Shown in pieces: positions 1-48,428 of a stretch of DNA of 48,428 nt. Source of the DNA: Actinomycetota bacterium (GTDB lineage Bacteria > Actinomycetota > Actinomycetes > Streptosporangiales > Streptosporangiaceae); the NCBI GenBank assembly GCA_027314515.1, contig DAHVAR010000044.1, forward strand, positions 1-48,428, given 5' to 3'. The notes under the pieces were generated by a model that saw nothing but the letters and a program-made list of their open reading frames with translations, was not told the DNA's origin and ran no database searches. Numbering within the stretch: position 1 is the stretch's first letter; every line of letters starts with the position of its first letter. The translations under genes and the position numbers were made by a program.

Positions 1-1
1 T

Positions 2-361
2 GCCACCACCAGCGGGCGTTTCTCGCTGATGGAGCGCTCGCTGCCACCGGGCGGCCGGATGCCGCCCCCGCACCGGCACGCCGGGTGCGCGGAGGCGTTC
101 TTCGTGCTGGACGGCGATGTCACGTTCGTCCTTGACGGCACAGATTACGTCCGGGGAACGGGCTGTTTCGTGCTGGTGCCCGACGGCGCCTCGCACACCT
201 TCGGCAACCGCGGCGGGCAGACGGCCCGGCTGCTCGTTGTGCACGCCCCGGCGATGGACGGCTATTTCACCGAACTGGAGCAGCTATGGTCGGGCTCCGA
301 GCCGCCCGCTGCCGAGGCCGAGCGTGCGCTGATGGACCGGTACGGCATGCTTCCCGGCTGA
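2..361 (+). CDS. cupin domain protein, 5' end outside the window
   Basis: The frame is open from base 2, so the gene starts upstream of the window; an internal ATG lies at 29. The visible 119 residues form a small single-domain cupin. A glycine/proline-rich first motif carries the metal-ligand pattern PPHRHAGCAEAFFVLDGDV (His-x-His and then Glu). A second motif ends in VPDGASHTFGNRG, with the third histidine. Cupins with a complete His/His/Glu/His set usually bind a metal and act as dioxygenases, isomerases or small-molecule sensors; the substrate cannot be read from sequence. The C-terminal tail is acidic and helical. It is followed by a MerR-type promoter. Confidence 0.8.
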   Translation, partial: ATTSGRFSLMERSLPPGGRMPPPHRHAGCAEAFFVLDGDVTFVLDGTDYVRGTGCFVLVPDGASHTFGNRGGQTARLLVVHAPAMDGYFTELEQLWSGSEPPAAEAERALMDRYGMLPG

Positions 362-373
362 CATGCGCTGGGG

Positions 374-402
374 TTGACCTGCAGTCGGCTTGAGGATTTA
401 GC
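374..402 (+). promoter_or_regulatory. MerR-type promoter/operator
   Basis: A TTGACC -35-like hexamer lies at 374-379. Over the spacer sits an imperfect dyad, CCTGCAG (378-384) and CTTGAGG (389-395), matching the CCTCAAG/CTTGAGG arms common in MerR-family operators (right arm perfect, left arm 5 of 7). TTTAGC/TAGCGT follows as a possible -10 at a long spacing. Long, dyad-filled spacers are the signature of MerR-controlled promoters. A MerR-like fragment is encoded just downstream. Confidence 0.5.
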
Positions 403-521
403 GTGCAGCTCATGAACAGCCAACCCGCGCAGCCCATGCCGGTTGCGTGCACGCTGAGCACCGCTGATGCCGCTAGGCAAATCGACAGCCGCGCTGCGTC
501 CGCTGTGCGTGCGCGCCGAGC

Positions 522-890
522 GTGCACCCGGCTATGCAGTGCACCGCCGCGGCGATTCGCTACGAGCAGCGCGGCCTGGTGACCCCGCTCCGGCGATCGG
601 GCGGGCAGCGAAGCTTCTCCCCCGTCGCGGTGCGCCAGATCCAGGTGGTGACCGTGGTGCGGCAGGCAGGGTTCACCCGCGCGGAGATCAGCAACCTCAT
701 CAGGTTGCGCCGGTCTGGCCGACGAGTACGCGACAGGCTGATCGCCTGCAAGAGAGCTGAGGTCCAGCGCGACATCCGCCGCCGCTCGATGGCCCGTCCT
801 AGAACCCCGCCACCGGGTCGAAGCGCACGGCGGCGGTCCGGCGAGTGCGCCAGGCCGACAGGGCAAGCCACAACAGGACCGCCAGCATGA
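522..890 (+). pseudogene. MerR-family regulator remnant
   Basis: From the GTG at 522 the frame reads AAIRYEQRGLVTPLRRSGG, then a wing and a second helix (QIQVVTVVRQAGFTRAEISNL), which is the MerR DNA-binding pattern 'IRYYE..GL..P.R...G.R.y....v..l.fi..a...GF...EI'. The first helix of the MerR domain (IGELA..TGVS) is missing, one tyrosine of the RYYE motif is gone, and the C-terminal third is low-complexity Arg/Pro sequence running 92 bases into the opposite membrane gene. In another frame, ATG 412 opens a short run (PMPVACTLSTADAARQID) that does not continue into the HTH frame. I read the locus as a deleted and frame-shifted MerR gene still sitting behind its own operator-like promoter. A functional minimal protein is not excluded. 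Confidence 0.45.
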
Positions 891-2334
891 GGAAGGCAGC
901 TGGCCAGAAGCCGTAGCCGAGCAGGATGATCGCGCCCGCGCCAGCGGCGGCCTGGCCTGCGTCTTCGGGAATCAGCAGTCGCCCGGCCGATGTGCCAGGG
1001 GCTGACGCTCCATTGCGGATCCGGCGATGAACCCGCAGCCGTGTGATGAGCAACGTCAGCGCGAAGCTGGCGGCCAGGAATACTGCCGGGATCGTGTCGC
1101 CGGGCGGGTCACCCTGGGCCCAGTGCCAGCTGCCGCCGAGATCGGCGCCGACGATGGCGCCGCGCCACACCTTGATGGTGAGCGGGGTGCGCTGGTTCTC
1201 GTCGGCCATTGCAGCGCGCGCGAGCGCGCTGCTGTCCCCGTCGAAGGTGGTCCAGGTGTTGATGACCCCGTCGCTGGTCACGTAGGACACATCCGCGTAG
1301 TTGCCATTGCCTTGGAGCGGCGTGCGCACACCGTTCACGGTGGCGGTGAAGTCGCCGGCGCAAGTGTCCAGGTTTGTCTCGCCGGCGCAGGCGGGCGCGT
1401 GCCGGAAGGCACGTGCTGCCGCGCCGTCGTTGGCCGTCAGCAGGGTGCCGAACAGCACGGCGACCGTCAGCCCCGGCATGACCAAGGGCATGGCGCGGCC
1501 GCGCAGGACCGCAGCCCAGCGGGTGGCCAGCAGGAGGCTCCGGACCGGCGCGGCGGCCCGGGTCGTGGGCGATCCCGCCATCGCCGCCGGTCGCAATGCG
1601 CGCGGGAAAAACGGCGCTGCGCCGACGGCCGCCGGATGGGCGCGGTTGCGTCGCTGTGCGGCGACAAGGAGCCACCCGGACAGGCCGAGCACGACCGCGA
1701 GCGCCGCGCCGGTAGCCGCCAGGTCAGGGCCGAGCCTCGACGGCCTGCCGCCGAGCCCGTGGCCGCCGATCGCGATGACTGCGGCGCCGAGGCCAAGTGC
1801 CATGATGCCCGCCGCGGTGGCCGGCCGCAGCGGGGGCTGCCGGCCGAGGATGCGGTTGCGTCGCATCGCCAGCGCGCCGAGGACGAAGAAGAGCCCGACC
1901 CCGGCAGCTTGCTCGCTCTCCCCGAGGTCCCTGGTGGCTGCCACGTCGGGGACCGCAGCGGTCGGCTCGGTCCGGCCGTCAGCCGACACCGACACTGGAA
2001 TCCCGCGCCACATGGTCACCAGCGCGGGATCACCGTCGACAGCGTAGCCGAGCAGCGGGCTGTCCGCGGCGAAGGTGACGTGCACGACGCCGTTACTGGT
2101 CTGTACATCCATCGCATAGTCGGGGCTCTTGCCGCCGACCTCGGCGACGCCGGCGATCGTACCCGGCACAGCCTGCCGGCAGTCGGCGGTGAGCGGCACG
2201 CTGGCCGGGCACGCTCCCGCGCTCGCGTAGGCAGAGGCTTCCGTTGCCTGGCGGACGGCGGCGACGCCCAGGATGCCGCCGCCGATAAGGCAGCCAATGC
2301 CGAGAACAAGGCAGAACACCCACGCGAAGCGCAC
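799..2334 (-). CDS. multi-pass membrane protein of unknown function
   Basis: About 511 residues. I chose the GTG at 2334 because GGAAGGAG (about 2346-2353) lies 11 bases upstream; the frame stays open to a further start at 2376. One N-terminal helix (FAWVFCLVLGIGCLIGGGIL) is followed by an extracytoplasmic segment with cysteines (about residues 35-130). Helices follow near residues 145, 180, 210, 295, 415 and 470, with a second exported cysteine-containing loop (about 310-400). The layout is duplicated: TM, Cys-rich exported domain, TM pair, repeated twice. I do not recognise a named family; actinomycetes carry many such proteins. The gene lies 148 bases downstream of the TetR gene in the same orientation and could be co-transcribed with it. 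Confidence 0.7.
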   Translation of the reverse strand: MRFAWVFCLVLGIGCLIGGGILGVAAVRQATEASAYASAGACPASVPLTADCRQAVPGTIAGVAEVGGKSPDYAMDVQTSNGVVHVTFAADSPLLGYAVDGDPALVTMWRGIPVSVSADGRTEPTAAVPDVAATRDLGESEQAAGVGLFFVLGALAMRRNRILGRQPPLRPATAAGIMALGLGAAVIAIGGHGLGGRPSRLGPDLAATGAALAVVLGLSGWLLVAAQRRNRAHPAAVGAAPFFPRALRPAAMAGSPTTRAAAPVRSLLLATRWAAVLRGRAMPLVMPGLTVAVLFGTLLTANDGAAARAFRHAPACAGETNLDTCAGDFTATVNGVRTPLQGNGNYADVSYVTSDGVINTWTTFDGDSSALARAAMADENQRTPLTIKVWRGAIVGADLGGSWHWAQGDPPGDTIPAVFLAASFALTLLITRLRVHRRIRNGASAPGTSAGRLLIPEDAGQAAAGAGAIILLGYGFWPAAFLMLAVLLWLALSAWRTRRTAAVRFDPVAGF

Positions 2335-2482
2335 TGCGATCGGATCTCCTTCCGGCATGTCGTCTGAACAGTACAAGCCAGATGGCGGATGCGGAAGAAA
2401 TGTCCGTCTACCGGGGGACGGCGACTGCGGACGGTCAGGGCGGCCGCGCGGTTTGCGCCGTTCCCGGCCGTGCGATCCGCTG

Positions 2483-3115
2483 TCAGGTCGGCGTACCGAG
2501 CAGGTTCCCGCTGTCCGACGATCCCGGCCCCCGGGCGACCCCGGCGAGAACGGTGGTGATCATCCGGCAGACGGCAGCGGGCTCCGGCGCGGCACCTTTC
2601 TGGTCGGCGAACAGCAAGTGCGCGGCCCCTATCAGCGTCGGGGCGAGCGTGCCGATGTCGGCATCGGCCGCGATGCGGCCCAGGTCGCGCTCCGCGGTCA
2701 GGTAGCTGGCGACCATCGCCACCGCTTCGGTCAGCAAGGGAACGCCCGTTGGCCACACGCGCCGCAGCCGGACGCGCAGTTCAAACCGGAACGTGACAAG
2801 GGCGACCATCGCGACGGCAACCGAGCTGAACAAGGCAGTGACTGCGACCGCGAGATTGCCAGTGATGGTGCCGGTGCCGGCGGCTCTGCGCAAGGCCTCG
2901 GCCTGGGTTTGCATCCGGTCGCGGCGATCCAGCACGAGCTCGGCCAGGAACGCGTCGAAGTCCTCGAAGTGCCGGTACAGGACTCCCTTTGCGCAGCCTG
3001 CATCGGTGGTCACGGCGCGGCTCGTCAGGGCGTTCGGGCCGTCCCGGAGCAGCACACGCTCAGCCGCATCGAATAGCTGATCGCGCACGTCGCGAATGTG
3101 CACACCGGTTGGCAC
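2483..3115 (-). CDS. TetR-family transcriptional regulator
   Basis: About 210 residues. The GTG at 3115 is preferred because AAAGGA lies about 10 bases upstream; the frame also opens at 3163, but that start would cover the operator. The N-terminal TetR HTH is clear: an amphipathic first helix (RDQLFDAAERVLLRDG), then LTSRAVTTDAGCAKGVLYRHF, which matches the recognition helix pattern 'T...IA..AGVs.g.lY.hF'. The C-terminal ligand/dimer domain (about 65-200) is hydrophobic and unremarkable. The gene is divergent from a methyltransferase gene, and the 76-base gap contains two 16-bp palindromes, so autoregulation and control of the methyltransferase are likely (inference). Confidence 0.9.
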   Translation of the reverse strand: MPTGVHIRDVRDQLFDAAERVLLRDGPNALTSRAVTTDAGCAKGVLYRHFEDFDAFLAELVLDRRDRMQTQAEALRRAAGTGTITGNLAVAVTALFSSVAVAMVALVTFRFELRVRLRRVWPTGVPLLTEAVAMVASYLTAERDLGRIAADADIGTLAPTLIGAAHLLFADQKGAAPEPAAVCRMITTVLAGVARGPGSSDSGNLLGTPT

Positions 3116-3133
3116 CGCGCGTCGTTCCTTTCT

Positions 3134-3159
3134 GGTCGCCGGTCGCCGGTCGCCGGTCG
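3134..3159. repeat. 7-bp tandem repeat
   Basis: Three full copies and one partial copy of GGTCGCC lie between the TetR start and its operators. If the TetR gene started at the more distal ATG (3163), the repeat would be translated as low-complexity sequence, which is another reason to prefer the GTG at 3115. Confidence 0.8.
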
Positions 3160-3163
3160 ACAA

Positions 3164-3199
3164 GTGGGCATGTGCTCACTACAGTGGGCACATGCCCAC
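3164..3199. promoter_or_regulatory. paired palindromes, probable TetR operator
   Basis: There are two 16-bp sites of 7-2-7 form. Site 1 (3164-3179) is GTGGGCA-TG-TGCTCAC with one mismatch between arms. Site 2 (3184-3199) is GTGGGCA-CA-TGCCCAC with perfect arms. The centres are 20 bp apart, so both lie on the same helix face. Site 2 covers the ATG of the methyltransferase at 3192. Position and symmetry fit binding by two dimers of the divergently encoded TetR protein. Confidence 0.75.
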
Positions 3200-4088
3200 T
3201 ATATCGTCAGGCCGAGCAGGGCAGCCACCGCGGCCGGAGCAACCGGGGCCAACGCCACCGGAGCCGGAGCCACCGGAGCGAGCGATCTCCTACGATCCCC
3301 GGTCCCAGCGAATCCGGCAGGTAGCCGAGTCATTCGGCGCGGACGCCGGGCGATACGACCGGACGCGACCCCGCTACCCCGACGAGATGGTGGCGCGAAT
3401 CGTCGCCGCCAGCCCCGGCGCCGACGTTGTCGATGTCGGCTGCGGCACCGGCACCGCATCCCGGCAGTTCCAGGCGGCCGGGTGCAGGGTGCTCGGCGTC
3501 GAGCCCGACGCCCGGATGGCCGACTTCGCGCGGCACACCGGGGTCGATGTCGAGGTGGCGACGTTCGAGGACTGGCAGCCGGCCGGGCGGAAGTTCGATG
3601 CAGTCATCGCTGGCACGGCCTGGCACTGGGTGGACCCGGTCGTCGGTGCGGCCAAGGCGGCCCGGGTGCTGCGACCGGGCGGCCGCCTCGCGCCGTTTCA
3701 TCACGTGTTCCAGGCCCCGCCGGAGCTGACGGAGGCGGTCGGCAGGGTGTACCGGCAGGTTGCGCCGGACTCTCCGGTGATCCCCGGCCATCGGCCGACG
3801 GGGTCGGCGCTGGACCTTTACCAGCCGTTGTTCGCAAGGATCGCCGACGGGATCCGCGAGGCAGGCGGGTTCGGCGAGCCGGAGCAGTGGCGGTTCGACT
3901 GGAAGCGCACCTACACCAGGGACGAGTGGCTGGACCAGTTGCCCACGCTCGGTGGACTCACTCAGGTCCCGGCGGGAAAGCTGGCCATCGTGACGGAGAG
4001 TGCCGGAGCCGCGATCGACGCGATGGGCGGCAGCTTCACGATGGCCTACACCACGGTTGTCGTCACCGCGGTCCGCGCCGGTCGATAG
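3192..4088 (+). CDS. class I SAM-dependent methyltransferase
   Basis: About 298 residues. The SAM-binding motif I is VVDVGCGTGTASRQF (about residues 80-94). An acidic residue at the end of strand 2 (VLGVEPDARM) and motif III/post-III (FDAVIAGTAWHWVD, then VLRPGGRL) are also present. The pattern FGADAGRYDRTRPRYP before motif I and AWHWVDP after it are typical of the small actinobacterial Methyltransf_11/25 enzymes annotated as 'class I SAM-dependent methyltransferase'; the substrate is unknown. The ATG at 3192 lies inside an operator palindrome and has no Shine-Dalgarno sequence. The first ~35 residues are Pro/Glu-rich and outside the domain, so the start is uncertain. The gene is probably repressed by the divergent TetR protein. 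Confidence 0.85.
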   Translation: MPTISSGRAGQPPRPEQPGPTPPEPEPPERAISYDPRSQRIRQVAESFGADAGRYDRTRPRYPDEMVARIVAASPGADVVDVGCGTGTASRQFQAAGCRVLGVEPDARMADFARHTGVDVEVATFEDWQPAGRKFDAVIAGTAWHWVDPVVGAAKAARVLRPGGRLAPFHHVFQAPPELTEAVGRVYRQVAPDSPVIPGHRPTGSALDLYQPLFARIADGIREAGGFGEPEQWRFDWKRTYTRDEWLDQLPTLGGLTQVPAGKLAIVTESAGAAIDAMGGSFTMAYTTVVVTAVRAGR

Positions 4089-4097
4089 CAGCCCAAG

Positions 4098-4222
4098 ACG
4101 TTTCATGGGTTTGCCGACCATAGACCGGTCTATAACGGGCGGCAGAACGGCACGATCCCGTGAAGTGTTGGTCCGGACCCGTGAAACGTCGGTCCGGGTC
4201 CATGAAACGTCGGCGCCTGCCG
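4098..4222. repeat. intergenic repeat cluster with a 14-bp palindrome
   Basis: This lies between the methyltransferase stop and the DUF2332 start. A perfect palindrome ATAGACCGGTCTAT lies at 4120-4133. Three direct 21-bp units begin at 4160, 4181 and 4202, sharing TGAAacGTcGGtCCgg-like cores (units 2 and 3 contain TGAAACGTCGG exactly). An inverted copy of CCATGAAACGTC lies at about 4098-4109, before the palindrome. The arrangement looks like a multi-site regulator-binding region. No gene in the window obviously matches it. Confidence 0.6.
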
Positions 4223-4270
4223 GTGCAGGCGCGTTGCCGTGGCCGCAGTGGCGGACGGTAACGTCGGAAT

Positions 4271-5214
4271 GTGAGCATGAGCGGGCTCGACCCGGTCGCC
4301 AGTACCGCGGAGAACTACTGGCAGTGGGCGCGCGAAGCCCGCGGCCTCAGCGAGGCCTACGAGTCGCTCGCGAACGCGGTCGCCGCCGACCAACTCGTGC
4401 TGGCTTTCCTCTGCTGTTCGCCGCGGCGCGGTACCTACTCGGCAGGCCGGCCGCGATCGGCGATCTGCGTGCGCTGGTCAGCGAGAGACCGGCTGACCTG
4501 TCCCGGATCATGCTGGCGCGGCGTACGCAGACCAACGAGCCTGCGCGCTGCGCCACGCTGCTGCCCGCCCTCGCGCAACTGACCGAGCCAGTAGCGCTGA
4601 TCGAGGTCGGCGCGAGCGCGGGACTCACCCTGCTGTTCGACCGCTATTCCTACGACTACGACGGCCAGCAGGTGGCCGCGCCGGACGGGGCTGCGCCAGT
4701 GCTGCGCTGCGGGGTGCGCGGTCCGGTGCCCGTGCCGGACCAGGTGCCGGCGATAGTCTGGCGTGCCGGGCTCGACCTCAATCCGCTCGACGTGACCAGC
4801 GACGATGACATGCACTGGCTGTCGTGCCTGGTCTGGCCAGGCGAGGGCGACAGGGAGCAGCGGCTGGCCGCCGCGATCACGGCCGCCCGCCGCGATCCGC
4901 CTCCCGTGTACCGCGGCGACTTGCGCACGGACCTGGTGGCCCTGGCCGACCGCGCTCCCGCCGGGGCCACGCTGGTCATCTACCACTCCGCGGTGCTGGC
5001 ATACCTGTCAGCGCACGACCGTCAGCAGTTCGCCCGCACCGTCCGCGAGCTGGACTGCGTCTGGCTGGCCAATGAGGCACCTGGGGTAGTGCCCGGTGTT
5101 CCCGAGCCCGCCGGCTACCGCGGTCCGGGGCCGTTCCTGCTGGTGCGTGACGGCGAGGCGACGCTGGCAATGACCGAGGGGCATGGTGGCTGGGTGCACT
5201 GGCTCCAGGTTTGA
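4271..5214 (+). pseudogene. DUF2332 family protein, frame broken by an internal deletion
   Basis: From GTG 4271 the frame begins with a normal DUF2332 N-terminus (AENYWQWAREARGLSEAYES, then LANAVAADQLVLAF), but it runs out of family sequence at about 4405. The family resumes in the neighbouring frame with FPLLFAAARYLLG and continues to 5214. That part holds LIEVGASAGLTLLFDRYSYD, LDLNPLDV, a Trp-x-x-cys-leu-val-trp-pro segment and the C-terminal GWVHWLQV. Roughly ten residues normally between the two parts are also absent, so this is a short deletion plus frame change rather than a lone miscalled base. A TAACGT box lies 6 bases before GTG 4271, as for a leaderless mRNA. Intact members are about 330 residues; the function is unknown, and the GASAG motif recalls a methyltransferase-like fold. 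Confidence 0.75.
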
Positions 5215-5244
5215 CCGGCCGGGCCACTCGCGGCCGCTGCCGGG

Positions 5245-5820
5245 CTAGGGCTGACCGGGCTGGTTTGCGTCAGGGCGGTAGCCGGACTCTGTGTACTGCA
5301 CGTAGCGTTCGAAGACTTCGGTGACGCCCTGGCGGTCGCCGGTAGCGAGCAGGTCGAGCAGCAGGCCACGGGTGACGGCGACGGCCAGCCGGGCTTCTAG
5401 CCGTGCGGTCCGCTCGTCCAGGCCGGCTTCCCTGCTGAGGGCGGGCGCGATCGCGGTGACCCACGGCTCTATCGCGTTGCCGAGGAATTCTTCGGTGCCG
5501 GGACGGCCGACCAGCGCCTGGCCGTATAGCTCGAAGAACAGGCGTTCGGCTGGCCACAGCACCGGGTCACTGAAGTGCTGCCAGAGGCGCCGGGCGTCGA
5601 CGGCGACCAGTTGTGCCACCTCGGCTCGCTGGGCTTCCTCGACCGCGTAGGCGACCGCCGTCAGCAGGCCCTCCCGTGACCCGAAGTGGTACAGCAGCAT
5701 CCGGTGGCTGGTGCCGATTGCCCTGGCCAGCTCGCGCAGGCTCATGCCCGCGATCCCGCCGTGCATGGCCTGCTCTAGCGCGGCAGCCAGCAGGCGCTCC
5801 CGCGGTTGCGACGCTGTCAT
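5245..5820 (-). CDS. TetR-family transcriptional regulator
   Basis: About 191 residues from the ATG at 5820; upstream in-frame starts at 5835 and 5844 fall inside the operator palindromes and are less likely. HTH: RERLLAAALEQAMHGGIAGM, then LRELARAIGTSHRMLLYHFG, in which the recognition helix ends in the typical LYHF. A TetR_C-like effector domain fills about 65-185. The gene is divergent from the SRPBCC gene, with two abutting 16-bp palindromes in the 69-base gap, and convergent with the broken DUF2332 gene. Confidence 0.9.
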   Translation of the reverse strand: MTASQPRERLLAAALEQAMHGGIAGMSLRELARAIGTSHRMLLYHFGSREGLLTAVAYAVEEAQRAEVAQLVAVDARRLWQHFSDPVLWPAERLFFELYGQALVGRPGTEEFLGNAIEPWVTAIAPALSREAGLDERTARLEARLAVAVTRGLLLDLLATGDRQGVTEVFERYVQYTESGYRPDANQPGQP

Positions 5821-5827
5821 AGTTAAG

Positions 5828-5859
5828 TGTACCATCTGGTTCATGTACCAAGTGGTACA
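5828..5859. promoter_or_regulatory. two abutting palindromes, probable TetR operator
   Basis: Site 1 (5828-5843) is TGTACCA-TC-TGGTTCA with one mismatch. Site 2 (5844-5859) is TGTACCA-AG-TGGTACA with perfect arms. Both have the 7-2-7 form seen at the other TetR locus (3164-3199), but the centre spacing is 16 bp instead of 20. They fill the gap between the divergent TetR and SRPBCC genes. Confidence 0.8.
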
Positions 5860-5889
5860 TGCGGGCTAGCTGGCCGGGAGCGTGGACCG

Positions 5890-6384
5890 ATGGGGAAGCT
5901 GCACGTCGAAGCCGAGCAGATCGCGGCCGCGGCAGCCGACGACGTCTGGGCGCTGGTCAGCGACATCACGACGTACTCCCGGTGGGGACCGTGGAGCGAA
6001 GCCGCCTACCGGTCCCCCGGTGAGACCTCACCGCGTGGTCCTGGAGCGGTCTACTGGCTGCGATCGTCGCGCCGCTACGGGCTCGTCCGCCCGGTCTCAG
6101 TCGAGAAGATCCTCGACGCCGAGGAAGGCAGGCGCCTGGCCTATACGGTGATCGGGGGCATTCCGGTCCGCAACTACCGCGCCGAGATCACCCTGACGCC
6201 AGCAGCCAGCGGGACGCACATCCGCTGGGCAGCGTCCTTCGATCAGACCTTGGCGGGCCGGCTGGTGCACCGCTCTCTCCGCAAGCTGTACCCGCAGGTC
6301 GTCGCCGGACTAGCGGCCGCCGCGGCAGAGGATGCGGCCGGCCGAATCTCGGGCAGCGAGCCCGCGAGCGACTCAGGCCGGTGA
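5890..6384 (+). CDS. SRPBCC family protein (polyketide cyclase/dehydrase-like)
   Basis: About 164 residues from the ATG at 5890, with GGGAG 9 bases upstream. The helix-grip (START-like) fold is indicated by the opening strand KLHVEAEQIAAAAADDVWAL, the SDITTYSRWGPW segment after the first helices, and alternating strands to TLTPAASGTHIRW and a long final helix. Such proteins hold hydrophobic ligands; many are annotated as polyketide cyclase/dehydrase without proof. It is the likely target of the divergent TetR repressor. The ligand is unknown. Confidence 0.85.
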   Translation: MGKLHVEAEQIAAAAADDVWALVSDITTYSRWGPWSEAAYRSPGETSPRGPGAVYWLRSSRRYGLVRPVSVEKILDAEEGRRLAYTVIGGIPVRNYRAEITLTPAASGTHIRWAASFDQTLAGRLVHRSLRKLYPQVVAGLAAAAAEDAAGRISGSEPASDSGR

Positions 6385-6456
6385 ACGGCAGAAAGACCGG
6401 TGACCGACAGGTGGCGTACCCGGCATCGAGCCCCGGCCACAACGAGCCCCGCCACA

Positions 6457-7291
6457 ATGGAGATCATGGGACTTCGGACGGCATTCACTGACCTGTTCTC
6501 GATACCGCACCCGATTGCGCTTGCGCCAATGGGCGGCTCGGCGGGCGGCGCCCTTGCCGCGGCAGTATCGGAAGGCGGCGGTCTCGGCCTGGTCGGCGGT
6601 GGACGTGAGGACGCCGGGTGACTTGCGACCGCTCGCGCCGGTCGTGCGCGGCGCCGGCGTGAAGCTGATCGTCCAGGTCACCAATCTGGACGAGGCCCGC
6701 CAGGCCGTTGATGCGGGCGCGGACGTCATCGTCGCGCAGGGCACCGAGGCGGGCGGGCACAGCGGGAAGGCGGGCAGGTCCACGATGTCGTTCGTCCCGG
6801 TGGTGGCCGATCTGGCGGCACCAACGCCGGTCCTGGCGGCCGGCGGGATCGCCGACGGCCGAGGCATCGCTGCAGCACTGGCGCTCGGGGCCGCCGGTGC
6901 CCTGATCGGGACCAGGTTCCTGGCAACGCCGGAATCGTTGGCTGACTCGTCAGTCCAAGAGGCGATCTTGGACAGCAACGGCGAGCAGACCGAGCGCAGC
7001 TCCGTGCTCGACATCGTCCGGGACACCGGCTGGCCGCGTGAGTACCTGGCGCGCACCGTCCGTCACCCGGTGATCGACCAGGGGCGCGGCCGCGAGGACG
7101 AACTAGCCGCCGACAGGGCCGCTAGGCCGGCATACCAGCGGGCAGTGGACCGGGGCGAACTGCCGCCGGTCCCGGTCTGGGCCAGCCAGGCAATTGACCT
7201 CATCACCGATATCAGGCCGGCCGCCGATCTCGTCGGTGACCTAGTCCGCGAGGCGGAGTCCGCACTGGCGCGGGTCAATCGCGGCCAGTGA
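6457..7291 (+). pseudogene. nitronate monooxygenase, internal deletion and frame change
   Basis: The first part (ATG 6457, alternative 6466) gives the family N-terminus, TDLFSIPHPIALAPMGG (FMN-binding region), then GGGLGLVGGG, and then stops at 6621. The C-terminal two thirds continue in another frame from about 6630: AGVKLIVQVTNLDEARQAVD, VIVAQGTEAGGHSG (phosphate-binding His/Gly region), PVLAAGGIADGRGI and GALIGTRFLATPE. Some 80-90 residues between the two parts are missing compared with the usual ~330-residue nitronate monooxygenase (2-nitropropane dioxygenase) fold. The loss of the catalytic middle makes it inactive as written. The 3' end overlaps the convergent monooxygenase gene by 17 bases. 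Confidence 0.75.
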
Positions 7292-9071
7292 ACTCCAGTC
7301 CCGCGAAGTCGCCGGAGTTACGCCACTGCTCGATGTAGCGGAAGTAGGCGGGCGCACCCGCCGAGTAGCCGGCCAGCAGCGAGTGCGGGCTCGGTCCCTG
7401 GCCCTCGTTGTTGTAGTAGCCGGGAGTACAGCCGGCCAGGAACGACGCCATGACCGGGTTCGGGGCCAGCAGCTGCATCCAGGCGGCTTCGGCGTCCTTG
7501 GTCACCTCGACCGTGTCGAAGCCGCGCCGGGTCATGTGCGCGACGACAGCGGCTACGGTCCTGGCCGCGTCGTTCAGGTTGTGCGGGACGTTGGCCACGA
7601 AATTGCCGCCCTGGCCGAGCTGAACCAGGAAGGCGTTCGGGAAGCCGTGCACGTGCACGCCGTGCATGCTCCGCATTCCCGCCGACCAGTGCTCCGACAG
7701 GCGGACCCGGTCCCGGCCGGTGAGATCGAAGCCGTAACGGCGGGTCGGCTCGGTGCCGACCTCGAACCCGGAGGCGTAGATGATGCAGTCGACCGGGTAC
7801 TGTGTGCCAGCCGCGACGACTCCGGCCGGGCTGATCCGCTCCACTCCCCTGCCGTCGGTGTCGATCAGGTGGACCGCCGGCAAGTTGTAAGCGCTGAGGT
7901 ACTCGTCGTGGAAGCAGGGCCGCTTGCACAGTTGCCGGTACCACGCCTTCAGCCGCTGCGCGGTCGCCGGGTCCGCGACGATCGCGTCGACCCTGGCCCG
8001 GATCTCGCTCATCTTCTCGTGGTCGGCGTTCTCGAAGTCGGCGAGCAGGTCGGCGAAGCTCGCCGGGCCTGAGCGCGGCGCCGACAGCCTGCCCCTGATG
8101 CGCTGCGCCAGGTCGGTCCAGCCGTCGTTGACCAAGTCCTGGTCCGGTAGCTCGCCAGCGGACATGTTGGCGACGAAGTTGTCCATCCAGTGCTGCTGCC
8201 AGCCTGGACTGGCGATGCGTGCGAACCACTGAGGATCCAACGGCGCGTTCCCGCGCTCGTCTACCGACGACGGCGTGCGCTGGAACACGAACAGGTCGCG
8301 ACAGGACCTCGCAAGGTGCGGTACGCACTGCACGGCGGTCGCGCCGGTGCCGATGATGGCTACCCGCTTGTCGGCGAGCCGGTCCATCGGCGCCCCGGCC
8401 GGGTCACCGCCGGTATAGCCGTAGTCCCAGCGGCTGGTGTGGAACGAATGCCCGCGGAAGGTGTCGATTCCGGCCAGGCCGGGCAGCTTGGGGACGTGCA
8501 GCGGGCCGGTCCCCATGCCGATGAACTGGGCGGTGAACTCGTCGCCGCGGTCGGTCCGCACGATCCACCTGCGGGCCGTCTCGTCCCACTCCAGGTCCGT
8601 CGCCTGGGTGTGAAAGAGAGCGTCGTCGTGCAGGCCATACTGCTTGCCGATCCGGTCGCAGTGCTCGAGGATCTCCGGCGCATGAGCGTAACGCTCGGCG
8701 GGCATGTGCCCGGTTTCCTCGAGCAACGGCATATAGATCAGCGCGGCCGTGTCGCACTGCGCACCCGGATAGCGGTTCCAATACCAGGTACCGCCGAATC
8801 CGCCGGCCTTTTCCACGATGCGCACCGAGCCGATCCCGGCGTCCTGGAGCCGCGCGGCGGTCAGCAGGCCGGCGAATCCCCCGCCGATGAACGCCACGGT
8901 GACGTGGTCATGTTTAGGCTCGCGCTCGACCCGTTCGATGTAGGGGTCAGCCAGGTAGTGCCTGAACCGGCCAGACAGGGCCAGGTACTGGTCGTTGCCG
9001 TCGGGGCGCAACCGCTTGGCGCGCTCTTGCGCGTATTTGCGGCGCAGCGCCTCGGTCGGTGTCGTCGCCAC
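7275..9071 (-). CDS. flavin-dependent (Baeyer-Villiger type) monooxygenase
   Basis: 598 residues from a GTG at 9071 with GGAGG 8 bases upstream. The FAD Rossmann motif is VAFIGGGFAGLLTAARLQDA (about 58-77), the NADPH motif is VAIIGTGATAVQCVPHLA (about 235-252), and between them lies the Baeyer-Villiger fingerprint FRGHSFHTSRWD (F-x-G-x-x-x-H-x-x-x-W, with Asp instead of the usual Pro/Asp ending). Length and layout match the cyclohexanone/4-hydroxyacetophenone monooxygenase group: conversion of ketones to esters/lactones using NADPH and O2. A C-terminal region with a TPGYYNNEG-like segment is typical of actinobacterial members. The natural substrate is unknown. It is convergent with the broken nitronate monooxygenase gene. 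Confidence 0.9.
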   Translation of the reverse strand: MATTPTEALRRKYAQERAKRLRPDGNDQYLALSGRFRHYLADPYIERVEREPKHDHVTVAFIGGGFAGLLTAARLQDAGIGSVRIVEKAGGFGGTWYWNRYPGAQCDTAALIYMPLLEETGHMPAERYAHAPEILEHCDRIGKQYGLHDDALFHTQATDLEWDETARRWIVRTDRGDEFTAQFIGMGTGPLHVPKLPGLAGIDTFRGHSFHTSRWDYGYTGGDPAGAPMDRLADKRVAIIGTGATAVQCVPHLARSCRDLFVFQRTPSSVDERGNAPLDPQWFARIASPGWQQHWMDNFVANMSAGELPDQDLVNDGWTDLAQRIRGRLSAPRSGPASFADLLADFENADHEKMSEIRARVDAIVADPATAQRLKAWYRQLCKRPCFHDEYLSAYNLPAVHLIDTDGRGVERISPAGVVAAGTQYPVDCIIYASGFEVGTEPTRRYGFDLTGRDRVRLSEHWSAGMRSMHGVHVHGFPNAFLVQLGQGGNFVANVPHNLNDAARTVAAVVAHMTRRGFDTVEVTKDAEAAWMQLLAPNPVMASFLAGCTPGYYNNEGQGPSPHSLLAGYSAGAPAYFRYIEQWRNSGDFAGLEFTGRD

Positions 9072-9112
9072 AGTCAGCGCCTCCAGGTGGTGCGTCCTTC
9101 CTCACAATCCAG

Positions 9113-9763
9113 TCACGCCTCCGGCCGGGCCGTCAAGGTCGGGTGCCGGGCTCGGCCCGTCACCCGTAAGCGGGCGGCCGCTGCGAAAGCCGCGTGAACG
9201 GCCAGCGCCAGCAGGATCAGACCGGTGAGCCGGTTGATCCAGGCCATGGGAATCCGGTTCAGGCTCTTGGCGCCCACGCTCACGGCGATCGCGGCGACCG
9301 CGCAAAGGCCGAGGGTCGCCCCGGCGAATACCAGCACCGGGTCGTACCGCGCGGCCAGGTTAGCCGCTGTCAGCTGGGTGATGTCGCCCCACTCGGCCAT
9401 GAAGATGACAGTGAAGCTGGTCCCGGCGGCGCGCAGGAATGATGGCGGCACGCTGCTCTGGCTGGCGGCATCGGCGTCGCCGGGCCGTGGCGCCCGGAAG
9501 CTGGCGACCCACAGGTATGCCGCTCCGGCGACGAACAGCCCAGCGACCACCGAGTCGACGACTCGCTGCGGAAGCAGGGTGAGCAGCTGGCCGGCCGTGA
9601 CCGCGATCACCATGTGCACGGCGAACGCCGTCGCCACGCCCGCCCAGACCCAGCTCGGCCGGTATCTGGTGGCCAGCACCAGCGAGGCAAACATGGACTT
9701 ATCAGGCAGCTCGGCAAGGAAGACCACCGAAAACGCGATGCCTACCACCGCAAGCTGGGACAT
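9113..9763 (-). CDS. TMEM165/GDT1 (UPF0016) family manganese exporter
   Basis: 216 residues with six predicted membrane helices arranged as two three-helix repeats. Each repeat carries the family hallmark E-x-G/P-D-K/R-S/T: AELPDKSMFASLVLATRY in the first, and MAEWGDITQLTAANLAARY in the second. Bacterial relatives (MneA/Mnx) export Mn2+. Here the role is strongly supported by a yybP-ykoY manganese riboswitch directly upstream. The ATG at 9763 is the first start after the riboswitch. The second motif has Ile where Lys/Arg is usual (GDITQ), as in many bacterial members. Confidence 0.9.
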   Translation of the reverse strand: MSQLAVVGIAFSVVFLAELPDKSMFASLVLATRYRPSWVWAGVATAFAVHMVIAVTAGQLLTLLPQRVVDSVVAGLFVAGAAYLWVASFRAPRPGDADAASQSSVPPSFLRAAGTSFTVIFMAEWGDITQLTAANLAARYDPVLVFAGATLGLCAVAAIAVSVGAKSLNRIPMAWINRLTGLILLALAVHAAFAAAARLRVTGRARHPTLTARPEA

Positions 9764-9805
9764 GAACAGGCGTCCTTAGGCTCGGCCGCCCGAGGATTCC
9801 CGGAT

Positions 9806-9932
9806 GGGGAGCATCTTCGGCCGGATACGACTCGACAGCCGAAGGTCTCGTCCGCCACCTGCGAAGTGGCCTGGCGACCGGGCGCGTCGCGCCGGTATGT
9901 CGGCCTGCCAGCGGAAGGACTACTCCCCTTCG
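9806..9932 (-). ncRNA. yybP-ykoY manganese riboswitch
   Basis: Read on the minus strand, the leader contains the conserved parts in order: GGGGAGTAG (9928-9920), GACATAC in the next internal strand (about 9902-9896), and GAGACCTTCGGC (9849-9838), followed by a partly complementary GCCGAAG (9822-9816). The first and third elements form the metal-binding loops of this riboswitch class, which sense Mn2+ and switch on exporter genes. A -10 box TATAGT lies at 9943-9938, placing the transcript start next to GGGGAG. The coding region of the exporter begins 43 bases after the element. Confidence 0.85.
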
Positions 9933-10012
9933 CACGTACTATATCCGGTCGCCGCCGCGGATGGGTGCTGGCATACTCTCCGGCAGCGTCACTGAGACGA
10001 AAGGAGGCCGCC

Positions 10013-10060
10013 ATGTCTGACTCGCGAACCCAGCGCGCCTCCGCCGGCATCCCTGATTGA
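10013..10060 (+). CDS. 15-codon small ORF with a strong ribosome-binding site
   Basis: ATG 10013 is preceded by AAAGGAGG at a 5-base spacing, the strongest Shine-Dalgarno sequence in the window. It encodes only MSDSRTQRASAGIPD before TGA. It ends 44 bases before the VOC gene. The Ser/Arg-rich peptide has no known family. It could be a leader peptide, a degraded gene start or a genuine microprotein. Confidence 0.4.
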   Translation: MSDSRTQRASAGIPD

Positions 10061-10104
10061 CGCCTGCGCCCGCGTCAGCGCGCCCGTGTGCAAAGGGAAG
10101 TACG

Positions 10105-10506
10105 ATGCTCAGTATTCGCAGCATTACCGTCGACTGCGCCGACCCGTACCGTCAGGCGTTGTTCTGGAGCGACGTCACCGGCTGGCGCGAAGATCCGGAT
10201 GACCCGAACCATCCCGACGATCCGGCGGGCCGGATAGTCGACGGCAACGGGATCAGCCTGCTGTTCATCCCGGTCCCGGCGGGCAAGACAGTCAAGAACC
10301 GGGTGCATCTGGACCTGATGCCGACACAACGCAGCCGGGACGAGGAAGTCGCCAGGCTGCTTGGCATCGGCGCGCTCCTGGTCGAAGATCACCGTCAGGC
10401 GGACGGCTCTGGCTGGGTAGTCCTCGCCGATCCGGAGGGTAACGAGTTCTGCATCGAGCGCAGCGCGCGAGAGCGGAGCGCAGCGGCGGTGGTAGCAGCG
10501 CCGTGA
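10105..10506 (+). CDS. VOC superfamily (glyoxalase-like) protein
   Basis: 133 residues from ATG 10105, with AAAGGGAAG upstream. It opens with the betaalpha strand SIRSITVDCADPYRQALFWS and the segment VTGWREDPDDP, then LLFIPVPAGKTVKNRVHLDLMP with the conserved His-Leu-Asp, and ends with WVVLADPEGNEFCIERS, whose Glu-Phe-Cys is typical of the actinobacterial glyoxalase-like domain (Glyoxalase_6). These proteins bind a metal or hydrophobic ligand in a cleft; some confer drug resistance, but no substrate can be assigned here. It resembles the second VOC protein at 15871. Confidence 0.85.
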   Translation: MLSIRSITVDCADPYRQALFWSDVTGWREDPDDPNHPDDPAGRIVDGNGISLLFIPVPAGKTVKNRVHLDLMPTQRSRDEEVARLLGIGALLVEDHRQADGSGWVVLADPEGNEFCIERSARERSAAAVVAAP

Positions 10507-10605
10507 TATCGACGCCCTGAGGTCGCTGTAGTGACCTGCGCCGCGGCGACGGCCTGGGCATCGCCGCGGCGCCTGGACATCACCGCGGTGCAGTGTCACG
10601 CTACA

Positions 10606-10639
10606 ATCTCAGTTCTGAGAGGCTTATCAGAACTGAGAT
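10606..10639. promoter_or_regulatory. 13-bp perfect inverted repeat, operator for the downstream operon
   Basis: ATCTCAGTTCTGA (10606-10618) and its exact reverse complement TCAGAACTGAGAT (10627-10639) are separated by 8 bases. Each arm itself contains a small palindrome (CTCAG-TT-CTGAG, and TCAG-AA-CTGA), giving two sites with centres 18 bp apart. TACAAT (10602-10607) just upstream is a good -10 and would put the transcript start inside the repeat; TAAGAT (10643-10648) is an alternative. The likely binder is the winged-helix regulator encoded at 10661, giving autoregulation of the operon. Confidence 0.75.
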
Positions 10640-10660
10640 CGATAAGATAGGCTGCTGCTC

Positions 10661-11248
10661 GTGCCCGACTCCGCGGACCTGCTGCTGCACCCGGTGCGCC
10701 TGCGCATCATGCAGGCGTTCCTCGGCGATCGGGCGCTGACAACGTCACAGCTCAGCGCGGAACTGTCCGACGTCCCCCCAGCGAGCCTGTACCGGCACGT
10801 AGCCAAGCTGGTCAGCGCTGGGGTGCTGCAGGTGGTCGCTGAGCGGCGGATCCGCGGCGCAGTGGAGCGGACCTACGTGCTCCGGCTGGCAGCGGCGCGC
10901 GTGGGCGTAGCCGACCTCGACGCCATGAGCACCGAGGACCACCGGCAGATGTTCATGGCCTTCACCGCCGGGTTGCTCGCCGACTTCGACCGCTACCTGC
11001 AGCAGGGCAACGTGGACCTGCTCAGGGACGGGGTGGCGTTCGGGATAGAGGGCCTGTGGCTCGACGACTCCGAGTTCGCCGGCCTGATGCGCGAGTTGTA
11101 CCGGGTGCTGCAGCCGCTGCGGGCCAACGGGCCCACGCGAGGCAGGCGCAGGCGCCTGCTGGCGTCGGTACTGCTGCCCGCCGACAAGCCCGGCCCCGCG
11201 GGCAAGCCCGGCCCCGCGGGCAAGCCCGGCGCGAAGGAGCAACGATGA
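10661..11248 (+). CDS. ArsR-like winged-helix transcriptional regulator
   Basis: 195 residues from GTG 10661. The winged helix fills about residues 5-75: LLLHPVRLRIMQAFLGDRAL, then TSQLSAELSDVPPASLYRHV as the recognition helix, and a wing ending in VERTYVL. No metal-binding cysteines are seen, so a small-molecule or protein signal is more likely than metal. The middle (80-165) is a helical effector/dimer region. The C-terminus is a collagen-like tail of KPGPAG repeats from an 18-bp tandem repeat (11186-11233). It is the first gene of a tight operon; its stop overlaps the next start (ATGA). It probably binds the inverted repeat at 10606-10639. Confidence 0.85.
   Translation: MPDSADLLLHPVRLRIMQAFLGDRALTTSQLSAELSDVPPASLYRHVAKLVSAGVLQVVAERRIRGAVERTYVLRLAAARVGVADLDAMSTEDHRQMFMAFTAGLLADFDRYLQQGNVDLLRDGVAFGIEGLWLDDSEFAGLMRELYRVLQPLRANGPTRGRRRRLLASVLLPADKPGPAGKPGPAGKPGAKEQR
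11186..11233. repeat. 18-bp tandem repeat in the 3' end of the regulator gene
   Basis: Two full copies and a partial third copy of AAGCCCGGCCCCGCGGGC encode KPGPAG-KPGPAG-KPGA. The unit is a multiple of three, so copy-number change only lengthens the tail. Confidence 0.85.
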
Positions 11249-12192
11249 GCGTCAAGACAGAGAGGGGGCTGGCGAGCGGCGAGGACGTCAGCTTCGACAG
11301 CGACGGATGCACCCTCGCCGGGACGTTCCAGCCAGCCCGCACCCCCTTCGCGGCTGCTTTGCTCATCGTCGGTTCCGGCCGGACGGACCGGAATTCCGAC
11401 GTCAGACTGCCGGGCGGCCAGCGGCTGCGCGGCGGGATCACCAGGGCGGTGGCGGACAGGCTGGCCGGAGTGGGCGTTTCGACGCTGCGGTACGACAAGC
11501 GCGGCGTCGGCGCCAGCGGCGGCGACTATCTCACGACCGGAATGCAGCAGCGGCTGGCCGACGCATGTGCAGCGCTCGGCTGGCTGTCCGCCCGCAGCGC
11601 CGGCCTTCCGCTGCTGGCGATCGGGCACAGTGAGGGCACTTTCTGTGCGGCGCAGATGGCCGCAGACGGGAGCGTCGCCGGCGCGGTGCTGCTGTCTGGT
11701 CCGGCCCGGACCGGTGCCGAGATAAATGCCTGGCAGGCCGGGCAGCTGGCAGACAAGCTGCCGTCGGCCACCCGGCTGATCCTCAGGCTCATGCGCACCG
11801 ACGTAGCCAGGAGCCAGCGCAAGAACCAGGAAAGGATCATGGCGTCGTCTGCGGACGTTATCCGGATGCAGGGCGTCCGGGTCAATGCCCGCTGGGTCCG
11901 CGACTTCGTCCGCTACGACCCGGCACCCGCGCTGAGCCGGGTCACGGTACCGGTGCTCGCGATCACCGGCGGCCACGACCTGCAGGTGCCGCCGGCCGAC
12001 ATCGAGGCGATCGGCAAGCTGGCACGAGGCCCCTACGAGGGTCATGTCGTGGGCGACCTCAACCACCTGCTGCGGCCCGATCCGCAAAGCGTAGGCCTGG
12101 GCGGGTACCGGCGAGCGACCCGGCAGCCCGTCAGCGCGGAGGTGCTGGACCTTGTCTCCGCCTGGGTGCAACGGCACTGGGGCCCGGCGTGA
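11245..12192 (+). CDS. alpha/beta hydrolase
   Basis: 315 residues. ATG 11245 overlaps the upstream stop (ATGA), with GAAGGAG before it. The fold is clear: oxyanion region LLIVGSGRTDRNSD, STLRYDKRGVGASGG, nucleophile elbow IGHSEGTFCAA (Ser), acid in ITGGHDLQVPP (Asp), and catalytic His in GDLNHLLRP. The DKRGxGxS segment and a long N-terminal 'SGRTDRNS' stretch match the dienelactone-hydrolase-like/S9-related esterases (acyl peptidase-like YtmA group). The substrate is unknown. It is the second gene of the operon and is translationally coupled on both sides. Confidence 0.85.
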   Translation: MSVKTERGLASGEDVSFDSDGCTLAGTFQPARTPFAAALLIVGSGRTDRNSDVRLPGGQRLRGGITRAVADRLAGVGVSTLRYDKRGVGASGGDYLTTGMQQRLADACAALGWLSARSAGLPLLAIGHSEGTFCAAQMAADGSVAGAVLLSGPARTGAEINAWQAGQLADKLPSATRLILRLMRTDVARSQRKNQERIMASSADVIRMQGVRVNARWVRDFVRYDPAPALSRVTVPVLAITGGHDLQVPPADIEAIGKLARGPYEGHVVGDLNHLLRPDPQSVGLGGYRRATRQPVSAEVLDLVSAWVQRHWGPA

Positions 12193-13499
12193 CCAGCGGG
12201 CTGCGAGCTGGCGCGCTAGCCGCGGGCCTGGTGGCTGGCGCGCCACGGCACCCGCTGCCCGGCGCGCTCCCGGCGCTGATCCCGATCGGGGTCCTGATCC
12301 TCGGTCTCGACGTGTACTGCCTGGTTAATCTCGCCAGGGACAAGTCGGCGCGCAACCTGCCGAAACTGGTCTGGGTTCTGATTATCTTGCTGGTCAGCGC
12401 GCCACTCGGGGCGCTGCTCTACCTGTTCTTCGGTGCGGACCGGACCTCGGGAAAGACAGGCGCGCGGGCCGCGCCGTCGCCGGAAGGACCGCCTGGATTG
12501 GTGCCCATCCGGGCGGAAACGACGTTCGCCCAGCCGGCCGCTGGCACCGCCCGCCACCTAACGGCGGGTCAGGCCCGGCAGCGCGCTGGCCGCCAGCCTC
12601 TGTCCGGCGGCGCGATGGCGGTGACGACGTCCGGCCTGACCCGCGTTTATGACGGAACCGGCCTGTTCGACGTGGCCATCTCGGTGCCGCGGGGCAGTGT
12701 CTACGGGCTTGTCGGCCCGAACGGGGCAGGCAAGACAACGCTGCTGTCGATCCTGGCCGGTACCCGGCGGGCCGACCGCGGCACCGTCGATGTCGCCGTC
12801 GGCCGGCTTCGGGTCGCGGTGTGCCCAGACGTTGCCGAGTTCGACGGCTGGCTCACCGCGCGTGAGACGGTCGAACTGGCCCGGTCGCTGACTGCGTCAC
12901 AGGTCGGCGGGAGCACCCAGGTTGCCGCAGCGCTCGGCATCGCGGGCCTTGCTGATGTCGCCGAGCGGCGCGTCGGCGGGTTCTCGCGCGGCATGGTGCA
13001 ACGTCTCAGCCTTGCCTGCGCGCTGGTGGGCGACCCGGAACTGCTGATCCTGGACGAGCCGGCCGCCACGCTGGACCCAGCCGGCCGCGCCGAGATCCTG
13101 GACCTGGTCGCCGAGATGCGCGGGAGCAGGACCGTGATCTTCTCCAGTCACATCCTCGGCGACGTGCAACGGGTCGCCGATCAGGTCGGGATTCTCCGCG
13201 GCGGCAGGCTGCTGTACCAGGGCACCACGAGCGAGCTGATCGAATCCTACCTGAGCCCGAGCTGGCTGGTCCGGATCGCCGGCGATGCGGAGCCGGTCGC
13301 TGCCGCGATCGAGTCAGCTGGCTGGGCGAGCAAGGTGGAGCTCTCGAGTCCGGACACAATCAGGGTGGACGCCGTGAGCTTTGAGGCAGGCGAGCGCGGC
13401 ATCCCGGCCGCCATCGCCGGCTGCGGTGCCCGGCAGGTCTCCTGCGAGCCAGCCGCCGCGGACCTGGAGTCGGCGTTCCTCGCCCTGACGGCAAGTTAA
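12189..13499 (+). CDS. PLDc_N membrane domain fused to an ABC transporter ATPase
   Basis: 436 residues; GTG 12189 overlaps the upstream stop (GTGA). Residues ~25-80 hold two membrane helices (LIPIGVLILGLDVYCLVNLA, and WVLIILLVSAPLGALLYLFF) in the pattern of the PLDc_N domain found at the N-terminus of cardiolipin synthases. After an ~60-residue linker comes a full ABC ATPase: Walker A GPNGAGKTT, signature GGFSRGMVQRLSLA, Walker B LLILDEPAATLDP, and H-loop SSHI. The C-terminal ~80 residues are an accessory domain as in CcmA-type drug exporters. The partner permease is next. The fusion tethers the ATPase to the membrane, which is unusual for this ABC class. ATG at about 12615 could start a stand-alone ATPase, but no strong RBS is evident there. 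Confidence 0.85.
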   Translation: MTSGLRAGALAAGLVAGAPRHPLPGALPALIPIGVLILGLDVYCLVNLARDKSARNLPKLVWVLIILLVSAPLGALLYLFFGADRTSGKTGARAAPSPEGPPGLVPIRAETTFAQPAAGTARHLTAGQARQRAGRQPLSGGAMAVTTSGLTRVYDGTGLFDVAISVPRGSVYGLVGPNGAGKTTLLSILAGTRRADRGTVDVAVGRLRVAVCPDVAEFDGWLTARETVELARSLTASQVGGSTQVAAALGIAGLADVAERRVGGFSRGMVQRLSLACALVGDPELLILDEPAATLDPAGRAEILDLVAEMRGSRTVIFSSHILGDVQRVADQVGILRGGRLLYQGTTSELIESYLSPSWLVRIAGDAEPVAAAIESAGWASKVELSSPDTIRVDAVSFEAGERGIPAAIAGCGARQVSCEPAAADLESAFLALTAS

Positions 13500-13511
13500 G
13501 GAGTGCGCCGG

Positions 13512-14261
13512 ATGAACGTGTGGCGGCTGGAGTGGCTGCGGCTCTTCCGCACTCCGCGGGCATTCGCTCTCGGCGTGGTCTTCGTCGCGATCGGCCTGGT
13601 CGAGCCGGCCTTCACCAGGTACGCCAGCACGCTGCTGCGGCACGTAGGCCACGGAGCTCAGCTCTCCGTCCCGCCGCCCACCGCAGCCGACGGCCTGGCC
13701 AGCTATGTCACCGAGGCAACTCTCGTCGGGCTGGTCCTGCTGGTGGTGCTGGCCGCCGAGGCCTTCAGCTTCGACGCACGGCCGGGCCTGGCGACCTTCT
13801 TGCGCACCCGGGTCGCCAGCATCTGGCGGCTCGTCACGCCGCGCTTCACCGCCTATGCGGTCACCGGCGCTGTGGCGTACTTGCTCGGCACGCTCGCGGC
13901 GTGGTTCGAGACCACGCAGCTCATCGGCTCACTGCCGGTGGCCGGCGTGCTCGGCGGCATGCTCTGCGGCAGCGTGTACCTCGTCTTCGCCGTCGCGGTC
14001 ACGGCTTTTGCGGCCGGCCTTGGCCGCGGCACGCTCGCCGCGGCAGGCATCGCGTTCATGATCCTGCTCGCGCTGCCGGTCCTCGGCACTCTCAACGCGA
14101 TCGCGGACTGGCTGCCGAGCGCGCTGATCACCGCTCCGGCCGACCTGGCCGACGGCGCGCACCAGCTGCCGCACTTCCTGCCTGCGCTCGGCATCACGGT
14201 AGCTGCCAGCGGCGCCGCGCTCGTGCTGGCGGCGCGGCGGTTGCGCACCAGGGAGATCTGA
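13512..14261 (+). CDS. ABC transporter permease (ABC-2 type)
   Basis: 249 residues; ATG 13512 has AAGGAG 8 bases upstream. There are six predicted membrane helices: about 18-36, 70-90, 115-135, 145-175, 180-200 and 220-240. The N-terminal pattern VWRLEWLRLFRTPRAFAL is typical of ABC-2 permeases, whose first cytoplasmic helix contacts the ATPase. It starts 12 bases after the ATPase gene, so the two make one exporter with unknown cargo. Confidence 0.85.
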   Translation: MNVWRLEWLRLFRTPRAFALGVVFVAIGLVEPAFTRYASTLLRHVGHGAQLSVPPPTAADGLASYVTEATLVGLVLLVVLAAEAFSFDARPGLATFLRTRVASIWRLVTPRFTAYAVTGAVAYLLGTLAAWFETTQLIGSLPVAGVLGGMLCGSVYLVFAVAVTAFAAGLGRGTLAAAGIAFMILLALPVLGTLNAIADWLPSALITAPADLADGAHQLPHFLPALGITVAASGAALVLAARRLRTREI

Positions 14262-14332
14262 CCGGGTCTGCCCCGAGCGCCGAGGGTAACCTGCCAGCGG
14301 CAGGCAGGTCACGACGGACGGGAGATCGCCTG

Positions 14333-15004
14333 GTGTGCGAACCGGAAGCGCTCGACGAGACAGCTGCGCGCGATCAGGCAGTTGGGCGCGATGAGACGAT
14401 AAGCGGCTTCCTGCAGAAGCTAGCCGCGAGGACGCCCGCGCCGGGTGGTGGCGCGGCTGCGGCCCTGCACGCGGCGCAGGCTGCCGCCCTGCTGGCGATG
14501 GTCGCGCGGTACTCCGCCGGTCCCCGGTACGCGGCTGCGGCACAGGTCATCGAGCGCGTCCTGAGCGAGTCGGACCGGCTGCGCACCGAGTGCGCGGGCC
14601 TCATTGCAGCCGACACCGCTGCGTTCGGCTCGGTAGCTGCCGCCTATGGGCTCCCCAAGGACACCCCCGAGCACCAGGCAGCAAAGTCTGCCGCAGTCGC
14701 GGCGGCGCTGGTGACCGCAGCCGGGCCGCCGGCGGCAGTGATCACCGCGGCCGCTCGCCTGCTCGACCTCGCCGAGATGCTGCGGCCGGCCGGCAACCGC
14801 ACGGTGCTCAGCGACGTGGCGGCCGCGGCGGAGGCAATCCGGGCGGCGGCGGCGACCGCCAGGCTCAACGTCGAAGTCAACCTGGCTGGCATCACCGACC
14901 GCGCTGCCCGCGAGCGCTATGGCACGGTCATCGCCGGGGTCGACGCGCTGCTCGCGCGTGCCACCGCAGTCACCGAGGCGGTTCGCGCGGAGCTGCGGCG
15001 GTGA
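14333..15004 (+). CDS. cyclodeaminase/cyclohydrolase (FTCD_C/FchA) family protein
   Basis: 223 residues from GTG 14333, with GGAG 8 bases before it. Family marks are FLQKLAARTPAPGGGAAAAL (the PGGG folate-site loop), GLPKDTPEHQ, and the C-terminal NRTVLSDVAAAAEAIRAA, then LNVEVNLAGITD. The family includes the cyclodeaminase half of FTCD and the stand-alone methenyl-tetrahydrofolate cyclohydrolase FchA. Since a FolD-like gene overlaps its stop by 4 bases, a methenyl-THF cyclohydrolase role is more likely than formimino-THF deamination (inference; no histidine-degradation genes are nearby). Confidence 0.85.
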   Translation: MCEPEALDETAARDQAVGRDETISGFLQKLAARTPAPGGGAAAALHAAQAAALLAMVARYSAGPRYAAAAQVIERVLSESDRLRTECAGLIAADTAAFGSVAAAYGLPKDTPEHQAAKSAAVAAALVTAAGPPAAVITAAARLLDLAEMLRPAGNRTVLSDVAAAAEAIRAAAATARLNVEVNLAGITDRAARERYGTVIAGVDALLARATAVTEAVRAELRR

Positions 15005-15861
15005 CGGCGCGGCGGCTCGATGGGCGGGAGCTCGCCGCCAGCTTGCGTGCGCAAGCCGCACTCGCGGTGGACGCTGCCGCCGCCAACGGCATTGCGGTCC
15101 GGCTCGCAATCGTGGTCGCCACCAGGGACGAGGGTGCTGCCTGGTACGTGCGGTCGCTCGGCAGCGCTGCCGCGCGGCTGGGCATCGAGTGTCAGATCGC
15201 CGACCTGGGCGCGGCAGCGGCGCCCGGCCAGATCGCAGCGGAGCTGGCCCGGCTGTCTGCCGATCCGCAGGTGCACGGAATAGTCCTGCAGAGTCCGGTA
15301 CCCGCCGGCGCTACGGCGGCGGAGCTCGCCGAGGCAATCGACCCGGCGAAGGATGTCGACGGCGCCAACCCCGTGTCACTCGGCCGGCTTGCCGTTGGCA
15401 GGCCGGCGTTCGCCCCGGCAACGGCTCAAGCCGTCGTGCGGCTGCTCGACTGCTACGAGGTTCAGCTGTCCGGCCGGCGGGCCGTTGTCGTCGGCCGCTC
15501 CGCCGTCGTCGGGAAGCCGGCGGCCGCGCTTCTGCTGGCCCGCCACGCCACGGTGACCATCTGCCACTCGCGCACGCCGGACCTGGGCGCAGTCACCAGC
15601 CAAGCCGAGGTACTCGTGGTCGCGGCCGGCCGTCCTGGCCTCATTGCCGCGGCACACGTCCGGCCGGGCGCGGTCGTCGTGGACGCCGGCACCAGCGCCG
15701 CAGCCGACGGCAGCCTCGTGGGTGACGTGGACCCGGCGGTCGAGGGGGTCGCCGGCGCGCTGTCCCCGGTGCCGGGCGGCCTCGGCCCGGTGACGACCGC
15801 AGGGCTCCTGCTGGCTACCACAGTTGCCGCGACCAAGGGCGATGTCGGTACGGTTCGCTAG
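15001..15861 (+). CDS. FolD-like methylenetetrahydrofolate dehydrogenase lacking the catalytic lysine
   Basis: 286 residues; GTG 15001 overlaps the upstream stop (GTGA). FolD landmarks: GIVLQSPVPAG (QxPxP, the Gln kept), IDPAKDVDGANPVSLGRL (the KDVDG Asp kept), the NADP-binding loop VVVGRSAVVGKP, and SPVPGGLGPVTTA. The substrate-site helix reads AWYVRSLGSAAARLGIE. In FolD the lysine four residues after the tyrosine (Lys54 in E. coli, Lys56 in human) drives the cyclohydrolase reaction; here that position (53) is leucine. The protein is therefore predicted to keep dehydrogenase but not cyclohydrolase activity. The coupled FchA-family gene could supply the missing step. A second normal FolD elsewhere in the genome would be expected if this is a specialised paralogue. 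Confidence 0.85.
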   Translation: MTARRLDGRELAASLRAQAALAVDAAAANGIAVRLAIVVATRDEGAAWYVRSLGSAAARLGIECQIADLGAAAAPGQIAAELARLSADPQVHGIVLQSPVPAGATAAELAEAIDPAKDVDGANPVSLGRLAVGRPAFAPATAQAVVRLLDCYEVQLSGRRAVVVGRSAVVGKPAAALLLARHATVTICHSRTPDLGAVTSQAEVLVVAAGRPGLIAAAHVRPGAVVVDAGTSAAADGSLVGDVDPAVEGVAGALSPVPGGLGPVTTAGLLLATTVAATKGDVGTVR

Positions 15862-15870
15862 CCTTACGTC

Positions 15871-16239
15871 ATGACCACAGCTCGACTCGCGTCAACTGCC
15901 CTGGACTGCTCCGACCCGTCCGCGCTTGCCGCTTTCTGGGCCGAACTCGTCGGCGGCGAGGTCGCGTTCACCAGCGACGACTTCTGCGCGGTGAAGACTG
16001 ACCATGGCTGGCTGGCAACCGTACGGGTCGCCGACTACCAGCAGCCCACCTGGCCAGATCCGGCCGTGCCCAAGCAGATGCACCTGGATCTCGCCGTCGA
16101 TGACCTCGACGCCGCGCAGGCGGAGGCGGTCCGGCTCGGCGCGACGCTCCCGGGTTTTCAGCCCGCCCCCGACCGTTGGCGGGTGCTGCTCGACCCGGCC
16201 GGTCACCCGTTCTGCCTGTCCAACCAGATCCCGTCATGA
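15871..16239 (+). CDS. VOC superfamily (glyoxalase-like) protein
   Basis: 122 residues. Marks: STALDCSDPSALAAFWAELV, KQMHLDLAVDDLDAAQAEA with the His-Leu-Asp, and VLLDPAGHPFCLS. It has the same Glyoxalase_6 architecture as the protein at 10105. A TAGCCT box (15859-15864), overlapping the stop of the FolD-like gene, lies 6 bases before ATG 15871, so it is probably transcribed as a leaderless mRNA from its own promoter. It is convergent, with a 6-base overlap, with the small membrane gene. Confidence 0.85.
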   Translation: MTTARLASTALDCSDPSALAAFWAELVGGEVAFTSDDFCAVKTDHGWLATVRVADYQQPTWPDPAVPKQMHLDLAVDDLDAAQAEAVRLGATLPGFQPAPDRWRVLLDPAGHPFCLSNQIPS

Positions 16240-16465
16240 GTCCTGGTCGTCAGCAGACTCCCCCTGCTCGGCTCTGGTCGCGCGTCGCCTGACGGCCCGT
16301 GCGGCCGGAGCAGACGCCACCCAGAGCGCGAACGCCCAGGGCGTCACGAAGTCGACCGGGATCGAGACCGCGAACAGCGCCGCGATCGTCAGCAGCGCAG
16401 CGTCGTCGTCGCCGCTGCGTCGCGGTCGCTGCGTCGCGGTCGCTCTCCTCGATCTGGTCGGTCAT
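16234..16465 (-). pseudogene. small membrane protein gene with a frame break at a 14-bp repeat
   Basis: ATG 16465 overlaps the stop of the LOG gene (ATGA) and opens MTDQIEESDRDAATAT. Then the frame turns into Arg-rich nonsense. One base over, the sequence encodes LLTIAALFAVSIPVDFVTPW, AFALWVASAPAARAV and a charged tail ending at 16234, a plausible one- or two-helix membrane protein. The switch is at the perfect 14-bp tandem repeat 16416-16443. One further copy of the repeat would restore a single open frame. I cannot tell whether the gene is decayed, phase-variable or miscalled in the assembly. Confidence 0.6.
16416..16443. repeat. 14-bp perfect tandem repeat (two copies)
   Basis: TGCGTCGCGGTCGC occurs twice in direct contact inside the small membrane gene. 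The unit is not a multiple of three, so copy number determines the reading frame. Confidence 0.9.
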
Positions 16466-17037
16466 TGGTCCGCGTCGTTGGTGGCCTGGATTGGCAGCGT
16501 GCTCGCAGAGCCCAGCAGGCCGAGGAACTCTGCGGCATCCCGCACCCGGACCAGGGAGTTGCGGGTGACTTGCGGCACGAACCCGGCGGCTGCCAGCCCG
16601 TCCAGCATCCTGGCCAGCGGGTCCCAGAAGCCGCAGACGTCGACGAGCGCGACTGGCTTGGCATGCAGCCCGATTTGCTGCCAGGTCAGGATCTCGAACA
16701 GCTCATCCAGGGTGCCAAGGCCACCCGGCAGCGCGGCGAAGCCGTCTGCGAGAGCGGCCATCAGGGCCTTGCGCTCATGCATGGTGCCGACGATCTCCAT
16801 CCGAGTCAGGCCCGGATGCGGAATCTCAGCAGCGAAGACACTGCCCGGAATCACCCCGATGACCTCGCCGTCGGCCGCCAGCGCCGCGTCTGCCAACGCG
16901 CCCATCATGCCCACGCTCGCACCGCCGTAGACGATTCCGACGCCAGCCCGCGCCAGGCTGGTCCCGAACTCGGCGGCGGCTGCGGCGAACTCCGGCTGGC
17001 GGCCGGCTGAGCTGCCGAGAAACACCGCAACGCGCAT
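16462..17037 (-). CDS. LOG family protein (nucleoside-monophosphate phosphoribohydrolase)
   Basis: 191 residues. The TIGR00730/LOG pattern is complete: VAVFLGSSAG, GIVYGGASVGMMGALADAAL, GVIPGSVF, MHERKALMAALADGFAALPG and the catalytic PGGLGTLDELFE (PGGxGTxxE with Arg before it). These enzymes release the base from cytokinin riboside 5'-phosphates; in bacteria the natural substrate is usually uncertain (Rv1205 of M. tuberculosis makes cytokinins). It starts 2 bases after the Z-isoprenyl diphosphate synthase stop. The pairing of a LOG with a prenyl-diphosphate synthase suggests they form one operon. Confidence 0.9.
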   Translation of the reverse strand: MRVAVFLGSSAGRQPEFAAAAAEFGTSLARAGVGIVYGGASVGMMGALADAALAADGEVIGVIPGSVFAAEIPHPGLTRMEIVGTMHERKALMAALADGFAALPGGLGTLDELFEILTWQQIGLHAKPVALVDVCGFWDPLARMLDGLAAAGFVPQVTRNSLVRVRDAAEFLGLLGSASTLPIQATNDADQ

Positions 17038-17039
17038 CC

Positions 17040-17837
17040 TCAGCTGCTCGCTGCCGACGATCGCCTGGCGAAGTCGCGCAATGCCCTGAGGAAGTCGACC
17101 TCTCCGAAGGCCGGCCAGTAGCAGTCGCAGAAATGCAGGTAGGCGCCGGTGCTTTGCCAGAGCAGGAAGTTGGACATGCGCTGCTCACCGCTGGTCCTGA
17201 TGATCAGGTCAGGCTCGGGCTGGCCGTCTCCGGCCAGGTGCCTGGCGATGTGGTCTTCGGAGACCGTGCCGGCCAGGTCCGCCAGGCTGACGCCGGCCGC
17301 TGCCTGCTCCAGCAGCAGCATCCGGACGGCCTCGGCGATCTCCTGCCGCCCGCCATATCCGACGCAGAGCGTAACGTGTGCGTCCGTGCCGGCGGTGCGC
17401 GTGTCGTCAGCCGCCTGCTTCAGGGCGTCGGCCGTGCTGACCGGCAGCATGTCCACCAGGCCGGCGACGTGCACCTTCCAGGCCGGGTGAGCGGTCACGA
17501 TCCGCTTGACCACGATCCGCTCGATAACGTCCATCAGCGCGGCCACCTCGACGTCGTCGCGCCGGGCCAGGTTCTCCGCCGAGCACAGGAACAGCGTGAC
17601 GTGGCCGATGCCGGCCGCGTGGGACCACGACAGCACGTCCAGGATGTGCTCCGCGCCGTGCCGGTGACCATCGCTCGGGCTGGAAAGCCCTTCCTGCCTG
17701 GCCCAGCGCCGGTTGCCGTCCATGATGAGCCCGACGTGCCGCGGCAGCGGGCCACGAGAGAGCCGCCGGCGCAGCCGCCGGCGGTAGACCCGGCTGGCCA
17801 CCTTGCGGAGCCGCATGCGGAGCCTGCGCATCAGCAC
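17040..17837 (-). CDS. (Z)-isoprenyl diphosphate synthase (undecaprenyl/decaprenyl family)
   Basis: About 265 residues from GTG 17837; TAGATT lies 7 bases before it (17850-17845), suggesting a leaderless start. ATG 17831 is nearly equivalent, and an upstream start at 17960 gives a Gly/Pro-rich extension I do not trust. Family motifs: HVGLIMDGNRRWARQ (catalytic Asp), HRHGAEHILDVL, LFLCSAENLARRDDVEVAAL (FSxENxxRp equivalent), RQEIAEAVR, and DLIIRTSGEQRMSNFLLWQS with the YLHFCDCYWPAF end. It condenses isopentenyl diphosphate units in cis for lipid carriers. An Arg-rich N-terminal helix may associate with the membrane. Confidence 0.9.
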   Translation of the reverse strand: MLMRRLRMRLRKVASRVYRRRLRRRLSRGPLPRHVGLIMDGNRRWARQEGLSSPSDGHRHGAEHILDVLSWSHAAGIGHVTLFLCSAENLARRDDVEVAALMDVIERIVVKRIVTAHPAWKVHVAGLVDMLPVSTADALKQAADDTRTAGTDAHVTLCVGYGGRQEIAEAVRMLLLEQAAAGVSLADLAGTVSEDHIARHLAGDGQPEPDLIIRTSGEQRMSNFLLWQSTGAYLHFCDCYWPAFGEVDFLRALRDFARRSSAASS

Positions 17838-18004
17838 GTGGCCGAATCTAGCCGCTGCCGGCTTACTCGGTCCACCTGAGCCCCTCCTGCCACCGCTGCC
17901 AGCTGCCGGCCAGCGCGGGATCGCCAGCCCCCAGCGGTCGCACTGTCCCTGCCGGGACAACCGGCACCGCCATACGTTGCAGGCTAGCTCAGTGCCGCCG
18001 CGGC

Positions 18005-18700
18005 CTAGCCGGTGACGGTCACCGAGCCCAGCTGGCTGGTCGCAGTGATCATGTGCCCGGAGTGGGCCGACTGCGGCACGGTGACCGATGTGGTCCCCAG
18101 CTGAGTGCTGGCGGTGATGTCATCGGACGCTCCGCCGGGCAGCCGCAGGGTTACTGACCCGAGCTGGCAGCTTGCGACCACCAGCGCGGGTGGCCGGGTG
18201 AACGTGGCGCTGATGGTGCTCTGGCCGCTGCTGAGCGTGCCTGGCGGACTGCCGGGCCAGTGCCGTGATGGCGCCCTGGGCGACCTGCGCGGTCAGGCTG
18301 CCGGTTATCCCGCTCAGCACGATGTCGCCCCGGCCGGCGTCGGCCGTCAGCCTCCCGGTCAGCCCGGTGACGTCGATCTCGCCTTGGCCGGCCTGGGCGA
18401 CAAGGGTGCCGCTGATGTGGCTGGCGTCGATCGTGCCCTGGTCCGCGATGGCGGTCATCCGGCCCGCTAAGGCTGGTCAGGCTGACGTTGCCCTGGCCCG
18501 CGGTCGCGCTCCCGCCGCGCCCTAGCTCGGCCGCCAGCCAGTGCCGAGTCACGGTCGAGTACCACCTCGCCGCGACGGCGCCAGGCCTGCAGGAACGCCG
18601 TGGCGGTGAGATCCTCGGCCGCCGACCAGCCGGCCGTGCCCGCCGCTGCGGCCTGCCAGAGCACCGCGTCTGGGTAATGCGCGTTCGCAGCCATGGTCAC
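18005..18700 (-). pseudogene. fused remnant of an ECF sigma factor gene and a DUF4097 gene
   Basis: From ATG 18700 the first ~50 codons read AVLWQAAAAGTAGWSAAEDL, then TATAFLQAWRRRGEVVL, the start and region-2 end of an ECF sigma factor ('..A..GD..a...AEDL.q..F...Wrr'), with the middle deleted. It then gives way, after a frame change, to strands of a DUF4097 beta-helix: TAGQGNVSLTSLSG, then IADQGTIDASHISGTLVAQ, then GEIDVTGLTGRLTADAGRGD, which continue after another frame change as CQLGSVTLRLPGGAS and TATSQLGSVTVTG to the TAG at 18005. At least three frames are used. Two neighbouring genes collapsed by deletion is the simplest reading. Confidence 0.7.
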
Positions 18701-18742
18701 GTTCTGCCTGGGTCCGGGCCAGCCCCGAGGTTGCGCGCTTAG

Positions 18743-19168
18743 CTAGCCAAGAGTGCGGCTGCGCCCGCGGAACTCGGCCACGACGTCGTCGCCACGACGG
18801 ACCGTGACGTCGTAGATGCCGCTGCGGCCGTAGCGGGCCCGCTCGGCCGCCGTCGCGACGAGGACATCGCCCTCGTGCACTGGCGCGATGAAGCTGATCT
18901 CGGCGCCCGACGCCACCGTCACCGCACCGTCGCTGTTGCAGGCGCAGGCGAACGCAGTGTCGGCGAGCATGAAGACGTAACCGCCGTGGCCGATCGAGTG
19001 CCCGTTCAGCATCTGCAGCGCGACCCGCATCTGCACCACGGCGGTGCCGCGGCCGACGTGCAGCAGTTCCATGCCGAGCCCGCGTGATGCCTGGTCAGCG
19101 GCGAACAACGCGGCGGCCGGGCCGCGCGGGGCCTGTCGGCTCTGGTCCGCGGACGGCAGTCCCAGCAT
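18743..19168 (-). CDS. PaaI-type hotdog thioesterase
   Basis: 141 residues from ATG 19168, with AGGAG four bases upstream; the frame continues open far upstream but without homology. The hotdog fold is shown by ALFAADQASRGLGMELLHVG, MLNGHSIGHGGYVFMLADTA (the HGG active-site loop with the Asp following on the long helix), and EISFIAPVHEGDVLVATA. PaaI hydrolyses aromatic acyl-CoAs, mostly hydroxyphenylacetyl-CoA in phenylacetate catabolism. No other paa genes are nearby, so it may be a housekeeping thioesterase. It is divergent from the proline iminopeptidase gene. Confidence 0.85.
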   Translation of the reverse strand: MLGLPSADQSRQAPRGPAAALFAADQASRGLGMELLHVGRGTAVVQMRVALQMLNGHSIGHGGYVFMLADTAFACACNSDGAVTVASGAEISFIAPVHEGDVLVATAAERARYGRSGIYDVTVRRGDDVVAEFRGRSRTLG

Positions 19169-19270
19169 GCGGCTCCTGTCTAAGCCTGGCTCCCAGCGAT
19201 TCCCGGCGGGATGTTCTCGCGGTTTATGGTAATTCGGGCCGGGGCATCCGGGGGCGCTACTGTGCTGATC

Positions 19271-20584
19271 ATGCTCAGTTACCGCCAGCCAGGTACCGTC
19301 ATTACCGAGCACACCTTCGCCGTCCCGCTTGACCACGCCAGGCCGGACGGCGACCAGATTGAGATCTTCGGCCGGGAAGTCGTCGCAGCCGACAACCCGG
19401 CATCGCCGGGCAGCGCGGCCGACCTGCCGTGGCTGCTGTTCCTGCAGGGCGGTCCCGGCTTCGGCGCGCCGCGGCCAGTCGGCCGGGATACCTGGCTGGA
19501 CCGGGCCTTGCGGGACTTCCGGGTCTTGCTGCTCGACCAGCGCGGCACCGGCCGTTCGACGCCTGCTACCAGGCAGACCCTCGCGCGCCTCGGCAGTGCC
19601 CGTGCGCAGGCCGATTACCTGACCCATTTCCGGGCCGACTCGATCGTTGCGGACGCCGAGCTGATCCGGCCGCAGCTGACCGGTGGTGCTCCATGGGCCG
19701 TTCTCGGCCAGAGCTTCGGCGGGTTCGCCGCGGTCAGCTACCTGTCGATGGCACCTGCCGGCCTCAGTGAAGCCCTGCTCGCCGGCGGGCTGCCGGGCCT
19801 GTCGGCCACCGCGGACGAGGTCTACCGGCTTACCTACCAGAAGGTCGCGGCCAAGTGCCGGGAGCACTACGAGCGTTACCCCCAGGACGCCGAGGCGGCG
19901 CGGCGCGTCGCCAGGGCGCTGGACCGCGCGGCCCGGAACGGCGATCCGGTGCAGTTGCCGGGTGCCGGGCCGCTCACCGTGGAACGGTTTCAGACGCTCG
20001 GTCAGCTGCTTGGCTCGAGCACCGGCTCGCATGCGCTGCACTACCTGCTGGAGGATCCGTTCGCCGGGCACGACCTCAGCGACGACTTCCTGCACCGGAC
20101 CGGCCAGCTGCTGTCCTATGCGTCCGCCCCGCTGTACGCGGTGGTGCACGAGTCCTGTTACGCGCAGGGCGTTGCGACCAGGTGGGCGGCACAGCGGGTC
20201 CGGGCCGAGTTCGCCGAGTTCGCGGCGTCCGCCGCGGTCGATGGCGACGAGCCGCCGCTGTTCACCGGCGAGATGGTCTACCCATGGGCGGTCCGGCTTG
20301 ACCCGGCGCTGGCGCCGCTGGCCGGGGCCGCCGAGCTGCTCGCCGAACGGGAGGACTGGCCGGCCCTGTATGACGCGGCCCAGCTCGGCCGGACCGATGT
20401 GCCCGCGGCCGCGGCGGTGTACTTCAACGATATGTACGTGCCGCGAGAGCTGTCGCTGCCAACCGCCGCCGCCATCCGGGGGCTGCGGCCCTGGGTCACC
20501 AGCGAGTACGAGCATGATGGCCTGCGGGTGAGCGATGGCGCGGTGCTGGACCGGCTGATCACGCTGGCGCGCGGCGGAGCGTAG
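19271..20584 (+). CDS. proline iminopeptidase-like alpha/beta hydrolase (peptidase S33)
   Basis: 437 residues from ATG 19271; TACTGT (19258-19263) lies 7 bases before it, suggesting a leaderless mRNA. Motifs: oxyanion hole LLFLQGGPGFGAPRP (the GGPG of proline iminopeptidases), LLDQRGTGRST, and nucleophile VLGQSFGGFAAVSYLS. A long helical cap occupies about 190-330. The C-terminal SEYEHDGLRVSDG region supplies the His-containing end, consistent with the 430-residue Streptomyces/Xanthomonas PIP type. It removes N-terminal proline or acts as a tripeptidyl aminopeptidase. Confidence 0.85.
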   Translation: MLSYRQPGTVITEHTFAVPLDHARPDGDQIEIFGREVVAADNPASPGSAADLPWLLFLQGGPGFGAPRPVGRDTWLDRALRDFRVLLLDQRGTGRSTPATRQTLARLGSARAQADYLTHFRADSIVADAELIRPQLTGGAPWAVLGQSFGGFAAVSYLSMAPAGLSEALLAGGLPGLSATADEVYRLTYQKVAAKCREHYERYPQDAEAARRVARALDRAARNGDPVQLPGAGPLTVERFQTLGQLLGSSTGSHALHYLLEDPFAGHDLSDDFLHRTGQLLSYASAPLYAVVHESCYAQGVATRWAAQRVRAEFAEFAASAAVDGDEPPLFTGEMVYPWAVRLDPALAPLAGAAELLAEREDWPALYDAAQLGRTDVPAAAAVYFNDMYVPRELSLPTAAAIRGLRPWVTSEYEHDGLRVSDGAVLDRLITLARGGA

Positions 20585-20641
20585 CGGCGATTCGCGGCCG
20601 CCAGCGGCGGGTCCGGGACGCCCAGCGGCTACGCTGAGCCG

Positions 20642-21142
20642 ATGCCGACCATTACCCAGACCTGCCTGTGCCTGATCAGGCGCCGCACGCTGGCCGGGCC
20701 GGAGGTGCTACTCGGGCTCAAGAAGTCGGGATTCGGGGCCGGCAAATGGGTCGGGCTCGGCGGCCACGTCGAGGACGGCGAGAAGGCGGTGGCCGCCGCC
20801 GTCCGCGAGGTCGCCGAGGAATCCAGCCTGATCGTGCCCGCCGACTCGGTCCAGCACGTGGCGAGCATCGAGTTCCGGTTCCCGGTCCGCCCGTCATGGG
20901 ACCAGATCACCGACGTCTTCGTCACCTCCATATACCAGGGCGAGCCGCGGGAATCCGACGAGATCGCCCCGAAGTGGTTCACCGAGCGCGAGCTGCCGCT
21001 GGCGCTGATGTGGGATGACGCCAAGTACTGGCTGCCACGGGTGCTGGCCGGCGAGCAGCTGGACGCGCGGATCACGTTCGCAGCGGACTGCGCGACCGTC
21101 GCGAGCACCGAGCCTGACCTGATGCTCCGCCGGCGGGATTGA
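20642..21142 (+). CDS. NUDIX hydrolase, MTH1/8-oxo-dGTP diphosphatase type
   Basis: 166 residues from ATG 20642 with TACGCT (20630-20635) 6 bases before, again leaderless-looking. The Nudix box is complete: GGHVEDGEKAVAAAVREVAE-ES, fitting G-x5-E-x7-RE-x2-EE. LGLKKSGFGAGKWVGLGGHV before it and ITDVFVTSIYQGEP, DEIAPKWFTERELP after it match the human MTH1-like subgroup, which cleans oxidised nucleotides from the pool. The last 71 bases overlap the 3' end of the convergent NhaA gene. Confidence 0.9.
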   Translation: MPTITQTCLCLIRRRTLAGPEVLLGLKKSGFGAGKWVGLGGHVEDGEKAVAAAVREVAEESSLIVPADSVQHVASIEFRFPVRPSWDQITDVFVTSIYQGEPRESDEIAPKWFTERELPLALMWDDAKYWLPRVLAGEQLDARITFAADCATVASTEPDLMLRRRD

Positions 21143-22397
21143 GCCGGGGTAACGCCTCCTGGCTGCCTTCGGCGTCCTGCAGCCGGCGGTAGTGCGAGTT
21201 GCGCAGCAGCAGCAGCCCGGATGAGAACACGCCGGCGAGGACGGAGGCCACCAGGACCGCGGCCCTTGCCGTGTCCGCTGCCGCCGAGTACGGGCCGAAC
21301 GCCAGGTCGCTGATCAGCAGCGGGACCGTGAAGCCGATTCCGGACACGGCGCCGACAGCGAAGATGTCGGCCCAGCTAAGCTCCGGGCTCAGGCGCGCCC
21401 CGGTGAACCTGGCTGCCAGGTAGGCGGTGGTGAAGACGCCGGCGGTCTTCCCGACGACCAGGCCGGCTAGTACGCCGGCGCCCAGCCGGCTGGTCACCAC
21501 GTCGCGGAGCGAGCTGCCGGAGATTGTGATGCCGGCCGACAGGAAGGCGAAGGCAGGCACTGCCAGCGCGGCCGACAGCGGCCGGAGCAGGTGCTCGAGG
21601 CGCTCTGCCGGCGAGTCGTCCCGCCCGCTCACCGTCACTGGCACGAGCAGTCCGAGCGCTACGCCAGCGACGGTCGCCTGCACCCCGGAGTAGTGCACCA
21701 GGGCCCAGACGACCACGGCCAGCGGCACGGTCAGCCACCAGTTCGTCAGGCGCCGGCGCTGCAGCAGCCAGAACACCGCCAGCAGGGCGGCAGCGGCCGC
21801 CAGCGGCAGCGCCCGGATGCTGCGGGTGTACGCGGCGGCGATGACGATGATCGCTCCGATGTCGTCCACGACGGCCAGTGTGAGCAGGAACGCGCGCATC
21901 GCGGCGGGCAGGAACCGCCCGGTGACCGCCAGCACGGCCAGCGCGAGGGCGATATCGGTGGCCGACGGGATCGCCCAGCCGGAGACCGCGGGGTGGCCGA
22001 GATTCACAGCCAGGTAGATGAGTGCCGGCAGCACCATGCCGCCGATCGCGGCCGCGACCGGAACCAGCGCGGCCGATGGCCGGCGCAATTCTCCCTCGAC
22101 TAGTTCTCGTTTCAGCTCAAGGCCGGCCACGAAGAAGAAAATGGCGAGCAGCCCGTCGGCGGCCCATGACTCGAGGCTGAGGTGAAGGAGCAGGGCGGTC
22201 GGCCCGATGGCGAGGTGCTGCACGTGCACGTACCAGCCGCGGGCGCCGGTGTTTGCCAGCACGATGGCGGCAACAGCCGCCCCGAGCAGCAGTCCGCCGC
22301 CGACCGTCTCGGTTCGCAGGGCCTCCGCGAGTTGTCCGAGCTCGTGCCCGCGGGGGCGCCTGAACACCACGTTCCCGGCCGGCCGCCGGAACCGCAT
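21072..22397 (-). CDS. nhaA: Na+/H+ antiporter NhaA
   Basis: 441 residues, close to the usual size with a short C-terminal extension. Key regions: ESWAADGLLAIFFFVAGLEL and KRELVEGEL near the N-terminal helices, IPSATDIALALAVLAVTG (transport Asp), LLTLAVVDDIGAIIVIAAAY (the Asp-Asp pair that binds Na+ and protons), and GIGFTVPLLISDLAF in the last helices. About 11-12 helices are seen. It moves two protons in for one sodium out at alkaline pH. The tail after residue 405 is Arg/Ser-rich, encoded opposite the NUDIX gene, and probably dispensable. Confidence 0.9.
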   Translation of the reverse strand: MRFRRPAGNVVFRRPRGHELGQLAEALRTETVGGGLLLGAAVAAIVLANTGARGWYVHVQHLAIGPTALLLHLSLESWAADGLLAIFFFVAGLELKRELVEGELRRPSAALVPVAAAIGGMVLPALIYLAVNLGHPAVSGWAIPSATDIALALAVLAVTGRFLPAAMRAFLLTLAVVDDIGAIIVIAAAYTRSIRALPLAAAAALLAVFWLLQRRRLTNWWLTVPLAVVVWALVHYSGVQATVAGVALGLLVPVTVSGRDDSPAERLEHLLRPLSAALAVPAFAFLSAGITISGSSLRDVVTSRLGAGVLAGLVVGKTAGVFTTAYLAARFTGARLSPELSWADIFAVGAVSGIGFTVPLLISDLAFGPYSAAADTARAAVLVASVLAGVFSSGLLLLRNSHYRRLQDAEGSQEALPRLNPAGGASGQARCSRRSRSPLRT

Positions 22398-22449
22398 GCA
22401 CCCCGCCTTGCCGCCGCAGCGTTCGGGCCGCCTCGGTCCTGAGTGACGG

Positions 22450-24021
22450 CTACTGATAAGAGATCAGCACCGGCTCTGGCCGGTGGTGCAAAGTCGCCCG
22501 CGGGCCGAGCATCGGGGTGTCCTTGACGTAGAAGTCCTTCCAGCCGAAGAAGACGCCGCGCGGCGCGCCCGCGACTACTGCCGCCCAGGTCTGCTGCTTG
22601 GTGCGCGGAGCGCCCTGCCCGTCCATGTTGATGACCACGGCCAGGTCGCCGTGGCGGGTATCCAGCCTGCCGATGCCCCGGATCATGGTGAGCCGGAATT
22701 CGTGCAGCTCCAGTAGCTTCTGCGGCAGGCGGTACCGGGCAGTCAGCCGGGCCAGCCAGCTCACCACGCTGTTCACCTCGCTGATGCCGACGCTGCCGAT
22801 CTGCCGCAGGGGCAGCTGGCGGGGGCCGAGCTTCCACTCCGGATCGAGGGCGAGCCCGACGTCAGGCAGCATCAGCAGCGACCGGTAGTGCTTGGCCTGG
22901 GTCAGGAAGCTGGCACGGCCCGGCTGCAAGTCGAGCGTGACGTAAAGGCCGGCCTTCGCGGCAGCCCGGATCCACGGCCGGAGTGCCCGGACGCTCGTCT
23001 CGTAGGAGTAAGTGCCGTCCCGGCCGGGTGACCCCTGGGCGACCGTCGCGATGATCTCGAATGCCGGGATTACCGGGAGCCTGCTGACAGCCGCGTACTT
23101 CCGGGCCACCGCCCTGGCCCTGGCGATGCTGGCAGCGAGGCCCTGCTGACCCAGCGCGCCGAGGGCCGGGGTGCCGGGGCTGCCGTACAGGGCAACGATC
23201 CTGCGCATCGGGAACAAGACCTGCCCGCCGCCGGGCAGTTGCACACCTGTCTCCGCGACTGCCAGCCGGAACGCCAGCAGGGAGACCGGGCCGAAGCGCG
23301 ACCCCACCGCGATGACGCGCTGCGGCCGCGTGGCGGCGAGCTCGGCGATAGCCGCCGGGTCGGTCTGCAGGTCGAAGCTGGGCAGGTAGACCACCCGCGC
23401 ACCGGCCGCTTCGGCGGTCGTCGCGGCAGCGATTGCGGTAGCGGACCCGGTCGCTGAACTGCTCGCGCGCACGAGCACGGTCACGCCCCGCAGCGGCCGG
23501 CGATTCACCGCGGGCGTCGGCGCCCTGCTCATGGCCACCAGTTTCGTGCCGGGCAGGCCAGCAACCAGGGCGCGCCCGTCGATGCCGACGGTGATCAGCG
23601 CTCTTGGGGCAAGCGCCTTGATCGCAGACCGGATACGGCTCTCCTCCGCTCCGGTGGCAGCTCGCCCGGACATCAGCAGCAGCGGAGCGTGCGCCCGCCG
23701 TGCGATCGCCGACGCGGCCGTCGCATCGGCGGCACTGCCGGCGTACGCCACCACCGCGGCCGGCGCGGCGGACAGCAGCAGGCGGGCGAGGCCCGCGGTG
23801 ACCGCGGCCGGCGAACCAGACAGGACCGAGGTCGCCGCGGCCGGCTGGCGGGTGCGGACCGCCGCGCGTGCCGCCGGCCTGCGGGAATGACTCACCGTGG
23901 CGGTCCCTGCGCAGGCAGTGCAGCCAACCGCCAGCATCAGGGCCGCCGCCAGCCAGCGTCCGGCGGCTGGCAGCCGGGCGCGAGCAGCGCTGGTGTCCGG
24001 TGGGCGGATAACCTGCTGCAC
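22450..24021 (-). CDS. exported (possible lipoprotein) protein with CWB2-like repeats and a C-terminal catalytic-like domain
   Basis: About 523 residues from GTG 24021; the frame is open to 24126, but a CACAAT box at about 24134-24129 would leave that start at the transcript edge. A signal segment RWLAAALMLAVGCTACAG carries a weak lipobox. Residues ~80-200 alternate strands and helices like cell-wall-binding repeat 2 (AVVAYAGSAADATAASAIAR, then APLLLMSG, ALAPRALITVG), and 200-320 repeat that plan. The last 200 residues (VTLDLQPGRASFLTQAKHY, LALDPEWKL, INMDGQGAP and GVFFGWKDFYVKDTPML) look like a TIM-barrel-type domain with acidic strand ends. No named family is recognised. The role may be at the cell surface. 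Confidence 0.65.
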   Translation of the reverse strand: MQQVIRPPDTSAARARLPAAGRWLAAALMLAVGCTACAGTATVSHSRRPAARAAVRTRQPAAATSVLSGSPAAVTAGLARLLLSAAPAAVVAYAGSAADATAASAIARRAHAPLLLMSGRAATGAEESRIRSAIKALAPRALITVGIDGRALVAGLPGTKLVAMSRAPTPAVNRRPLRGVTVLVRASSSATGSATAIAAATTAEAAGARVVYLPSFDLQTDPAAIAELAATRPQRVIAVGSRFGPVSLLAFRLAVAETGVQLPGGGQVLFPMRRIVALYGSPGTPALGALGQQGLAASIARARAVARKYAAVSRLPVIPAFEIIATVAQGSPGRDGTYSYETSVRALRPWIRAAAKAGLYVTLDLQPGRASFLTQAKHYRSLLMLPDVGLALDPEWKLGPRQLPLRQIGSVGISEVNSVVSWLARLTARYRLPQKLLELHEFRLTMIRGIGRLDTRHGDLAVVINMDGQGAPRTKQQTWAAVVAGAPRGVFFGWKDFYVKDTPMLGPRATLHHRPEPVLISYQ

Positions 24022-24249
24022 TCTCGCGGTCCAATCCTCGTTCGCCGGGGCGCCCTGACCGCGCGCACTGCCGGAGGACGCACCGCGATCATCCCAGAGC
24101 AGCATCCATCGCGGTGCTGAACGCACCTATTGTGCCAGGCAGTAACGATCACGCGTGTCGGCATGGTTGGCGGCACCCGGCCTGGCGCCTGGCGCCGTCC
24201 CGGTAGGTAGTTGTGGTCAAGCAACCTTTTCGCTGTAAGCTGGACAAAC

Positions 24250-26064
24250 GTGGGCGTGATTTCGAGGCGGCAGCCGGGACTGCAGGCATCTGACGGGCAA
24301 GGCGACAGGTACAAGTGGATTGCCCTGTCCAATACGACGCTGAGCATCACGATGGCGACGATCGACGGTTCTATCGTGATCATCGCGATGCCCGCGATCT
24401 TCCGCGGTATCCACCTCAGCCCGCTGGCACCCGGCAACATCACCTACGTGCTCTGGATGATCATGGGCTACCTGCTCGTGCAGGCCGTGCTCGTGGTGAC
24501 GCTGGGGCGGCTGGGCGACATGTTCGGCCGGGTCAAGATCTACAATCTCGGGTTCGTCGTCTTCACTGTCGCCTCGATCGCGCTCTCGCTCGACCCGCTG
24601 ACCGGCGGGCACGGCGCGCTGTGGCTGATCGTCTGGAGAGTGGTGCAGGCCTTCGGCGGAGCCATGCTGATGGCGAACTCGGCGGCGATCCTCACCGACG
24701 CGTTCCCGGCGAGACAGCGCGGCATGGCGCTTGGCATCAACCAGATTGCCGGGATCTCAGGACAGTTCGTCGGCCTGCTGCTAGGCGGCCTGCTGGCCGC
24801 CTGGGACTGGCGCGCGGTGTTCTGGGTCAACGTGCCGATCGGCATCTGGGGCACCATCTGGGCTTACCGGAGCCTGCGGGAGCTCGCCGCCACCAGGAAG
24901 GCCCGGATCGACTGGATCGGGAACGTGCTGTTCGCGGTCGGCGCGACCAGCCTGCTCGCCGCTATCACCTACGGGATCCAGCCCTACGGCGGGCATGCCA
25001 CTGGCTGGACCAGTCCGATGGTACTCACCGGGCTGATCGGCGGGGCTGCCGTCCTGGTGATCTTCGGTATCGCCGAGACAAAGATCGCTGAACCGATGTT
25101 CCGGATGAGCCTGTTCAAGATCCGCGCGTTCGCGACCGGGAACGCGGCCAGCCTGATGAGCTCGATGGCACGCGGCGGCTTGCAATTCATGCTGGTGATC
25201 TGGCTGGCCGGCATCTGGCTGCCGCTGCATGGCTACGACTACACGGTCACCCCGCTGTGGGCTGGCATTTACATGCTGCCGCTGACTGCCGGGTTCCTCA
25301 TCGCCGGGCCGATCTCCGGCTACCTGTCCGACCGATTCGGTTCCCGTCCGTTCGCGACGGCCGGGCTGCTCGTCGCCGCCTGCGGATTCACCGGGCTGAT
25401 GCTGCTGCCCGTCGACTTCCCGTATCCGGCCTTCGCCGCGATCATCTTCTGCAACGGCCTGGGCTCGGGCCTGTTCGCGTCGCCGAACACGTCCTCGATC
25501 ATGAGCAGCGTGCCGGCCCGGCACCGCGGCGCGGCTTCCGGCATGCGGTCGGTCTTCCAGAACTCCGGGATGTCGCTGTCGATCGGGTTCTTCTTCTCGC
25601 TGATGATCGCCGGACTGGCCGCGACCTTGTCCAGGACCCTCAGCGCCGGCTTGCGGGCGCAAGACGTGCCGGCCGCCGCGGCCAGGCACGTCGCAAGCCT
25701 CCCGCCGGTCAGCACGCTGTTCTCAGCGCTGCTCGGCTACAACCCGATCAAGAACATGCTGGCGCCCAGCGGCGTGCTGGCCAGGATTCCGGCCAGGAAC
25801 GCGGCGATCCTTACCGGCAAGCAGTTCTTCCCGGACCTGATCTCAGGGCCGTTCCATCACGGCCTGGTCATCGTGTTCAGCGCCGCGATCGCGCTGTCGC
25901 TGATCGGTGCCCTGATCTCGTTCCTGCGCGGCAAGCAGTTCTACTACGGTGAGCCTGCCGCGGCCCGGCCGCTCCCGCGCCCGGCGCAGGACGGGGTCAC
26001 GCCGGCGCAGGACGGGGTCATGCCGGCGCAGGACGGGGTCACGCCAGCGCCGATCGCGGACTGA
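24250..26064 (+). CDS. MFS transporter, DHA2 (14-TM) drug-exporter family
   Basis: About 604 residues from GTG 24250 (GTG 24256 is also possible), with TAAGCT 8 bases before. Family marks: TTLSITMATIDGSIVIIAMP (motif D1 of 14-TM exporters), LGRLGDMFGRVKIYN (motif A), WRVVQAFGGAMLMANSAAI (motif B), GINQIAGISGQFVGLLLGG (motif C), and DWRAVFWVNVPIG. Proton-driven efflux of drugs or metabolites is expected; substrate unknown. A large exported loop lies at about 460-530. The C-terminus carries three PAQDGV(T/M) repeats from a 21-bp tandem repeat. Confidence 0.9.
   Translation: MGVISRRQPGLQASDGQGDRYKWIALSNTTLSITMATIDGSIVIIAMPAIFRGIHLSPLAPGNITYVLWMIMGYLLVQAVLVVTLGRLGDMFGRVKIYNLGFVVFTVASIALSLDPLTGGHGALWLIVWRVVQAFGGAMLMANSAAILTDAFPARQRGMALGINQIAGISGQFVGLLLGGLLAAWDWRAVFWVNVPIGIWGTIWAYRSLRELAATRKARIDWIGNVLFAVGATSLLAAITYGIQPYGGHATGWTSPMVLTGLIGGAAVLVIFGIAETKIAEPMFRMSLFKIRAFATGNAASLMSSMARGGLQFMLVIWLAGIWLPLHGYDYTVTPLWAGIYMLPLTAGFLIAGPISGYLSDRFGSRPFATAGLLVAACGFTGLMLLPVDFPYPAFAAIIFCNGLGSGLFASPNTSSIMSSVPARHRGAASGMRSVFQNSGMSLSIGFFFSLMIAGLAATLSRTLSAGLRAQDVPAAAARHVASLPPVSTLFSALLGYNPIKNMLAPSGVLARIPARNAAILTGKQFFPDLISGPFHHGLVIVFSAAIALSLIGALISFLRGKQFYYGEPAAARPLPRPAQDGVTPAQDGVMPAQDGVTPAPIAD
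25981..26043. repeat. 21-bp tandem repeat, three copies, in the MFS gene
   Basis: Three units (25981, 26002, 26023) encode PAQDGVT, PAQDGVM and PAQDGVT at the cytoplasmic tail. The copies differ by a single T, suggesting recent duplication. Confidence 0.9.
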
Positions 26065-26124
26065 CTGGCGCGGGTAAGCCGCGAGCCGGATGCCGGAACT
26101 CGCGAGCCGCTCCCGCGGCCCAGG

Positions 26125-26130
26125 TAGTAT
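26125..26130 (+). promoter_or_regulatory. -10 box for a leaderless FmdB mRNA
   Basis: TAGTAT ends 6 bases before GTG 26137, so transcription should begin at the start codon itself. This is the clearest of about ten such arrangements in the window. Confidence 0.6.
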
Positions 26131-26136
26131 CGATTC

Positions 26137-26349
26137 GTGCCGCGATACGAGTACCGCTGCCGCGCTTGCGGCGAAACCTTCGAGCAGACCCGTCCGATGA
26201 GCGAGTCCGCCGAGCCAGCGACCTGCCCGGCGGGCCACGCCGACACGGTCAAGCTGCTGTCCACGGTCGCCGTAGGCGGCCGGGCCGCACAGTCCGGCGG
26301 GCCGGCCGGCGGTGGCTGCTGCGGCGGCGCGTGCGGCTGCGGCGGCTAG
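26137..26349 (+). CDS. FmdB-family zinc-ribbon protein
   Basis: 70 residues. It opens with PRYEYRCRACGETFEQTRPM, the FmdB zinc-ribbon start with CxxC, and the second metal pair is the CPAGH segment. The tail is Gly/Cys-rich (GGGCCGGACGCGG) with an extra cluster of cysteines, common in actinobacterial members. FmdB was named as a regulator of formamidase/amidase operons; the general role is unknown. The GTG at 26137 follows a -10 box at leaderless spacing. Confidence 0.9.
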   Translation: MPRYEYRCRACGETFEQTRPMSESAEPATCPAGHADTVKLLSTVAVGGRAAQSGGPAGGGCCGGACGCGG

Positions 26350-26437
26350 GCCTCGGCTCATCAGCGCGCCACCTGGCGCATCGTGCCGCACGCCGTGCGG
26401 TCGTCCCGCACTCCGCCACCACCGTTTGCCGCGCTGA

Positions 26438-26462
26438 TCAAGCGCGGTGTCCCCGCGCTTGA
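26438..26462. promoter_or_regulatory. 10-bp perfect inverted repeat before the Clp_N gene
   Basis: TCAAGCGCGG and CCGCGCTTGA are separated by 5 bases, ending 50 bases before ATG 26513. There is no T-run, so it is not an obvious intrinsic terminator for the FmdB gene. It does not match the HspR HAIR site (CTTGAGT-N7-ACTCAAG). It is a candidate operator or an RNA hairpin in the leader. Confidence 0.5.
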
Positions 26463-26512
26463 CGAGGGCGGCCCGGCATGCCGATGCTCTAAAGGCGAAG
26501 GGCAGGTGCACC

Positions 26513-27325
26513 ATGTTCGAGCGGTTCACCGACAGGGCGCGCAGGGCCGTAGTGCTAGCCCAGGAGGAGGCCAGGCAGCTCGGCCATGATCACGTCGGCA
26601 CCGAGCACATCCTGCTCGGGATGCTGCGGGACGGCGGCGGCGTCGGTGCGAGCGCCCTGGCGTTGCTCGGGATTACCAGGGAGGCAGTCAGGGATGCGGT
26701 AGCGGCTGCTGCCCAGGGCGGCCGTGCCGCTAGCGGGCCCATCCCGTTCACGGCGAGGGCCAAGAGGTCGCTCGAGCTGGCGCTGCGCGAGGCCCTCCAG
26801 CTTGGCTTCGACTACATCGGCACCGAGCACATCCTACTCGGGCTGATTCACGACGATGCGAGCACGGCCGCGCGCACCCTGACCTTGCTCGGGGCCGGAC
26901 CCGGCGAAGTCCGGCAACGGGTCATCGAGATGCTGCCGCGGCGCTCGGTGTCCAGGCTCGGGACAGGCACGCGGACGGGATCGCCCGCGCGCCCAGATGG
27001 CGAGACCGCGCGGCGGCTCGACGCGCTCGCCGAGCGCCTGGTGGCCGTCGAGCGCTGGACCGGGATGAGCCCGGACCTGACCGAGCTCGACGCCGTCATC
27101 GCCCGATTGCGCAGGGATAAGGATGCCGCGATCGACGCGAAAGACTTCAAGCGCGCCGAGGAACTGAGCGAGACCGAGACCGAGCTGCTGATCGACCGGG
27201 AGGCTACCGCGCGGGAGTGGACGCGGCGGGCGCCGGTCGCCGCTGAGGTGGCCGGGCTGCGCGCGGAGGTAGCCCGCCTCAGGACAGCACTGCGCGCGCA
27301 CGGCATCGATCCCGGCCCGTCCTGA
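26513..27325 (+). CDS. orphan Clp_N double-repeat protein with a UVR motif (no AAA+ domain)
   Basis: 270 residues from ATG 26513. The N-terminal ~150 residues are two Clp repeats: FERFTDRARRAVVLAQEEAR with LGHDHVGTEHILLGML, and FTARAKRSLELALREALQLG with FDYIGTEHILLGLI. The third part contains a UVR motif (DAVIARLRRDKDAAIDAKDF, then KRAEELSETE) and a final coiled coil. This is ClpC's substrate/adaptor-binding front end plus its UVR-like middle element, but both ATPase modules are missing. It may act as an adaptor or decoy for ClpC1-ClpP (inference). Related short proteins occur across actinomycetes. Confidence 0.85.
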   Translation: MFERFTDRARRAVVLAQEEARQLGHDHVGTEHILLGMLRDGGGVGASALALLGITREAVRDAVAAAAQGGRAASGPIPFTARAKRSLELALREALQLGFDYIGTEHILLGLIHDDASTAARTLTLLGAGPGEVRQRVIEMLPRRSVSRLGTGTRTGSPARPDGETARRLDALAERLVAVERWTGMSPDLTELDAVIARLRRDKDAAIDAKDFKRAEELSETETELLIDREATAREWTRRAPVAAEVAGLRAEVARLRTALRAHGIDPGPS

Positions 27326-27377
27326 GCGGTCACCAGGACCGCGGACCGGGCAGGGCGCGGCCGGCCTGACCGCCGCC

Positions 27378-27917
27378 CTACAGCCAGCCCGCCCGTGCGC
27401 TGGTCAGGTAGTCACCCGCAGGAGCGGTGCCAAGCTGTCCAGCCTTAACCTGAGCCAGCAGGCTGTTGACGGCCCGCTGCACCTCCGGCACGGCGCCGCG
27501 CAGCTTCTCGGCATCCGCCGCCAGGGCTTCGTCGATCTCGATGCCGGCCACGCCGAGCAGGCCCTCGAGATCGGCCAGCATGGTGCCAACCCAGCCGACC
27601 GGGTCGCTGGACAGCCCGCGATCGAAGACTCGCTTGCCGGGTTCCCAGTCGCGCATGTGCGGATGGTGGTGCGCCCGGTTCAGGCTGCCCGGTGTGCCGT
27701 CGACGCTCTCCAGCAGGTCCGCGCGCCACACCGGGTCGGCGATCCGGATCGGCCGGGCGGCGTAGATCGAACCGGTGAGCTCGCCCGGCTCCAGTATCCG
27801 GACCTCGATCCGGACACCATGCTCGGCGCCCTCCTGGCCCCTCGCAGGTGCGGGGTCCAGGAAGTAGATGTCGCCCACCACCACGCCGATCCGGTCGAAC
27901 CCGAATACCTGCAGCAT
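27378..27917 (-). CDS. conserved hypothetical protein
   Basis: 179 residues. No named domain recognised. It opens with two strands (GFDRIGVVVGDIYFLDP), a strand-rich half up to about residue 70 (VRIEVRILEPGELTGSIYAA), and a HHHPHMRDW motif with three histidines (about 83-90). A helical C-terminal half follows (IDEALAADAEKLRGAVPEVQ). The histidine cluster could bind a metal. The start ATG at 27917 has no good Shine-Dalgarno sequence. Base composition fits its neighbours, and the coding frame is well supported. Confidence 0.6.
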   Translation of the reverse strand: MLQVFGFDRIGVVVGDIYFLDPAPARGQEGAEHGVRIEVRILEPGELTGSIYAARPIRIADPVWRADLLESVDGTPGSLNRAHHHPHMRDWEPGKRVFDRGLSSDPVGWVGTMLADLEGLLGVAGIEIDEALAADAEKLRGAVPEVQRAVNSLLAQVKAGQLGTAPAGDYLTSARAGWL

Positions 27918-28121
27918 CTGCCCGAAGTCCCATCACTCGATCCGTCAGCCTCATCATCGCCCGGGTCACGCCCGCCCGGCCAGGCCCGGGGACCGATGGC
28001 CCGGCCACGTCAGGGCCTTGAGCCCTGCCAGCCGGAACCACCAGGCCGTGCACTGGGATAGCAGTCAGTCTGCGGGGCCGGCGGCCCAGCACGGCCAGCG
28101 AGCGGGGGGAGGTTGGCTGCC

Positions 28122-28583
28122 ATGACACAGCAGGCGTCAATCATCGGAGCGGAACCGTTCTTGCGCGGCCTTGCGCCGGATGGCGTCGAGCGACTTGCCT
28201 CGATGTCACGTCATATCAGCTTGCCGGCCCGCCACCGGCTGTTCGAAGAGGACATGCCCGCGCGCAATTTCTGGATCATCGATGCCGGCCAGGTTGCGCT
28301 CGACGCGCTGGTGCCCGGAGTGGGCCTCGTGGTCATCGAGAAGCTGGGCCGCGGTGACGTGGTCGGGCTGAGCTGGCTGCAGCCGCCATACCAGTTCCGG
28401 TTCGGCGCCATCACCACCCAGCCCATGCAGGCGTTCGAATTCGACGGGACACGAGTGCTGGCGGCTTGCCGGGACGACCCGGTATTCGGTCGCGCGGTGT
28501 TCGAGCGCTTCCTGGCCGTCGCCGCGCACCGCCTGCAGGTGACCAGGACGCGCCTGCTCAAGGCCCTCGCCTCGGCTGCCTGA
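28122..28583 (+). CDS. single-domain cyclic-nucleotide-binding-like protein
   Basis: 153 residues from ATG 28122, with a GGGGGGAGG Shine-Dalgarno region. It shows a Crp-type cNMP-binding domain: FLRGLAPDGVERLASMSRHI, LPARHRLFEEDMPARNFWII, DAGQVALDALVPG, GRGDVVGLSWLQPP, and the long C helix. No HTH follows, so it is not a DNA-binding regulator. The phosphate-binding cassette (normally GE-x(2)-RxA) is replaced by GDVVGLSWLQ, so binding of cAMP/cGMP is doubtful. It may be a stand-alone sensor or interaction domain. It lies 183 bases before the CYTH-CHAD gene. Confidence 0.8.
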   Translation: MTQQASIIGAEPFLRGLAPDGVERLASMSRHISLPARHRLFEEDMPARNFWIIDAGQVALDALVPGVGLVVIEKLGRGDVVGLSWLQPPYQFRFGAITTQPMQAFEFDGTRVLAACRDDPVFGRAVFERFLAVAAHRLQVTRTRLLKALASAA

Positions 28584-28614
28584 GGTCGCTGCCGGCGGCA
28601 GCGGGAGCGATGCC

Positions 28615-28658
28615 GCGGGGCCAGCGGAATGCGCGGGGCCAGCGGAATGCGCGGGGCG
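28615..28658. repeat. 18-bp direct repeat (two copies and part of a third)
   Basis: GCGGGGCCAGCGGAATGC is repeated at 28615 and 28633, and its first bases recur at 28651. It follows the CNB gene and precedes an AT-rich promoter region. No coding role. Confidence 0.85.
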
Positions 28659-28684
28659 AGGCCGATCTGCGGCTAGCGCGCAGT

Positions 28685-28766
28685 CAGTTAACAGAAGATT
28701 AACGTCAGATAGCGAATTTGACATTATTCTATTACTTCTGGGTAACTGACCGCGAGGTTCATTGCA
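28685..28766 (+). promoter_or_regulatory. AT-rich island, probable promoter of the CYTH-CHAD/ParA/NAD kinase run
   Basis: This is the most AT-rich stretch of the window. It contains GTTAACAGAAGATTAACG (two GTTAAC/ATTAAC-like words), a consensus TTGACA at 28718-28723 and TTATTCTATTACTTCT. The -10 is uncertain: TAACTG lies about 19 bases after TTGACA. The contrast with the flanking GC-rich DNA suggests a regulated promoter, or a site for an AT-binding nucleoid protein such as Lsr2. Confidence 0.5.
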
Positions 28767-30332
28767 GTGGCGAGCGACATGCGCGAATTCGTGCTCGACG
28801 ACGCGGCCCGCCCTGGCCGGGCTGTACCGGACGCCCTGGCGGGTAGTGCTGCCTGGGCAAACGGCGGCCCGGCAAGGGTACGGCGCCGGATCTGGCTCGA
28901 CACCTTCGACTGGCGGCTGTACCGGGCCGGGCTGACGCTGGAGCAGGCAGGCAGCCGCGACCGCGCCGAGTTGGTGCTGACCGGTCGCGACGGCGCGATC
29001 CTGGCCGCTGAACTGCTTGCCGCCGGCCGCCCGCCACGCTGGCCCAGCCTGGTCAGCCAGCTGCCGGCCGGCCCGGTCCGCGAGCTGCTGGAGCCGGTTG
29101 CCGGAGTCCGGGCGCTGTGCCCGGTCGTCCGCGCCACCAGCCAGGTGACCGAGTTGCGTGCGCTCAACGACGACGCCAAGACAGTGGCCAGGCTCGCAGT
29201 CGATCGAATGTCGGTGACGTTCCCGGCGCGCGCTCTCCTTCCGGCCAGGCTGACCCTGACCCCGGTGCGAGGCTACTCGGGTATCACTGACCGCATCGGC
29301 GCGGCCATGACCAGCGCGCCAGGCATCGCTATCGCGCCAGGGACGGCGCTAGACGCAGCGCTGGCAGCGAGCGGACGGCGGGCCGGCCAGCCGGCGGGCA
29401 AGGGCACCAGCGTGCAGCTCAGTCCGTCGATGCCCGCTGCCGCCGGACTGAGAACCGTGCTGACCGCGCTGCTGGACGAGCTGGAGGCGAACGTGCCCGG
29501 CACGATCCGGGACATCGACACCGAGTTCCTGCATGACCTGCGCATTGCGGTGCGACGCACCCGGTCGGTGATCAAGCTCTGCGGCCGCGCGCTGCCAGCT
29601 GGCCTCGCCACCGAGTTCCGGCCGGAGTTCCGCTGGCTGGGCGACCTGACGACACCGGCCAGGGACCTCGACGTCTATCTGCTGGCTTTCGGCCGCATGA
29701 CAGCCGGCCTGGTCGCAGCGTCACCGGCCGACCTGAGCCCGTTCCACGACTACCTGGCGCACTCTCGCACACTGCAGTACCGCCGCCTCGCGGCCGGCCT
29801 GCGCTCGGCTCGTTTCGCCCGGCTGACCGCTGGCTGGCGGGCGGCGCTCGAAGGCGTCCGCCCGCCGGGCAAGCGTCCGACCGTCGCGCAGCTCGCCGCC
29901 GCGCGGATCGGCGCCGCAAACCGCCGGGTGCTGCGGGCGGGCCAGCAGATCACCGCAGCCTCGCCGCCGGAGAGCCTGCACCAGCTGCGCAAGGGCTGCA
30001 AGGAACTGCGCTACCTGGTGGAGATGTTCGGCTCGATCTACGATCCCGCGGAGCGCTGGCAGGCGGTCAGGGAACTGAAGGCGCTGCAGGACTGCCTGGG
30101 CGCGTTCCAGGATGCCGAGGTGCAGGGCAGCGAGATCCGCGGATTCGCCGGCCAGTTGCTCGCCACTCGGGGCGTGCCTGCCACGACGCTGCTGGCGATG
30201 GGCGAGATCGCAGTCGGCCTGGCCGTCGCGCAGCGCGAAGCCAGACGGGAGTTCGACGGCCGGTTCGCCGACTTCGCCAGCCATGCCAGCCAGGCCAGGC
30301 TGGCCGGGCTGACACGCGTGGCGGCAGCGTGA
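28767..30332 (+). CDS. CYTH-CHAD domain protein (degenerate CYTH)
   Basis: 521 residues from GTG 28767. The N-terminal ~190 residues are CYTH-like (RIWLDTFDWRLYRAGLTLEQ, then RDRAELVLTGRDG), but the ExExK metal/triphosphate motif at the very N-terminus is absent, so triphosphatase activity is doubtful. Residues ~215-510 form a complete CHAD domain: FLHDLRIAVRRTRSVIKLCG in the first half and LHQLRKGCKELRYLVEMFG in the second, the paired His/Arg/Lys helices that bind polyphosphate. The stop overlaps the ParA start (GTGA), so the two proteins are made together. I predict it is a polyphosphate-granule-binding protein and the cargo adaptor for ParA. Confidence 0.9.
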   Translation: MASDMREFVLDDAARPGRAVPDALAGSAAWANGGPARVRRRIWLDTFDWRLYRAGLTLEQAGSRDRAELVLTGRDGAILAAELLAAGRPPRWPSLVSQLPAGPVRELLEPVAGVRALCPVVRATSQVTELRALNDDAKTVARLAVDRMSVTFPARALLPARLTLTPVRGYSGITDRIGAAMTSAPGIAIAPGTALDAALAASGRRAGQPAGKGTSVQLSPSMPAAAGLRTVLTALLDELEANVPGTIRDIDTEFLHDLRIAVRRTRSVIKLCGRALPAGLATEFRPEFRWLGDLTTPARDLDVYLLAFGRMTAGLVAASPADLSPFHDYLAHSRTLQYRRLAAGLRSARFARLTAGWRAALEGVRPPGKRPTVAQLAAARIGAANRRVLRAGQQITAASPPESLHQLRKGCKELRYLVEMFGSIYDPAERWQAVRELKALQDCLGAFQDAEVQGSEIRGFAGQLLATRGVPATTLLAMGEIAVGLAVAQREARREFDGRFADFASHASQARLAGLTRVAAA

Positions 30333-31081
30333 AGGTCTTCGCCACCTACAACATCAAGGGCGGGGTCGGCAAGACGGCCGCCGCCGTCAATCTCGGCTAT
30401 CTCGCCGCCCGCGATGGCTACCGGGTACTGCTCTGGGACCTGGACCCGCAGGGCGCGGCAAGCTACCTGCTCCGCATCAAGCCGCGCGTCAAGGGCGGCG
30501 GCCGGGCGCTGATCCACGGCACAAAGCCGATCCACGCGGCGATTAAGGGCACCGACTTCGACGGGCTTGACCTGCTGCCGGCCGATTTCACCTACCGTAA
30601 CCTCGACCTGCTCCTCGACTCGGCGAAGCAGCCCGCCCGGCGCCTGGCCGCGCTGCTGGCGCCCCTGGCGGGCGAATACGACGCGGTCTTCCTGGACTGC
30701 CCGCCGAGTATCTCGCTGCTGTCCGAGAGCGTCCTGCATGCCGCTGCGCTGTTGCTGGTGCCGCTCATCCCGACCACCTTGTCGGTTCGCACCCTTGAGC
30801 AGCTCACCGAGTTCGTCGGCACCTTCAACGGGCACCGGCCGGACGTCCTGGCGTTCTTCTCGATGATCGACCGGCGCAAGCGACTGCACACCCAGATCGC
30901 CGCCGAGCTGCCCGGTCAGCGACCGGAGTTCGCGGCAACGGTGATCCCGGCGCTGTCGGTGATCGAGCAGATGTCGGTTCAGCGCGCGCCGGTCAGCGCC
31001 TTCGCGCCGCGCAGCCTGGCCGCCAGGCAGTACGGCCAGCTGTGGGGCGAGGCCAGGCAGCGAGCCGGCCTCACGGGGTGA
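30329..31081 (+). CDS. ParA-family ATPase
   Basis: 250 residues; GTG 30329 overlaps the CHAD stop. The deviant Walker A is NIKGGVGKTAAAVNLG (signature lysine in KGG), A' is VLLWDLDPQGAAS, and Walker B is YDAVFLDCPPSISLL. There is no N-terminal HTH and no ParB or parS nearby, so it is not a chromosome or plasmid partition ParA. It belongs to the ParA/MinD-like proteins that position cellular cargo on the nucleoid (as McdA does for carboxysomes). The coupling to a CHAD protein suggests that the cargo is polyphosphate granules (inference). Confidence 0.9.
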   Translation: MKVFATYNIKGGVGKTAAAVNLGYLAARDGYRVLLWDLDPQGAASYLLRIKPRVKGGGRALIHGTKPIHAAIKGTDFDGLDLLPADFTYRNLDLLLDSAKQPARRLAALLAPLAGEYDAVFLDCPPSISLLSESVLHAAALLLVPLIPTTLSVRTLEQLTEFVGTFNGHRPDVLAFFSMIDRRKRLHTQIAAELPGQRPEFAATVIPALSVIEQMSVQRAPVSAFAPRSLAARQYGQLWGEARQRAGLTG

Positions 31082-31126
31082 GCACGCTCTTGCCGGGTGC
31101 CGGGTGCGGCTAGGGTTACCGGGAAG

Positions 31127-31987
31127 ATGCGTGTCGTCGGGATAGTGCTGCACCCGGAGCGCGACTCGGCCGAGGCGGTGGCCGCCGTGCTGGGCTGGGC
31201 CATGCGCCGCGGGATTCAGGTGATGGGCATCGAGACCGAGATTTCCCGGCTGCGCTGCACGGCGATCGGCGTATCGGAGGCCGAGCTAGGGCAGCGCGCT
31301 GACCTGCTCGTCAGCCTCGGCGGTGATGGCACAATGCTCCGCGCCATGCGGCTTGCCGACGGGAAGGGCGCACCGGTGCTCGGAGTCAACCTGGGCAAGC
31401 TGGGCTTCCTCGCCGAGGTGGATGTGCCCGGCCTGCGGGCGGCACTGTCCGCGGTCGATGCGCAGGAGTTCACGATCGAGCCGCGGCTGGCCGTAGACGC
31501 GATCGCGAGCGATCAGCTACTGACGGCCTTCAATGACATCGCGCTGGTCAGGTTCCCCGGTCACGCCACGGCCAAGCTGTCCGTGCTGGCGGGCGGGCAA
31601 CCGTTCGTGAGTTATGCCGCCGACGCCATCGTCGTTGCCACCCCGGCAGGATCCACCGCCTACAGCTTCTCGGCCGGCGGGCCGATCGTAAGCCCGTCGG
31701 TCGAGGCGCTCCTGGTAACGCCTGCCGCGCCGCACTCGGCCTATAACCGCGGCCTGGTGCTCTCGATACGCGACAGCCTTGCGCTGGAAGTGCTGCCTGC
31801 CAGCGGCGATCTCGGGATCGAGGTGGACGGCCAGCTTGCCGCTGAGGCCCGGCCCGGCGACCGGATCGAGCTGCGGCCGAGGCCAGGAGCCGCCTCCGTG
31901 GTGCGGCTCGGCGGCACGACCTTCTACCAGCGAGCCCGCCGTAAGCTCCGGCTGACCGACTCGGCAGAGATCCTCTCGCGCGACTAG
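31127..31987 (+). CDS. NAD kinase
   Basis: 286 residues from ATG 31127, with GGGAAG upstream. Motifs: LLVSLGGDGTMLRAMRLA (GGDGT, the catalytic Asp), LGVNLGKLGFLAEV, FNDIALVR (NE-type motif, Asp replacing Glu), and AADAIVVATPAGSTAYSFSA followed by GGPIVSP. It converts NAD to NADP. Actinobacterial NAD kinases (M. tuberculosis Ppnk) use either ATP or inorganic polyphosphate as phosphate donor, which fits its position 45 bases after the CHAD-ParA pair. Whether this protein uses polyphosphate cannot be read from sequence. Confidence 0.9.
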   Translation: MRVVGIVLHPERDSAEAVAAVLGWAMRRGIQVMGIETEISRLRCTAIGVSEAELGQRADLLVSLGGDGTMLRAMRLADGKGAPVLGVNLGKLGFLAEVDVPGLRAALSAVDAQEFTIEPRLAVDAIASDQLLTAFNDIALVRFPGHATAKLSVLAGGQPFVSYAADAIVVATPAGSTAYSFSAGGPIVSPSVEALLVTPAAPHSAYNRGLVLSIRDSLALEVLPASGDLGIEVDGQLAAEARPGDRIELRPRPGAASVVRLGGTTFYQRARRKLRLTDSAEILSRD

Positions 31988-32046
31988 TGCCCGGACTGCG
32001 CGGGCGGCCCGGCCGGCAGTAGACCCGGGCAGGAGACAATGGACGC

Positions 32047-32931
32047 ATGTCAGACCGGCAGGGCGGCCGCCCGCCTGCGATTCGGCGGCCCGGCCGCAGC
32101 GACGTGGTCGAGTTGCTGGCCGATCCCGACCGGCCCAGGGCATGGACGCTGCTGGTCGGCAGCACTCCGCAGTCCTACGTCGACCTCGATGACCCGCTGT
32201 ACCTGGATTTCGAGTACATGCGGCGGCTCGGCCACCTGCTCGACCTTGCCGGGCCGGCCGGCGAGCCGCTCCGGGTCCTGCACCTCGGCGGCGGCGCACT
32301 GAGCCTGGCCAGGTACGTGGCAGCCACCCGGCCCGGATCCAGCCAGCTCGCGGTTGACGCCGACGCCGACGTGATAAGCCTGGTCCGGGAACGGCTGCCG
32401 CTTCGCCAGCCGAGCCGCCGCTCCGGCGGGCGAACCGGACGGATCAGGATCCGCATCGCAGACGCTCGCGAGGTTCTGGAAGGGCTGCCCGCCGGCTCCT
32501 TTGACGTGGTCATCGCCGACATTTTCGCCGGCGCGCGCACCCCGGCCCATCTGACGTCGGCGGAATTCGCCGCGGCTGCGCGGCGGGCACTCACCCCGTC
32601 CGGGATGTTCGCGGTCAATATTGGCGACGGGCCGCCGCTGGCGCATACCCGGTCCAGGACGGCGGCCGTTCGCGCGGTGTTCGGCTTTGCCTGCCTCATC
32701 GCGGACGCGGCGGTGCTGCGCGGCCGCCGCTACGGCAACCTCGTGCTCGCCGCTTCCGGTCAGGACCTCGCGATCGATGCCCTGGCCAGGCGGGTCGCCG
32801 CGGATCCGTTCCCTGGCCGCCTGCTGGACGGCGACGACCTGGACCGGTTCGTCGCGGGGGCCAGGCCGATCACCGACCAGCAGCCGCAGCTCTCACCGGT
32901 ACCGCCGCCCGAGGTGTTCGCGCGATCCTAG
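32047..32931 (+). CDS. spermidine synthase-like methyltransferase-fold protein
   Basis: 294 residues from ATG 32047 with GGAGA upstream. It follows the SpeE core: PLYLDFEYMRRLGHLLDL, VLHLGGGALSLARYVAATRP (motif I), LAVDADADVISLVRERLP (Asp binding the ribose), RIRIADAREVLEGLPAGSFD and VVIADIFAGARTPAHLTSAE, with the Asp at the catalytic strand. The usual spermidine synthase D-A-Y-D signature reads IADIF, so polyamine synthesis is not certain; actinomycetes have many such fused or truncated SpeE-like proteins. The 3' end overlaps the convergent hydrolase gene by 4 bases. Confidence 0.85.
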   Translation: MSDRQGGRPPAIRRPGRSDVVELLADPDRPRAWTLLVGSTPQSYVDLDDPLYLDFEYMRRLGHLLDLAGPAGEPLRVLHLGGGALSLARYVAATRPGSSQLAVDADADVISLVRERLPLRQPSRRSGGRTGRIRIRIADAREVLEGLPAGSFDVVIADIFAGARTPAHLTSAEFAAAARRALTPSGMFAVNIGDGPPLAHTRSRTAAVRAVFGFACLIADAAVLRGRRYGNLVLAASGQDLAIDALARRVAADPFPGRLLDGDDLDRFVAGARPITDQQPQLSPVPPPEVFARS

Positions 32932-33893
32932 AGTCCGCGCAGGAAGCTGATGAGCTCTGCGCTGACCTGCGCCGGGCGCTCCTGCTGAGTCCAGTGCCCG
33001 CAACCCGGCAGTATCACCGACCTGGTCAGCCCGGGCAGCGCGGCACCGAGGTCCTCCGGGCTGATGAAGCTCAGCACTGGATCCCTGGCACCGGCGAGGA
33101 ACAGGGCGGGCACGCTCACCGGGGCATGCTGCCAGGGACCGGTCAGCTCCCAGTTGCGATCCAGGTTCCGGTACCAGTTCAGCGGGCCAGTGAACCCGGC
33201 CGCCGCGTACTGCGCTACGTAGGCATCGATGTCGCGCTGGCTGAGCCAGTCCGGAAGCTCAGCGGGATCAACGGCACTGTCCAGGAAGCCGCCGCCCGCG
33301 GGGATCGGCCGCATGCCCGGCCCGTCGCCGGAGATGCTGTAGAAGATCTTGCGGAAGCTCGCGGCCGGGTCACGGCTCAGCTCGGCATCGGCCACTCCCG
33401 GCTGCTGGAAGTACACCATGTAGAACGTCTCACCCAGCAGGCTGCGGAGCGTCGCGATGGGCGGAGCGCTGCCGCGCGGCCGGTAGGCCACGCTCAGGCC
33501 GACGACGCCGCGAACGCGATCCGGCCTGAACAGCGCCGTGTGCCAGGCGACCGGCGCGCCCCAGTCGTGCCCGGCGACGACCGCCCGGTCCTCGCCGAGT
33601 GCGTCCATGAGCGCGATCACGTCGCCGGTCAGGTGCAGGATCGTGTACTCGCCGATGTCAGCGCCCGCGGGCTGGCCGGTGCCGCAATAGCCGCGCTGGT
33701 CGGGTGCGACCGCGTGATAGCCCGCGGCCGCCAGCGCGGTCAGCTGATGGCGCCACGAGTACCAGCTCTCCGGGAAGCCGTGCAGCAGCAGTACCAGCGG
33801 GCCCTGGCCAGCCTCGGCGATGTGCATGCGCAGAGCGCCGGCCTCGACATAACGGTGCGTAATCGAGTGACCTGCGGTGGCGGCTTCTGTCAT
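32928..33893 (-). CDS. alpha/beta hydrolase, epoxide hydrolase type
   Basis: 321 residues from ATG 33893; TATCCT (33905-33900) lies 6 bases before it, giving a leaderless start. The frame stays open upstream, but without homology. Marks: LLLHGFPESWYSWRHQL (the HGxP oxyanion motif), APDQRGYCGTGQP, nucleophile AVVAGHDWGAPVAWH (Asp nucleophile in GHDWG, as in epoxide hydrolases and haloalkane dehalogenases), cap tyrosines GPLNWYRN, and LPGCGHWTQQERP (His). The Asp nucleophile and cap Tyr point to an epoxide hydrolase rather than an esterase. Confidence 0.88.
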   Translation of the reverse strand: MTEAATAGHSITHRYVEAGALRMHIAEAGQGPLVLLLHGFPESWYSWRHQLTALAAAGYHAVAPDQRGYCGTGQPAGADIGEYTILHLTGDVIALMDALGEDRAVVAGHDWGAPVAWHTALFRPDRVRGVVGLSVAYRPRGSAPPIATLRSLLGETFYMVYFQQPGVADAELSRDPAASFRKIFYSISGDGPGMRPIPAGGGFLDSAVDPAELPDWLSQRDIDAYVAQYAAAGFTGPLNWYRNLDRNWELTGPWQHAPVSVPALFLAGARDPVLSFISPEDLGAALPGLTRSVILPGCGHWTQQERPAQVSAELISFLRGL

Positions 33894-34014
33894 GGCCGGA
33901 GGATAGCCCGGCAGACTGCTAGCCTGCGATGGATCGCTGCCATACCGAGCCTTTCTGGCCGATTGGGTACGCAAGTCGCCGTGGTTCGGAGCATCCTGTA
34001 GGGCAGGGAGCGGT

Positions 34015-34605
34015 ATGGAACAAGAGGAACCGCAGGACCGCATCGCTGTCGGGCTCGAACCCGCGGCCTGCGGAGTGCCATCGCCCAGAGGGGGGCCAGT
34101 GACTCGCAGGCTGCTTCGGCTTGAGATCCCGGTCTTCCCGGAGCGGCTCATGTTCCGGGTCCATGACCCGATCGCCGAGCTCGACGCCCCTGGTGGCCCG
34201 ATGCCGCCTATTGACTCGCTCATCAGCACTGGCCGTGACCAGCTGATCGTTTCCTGCGCGCAGCAGCACGTGGGCGTGCAGCTGACGATCGAAGAATGGG
34301 ACGACGCGCCGCCGCCGTTCAGCGACGGCTACGAGGACGAGGCCAAGTGCGTTCTGTATCTGCGCGGTCAGCTCAGCGTCGATACCGGCGCGGCGGGTTT
34401 CCGCGCGGTCGACTCGCTCCGGCTATCCGGCGGCGTCGGTGATTACGGAGTGCGGATCTACACCAGGAACAGGGCGGCAGCGCTGCAGCGCTACGGCGAA
34501 CTCTTCCAGGAGTTCAGTGATCCGCTGAGCGACGACTTCCAGCAGGCGCGCAAGCGCCTGGAGGGCATGGAGCAATACCTGCTCCAGCTGTGGCGCGAGT
34601 CCTGA
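34015..34605 (+). CDS. hypothetical protein
   Basis: 196 residues from ATG 34015 with GGGAG a few bases upstream; GTG 34099 is a possible alternative and would remove an unstructured Pro-rich head. The rest is a compact strand-rich domain (RLLRLEIPVFPERLMFRVHD), then ISTGRDQLIVSCAQQHVGVQ, an acidic loop (EEWDDAPPPFSDGYEDE), further strands, and a C-terminal helical hairpin (DDFQQARKRLEGMEQYLLQL). No known domain recognised. Coding appearance and RBS are good. Confidence 0.6.
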   Translation: MEQEEPQDRIAVGLEPAACGVPSPRGGPVTRRLLRLEIPVFPERLMFRVHDPIAELDAPGGPMPPIDSLISTGRDQLIVSCAQQHVGVQLTIEEWDDAPPPFSDGYEDEAKCVLYLRGQLSVDTGAAGFRAVDSLRLSGGVGDYGVRIYTRNRAAALQRYGELFQEFSDPLSDDFQQARKRLEGMEQYLLQLWRES

Positions 34606-34629
34606 CCGCCGGTCGTCAGGCGCGCACGG

Positions 34630-34929
34630 CTAGGAGCCGCTGCCCGGCTGGCTGTGCGCGGTTTTCGTCGACCCGGCGGGCGTCCTGCCGTGCTGCGTCG
34701 TGCCGTGCTGCGTGGCGTACGGGCTGAGCACGAACATCATGACGGTCACCGCCGCGATGAGCGCGAGCGCCAGCAGTCCCACAACGGTTTTGATGCGCTG
34801 GGAGCGAAGGGTTCCCGGCAGCCGCTGCTGGCCGAAGGCATTGAAGCGGGAGGCTAGCTTCGGGTCGTCAATGGCTAGCTGCCGCTCCATCTCGTCTAGC
34901 ATGCGCTGCTCTTCCATTGACAAGGCCAC
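34630..34929 (-). CDS. DUF3040 small membrane protein
   Basis: 99 residues from GTG 34929, with GGAGG 7 bases upstream and TAGCAT (34976-34971) as a -10 farther up. The N-terminal LSMEEQRMLDEMERQLAIDD, then PKLASRFNAFG, is the DUF3040 signature, followed by a membrane helix (VVGLLALALIAAVTVMMFVL) and a polar Ser/Gly/Thr tail. The family is confined to actinobacteria; function unknown. A second membrane helix is missing compared with typical two-helix members. Confidence 0.85.
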   Translation of the reverse strand: MALSMEEQRMLDEMERQLAIDDPKLASRFNAFGQQRLPGTLRSQRIKTVVGLLALALIAAVTVMMFVLSPYATQHGTTQHGRTPAGSTKTAHSQPGSGS

Positions 34930-35125
34930 AGCGCCACCTCCGGCCGGACATCGGTACGCCGCGGGCGGCTATGCTAGCCACCCCTTCCCCCGATTCTTTA
35001 CCAGGCCTTTGCGGTCGGCAAGAGGAACTCGGCGTGCCGATCGGCTCGATATGCGACCGCGAGCGCAATCTGAGTCGCTTCAGTCCGAGAATGCCCTGAT
35101 CTGAGCCCTGAGCTCGAAATCATAT

Positions 35126-35154
35126 TTGAGCGAATCGAATAATCGTTCTAGCAT
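35126..35154 (+). promoter_or_regulatory. sigma-70-type promoter with a LexA (SOS) box-like dyad
   Basis: TTGAGC (35126-35131), a 17-base spacer, and TAGCAT (35149-35154) make a good promoter; transcription would start at or next to ATG 35162. The spacer holds TCGAAT-AATC-GTTCTA (35135-35150), matching the actinobacterial LexA box TCGAAC-N4-GTTCGA at 10 of 12 positions. This suggests DNA-damage induction. Confidence 0.65.
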
Positions 35155-35161
35155 CTCGTCC

Positions 35162-36214
35162 ATGCGCTGGGACTCCCTCCGGTTGGCTGACGACGGGCCC
35201 AGGGAACAGCAGGCGTTGTTTGACCGCGACCTTGTTGTCAGCAGGACGTTCGACACGCCCGGCTTCCGCGGCATCACCTTTCACGAGGTGCGCGCCCGGA
35301 GCCTGATCAGCAAGGTCCCGCCGGAATCGCGGGTGCCATTCCGCTGGACGATCAACCCGTACCGGGGTTGCAGCCACGCATGCGTCTACTGCTTCGCTCG
35401 CAACACCCACACCTATCTCGACCTCGACTCCGGGCACGACTTCGACAGCCAGATCGTGGTCAAGGTCAACGCGGCGGATCTGCTGCGCCGGGAGCTGCGG
35501 GCGGCGCGCTGGTCCGGCGAGCACATCGCGATGGGCACCAACGTCGACTGCTACCAGCGGGCCGAGGGCCGGTACCGGCTGATGCCCGGCATCATCACCG
35601 CGCTGACCGACGCGGTGAATCCGTTCTCTATCCTCACCAAGGGCACCCTGATACTGCGGGACATCGACCTGCTCGCGCGAGCCGCTGCGGTGACCGACGT
35701 CGGGCTGAACTTCTCCGTGAGTTTTGTCGACAAAGCGCTTTCTCGATCTATCGAGCCAGGAACGCCGGCTCCAGGCCGGCGCCTGGCCGCCTGCGCCGCC
35801 CTCAGCCAGCGCGGCCTGCGCTGCGGCGTGCTGATGGGCCCGGTGCTGCCGTTCCTGTCAGACTCCCCCGGCCAGCTCGATGCCGCCATGCGCGCGATCG
35901 CCGACGCCGGGGCGAGCCACGTCAGCCCGGTCGTCTTGCATCTGCGGCCCGGCGCCAGGGAGTGGTTCCTGCGCTGGCTGGGAGCTAATCACCCGGGGCT
36001 GGTAGACACTTACCGTGACCTGTACGGCGGGCGCGCTTACGCCCCGGCGAGCTATCAGCGGCAGATTGCCGGGCAAGTGGCCGAGCTAGCCCGCAAGCAC
36101 GGCGTGGGACGTACCACGCCGGCCGGCGCACGGCGCGTTCCCGGAGTCGATGCCAGGCAGGGCCCGAAGCGGGCAGGCAGCCAGTCGGCACCGGTGCAGC
36201 TGTCGCTGCTGTGA
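35162..36214 (+). CDS. Rv2578c-family radical SAM protein
   Basis: 350 residues from ATG 35162 (MRWDSLRL, the usual start of this family), leaderless at 7 bases from the -10 box. It has an iron-sulfur motif RGCSHACVYCFAR (C-x3-C-x2-C), then GTNVDCYQRAEGRYRLMPGI, FSILTKGTLILRDIDLLARA and GLNFSVSFVD. It belongs to the spore-photoproduct-lyase-related group and is distributed through actinomycetes; the reaction is unknown. Homologues in mycobacteria are DNA-damage responsive to my recollection, and the SOS-box-like promoter agrees. The C-terminus is a Pro/Arg/Gly-rich tail ending in VQLSLL. Confidence 0.88.
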   Translation: MRWDSLRLADDGPREQQALFDRDLVVSRTFDTPGFRGITFHEVRARSLISKVPPESRVPFRWTINPYRGCSHACVYCFARNTHTYLDLDSGHDFDSQIVVKVNAADLLRRELRAARWSGEHIAMGTNVDCYQRAEGRYRLMPGIITALTDAVNPFSILTKGTLILRDIDLLARAAAVTDVGLNFSVSFVDKALSRSIEPGTPAPGRRLAACAALSQRGLRCGVLMGPVLPFLSDSPGQLDAAMRAIADAGASHVSPVVLHLRPGAREWFLRWLGANHPGLVDTYRDLYGGRAYAPASYQRQIAGQVAELARKHGVGRTTPAGARRVPGVDARQGPKRAGSQSAPVQLSLL

Positions 36215-36308
36215 GCCGCTCACCCCCGGTTGTCTAGGCTCATCACTGTCGGCGGGAATCGCCACGCCGCTAGCGGCGCACCGCGGCGCTTGCCGGGATG
36301 ATGCCGAG

Positions 36309-36818
36309 ATGACCCGGGGAGACCGGTTGCCAGGGACCGATTCGATGCTTACCAGCAAGGCGCCGAGCCGCCAGCCGCATCGGGCCTCCGGGCCGGGTGC
36401 GGCTGACCTGGCAGCGGTTGCGGCCGGTGGCGGCGTCGGCAGCGTGGCGCGGTACCTGCTCTCGGCTGCCTTCCCTGCCGGGCACGGCTTCGCGTGGGGC
36501 GTCTTCGCAGTGAATGTCTCCGGCTGCTTCTGCCTCGGGCTGCTCATGGTCTACCTGCTGGAGGTCTGGCCGCCATGGCGGTTCCTGCGCCCCTTGCTGG
36601 CGGTTGGCCTGCTGGGCGGTTACACCACGTTCTCGACTTATGCGGCTGGCGTGCTGACGCTGCTGACCGGACGCGCCGAGGCACTGGCTGACGCATACGC
36701 GCTCACCAGCATCGTGGCCGCGCTGGTGGCTATATGGTGCGGAATGAAGCTGGCCAGGTCGGCTGCCGGGCTGCCGGGACTCCTCGCCGGTCGCGGGCGC
36801 GAGCTAGGTGCCAGCTGA
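36309..36818 (+). CDS. crcB: CrcB/FluC fluoride channel subunit
   Basis: 169 residues from ATG 36309 (ATG 36345 is also possible). Four membrane helices and family marks: [39 protein letters not shown] (Asn in helix 2), and [20 protein letters not shown] (the TTFSTY phenylalanine box that lines the F- pore). Fluoride channels are dimers; in many actinomycetes two different subunits are encoded side by side, as here with the second gene at 37245. The last 11 bases (GTGCCAGCTGA) are the first unit of a four-fold repeat. I found no fluoride riboswitch upstream. Confidence 0.9.
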
Positions 36819-36867
36819 GAAGGTGCCAGCTGAGACGGTGCCAGCTGAGACGGTGCCAGCTGAGGGC
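36808..36867. repeat. 15-bp tandem repeat (four copies) over the crcB stop and DUF190 start
   Basis: GTGCCAGCTGAGAAG, twice GTGCCAGCTGAGACG, and GTGCCAGCTGAGGGC follow each other. The first copy contains the crcB stop codon. Each unit contains an in-frame GTG for the DUF190 gene, so translation could initiate at several copies, adding [10 protein letters not shown] units. Confidence 0.9.
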
Positions 36868-36873
36868 GGCCCG

Positions 36874-37248
36874 ATGAAGCTGGAAGGCGCCGCCCGGCGC
36901 ATCACGATCTTCATCGGCGAATCCGACCGGTATCACCACAAGCCGCTGTATGCCGAGATCGTGCACCGGGCTCACCAGAGCGGGCTTGCCGGGGCCGGCG
37001 TGTTCCGCGGCATCGAGGGGTTCGGCGCTGCGTCCCGGATCCACACCAGCCGGCTGCTGTCGCTGAGCGAGGACCTGCCGCTGGCCATCATCATCGTCGA
37101 CACCGCCGAGCGGACCGAGGCATTCCTTGACGAGGTCGCCGAACTGGTGACCGGCGGCCTGGTGATCGTCGACGACGTGCAGGTGCACACCTACGCAGGC
37201 GGGCCGCAGGCCGACGGCACCGCGGCAGCGGGCGGCACCACGTCGTGA
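36874..37248 (+). CDS. DUF190 family protein
   Basis: 124 residues from ATG 36874; in-frame GTGs in the upstream 15-bp repeat give longer forms (up to 146 residues from 36808). Family marks: [44 protein letters not shown], and [20 protein letters not shown]. It has a PII-like fold. DUF190 genes are regularly placed next to crcB, and recent work links them to fluoride handling (a PII-like regulator). The stop overlaps the second crcB (GTGA). Confidence 0.88.
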
Positions 37249-37651
37249 TCATCCTGGCGGTGCTGGCTGGCGGCATGATCGGCGCGCGGCCCGGTACCTG
37301 GCTGACCGGTTCGTCCAGGCCAGGCACGACTCGGTGTTCCCGTGGGGAACGTTCGCGGTGAACATGGCCGGTTCGGCGGTGCTCGGCTTCCTGCTCGGCG
37401 CGGTGCGTCACCTGGGCCTGCCGCCCGGCCTGTTCGCGCTACTCGGCACCGGTCTTTGCGGCGGCCTGACGACGTTCTCCACGTTCGGTTACGAGACGCT
37501 GCGGCTGCTGGAGGATGGCGCAGTGGCGGAGGCAGGGGTGAACGTCATCGGCAGCCTGGTAGCCGGCGTACTGCTGGCCTGGCTAGGGTTCCTGCTGGCA
37601 GGTGCACTCTTACCGGTGAGCGGAACCCCGGGGCGCTGCGCCCCTCGGTGA
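37245..37651 (+). pseudogene. crcB: second CrcB/FluC subunit, frame break near the N-terminus
   Basis: GTG 37245 overlaps the DUF190 stop and gives the start of helix 1 ([14 protein letters not shown]). At 37281-37292 the frame is lost. The proper continuation ARYLADRFVQARHDSVFPWG, then TFAVNMAGSAVLGFLLGAV and GGLTTFSTFGYETLRLLEDG, runs one frame over to 37651. One missing base or two extra bases in the GGCGCGCGGCCC run explain it. Apart from this break the gene is intact, so a sequencing error in a GC run is quite possible. If real, the heterodimeric fluoride channel cannot form from this pair. Confidence 0.8.
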
Positions 37652-37679
37652 GGCCGGCCGGCTGCCGCACGTAGAGTGG

Positions 37680-38939
37680 ATGGCCGTGGAATCACAGCGC
37701 AACGGGCCGGAGCAGGCCATGCCGGGCGGCCTGACTGTAAATTCAGTCAGCATCCCCGATCCCGGTGATCTGCTGTCCCGGCTGCCGGCTCCGGCCGCAT
37801 CGGCCTGGATTCATCAGGGTGACGGCCTGGTCGGCTGGGGCGAGGCCGCGAGGCTGACCATCCCGGCGGGCGTGGACCGGTTCGCGGCCGGAGAGAAGTG
37901 GCTGGCCGAGCTCTTCGACGGTGCCACGGTGCGCGACGAGGTGAATGTGCCGGGCAGCGGGCCAGTTGCATTCGGCAGTTTCACCTTCGACCCGGCATCC
38001 GACGGATCGGTGCTGATCGTTCCGGCTGTCGTCGTCGGCCGCAGGTCGGGTGTCAGCTGGCAGACCAGCATCACCTGGGGTGCGCCGGCGCCGGCGGTTG
38101 CCCCGTTGGCCAGGACAAGCCCGGCCGAAATGCGCTGGAGCGACGGCAGCCTGACCGCACCGCAGTGGGAGCAGGCGGTCTGTGCGGCGGTCACCCGGAT
38201 CAGGGCAGGCGAGTTGCGCAAGGTCGTGCTCGCCAGGGACCTGCAGGCGCACGCGTCGGCCCCGATCGACATCAGGGTCCTGCTTGACCGGCTGGCCGCC
38301 CGCTCCCCCGGCTGCTACACGTTCGCCTGCGCGGGCCTGGTCGGCGCGACCCCGGAACTGCTCATCCGCCGCGAAGGCCGCGAGGTCAGCTCACTGGTGC
38401 TGGCCGGCACCATGGCCCGCGGCGGCAGCAAGGCTGACGACGAGGCACTGAGCAGCGCGCTGCTGGCGTCGGCCAAGAACGCCGAAGAGCACCGGTACTC
38501 CGTGGACTCGGTTCGCGAGCTGCTCGAGCCACTGTGCGCCGAGCTGCGGGTGGATCCGGCCCCGTTCCTGCTGCAGATGGCCGACTACCAGCACCTGGCC
38601 ACCTCGGTGTCGGGCGTGCTCGCCAGGGACGCCTCGGCGCTCGCGCTGGCGGCCTCGCTGCATCCGACCGCCGCGATCTGCGGCACCCCCACGGATGCGG
38701 CCATGGAGCTGATCAGGGAGCTGGAAGGGATGGACCGGGGCCGGTACTCGGGCCCGGTCGGCTGGGTCGACGCGCACGGCAGCGGCGAGTGGGCCATCGC
38801 GCTGCGGTGCGGCGAGATCGACGGCAACCGCGCCAGGCTGTTCGCCGGCTGCGGGATTGTTGCCGGGTCACAGCCGGAATCGGAGCTCGCCGAGACCGAG
38901 ACGAAGTTCCGCCCGATGCGGCGTGCCCTGGAGGGCTAG
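37680..38939 (+). CDS. isochorismate synthase (MenF/EntC family)
   Basis: 419 residues from ATG 37680 (GTG 37686 is a competing start, with TAGAGT 8 bases before). The chorismate-binding domain is C-terminal: GELRKVVLARDLQAHASAPI (catalytic Lys in KVVLAR), LAGTMARGGSKADDEALSSA, NAEEHRYSVDSVRELLEPLC, SLHPTAAICGTPTDAAMELI (Thr/Pro 'HPTpAicGtP'), and GRYSGPVGWVDAHGSGEWAI. It converts chorismate to isochorismate for menaquinone, the main respiratory quinone of actinomycetes, or for siderophores. No other men or ent gene is in the window. Confidence 0.9.
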   Translation: MAVESQRNGPEQAMPGGLTVNSVSIPDPGDLLSRLPAPAASAWIHQGDGLVGWGEAARLTIPAGVDRFAAGEKWLAELFDGATVRDEVNVPGSGPVAFGSFTFDPASDGSVLIVPAVVVGRRSGVSWQTSITWGAPAPAVAPLARTSPAEMRWSDGSLTAPQWEQAVCAAVTRIRAGELRKVVLARDLQAHASAPIDIRVLLDRLAARSPGCYTFACAGLVGATPELLIRREGREVSSLVLAGTMARGGSKADDEALSSALLASAKNAEEHRYSVDSVRELLEPLCAELRVDPAPFLLQMADYQHLATSVSGVLARDASALALAASLHPTAAICGTPTDAAMELIRELEGMDRGRYSGPVGWVDAHGSGEWAIALRCGEIDGNRARLFAGCGIVAGSQPESELAETETKFRPMRRALEG

Positions 38940-38991
38940 CGCACCCGCAGCGCTGTCAGCGCGCCGAATGCGAAGGAAGGACAGTACCGCC

Positions 38992-40692
38992 GTGGCAGGC
39001 CAGGGCTCCGAGGCTGACTGGGTGGACCGCTTCGCCGACGATGTCATCGCCGAGGCGGCGCGCCGGTCGCCGGGCAAGCCCGTCGTCGTGGCGTCCGGGC
39101 TCAGCCCGTCCGGGCCGATCCACCTCGGCAACTTGCGCGAGGTAATGGTGCCGCACCTGGTCGCCGACGAAATCAGGCGCCGCGGCGTGCCCTGCGAGCA
39201 CATCTTGTCGTGGGATGACTTCGACCGGTTCCGCAGGGTGCCCTCGGGTATCGACCCGGCCTGGGCCGAGCACGTCGGCAAGCCGCTCACCTCCGTTCCC
39301 GCGCCGGTGGGCAGCGGCCATCCGAACTGGGCCGAGCACTTCAGGGCGCCGATGGCCGGAGCGCTCGCCCGGCTCGGAGTCGACTACCGCGGCGTCAGCC
39401 AGACGCAGATGTACACCTCGGGCGCCTACGTTGAGCAGGTGCTGCTGGCCATGCGCGAGCGAACCCGGATCGATGCCGTGCTCGGCCAGCACCGGACGAA
39501 GGCGCGGGCCGCCGCGATCGATGCGCCCGAAGGATCCGGCGGCGGGCCTGGCGACGACGGCGCGGTAGCTGACGACGACGGCGCGACGAGCGCGAGCTAC
39601 TTCCCGTACCGGCCGTACTGCTCGGCGTGCGATCGCGACCTGACCACGGTGACCGGATACCACGATGACACCGCCGAGCTGTCGTATGCCTGCGCGTGCG
39701 GCCATGCCGAGCACGTCAAGCTGACCGATCACCGGTTCGGCAAGCTGGCCTGGAAAGTCGACTGGCCGATGCGCTGGGCATACGAAGGCGTGGTGTTCGA
39801 GCCGTCCGGGGTCGATCATCAGGCGCCCGGCTCGTCGTTCGTGGTGGGTGGCCGCCTGGTCGGCGAGATCTTCGGCGGCTGGCAGCCGCTCGGGCCGATG
39901 TACGCGTTCGTCGGGATCAGCGGGACAGCGAAGATGTCGAGCTCACGCGGCGCGGTGCCGACTCCTGGCGATGCGCTGGACATCTTGGAAGAACCGGTGC
40001 TGCGCTGGCTGTACGCGCGACGGCGGCCGCAGCAGTCCTTCACCGTCGCCTTCGATCAGGAGATCCACCGGCTGTACGACGAATGGGACTCAGTCGCCCG
40101 CAAGGTGGCCGACGGTACCGCGGCCCCTGCGGATGCCATCTCGTACCACCGGGCAGTGCGCACGGCCGCGGCTGAGCTGCCGCGCACGCCCCGGCCGCTG
40201 CCGTACCGCACGCTCGCCTCGGTGGCCGACATCACCACCGGTGACAGCGAGCAGATGCGCCGCATCCTCAGCGACCTGGATCCGGCCCGGCCGCTGAGCT
40301 CGCTTGCGGACGTCCGGCCGCGGCTGGACCGGGCCTGCTGCTGGGCGATGACCCAGCTGCCGGCCAGCCAGCGCACCCGGCTTGCCACCGAGCCCGATCG
40401 GACCGCACTGGCCGCGCTGACCGCGCACCAGCGCGAGGCGCTGGACATGCTGCTGGCCGGGCTGGCCGGGCACTGGTCGCTGGAGGGACTGGCCCGGCTC
40501 GTCTACGCGGTGCCGAAGGCGCAGGCCGGGCTGCCGGCCGACGCCGCCGCGACACCCGAGTTGAAGGCCGCGCAGCGCGCGTTCTTTGCGCTGGTCTACC
40601 GGCTCCTGATCGGCCGCGAGACCGGGCCGCGGCTGCCGACGCTGCTGCTCGCTGCGGGCCAGGACCGGATCCGCAGACTGCTCGCAGGCTAG
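38992..40692 (+). CDS. lysS: class I lysyl-tRNA synthetase
   Basis: 566 residues from GTG 38992, with AAGGAAGGA about 10 bases upstream; ATG 38968 would add eight residues. Class I marks are SGLSPSGPIHLGNLREVM (the HIGH motif as HLGN) and ISGTAKMSSSRGAV (KMSKS as KMSSS). A zinc-binding segment lies at about residues 210-245 (YCSACDR, then CACGH), and VDHQAPGSSF belongs to the active site. There is an acidic low-complexity insert (GDDGAVADDDGA) at about 185-198. Class I LysRS is typical of archaea and a minority of bacteria; several actinomycetes have it, sometimes with a class II enzyme. It attaches lysine to tRNA-Lys. Confidence 0.92.
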   Translation: MAGQGSEADWVDRFADDVIAEAARRSPGKPVVVASGLSPSGPIHLGNLREVMVPHLVADEIRRRGVPCEHILSWDDFDRFRRVPSGIDPAWAEHVGKPLTSVPAPVGSGHPNWAEHFRAPMAGALARLGVDYRGVSQTQMYTSGAYVEQVLLAMRERTRIDAVLGQHRTKARAAAIDAPEGSGGGPGDDGAVADDDGATSASYFPYRPYCSACDRDLTTVTGYHDDTAELSYACACGHAEHVKLTDHRFGKLAWKVDWPMRWAYEGVVFEPSGVDHQAPGSSFVVGGRLVGEIFGGWQPLGPMYAFVGISGTAKMSSSRGAVPTPGDALDILEEPVLRWLYARRRPQQSFTVAFDQEIHRLYDEWDSVARKVADGTAAPADAISYHRAVRTAAAELPRTPRPLPYRTLASVADITTGDSEQMRRILSDLDPARPLSSLADVRPRLDRACCWAMTQLPASQRTRLATEPDRTALAALTAHQREALDMLLAGLAGHWSLEGLARLVYAVPKAQAGLPADAAATPELKAAQRAFFALVYRLLIGRETGPRLPTLLLAAGQDRIRRLLAG

Positions 40693-40701
40693 CCGTCAGC
40701 C

Positions 40702-41982
40702 TCAGTCCGCGGCCGAGTTGCCGGCCGGAGCCGTCTGCAGTGGCGCGCTGGCGGTCGAAGCAGGAACCGACGCCGGGCTGACGAACGTGCTACCGCCGGG
40801 CCCTGCCAGCACCGCCTCGTCCAGCGCGCTGCCGCGCAGGTACTGCCGCCAGCTGAGGAACCACTCGGTCCAGCCGTCGTTCCAGGTGCCAGCCTTGGGG
40901 CTGCCGACGATAGTGATCGGGTCGCCAGGCACCGCGAGCTTGTAGTACGTCTTGGCATCCGCAGGCGACAGGTTGACACAGCCATGACTCACGTTCTCGT
41001 AGCCCTGCTGGCTCACCGACCAGTAGGCGTCGTGGTAGTAGTCGCCGCTGAACGTGAACCGCACCGACCACGGGACCAGCAGGTTGTAGCCAGGGCCGAT
41101 CATCCGGACCGGGTTTTCCTTCTCGATCGTGAGGTAGCTGCCGTCCGGCGTCGCGTCGCCTGGCCTGCCAGCGCTGATCGGCCAGTTGTAGCGCAGCTTG
41201 CCGTTGTAATAGATCTGCGTGCGGTGCGTCCTGGTGTTCCCGATCGCCACCAGCGAGGGGCCGATGTCGAACGTCTGGGTTAGCGTATAGGTGCCGTATA
41301 CGCCCGGTGCCCCCTGCACTCCGTTCAGGTGCCCGGTGAAACTGACCGTGGTGCCGGCCGGCCAGTAATCCCTGGGCCGGAAGTCCACATTCTCGCTGCC
41401 GTCCCAGTGCCACGCGCCGACAACCGGCGTCGAGGTTGTGACCTGCAGGGACCGCTCGACTGCGGCCTTGTCGGTAATCGGCCGGCTGAAGGTCAGGATG
41501 ATCGGCATGCCGACGCCGTACTGCTGCTTGTACCCCTCGAAGATCTCGGTACGGAAAGTACTGCCCGGCGTCAGCGTTCGGAACCGGCTCGCCGCGGTCA
41601 CGGTGCCGCTGCCAGACGCGCCGGACGCTGTGGCGGTCACCGTGTAGGCCTGCGAGACACCCAGCGCCCACCGGCTGTGCCACACCTTGCCGCCATCCCT
41701 GAGGCCCCCTGGCACCACGCCGCGAGCGGAGCGCACGGTTACACTCCGCAGCGTCCCTCGGGCCGCGGTGACGGTGATGCCGGCTGACGGGTCGGCATCC
41801 TGCGAACCGTTAGCCGGCATTATCGTCAGCTCGGTTCCACTGCCAGCGCTGTGCGCCCGGTTACGGCCGGCACCCGAAGTGTGCCCGCTGCTGTGCCCGC
41901 CTGTTGCGCAGCCGGCCGCCAGCAGGGCGAGCGCGGCACCCGCCGCCGGCAGCAGCCGGAGCCTGGCATCCCTGTGCCGCAT
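40702..41982 (-). CDS. L,D-transpeptidase lipoprotein (LdtMt2-like)
   Basis: 426 residues from ATG 41982, with GGAAAGGA upstream; the frame is open further, but without homology. The signal peptide ends in a clear lipobox (ALALLAAGCATG), so it is a lipoprotein. Two Ig-like domains follow: TVTAARGTLRSVTVRSARGV, and FRTEIFEGYKQQYGVGMPII with TFSRPITDKAAVERSLQV, which is the mycobacterial Ldt pattern. The catalytic YkuD domain shows YENVSHGCVNLSPADAK (HxxxxxxSHGCxN, catalytic Cys). It makes 3-3 cross-links in peptidoglycan and resists most beta-lactams except carbapenems. The Ala/Ser-rich C-terminus is loose. Confidence 0.92.
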   Translation of the reverse strand: MRHRDARLRLLPAAGAALALLAAGCATGGHSSGHTSGAGRNRAHSAGSGTELTIMPANGSQDADPSAGITVTAARGTLRSVTVRSARGVVPGGLRDGGKVWHSRWALGVSQAYTVTATASGASGSGTVTAASRFRTLTPGSTFRTEIFEGYKQQYGVGMPIILTFSRPITDKAAVERSLQVTTSTPVVGAWHWDGSENVDFRPRDYWPAGTTVSFTGHLNGVQGAPGVYGTYTLTQTFDIGPSLVAIGNTRTHRTQIYYNGKLRYNWPISAGRPGDATPDGSYLTIEKENPVRMIGPGYNLLVPWSVRFTFSGDYYHDAYWSVSQQGYENVSHGCVNLSPADAKTYYKLAVPGDPITIVGSPKAGTWNDGWTEWFLSWRQYLRGSALDEAVLAGPGGSTFVSPASVPASTASAPLQTAPAGNSAAD

Positions 41983-42033
41983 AGTGGTCCTTTCCGCGGC
42001 GCTGGCACCGGCAGACCGCGGCCGCCTTCGCGA

Positions 42034-42080
42034 GTTAGTCGCATTCGCTATTGTCCCGCAAGTCCGGACAGTTAGTCGCA
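42034..42080. repeat. 10-bp direct repeat upstream of the L,D-transpeptidase gene
   Basis: GTTAGTCGCA occurs at 42034-42043 and 42071-42080, 37 bases apart, in an AT-richer gap between the L,D-transpeptidase and the FAD oxidoreductase. It is a candidate binding site pair; nothing known matches. Confidence 0.45.
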
Positions 42081-42118
42081 GTTCTGTGACGCCGGAAAGG
42101 CCGCCATGGTTGGGCCAC

Positions 42119-43327
42119 CTACAGGCCGGCCGGATCGTAGTAGTGGCTGTACTGCCATACACCTGCCGTGACCAGTGCCTCGTCGGTGACCTGACCGAAC
42201 CTGGCCGGCGACAGCGCGCTGATGTCGATGCGCCCGGCATGGCCGCAGATCCATCCGGCCAGCGCCTCGCCAATGGCCAGTGAGGAGGAGAAGCCGGACC
42301 CGTTGCAGCCGCTGGCCACCCACAGTCCGGGCAGGTCCGGCACCGGGCCGGCCACGAACCGGCCGTCTGGCGTCATCGTGAACAGCCCGCCGCGATGCTC
42401 GGCCACGGGGCCACTTGCCGCCGGGACTTCCGCCGCGATCTGCCGTGTCATCGCCCGCAGGACGCCGATATCGAGCGGCACGTCGTCGGTGCTGAATGAG
42501 CGAGCTTCCGCTCGGGGGTCGACCGGCAGCGGCGCGGCTTCGAAGCCGCCCGCCATCAGACCGCCCCGGGCCGGCCGCAGGTACACGGCGGCATCGACAA
42601 CCCTCGTGATCGGATCGGCCGGGTCGACGGCACCGGCGGGCTCGGTGATCAGCAGCTGATGCCGGACCGGGGCAACGGCTACCTCTCCCCCGGCTAGCCT
42701 GGCCACCTGGCGGGTCCAGGCGCCCGCCGCGTCGACAACAACCGGAGCGCTGATCGACCGCTTCGTCGTCTCGACGCCCGTCACCCGGCTGCCAGCGACG
42801 ATCACTCCGGTGACCGCCTCGGACTCCAGCAGCTCGATGCCCTGCAGCCGGCCAGCCGTGAGGCAGGCGCGGATCAGGCTGGACGGCTCCTCGATGTAAA
42901 TGTCTTCCGGGCACCACAGCGCGTGCTCCCGGCCCGTCCCGCGGAAGTACGACAGCCGCCGGGCCAACTCGCCGGGCTGCCCGACGCGGACATCGACGCC
43001 CCAGCCCGCGGACTGGCTGGCCTCGGTCCGCAGGTACGCCCGGTGCTCATCGGTGCGCGCGACCAGGAAACTGCCGGAACGGGTGACCGCGAGCTCGGCG
43101 CCGGCCCAGTCGGGGAACGTCAGCGCCAGCTCGATGCTGCGCCGGGCGATCCGGGTGCGGAGCTCGTCAGCCTGAACCGACTTGAACAACCCGGCGGCGC
43201 GCCCGGAGGCCTGCGATCCGGCGGCATACCGCTCGACCACGACGGGCCGCCGCCCGAGCAGCGCCGCGTGCAGCGCGGTGCTCAGGCCGAGGGCGCCGGC
43301 GCCGATGACGACCAGATCTGCGTCCAT
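42119..43327 (-). CDS. FAD-dependent oxidoreductase (DAO family, sarcosine/glycine oxidase-like)
   Basis: 402 residues from ATG 43327. The FAD motif is ADLVVIGAGALGLSTALHAA (GxGxxG), then VVERYAAGSQASGRAAGLFK, which is the DAO-type phosphate loop and histidine-free covalent region. Middle: LWCPEDIYIEEPSSLIRACL and APVVVDAAGAWTRQVARLAG. The C-terminal FAD region is FTMTPDGRFVAGPVPDLPGL, then WVASGCNGSGFSSSLAIGEA. It probably oxidises an amine or N-methyl amino acid; the substrate is unclear. Confidence 0.9.
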   Translation of the reverse strand: MDADLVVIGAGALGLSTALHAALLGRRPVVVERYAAGSQASGRAAGLFKSVQADELRTRIARRSIELALTFPDWAGAELAVTRSGSFLVARTDEHRAYLRTEASQSAGWGVDVRVGQPGELARRLSYFRGTGREHALWCPEDIYIEEPSSLIRACLTAGRLQGIELLESEAVTGVIVAGSRVTGVETTKRSISAPVVVDAAGAWTRQVARLAGGEVAVAPVRHQLLITEPAGAVDPADPITRVVDAAVYLRPARGGLMAGGFEAAPLPVDPRAEARSFSTDDVPLDIGVLRAMTRQIAAEVPAASGPVAEHRGGLFTMTPDGRFVAGPVPDLPGLWVASGCNGSGFSSSLAIGEALAGWICGHAGRIDISALSPARFGQVTDEALVTAGVWQYSHYYDPAGL

Positions 43328-43448
43328 CACGCCAGTGTGCCGCAGCAGGCACGAGGTACGCGCAGGCCTCGTCGAGCGAGCAGAAGTCTGCGCCGGCCGG
43401 GCAACGGCCGGACGGTGGCCGACCGGCCCGGCCGGGAATAGTACCGGG

Positions 43449-44255
43449 ATGGGAACAACGGAGGCAGTCGTGACCGTCGCGGCTGAATTGCGGATGTTCC
43501 TCCGGCCGGGCCGGCGCGGTGACCGGATCGCGGTGGCATGCGACGGGGTCTCGTCGCTCGGCCATGTAGTGGAGTCACTCGGGGTGCCCCGCACCGAAGT
43601 CGGCGGCCTGACGGTGAACGGGCACGAGGAAACGCCCCGTTACCGGCCGCGCGGCGGAGATGTCGTGCAGGTGCACGCCGCGCCGCGTCCGCAGCCGCTG
43701 GCGTCCGCGCGCTTCCTCCTCGATGTCCACCTCGGTGCTCTGGCGCGGCGGCTGCGCCTGCTCGGGCTGGATGCCGCCTACGCCAACGACGCAGATGATG
43801 ACGACCTGGTCAGCCAGGCCAACGCCGAGCGACGGGTGCTGCTGACCCAAGACCGCGGCCTGCTCTGCCGCCGGAGGTTGTGGGCCGGCGCGTATGTGCG
43901 CGGCGCGCGCCCGGACGATCAGCTACGCGACGTACTGGACCGGTTCGTCCCCCCGCTCGCGCCGTGGACGCGCTGCACGGTCTGCAACGGGCAGCTCCAG
44001 CCGGTGGCCAAACCGCTCATCGATCAGCTGCTTGAGCCCGGCACGCGGCGGACTTACCAGGTCTTCGCGCGGTGTCAGGCGTGCGGCCGGGTGTACTGGC
44101 AGGGTGCGCACGCGGCCAGGCTGAAGGCGATCGTCGACGGCGCCAGCGCCGCCCGCGCCGCTGCCAGCCGGGCAGCCAGCGAAGCCTGGCTGCCGGGTGC
44201 CGGGTCAACCCGCGAAACAGCGCGACTGGAGACCGGTTGGCCCGGCCAGGGCTAG
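43449..44255 (+). CDS. Mut7-C RNase domain protein with N-terminal ubiquitin-like (Ub-Mut7C) domain
   Basis: 268 residues from ATG 43449; AATAGT ends 6 bases earlier, so it may be leaderless. Residues 1-80 are a MoaD/ThiS-like fold (Ub-Mut7C), AAELRMFLRPGRRGDRIAVA, then VNGHEETPRYRPRGGDVVQV. Residues ~85-235 are Mut7-C: RFLLDVHLGALARRLRLLGL, LLTQDRGLL with PIN-type acidic residues, and a zinc ribbon (CTVCNGQL, then CQACGRVYWQGAH). This PIN-like RNase with a zinc ribbon is common in actinomycetes; its substrate is not known. The C-terminus is Ala-rich. Confidence 0.9.
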   Translation: MGTTEAVVTVAAELRMFLRPGRRGDRIAVACDGVSSLGHVVESLGVPRTEVGGLTVNGHEETPRYRPRGGDVVQVHAAPRPQPLASARFLLDVHLGALARRLRLLGLDAAYANDADDDDLVSQANAERRVLLTQDRGLLCRRRLWAGAYVRGARPDDQLRDVLDRFVPPLAPWTRCTVCNGQLQPVAKPLIDQLLEPGTRRTYQVFARCQACGRVYWQGAHAARLKAIVDGASAARAAASRAASEAWLPGAGSTRETARLETGWPGQG

Positions 44256-44268
44256 CCGCAGCGGCCGG

Positions 44269-44453
44269 TCAGGCGATGGGCAGCACCTCTGCGTGCACGC
44301 CTGCCAGTTGGCCGAATGCCGCGCTGGCGTCGGTGGTCAGCAGGATCCGGTTCGTCGCGGCGGCGGTGGCGGCGATCGTCGCATGAACGCTGACGACGTC
44401 GTCCGCGACCGTGGTGGGGAGCACGGATTTGCGGACGCCAGCTGTGTAGACTC
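44269..44453 (-). pseudogene. PIN-domain (VapC-like toxin) C-terminal remnant
   Basis: Not a full ORF: on the minus strand, from about 44453 to the stop at 44271-44269, the frame reads VYTAGVRKSVLPTTVADDVV, then SVHATIAATAAATNRILLTT and DASAAFGQLAGVHAEVLPIA, and ends. This is the last ~60 residues of a PIN fold (acidic residue at VADDVV, hydrophobic ATA helix, then LLTTDASAF, the final catalytic Asp region). The N-terminal half and the antitoxin are missing. The 336-base gap (44256-44591) between Mut7-C and the next gene holds only this. Confidence 0.65.
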
Positions 44454-44591
44454 ATGGCACCGGCGCGGGAGGGCGCCGCCGGGTTCGCGGGAAGGACCTG
44501 AGTCCACCTCCTGAGCTTCATGGTCGTGCTTTCCGGCAGGATTTGTCTTCACATCGCGCCCGCACGCGAGCCCGGGCAGCGAGGAGACGTC

Positions 44592-45824
44592 ATGCCCGAG
44601 CTTCCCGACCGACCCGACATCGATCAGCTTCGCCGCCAGGCACGCGAGCTGCTCCGCGCAGCCTCCGATGGTGAGCCGCGCGCTCTCACCAGGCTTCGCG
44701 CGGTCTCCGAGCGCACCACGCTGTCGGCGGCCCAACTGGCAATCGCCCGCGAATACCGCTGTCCGAGCTGGCTTGCGCTCAGCGCCGAGGTACGACGCCG
44801 CCGGCGCTTGCTGGAGTCTGCTGGCTCAGCGTCGCGGGCCGGCGATAGGGGGAATCCGCTGGCTGCGACAGCAGATCGATGGTCCTTCGGCGGGGGAATA
44901 GCGATCGACACGTCCGCGGGCATGCTGATGCCGGAGGTAGTGATCGCGGGATCCGGCCACGCCGTGCTGGATGGCTCCCTGCTACCGGCCGGGGACGGCA
45001 AGCAGGCCTCCGGGCCACGCCGGCCGGCGCCCGGACTGCCGTTCGCTCGCTTGATGCCCTGGCGCGCGAGAGCAACCCGCCGGGAACGCCGGAGGCGCGC
45101 TGATAGCGCTATCGCGACTCTGCGCTCCCTGGCCTCGCCAGCTGACGTCACAGTCAGCGACGACCAGGGAGCGCGGTATGCCCTCTATCCGGAAGGAATG
45201 TCGGGCAAGCACGGGTCATCGAGCGAAGCCGTCCAGCCGTTGTCCGTGCGCCTGGGAATCGATCCCGCCCCGGCGAAGGATGTCAGGTGGCTGCAGGTGC
45301 AGAGCCAGCAAGGGGCAGCGACCCGACTGCTGCGCTCGGCCCGCCCGGTGGTGCGAGTCGGGCAGCTAGCTCCGGTGACAACGAGCCCGGCCGAGCGCGA
45401 GCTGCCGGAGCATGCCCTCGGGCCGGGCGCACCGGATGAGGTGCAGCGGCCCGACAGTCCCCGCCGTCACCTGGACATCGGCGCAGCCCTTCCGCCGATC
45501 GACGGCGTAGTCCTGCAGGTGGACACCCTCGTCGGCAGGCCCGACGGCTGGCGGCTGTATCTGCGTGCGATACCCGGGTGGTGGAACTACAGCGAGGACG
45601 GCCACCGCAAGCGGAATCCGGTGTCGGTTCAGGCCGAAGACGACCGCGGCGGCATCTACCTGAGCACCTTCGACGGCAGCACCGGCTACCGGGGACGTGA
45701 AGAACTCGCCCTCAGGTTCCGGCCGCGCATCGATCCGCTGGCTACCGCGCTGAGGCTGACCTGCAGCGGCGCGAGCGAGGAGATCGTCGTTGAACTCGGT
45801 CTGATCCCTGATGACGCGGACTAG
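44592..45824 (+). CDS. hypothetical protein with an ankyrin-associated N-terminal helix
   Basis: 410 residues from ATG 44592 with GAGGAGA upstream. The first 75 residues (LPDRPDIDQLRRQARELLRA, then LSAAQLAIAREYRCPSWLAL) match the N-terminal helix region that precedes ankyrin or other domains in many actinobacterial proteins. The following ~110 residues are low complexity, Arg/Ala/Pro-rich and probably disordered. The C-terminal ~200 residues have strand patterns (RRHLDIGAALPPIDGVVLQV and WRLYLRAIPGWWNYSEDG, then GGIYLSTFDGSTGYRGREEL), suggesting a beta-sandwich ending in TCSGASEEIVVELGL. No function assigned. It borders the mobile end of the window. Confidence 0.7.
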   Translation: MPELPDRPDIDQLRRQARELLRAASDGEPRALTRLRAVSERTTLSAAQLAIAREYRCPSWLALSAEVRRRRRLLESAGSASRAGDRGNPLAATADRWSFGGGIAIDTSAGMLMPEVVIAGSGHAVLDGSLLPAGDGKQASGPRRPAPGLPFARLMPWRARATRRERRRRADSAIATLRSLASPADVTVSDDQGARYALYPEGMSGKHGSSSEAVQPLSVRLGIDPAPAKDVRWLQVQSQQGAATRLLRSARPVVRVGQLAPVTTSPAERELPEHALGPGAPDEVQRPDSPRRHLDIGAALPPIDGVVLQVDTLVGRPDGWRLYLRAIPGWWNYSEDGHRKRNPVSVQAEDDRGGIYLSTFDGSTGYRGREELALRFRPRIDPLATALRLTCSGASEEIVVELGLIPDDAD

Positions 45825-45879
45825 TCAGCGCGAGCCGCGGTGCAGTTCGCTCACCGCCCGCCCAGGTTATCGGGCATGG

Positions 45880-46059
45880 CTGACGGCTCCCGGATCAGCA
45901 CGACGGCGCCCGTCAACCTTTGAGAGACAGAAAGCTCGGGTAATCACTGTGCCGTCGTGGTTGCCTCCTCGGGTCGGTTGATCCACGCCACGGTCGGAAG
46001 CTCCGGAGGCGCGGGGGCCTTGCGTCAGAACCTTTCAGGAGCGTGAGGAAGTCCCTGTA
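45880..46059. other. noncoding left region of the IS110 element
   Basis: No ORF. It contains a self-complementary GAAGCTCCGGAGGC segment (CTCCGGAG palindrome near 46000) and a GTTGATCC/CCACGCCACGG stretch. It is the expected place for a bridge RNA in IS110-group elements, but I cannot identify the target-binding loops. Confidence 0.35.
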
Positions 46060-46969
46060 GTGGCCATCGTAGGAGGGTTTGACATTCACCGTCGACAGGT
46101 CACCTTCGACTATCTGGACACCGTGACCGGGCAGGTCCGGCGGGGCCGGATCGAGCCGGCCTGCCGGGCGGTGCTGCGGGAGTGGCTGGAGGAGCGGTTA
46201 GCCGGCCAGGGTGATGTGACGCTGGCGGTGGAGGGCTGCACGGGGTGGCAGTTCGTAGTGGAGGAGTTGCAGCGGGCTGGGATCACGGCGGTGCTGGCAG
46301 AGCCGGCCGACACCGCAAGCCTGCGCGGCTCGAAGAGTCGCGCGAAGACCGACAAGACCGACGCCCGGCATCTTCGGATGCTGGTCGCTGAGGGCCGGGT
46401 GCCCGCCTCGTGGATCCCGCCGGCCCAGGTGCTCGAGCTGCGGGCCCTGCTGCAGCTGTACCGGGACCTGCGCGCGCAGATGGGCCTGTCGGCCGCCGGC
46501 GCGCAGGCCGTGCAGGTGGCGCTGCTCGCCGGTGTGCGCGCAGATCACCGCGTTCGCCCGCCGCCAGATCGGCTGCAAGACCCTGGCCGCCGAGCTGTAC
46601 AGGGTCGGCCCGCTGGTGTCGGCGATCGTGTGGGCGTTCCTGGGTGATACCCGCCGGTTCCCCTCCTCCGCCCAGGCTGTCCGGCACACCGGCCTGGATG
46701 TCACCGTCTACTCCTCCGACGCCAAGCGCACTCCCGGGCACCTGTCCCACCAGGGCCCGCCGATGCTGCGCTGGGCGCTGTTCGAAGCCGGCCACCAGGG
46801 CTCGCGGCTCAGCTCACCCGACCACCAGTACTACGCCGACGTCGCTGCCCGGATCGACGCCAACCGGGCGGCGCTGTCGGTCGCCCGCAAGCTGACCCGC
46901 TGCTCCCACCACATCCTGCGCCGCCTCGGCGACCGGGCCTACGCTCCCGTCCCGGCGACCGGACGGTGA
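46060..46969 (+). pseudogene. IS110-family transposase, internal deletion and frameshift
   Basis: The N-terminal part (GTG 46060) is a normal IS110 DEDD RuvC-like domain: VGGFDIHRRQVTFDYLD (first Asp), LAVEGCTGWQFVVEEL (Glu), and RAKTDKTDARHLRMLVAEGR (Asp-Asp). After RALLQLYRDLRAQMGLS (about 46475) the frame drifts. The C-terminal part is in another frame (from about 46532): RQIGCKTLAAELYRVGPLVS, VWAFLGDTRRFPSSAQAVRH, TGLDVTVYSSDAKRTPGHLS, and HQGPPMLRWALFEAGHQG, the transposase C-domain with the conserved serine. The coiled-coil middle (~100 residues) is largely missing, so the copy is inactive. Confidence 0.85.
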
Positions 46970-47295
46970 GGCGCATGCGGGTGGAAGCGGCGGCCCGCAC
47001 GCAACCGATGCACCGTGGCCATCCCCCCGTGGCCGGCGCCCTGCAGGGCCCCTGCTCGCCGTCCCGGCGCACGCGCCGGGCCCGGAGGTCCTCGAGAGAC
47101 CGGCGCGGCCACACCCCAGCGGGACCACCCCATCGATCATCATGTCGCCGAGACCACAGCCGTCTCGCGGACCGAGGTAAGGCCGGGCGCCCGCCACACC
47201 CGCATCAGCCGATCGCGACCTTCAGCGGAGGACCCGTGACCTGACCCGAGGACCCGACCCGTGCCGGTGCCCATCATCGGCCGGCCACTGCCAGC

Positions 47296-47342
47296 GTCAA
47301 GACCACGCGCCCTATCGGGCGTGGCCTTCGGCCAGTCTTGAC
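47296..47342. repeat. nested inverted repeats (three-way-junction shape)
   Basis: The outer stem is GTCAAGAC (47296-47303) with GTCTTGAC (47335-47342), perfect over 8 bp. Inside are two hairpins: CACGC paired with GCGTG (47304-47308 and 47319-47323), and GGCC-TTC-GGCC (47323-47333). It could be part of the element's noncoding RNA, an attachment structure, or a transcription terminator. A further CCGG/CCGG hairpin lies just downstream. Confidence 0.55.
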
Positions 47343-47555
47343 TCCGGCAGCTACGCCGGCACGAAACTGGCAGCTATCGGCGCGGGACAGGGACAACCAC
47401 AAGCGTTGAACTGACGGACCCACACAGGCAAGGGGGGACGCCTCCTGAGTGCAGTCGCGTGAACGCTTGGTCTGGCCGCAGCGCGGCCAGCGCGGCTGAA
47501 CGGCACGATGAGGTCGATGTTCACGGCGATGCTAGCCAATCTGTGCAGGTATCTG

Positions 47556-47561
47556 TATAGT
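47556..47561 (+). promoter_or_regulatory. -10 box for the antitoxin
   Basis: TATAGT ends 6 bases before ATG 47568, which suggests a leaderless antitoxin mRNA. No good -35 is seen 17 bases upstream. Confidence 0.55.
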
Positions 47562-47567
47562 TATTGC

Positions 47568-47876
47568 ATGACGATCATGCGGGATGTGCGCGAACTGAGT
47601 GTCACAGAGGCCGCTCAGCGGGGCGTGGCCGGGCTCATCGCGGAAGCGGAGCGAGGCGCCGACCTCGTGGTGACCCGCCGCAATCACCCTGTGGCCGCAG
47701 TAGTCGGCATCGGCAGGCTCGCACTGCTTGAATCGGCCGAGTCTGATCTGCGCGACCTGGCGCTCGTGCTGGCGCGGGCCGCGACGGATACAGGCAGGCG
47801 CACCTCGCTTGACGACGTGCTGACGGCATTCGGGCACACACGGGAGTCGCTCGCCGCGCTTCCAGAAGACGACTAA
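47568..47876 (+). CDS. Phd/YefM-type antitoxin
   Basis: 102 residues from ATG 47568 (MTIMRDVREL). The pattern RELSVTEAAQRGVAGLIAEA, then ERGADLVVTRRNHPVAAVVG, is the Phd/YefM DNA-binding fold. The second half (DLRDLALVLARAATDTGRRT, SLDDVLTAFGHTRESLAAL) is a longer toxin-binding arm than usual. It ends 3 bases before the toxin gene, the usual antitoxin-then-toxin order. It should repress its own promoter. Confidence 0.88.
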   Translation: MTIMRDVRELSVTEAAQRGVAGLIAEAERGADLVVTRRNHPVAAVVGIGRLALLESAESDLRDLALVLARAATDTGRRTSLDDVLTAFGHTRESLAALPEDD

Positions 47877-47879
47877 TCG

Positions 47880-48398
47880 ATGACCGAGGTCACGTTCACC
47901 GACGCGGCCATCGACGACCTGCGCCGGATCGGGCCGGACGCGGTGCCGAAGGTGCTCAAGAAGGTGCTGATCCTGCTCGACTCGCCGGATGCCGGCTATC
48001 CGCTCGGCGGTGAGCTCACCGGATTCCGCAAGCTCGTCGTCGGGCGCAACACGTGGCGGATCGTGTACCGGGTGGTTGACGAGAAGCAGATCGAGATCTG
48101 CGAAGTGTGGGCCGTCGGCGCTCGCGCCGATGCCGAGGTCTACGCGCAGGCGACCGCGCGCGTTCAGGCCGCGTCGGGGCAGCGGCCCGAGGTCCGCAAG
48201 CTCGCTGACGTCATCGAGCGCCTCGGCAAGCTGAGCGGCGGCGTCACCGTGCCCGCCGCGCCGACTCGCGAGCCTGTACCGGATTGGCTCGCGCAGCGGT
48301 TGATCCACACCGTGGGCATGGCACCACAGGATGTCGCTGCCCTGAGCCTTGAGGAGGCAGTGAACCGCTGGGGCGAGTTCATGTCCAAGCCGAGGTAG
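47880..48398 (+). CDS. RelE/ParE-superfamily toxin with a C-terminal extension
   Basis: 172 residues from ATG 47880. The first ~95 residues are a RelE fold: EVTFTDAAIDDLRRIGPDAV, GGELTGFRKLVVGRNTWRIV, YRVVDEKQIEICEVWAVGAR, with the RelE pattern 'g.yRl.vg.yRivY.v' and the Glu near the end. RelE-type toxins cut mRNA at the ribosome. The following ~75 residues (VRKLADVIERLGKLSGGVTV, VPDWLAQRLIHTVGMAPQDV and LSLEEAVNRWGEFMSKP) are an extra helical domain beyond the usual 90-residue toxin, with unknown role. The window ends 30 bases after the stop. Confidence 0.85.
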   Translation: MTEVTFTDAAIDDLRRIGPDAVPKVLKKVLILLDSPDAGYPLGGELTGFRKLVVGRNTWRIVYRVVDEKQIEICEVWAVGARADAEVYAQATARVQAASGQRPEVRKLADVIERLGKLSGGVTVPAAPTREPVPDWLAQRLIHTVGMAPQDVAALSLEEAVNRWGEFMSKPR

Positions 48399-48428
48399 AA
48401 AACGCGATCCGGACGGGAATTGCCAGCG

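Follow-up and report, generated by a model that had tools for sequence, protein, structure and literature searches.

The locus analysed here raises the question of whether a gene for an otherwise obscure radical SAM enzyme belongs to the SOS response, and if so how its promoter is built. The window, by which we mean the whole analysed stretch of 48,428 nucleotides, carries this gene on the forward strand at 35162..36214, encoding 350 residues without any insert from an ATG that was placed by aligning the starts of orthologs. The first-pass annotation had put a LexA-type dyad inside the promoter, and as far as the main dyad and the hexamers go its description stands. The box TCGAATAATCGTTCTA (35135-35150, + strand; arms TCGAAT and GTTCTA around AATC) lies between a predicted -35 hexamer, TTGAGC (35126..35131, +), and a predicted -10 hexamer of the TAnnnT type, TAGCAT (35149..35154, +), spaced 17 bp apart, and on recounting it does match the consensus TCGAAC-N4-GTTCGA at 10 of 12 arm positions. 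It overlaps the spacer and takes in the TA with which the -10 begins. What had been overlooked is a second, upstream box over the -35, TCGAAATCATATTTGA (35114-35129, +), which has three mismatches, starts 21 bp before the main box and supplies with its TTGA the opening of the -35. The ATG at 35162 is 7 nt past the -10 and no Shine-Dalgarno sequence lies between them. Support for the -35 comes from the motif TTTGA, found no more than 40 bases from the start in 9/9 same-genus loci, the window counted. Two other readings of this region were discarded: a TTG start at 35126 in the list of open reading frames, since orthologs align from the ATG onward and that TTG is the -35, and a promoter pair TCGAAA-18-AATAAT from a simple promoter scan, the -10 of which overlaps the unconserved N4 of the box. 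No Rfam elements were found in 34500-35500. Judged from sequence, DNA damage very probably induces the radical SAM gene, and we consider a LexA-repressed promoter that is released upon damage and yields a leaderless radical SAM mRNA to be the best explanation, with a probability of roughly 0.9.

An obvious concern is that a short degenerate palindrome will turn up by accident, in which case the dyad would be a chance match in a promoter and the gene would stand outside LexA control. Simple counting favours exactly this: the window contains one site with ≤2 mismatches where shuffles give 1.07, and the whole genome contains 376 such sites compared with 446 for the reversed pattern. Taken as a pattern alone, in the window or in the genome, the dyad is therefore not significant, and we reject any argument from those counts alone. 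The case that it is more than chance comes from its place and its conservation upstream of orthologs, which are significant. Conservation in orthologous promoters, on which the first-pass annotation had staked its proposal, was assessed in three sets of loci by scanning 120 bp upstream of each start, with dinucleotide shuffles and reversed sequences as controls. The ortholog search covered 60 whole genomes including the window's own and gave matches in 43. In the set of relatives (29 loci with a usable N-terminus, window included), a box with ≤3 mismatches is present in 29/29 (shuffle mean 1.66, reversed control 2) and one with ≤2 in 28/29 (0.17 and 1); leaving out the window gives 28/28 and 27/28. 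This set derives from the 30 loci L002-L031, of which L022 drops out for want of an N-terminal match; the N-terminal half of this ortholog sits on a different contig and enters the third set as L146. Within it, the site counted for L030 is misplaced at -19 and looks accidental, and L003 and L006 are counted through their upstream box only.

A second set consists of the best 80 of 594 loci from named genomes and leans towards Streptomyces; 79 are usable, L117 having no N-terminal match. Here 75/79 loci have a box with ≤3 mismatches (shuffle mean 4.12, reversed control 5) and 44/79 one with ≤2 (0.49 and 2), and elsewhere in the same loci sites with ≤2 mismatches occur at 0.008 per 120 bp. The misses among these best 80 of 594 are L122, L124, L127 and L129, in all four of which the start is uncertain; that of L127 is an artefact, as the box straddles the misplaced start. 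Loci with a misplaced or uncertain start were kept in the counts throughout (L011, L076, L100, L112, L114, L122, L123, L124, L125, L127 and L129). Perfect TCGAACN4GTTCGA boxes at -24 are found, among these best 80 of 594, in Nakamurella, Demequina, Planosporangium and a Dactylosporangium MAG. The third set (n=18) was drawn from places in the ortholog search that had no locus, leaving out G033:C18, G040, G054 and the second place of G057, and is made up of second copies (n=6), additional single matches, most of them more distant (n=8), and split orthologs represented by their N-terminal halves (n=4). A box with ≤3 mismatches is present in 18/18 and one with ≤2 in 17/18 (reversed control 1 and 0), and in 14/18 it sits at -24 or -25 from the start codon. 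With the box kept in place among relatives, named loci and also second copies, and with shuffled sequences giving next to none, a chance origin of the dyad is very improbable.

The same conclusion is reached with a weight matrix built from 67 boxes with ≤2 mismatches to the consensus, from which the window's genus and the Streptomycetaceae were left out. The matrix is independent of the genus but not of the consensus, as the training sites were chosen by it. When every position of the window is scored on both strands, the main box ranks first with 22.3 bits and the upstream box second with 17.0 bits; the next distinct site, other-strand readings of these two aside, reaches 9.5 bits. The main box scores below about two thirds of the training boxes, and its departures from the consensus are common ones, with a T at position 6 in 15/67 and a T at position 15 in 24/67 training sites.

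How the box is fitted to the promoter can be read from its register relative to the start codon. Among 126 loci (the named ones from the best 80 of 594), 64 fall into two register classes and 56 into neither, the remaining 6 lacking a box of this kind. A box start at -28 to -26 goes with a -10 of the form TAnnnT that shares the TA of the box (18/20 loci; the exceptions, L096 and L144, have a better box further upstream), and a box start at -25 to -23 with a -10 of the form TCnAnT inside the half-site (42/44 loci). In both registers the -10 ends up almost equally far from the start codon. Given these classes, the T that breaks the palindrome in the window, giving GTTCTA and not GTTCGA, is best read as a base of the -10. 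The 56 loci outside the classes are mostly Streptomycetaceae with a leader; TAnnnT is present in 41 and TCnAnT in 45 of them, with both readings often fitting. In the window's own group, the short distance from -10 to ATG and the lack of a ribosome-binding site would fit a leaderless mRNA, and the earlier prediction of a leaderless promoter agrees with the distance from -10 to start codon in the 64/126 loci that have their box 23-28 bases upstream (named ones from the best 80 of 594). Many Streptomyces orthologs have instead a longer leader with GAGGAGG. A rule of this kind, in which the box is tied to the -10 and the -10 to the start codon, may be a simple predictor of LexA-controlled leaderless genes.

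The Streptomycetaceae, a working label that we gave by record title to 44 loci from the best 80 of 594 named ones, depart from the consensus in a systematic way. No locus there has a box with ≤1 mismatch (0/44), 12/44 have one with ≤2 and 43/44 one with ≤3. The sequence GGGAACN4GTTC[TC]A is present in 32/44, in 23 of them 46 to 49 bases upstream, so that in these loci (within L050-L120) the inner GAAC/GTTC is kept and the outer left bases are consistently changed. Either LexA tolerates this variant in the Streptomycetaceae or regulation has changed there, perhaps with another factor reading the site.

The upstream box raises the further question of whether the promoter has one operator or two. 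A box with ≤3 mismatches located 20-22 bp upstream of the main box position is found in 14 loci, made up of 8/9 same-genus loci (the window's own included), four family members and two MAGs among the named loci (from the best 80 of 594). Allowing 18-24 bp, 17/106 loci have a second box (named ones from the best 80 of 594), where shuffles give 0.4; the additional loci L065, L069 and L070, all Streptomyces, have it at -24 and are outside the 14. Decay has left L003 and L006 with no more than the GTTCTA end of the downstream box, and their upstream box is strong (TCGAATATGTGTTTGA); as these two loci keep the upstream box alone, the boxes seem able to replace each other. It could nevertheless be that only the downstream box is a working operator here, the upstream sequence being either a -35 that happens to stand beside TCGAA or a relic, which would be compatible with LexA control of the gene. 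The three mismatches of the upstream box in the window point that way, as does the fact that L007 and most other loci lack a second box, only those 17 of 106 having one. This is difficult to square with the upstream box having the second-best matrix score in the window, with its recurrence at 20-22 bp in 14 loci when shuffles yield 0.4 per 106 over all offsets of 18-24 bp, and with its being the better of the two boxes in L003, L006, L009 and L027; we regard a single working operator as the less probable arrangement, though one to be taken seriously.

Our fuller, still tentative proposal, to which we would give somewhat less than even odds, is that the promoter works as an SOS switch with two operators, the upstream LexA box being merged with the -35 and the downstream one with the -10, at a separation of two helical turns. 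In this proposal the box slides by about 2 bases together with the -10 across actinobacterial loci and the leaderless start stays fixed, the boxes are interchangeable in evolution (L003, L006), and the family in its entirety, down to the second copies, would be dedicated to the SOS response, acting on a substrate that need not be spore photoproduct. A limited literature search turned up no earlier report on paired LexA boxes of this kind in actinobacteria, although such reports may exist. Compared with LexA control itself, this tandem arrangement embedded in the promoter is the fresher detail.

Control by LexA requires the regulator, and the genome encodes one LexA (243.6 bits vs. a cut-off of 110.95) with DNA-binding and S24 domains. 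As controls, other SOS genes of the genome were checked for boxes, namely lexA and recA: TCGAACAGATGTTTGA is found 187 bases ahead of the probable start codon of lexA and TCGAACAATTGTTCGT 358 bases ahead of that of recA. Compared with S. venezuelae, both boxes are more distant from these probable starts, going by the available text on that species (PMC9380542). The RecA of this genome (G000:C144, L048) is read in a 776-aa frame whose RecA domain falls into two parts, as though an intein interrupted it.

A different damage regulator might also account for the conserved promoter. PafBC, the second DNA-damage regulator of actinobacteria, controls many damage genes and, according to the available text of two reports, acts at a promoter that likewise ends in TAnnnT (PMC8223512, PMC5656591), so that the dyad might be kept because this or another factor binds it. 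The PafBC motif, TTGTCRGTG-N8-TAnnnT, has however no match better than 5/12 mismatches in the 200 bp upstream of the window gene, and its best matches over 126 upstream regions (named ones from the best 80 of 594) have 3 to 6 mismatches; the 600 bp upstream of recA in the same genome do contain a match with 2 mismatches. Moreover, the bases that are conserved are those of the LexA palindrome. On the absence of its motif we discard PafBC control of the window gene, and binding of the dyad by any factor other than LexA appears highly unlikely.

LexA control would then work as follows. In an undamaged cell, a LexA dimer on the main box (35135-35150) would mask the spacer together with the beginning of the -10, and a second dimer would probably sit on the weaker upstream box (35114-35129) and mask the -35. 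Because the 21 bp between the boxes correspond to two helical turns, the two dimers would be aligned along the same side of the helix and keep RNA polymerase out. Upon DNA damage, RecA filaments would trigger self-cleavage of LexA and the promoter would open. Transcription would start at or next to the ATG, giving a leaderless mRNA for the radical SAM enzyme.

What this enzyme does is a separate question. The gene product is, as had been annotated, a radical SAM protein (PF04055) of the Rv2578c family (NCBIfam NF038135, 498.9 bits vs. a cut-off of 430), and its description as spore-photoproduct-lyase-like is supported by structure prediction. Spore photoproduct lyase is the best match in sequence-profile searches, a weak one with an E value of 0.019. 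With a model based on a 34-sequence alignment (mean pLDDT 80), Foldseek gives spore photoproduct lyase 4k9r as best hit (E 8.9e-08, TM 0.59) and VIA-align gives 4fhf with Z 19.2 and an rmsd of 3.5 over 267 residues, the next family having Z 15.0. Spore photoproduct lyase (PDB 4fhc, 4fhf, 4k9r) thus has the fold closest to that predicted for the window enzyme, and the CxxxCxxC cluster motif is common to both; the two differ in sequence to the extent of 14% identity, and as no cysteine outside the cluster triad is invariant in the family, they need not have their chemistry in common.

The cluster cysteines, C70, C74 and C77, are present in 34/34 family members. In spore photoproduct lyase the catalytic cysteine that donates hydrogen is C140 of the solved enzyme. 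Among the 34 family members there is no fourth invariant cysteine: C130 is present in 22/34 (a proline in 12) and C221 in 25/34, in a comparison where residues were not superposed one by one. As no extra cysteine is invariant, the hydrogen-donor cysteine may be missing in the Rv2578c family, and we therefore assign no substrate. The enzyme may have a role in DNA repair. To our knowledge, the family has no biochemical characterisation. In a number of orthologs (L019, L021, L027, L028, L030 and others) a large insert, in frame with the protein, interrupts it after about residue 84 and is probably the intein of NCBIfam NF038136; a LexA-type box is found upstream of insert-split and insert-free orthologs alike.

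LexA control of radical SAM genes is already published, and the window gene is a further predicted member of the SOS regulon. In S. venezuelae, the available text of a LexA ChIP-seq study lists the radical SAM gene vnz_31145 as a target that goes up 19.97-fold with mitomycin C, compares its product with enzymes that repair UV thymine cross-links, and gives the LexA box as tCGAAC-N4-GNNCGa (PMC9380542). The window site resembles the actinobacterial SOS box in being a TCGAAC-N4-GTTCGA palindrome over the core promoter and in being conserved upstream of orthologs; it differs in its two arm mismatches, one of them common to the -10, and in the weaker second box over the -35. We treat vnz_31145 as a candidate ortholog only, the box published for it in that text being different from the conserved Streptomyces site found here (PMC9380542). 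The published 14-base box is absent, at ≤1 mismatch, from all ortholog loci examined; in L074 a stretch loosely similar to it by eye lies on the other strand just downstream of the conserved box.

Further afield, and going by the texts available to us, a comparative analysis counts a radical SAM protein, its family unnamed, among the core members of the LexA regulon in Gram-positive bacteria and also reports splB (COG1533) or a radical SAM protein as an SOS gene in Balneolaeota (PMC7739468). For splB, SOS control is described in Bacteroidetes (PMC8565304) and predicted in alpha- and beta-proteobacteria (PMC3323433). All of these are like the window gene in combining a SplB-like or radical SAM protein with a LexA site. 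LexA motifs outside the Gram-positives differ from the TCGAAC-N4-GTTCGA type. For M. tuberculosis, the main text of a mitomycin C study that reports many genes with SOS boxes makes, in its available part, no mention of Rv2578c, radical SAM or photoproduct (PMC8151990), and the literature search found no paper joining LexA, SplB and Corynebacterium. The promoters of many genera and the second copies place the widespread Rv2578c radical SAM family in the actinobacterial SOS response, and DNA damage is therefore the condition under which its substrate should be sought.

Finally, the surroundings of the gene offer some minor observations. Its upstream neighbour is a divergent DUF3040 gene, and the element CGGCAAGAGGAA at 35016-35027 lies between 135 and 146 bases 5' of the radical SAM ATG. 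A sequence of this kind recurs upstream of the ortholog as GGCAAGAGGAA in L024, L004, L019, L007, L010 and L021 and as CAAGATTTTTAGCC in L009 and L027, and the element may be part of the promoter of the DUF3040 gene. Directly 3' of the radical SAM gene is a CrcB-DUF190-CrcB cluster (36150-37651), which we take to be of the fluoride-exporter type.
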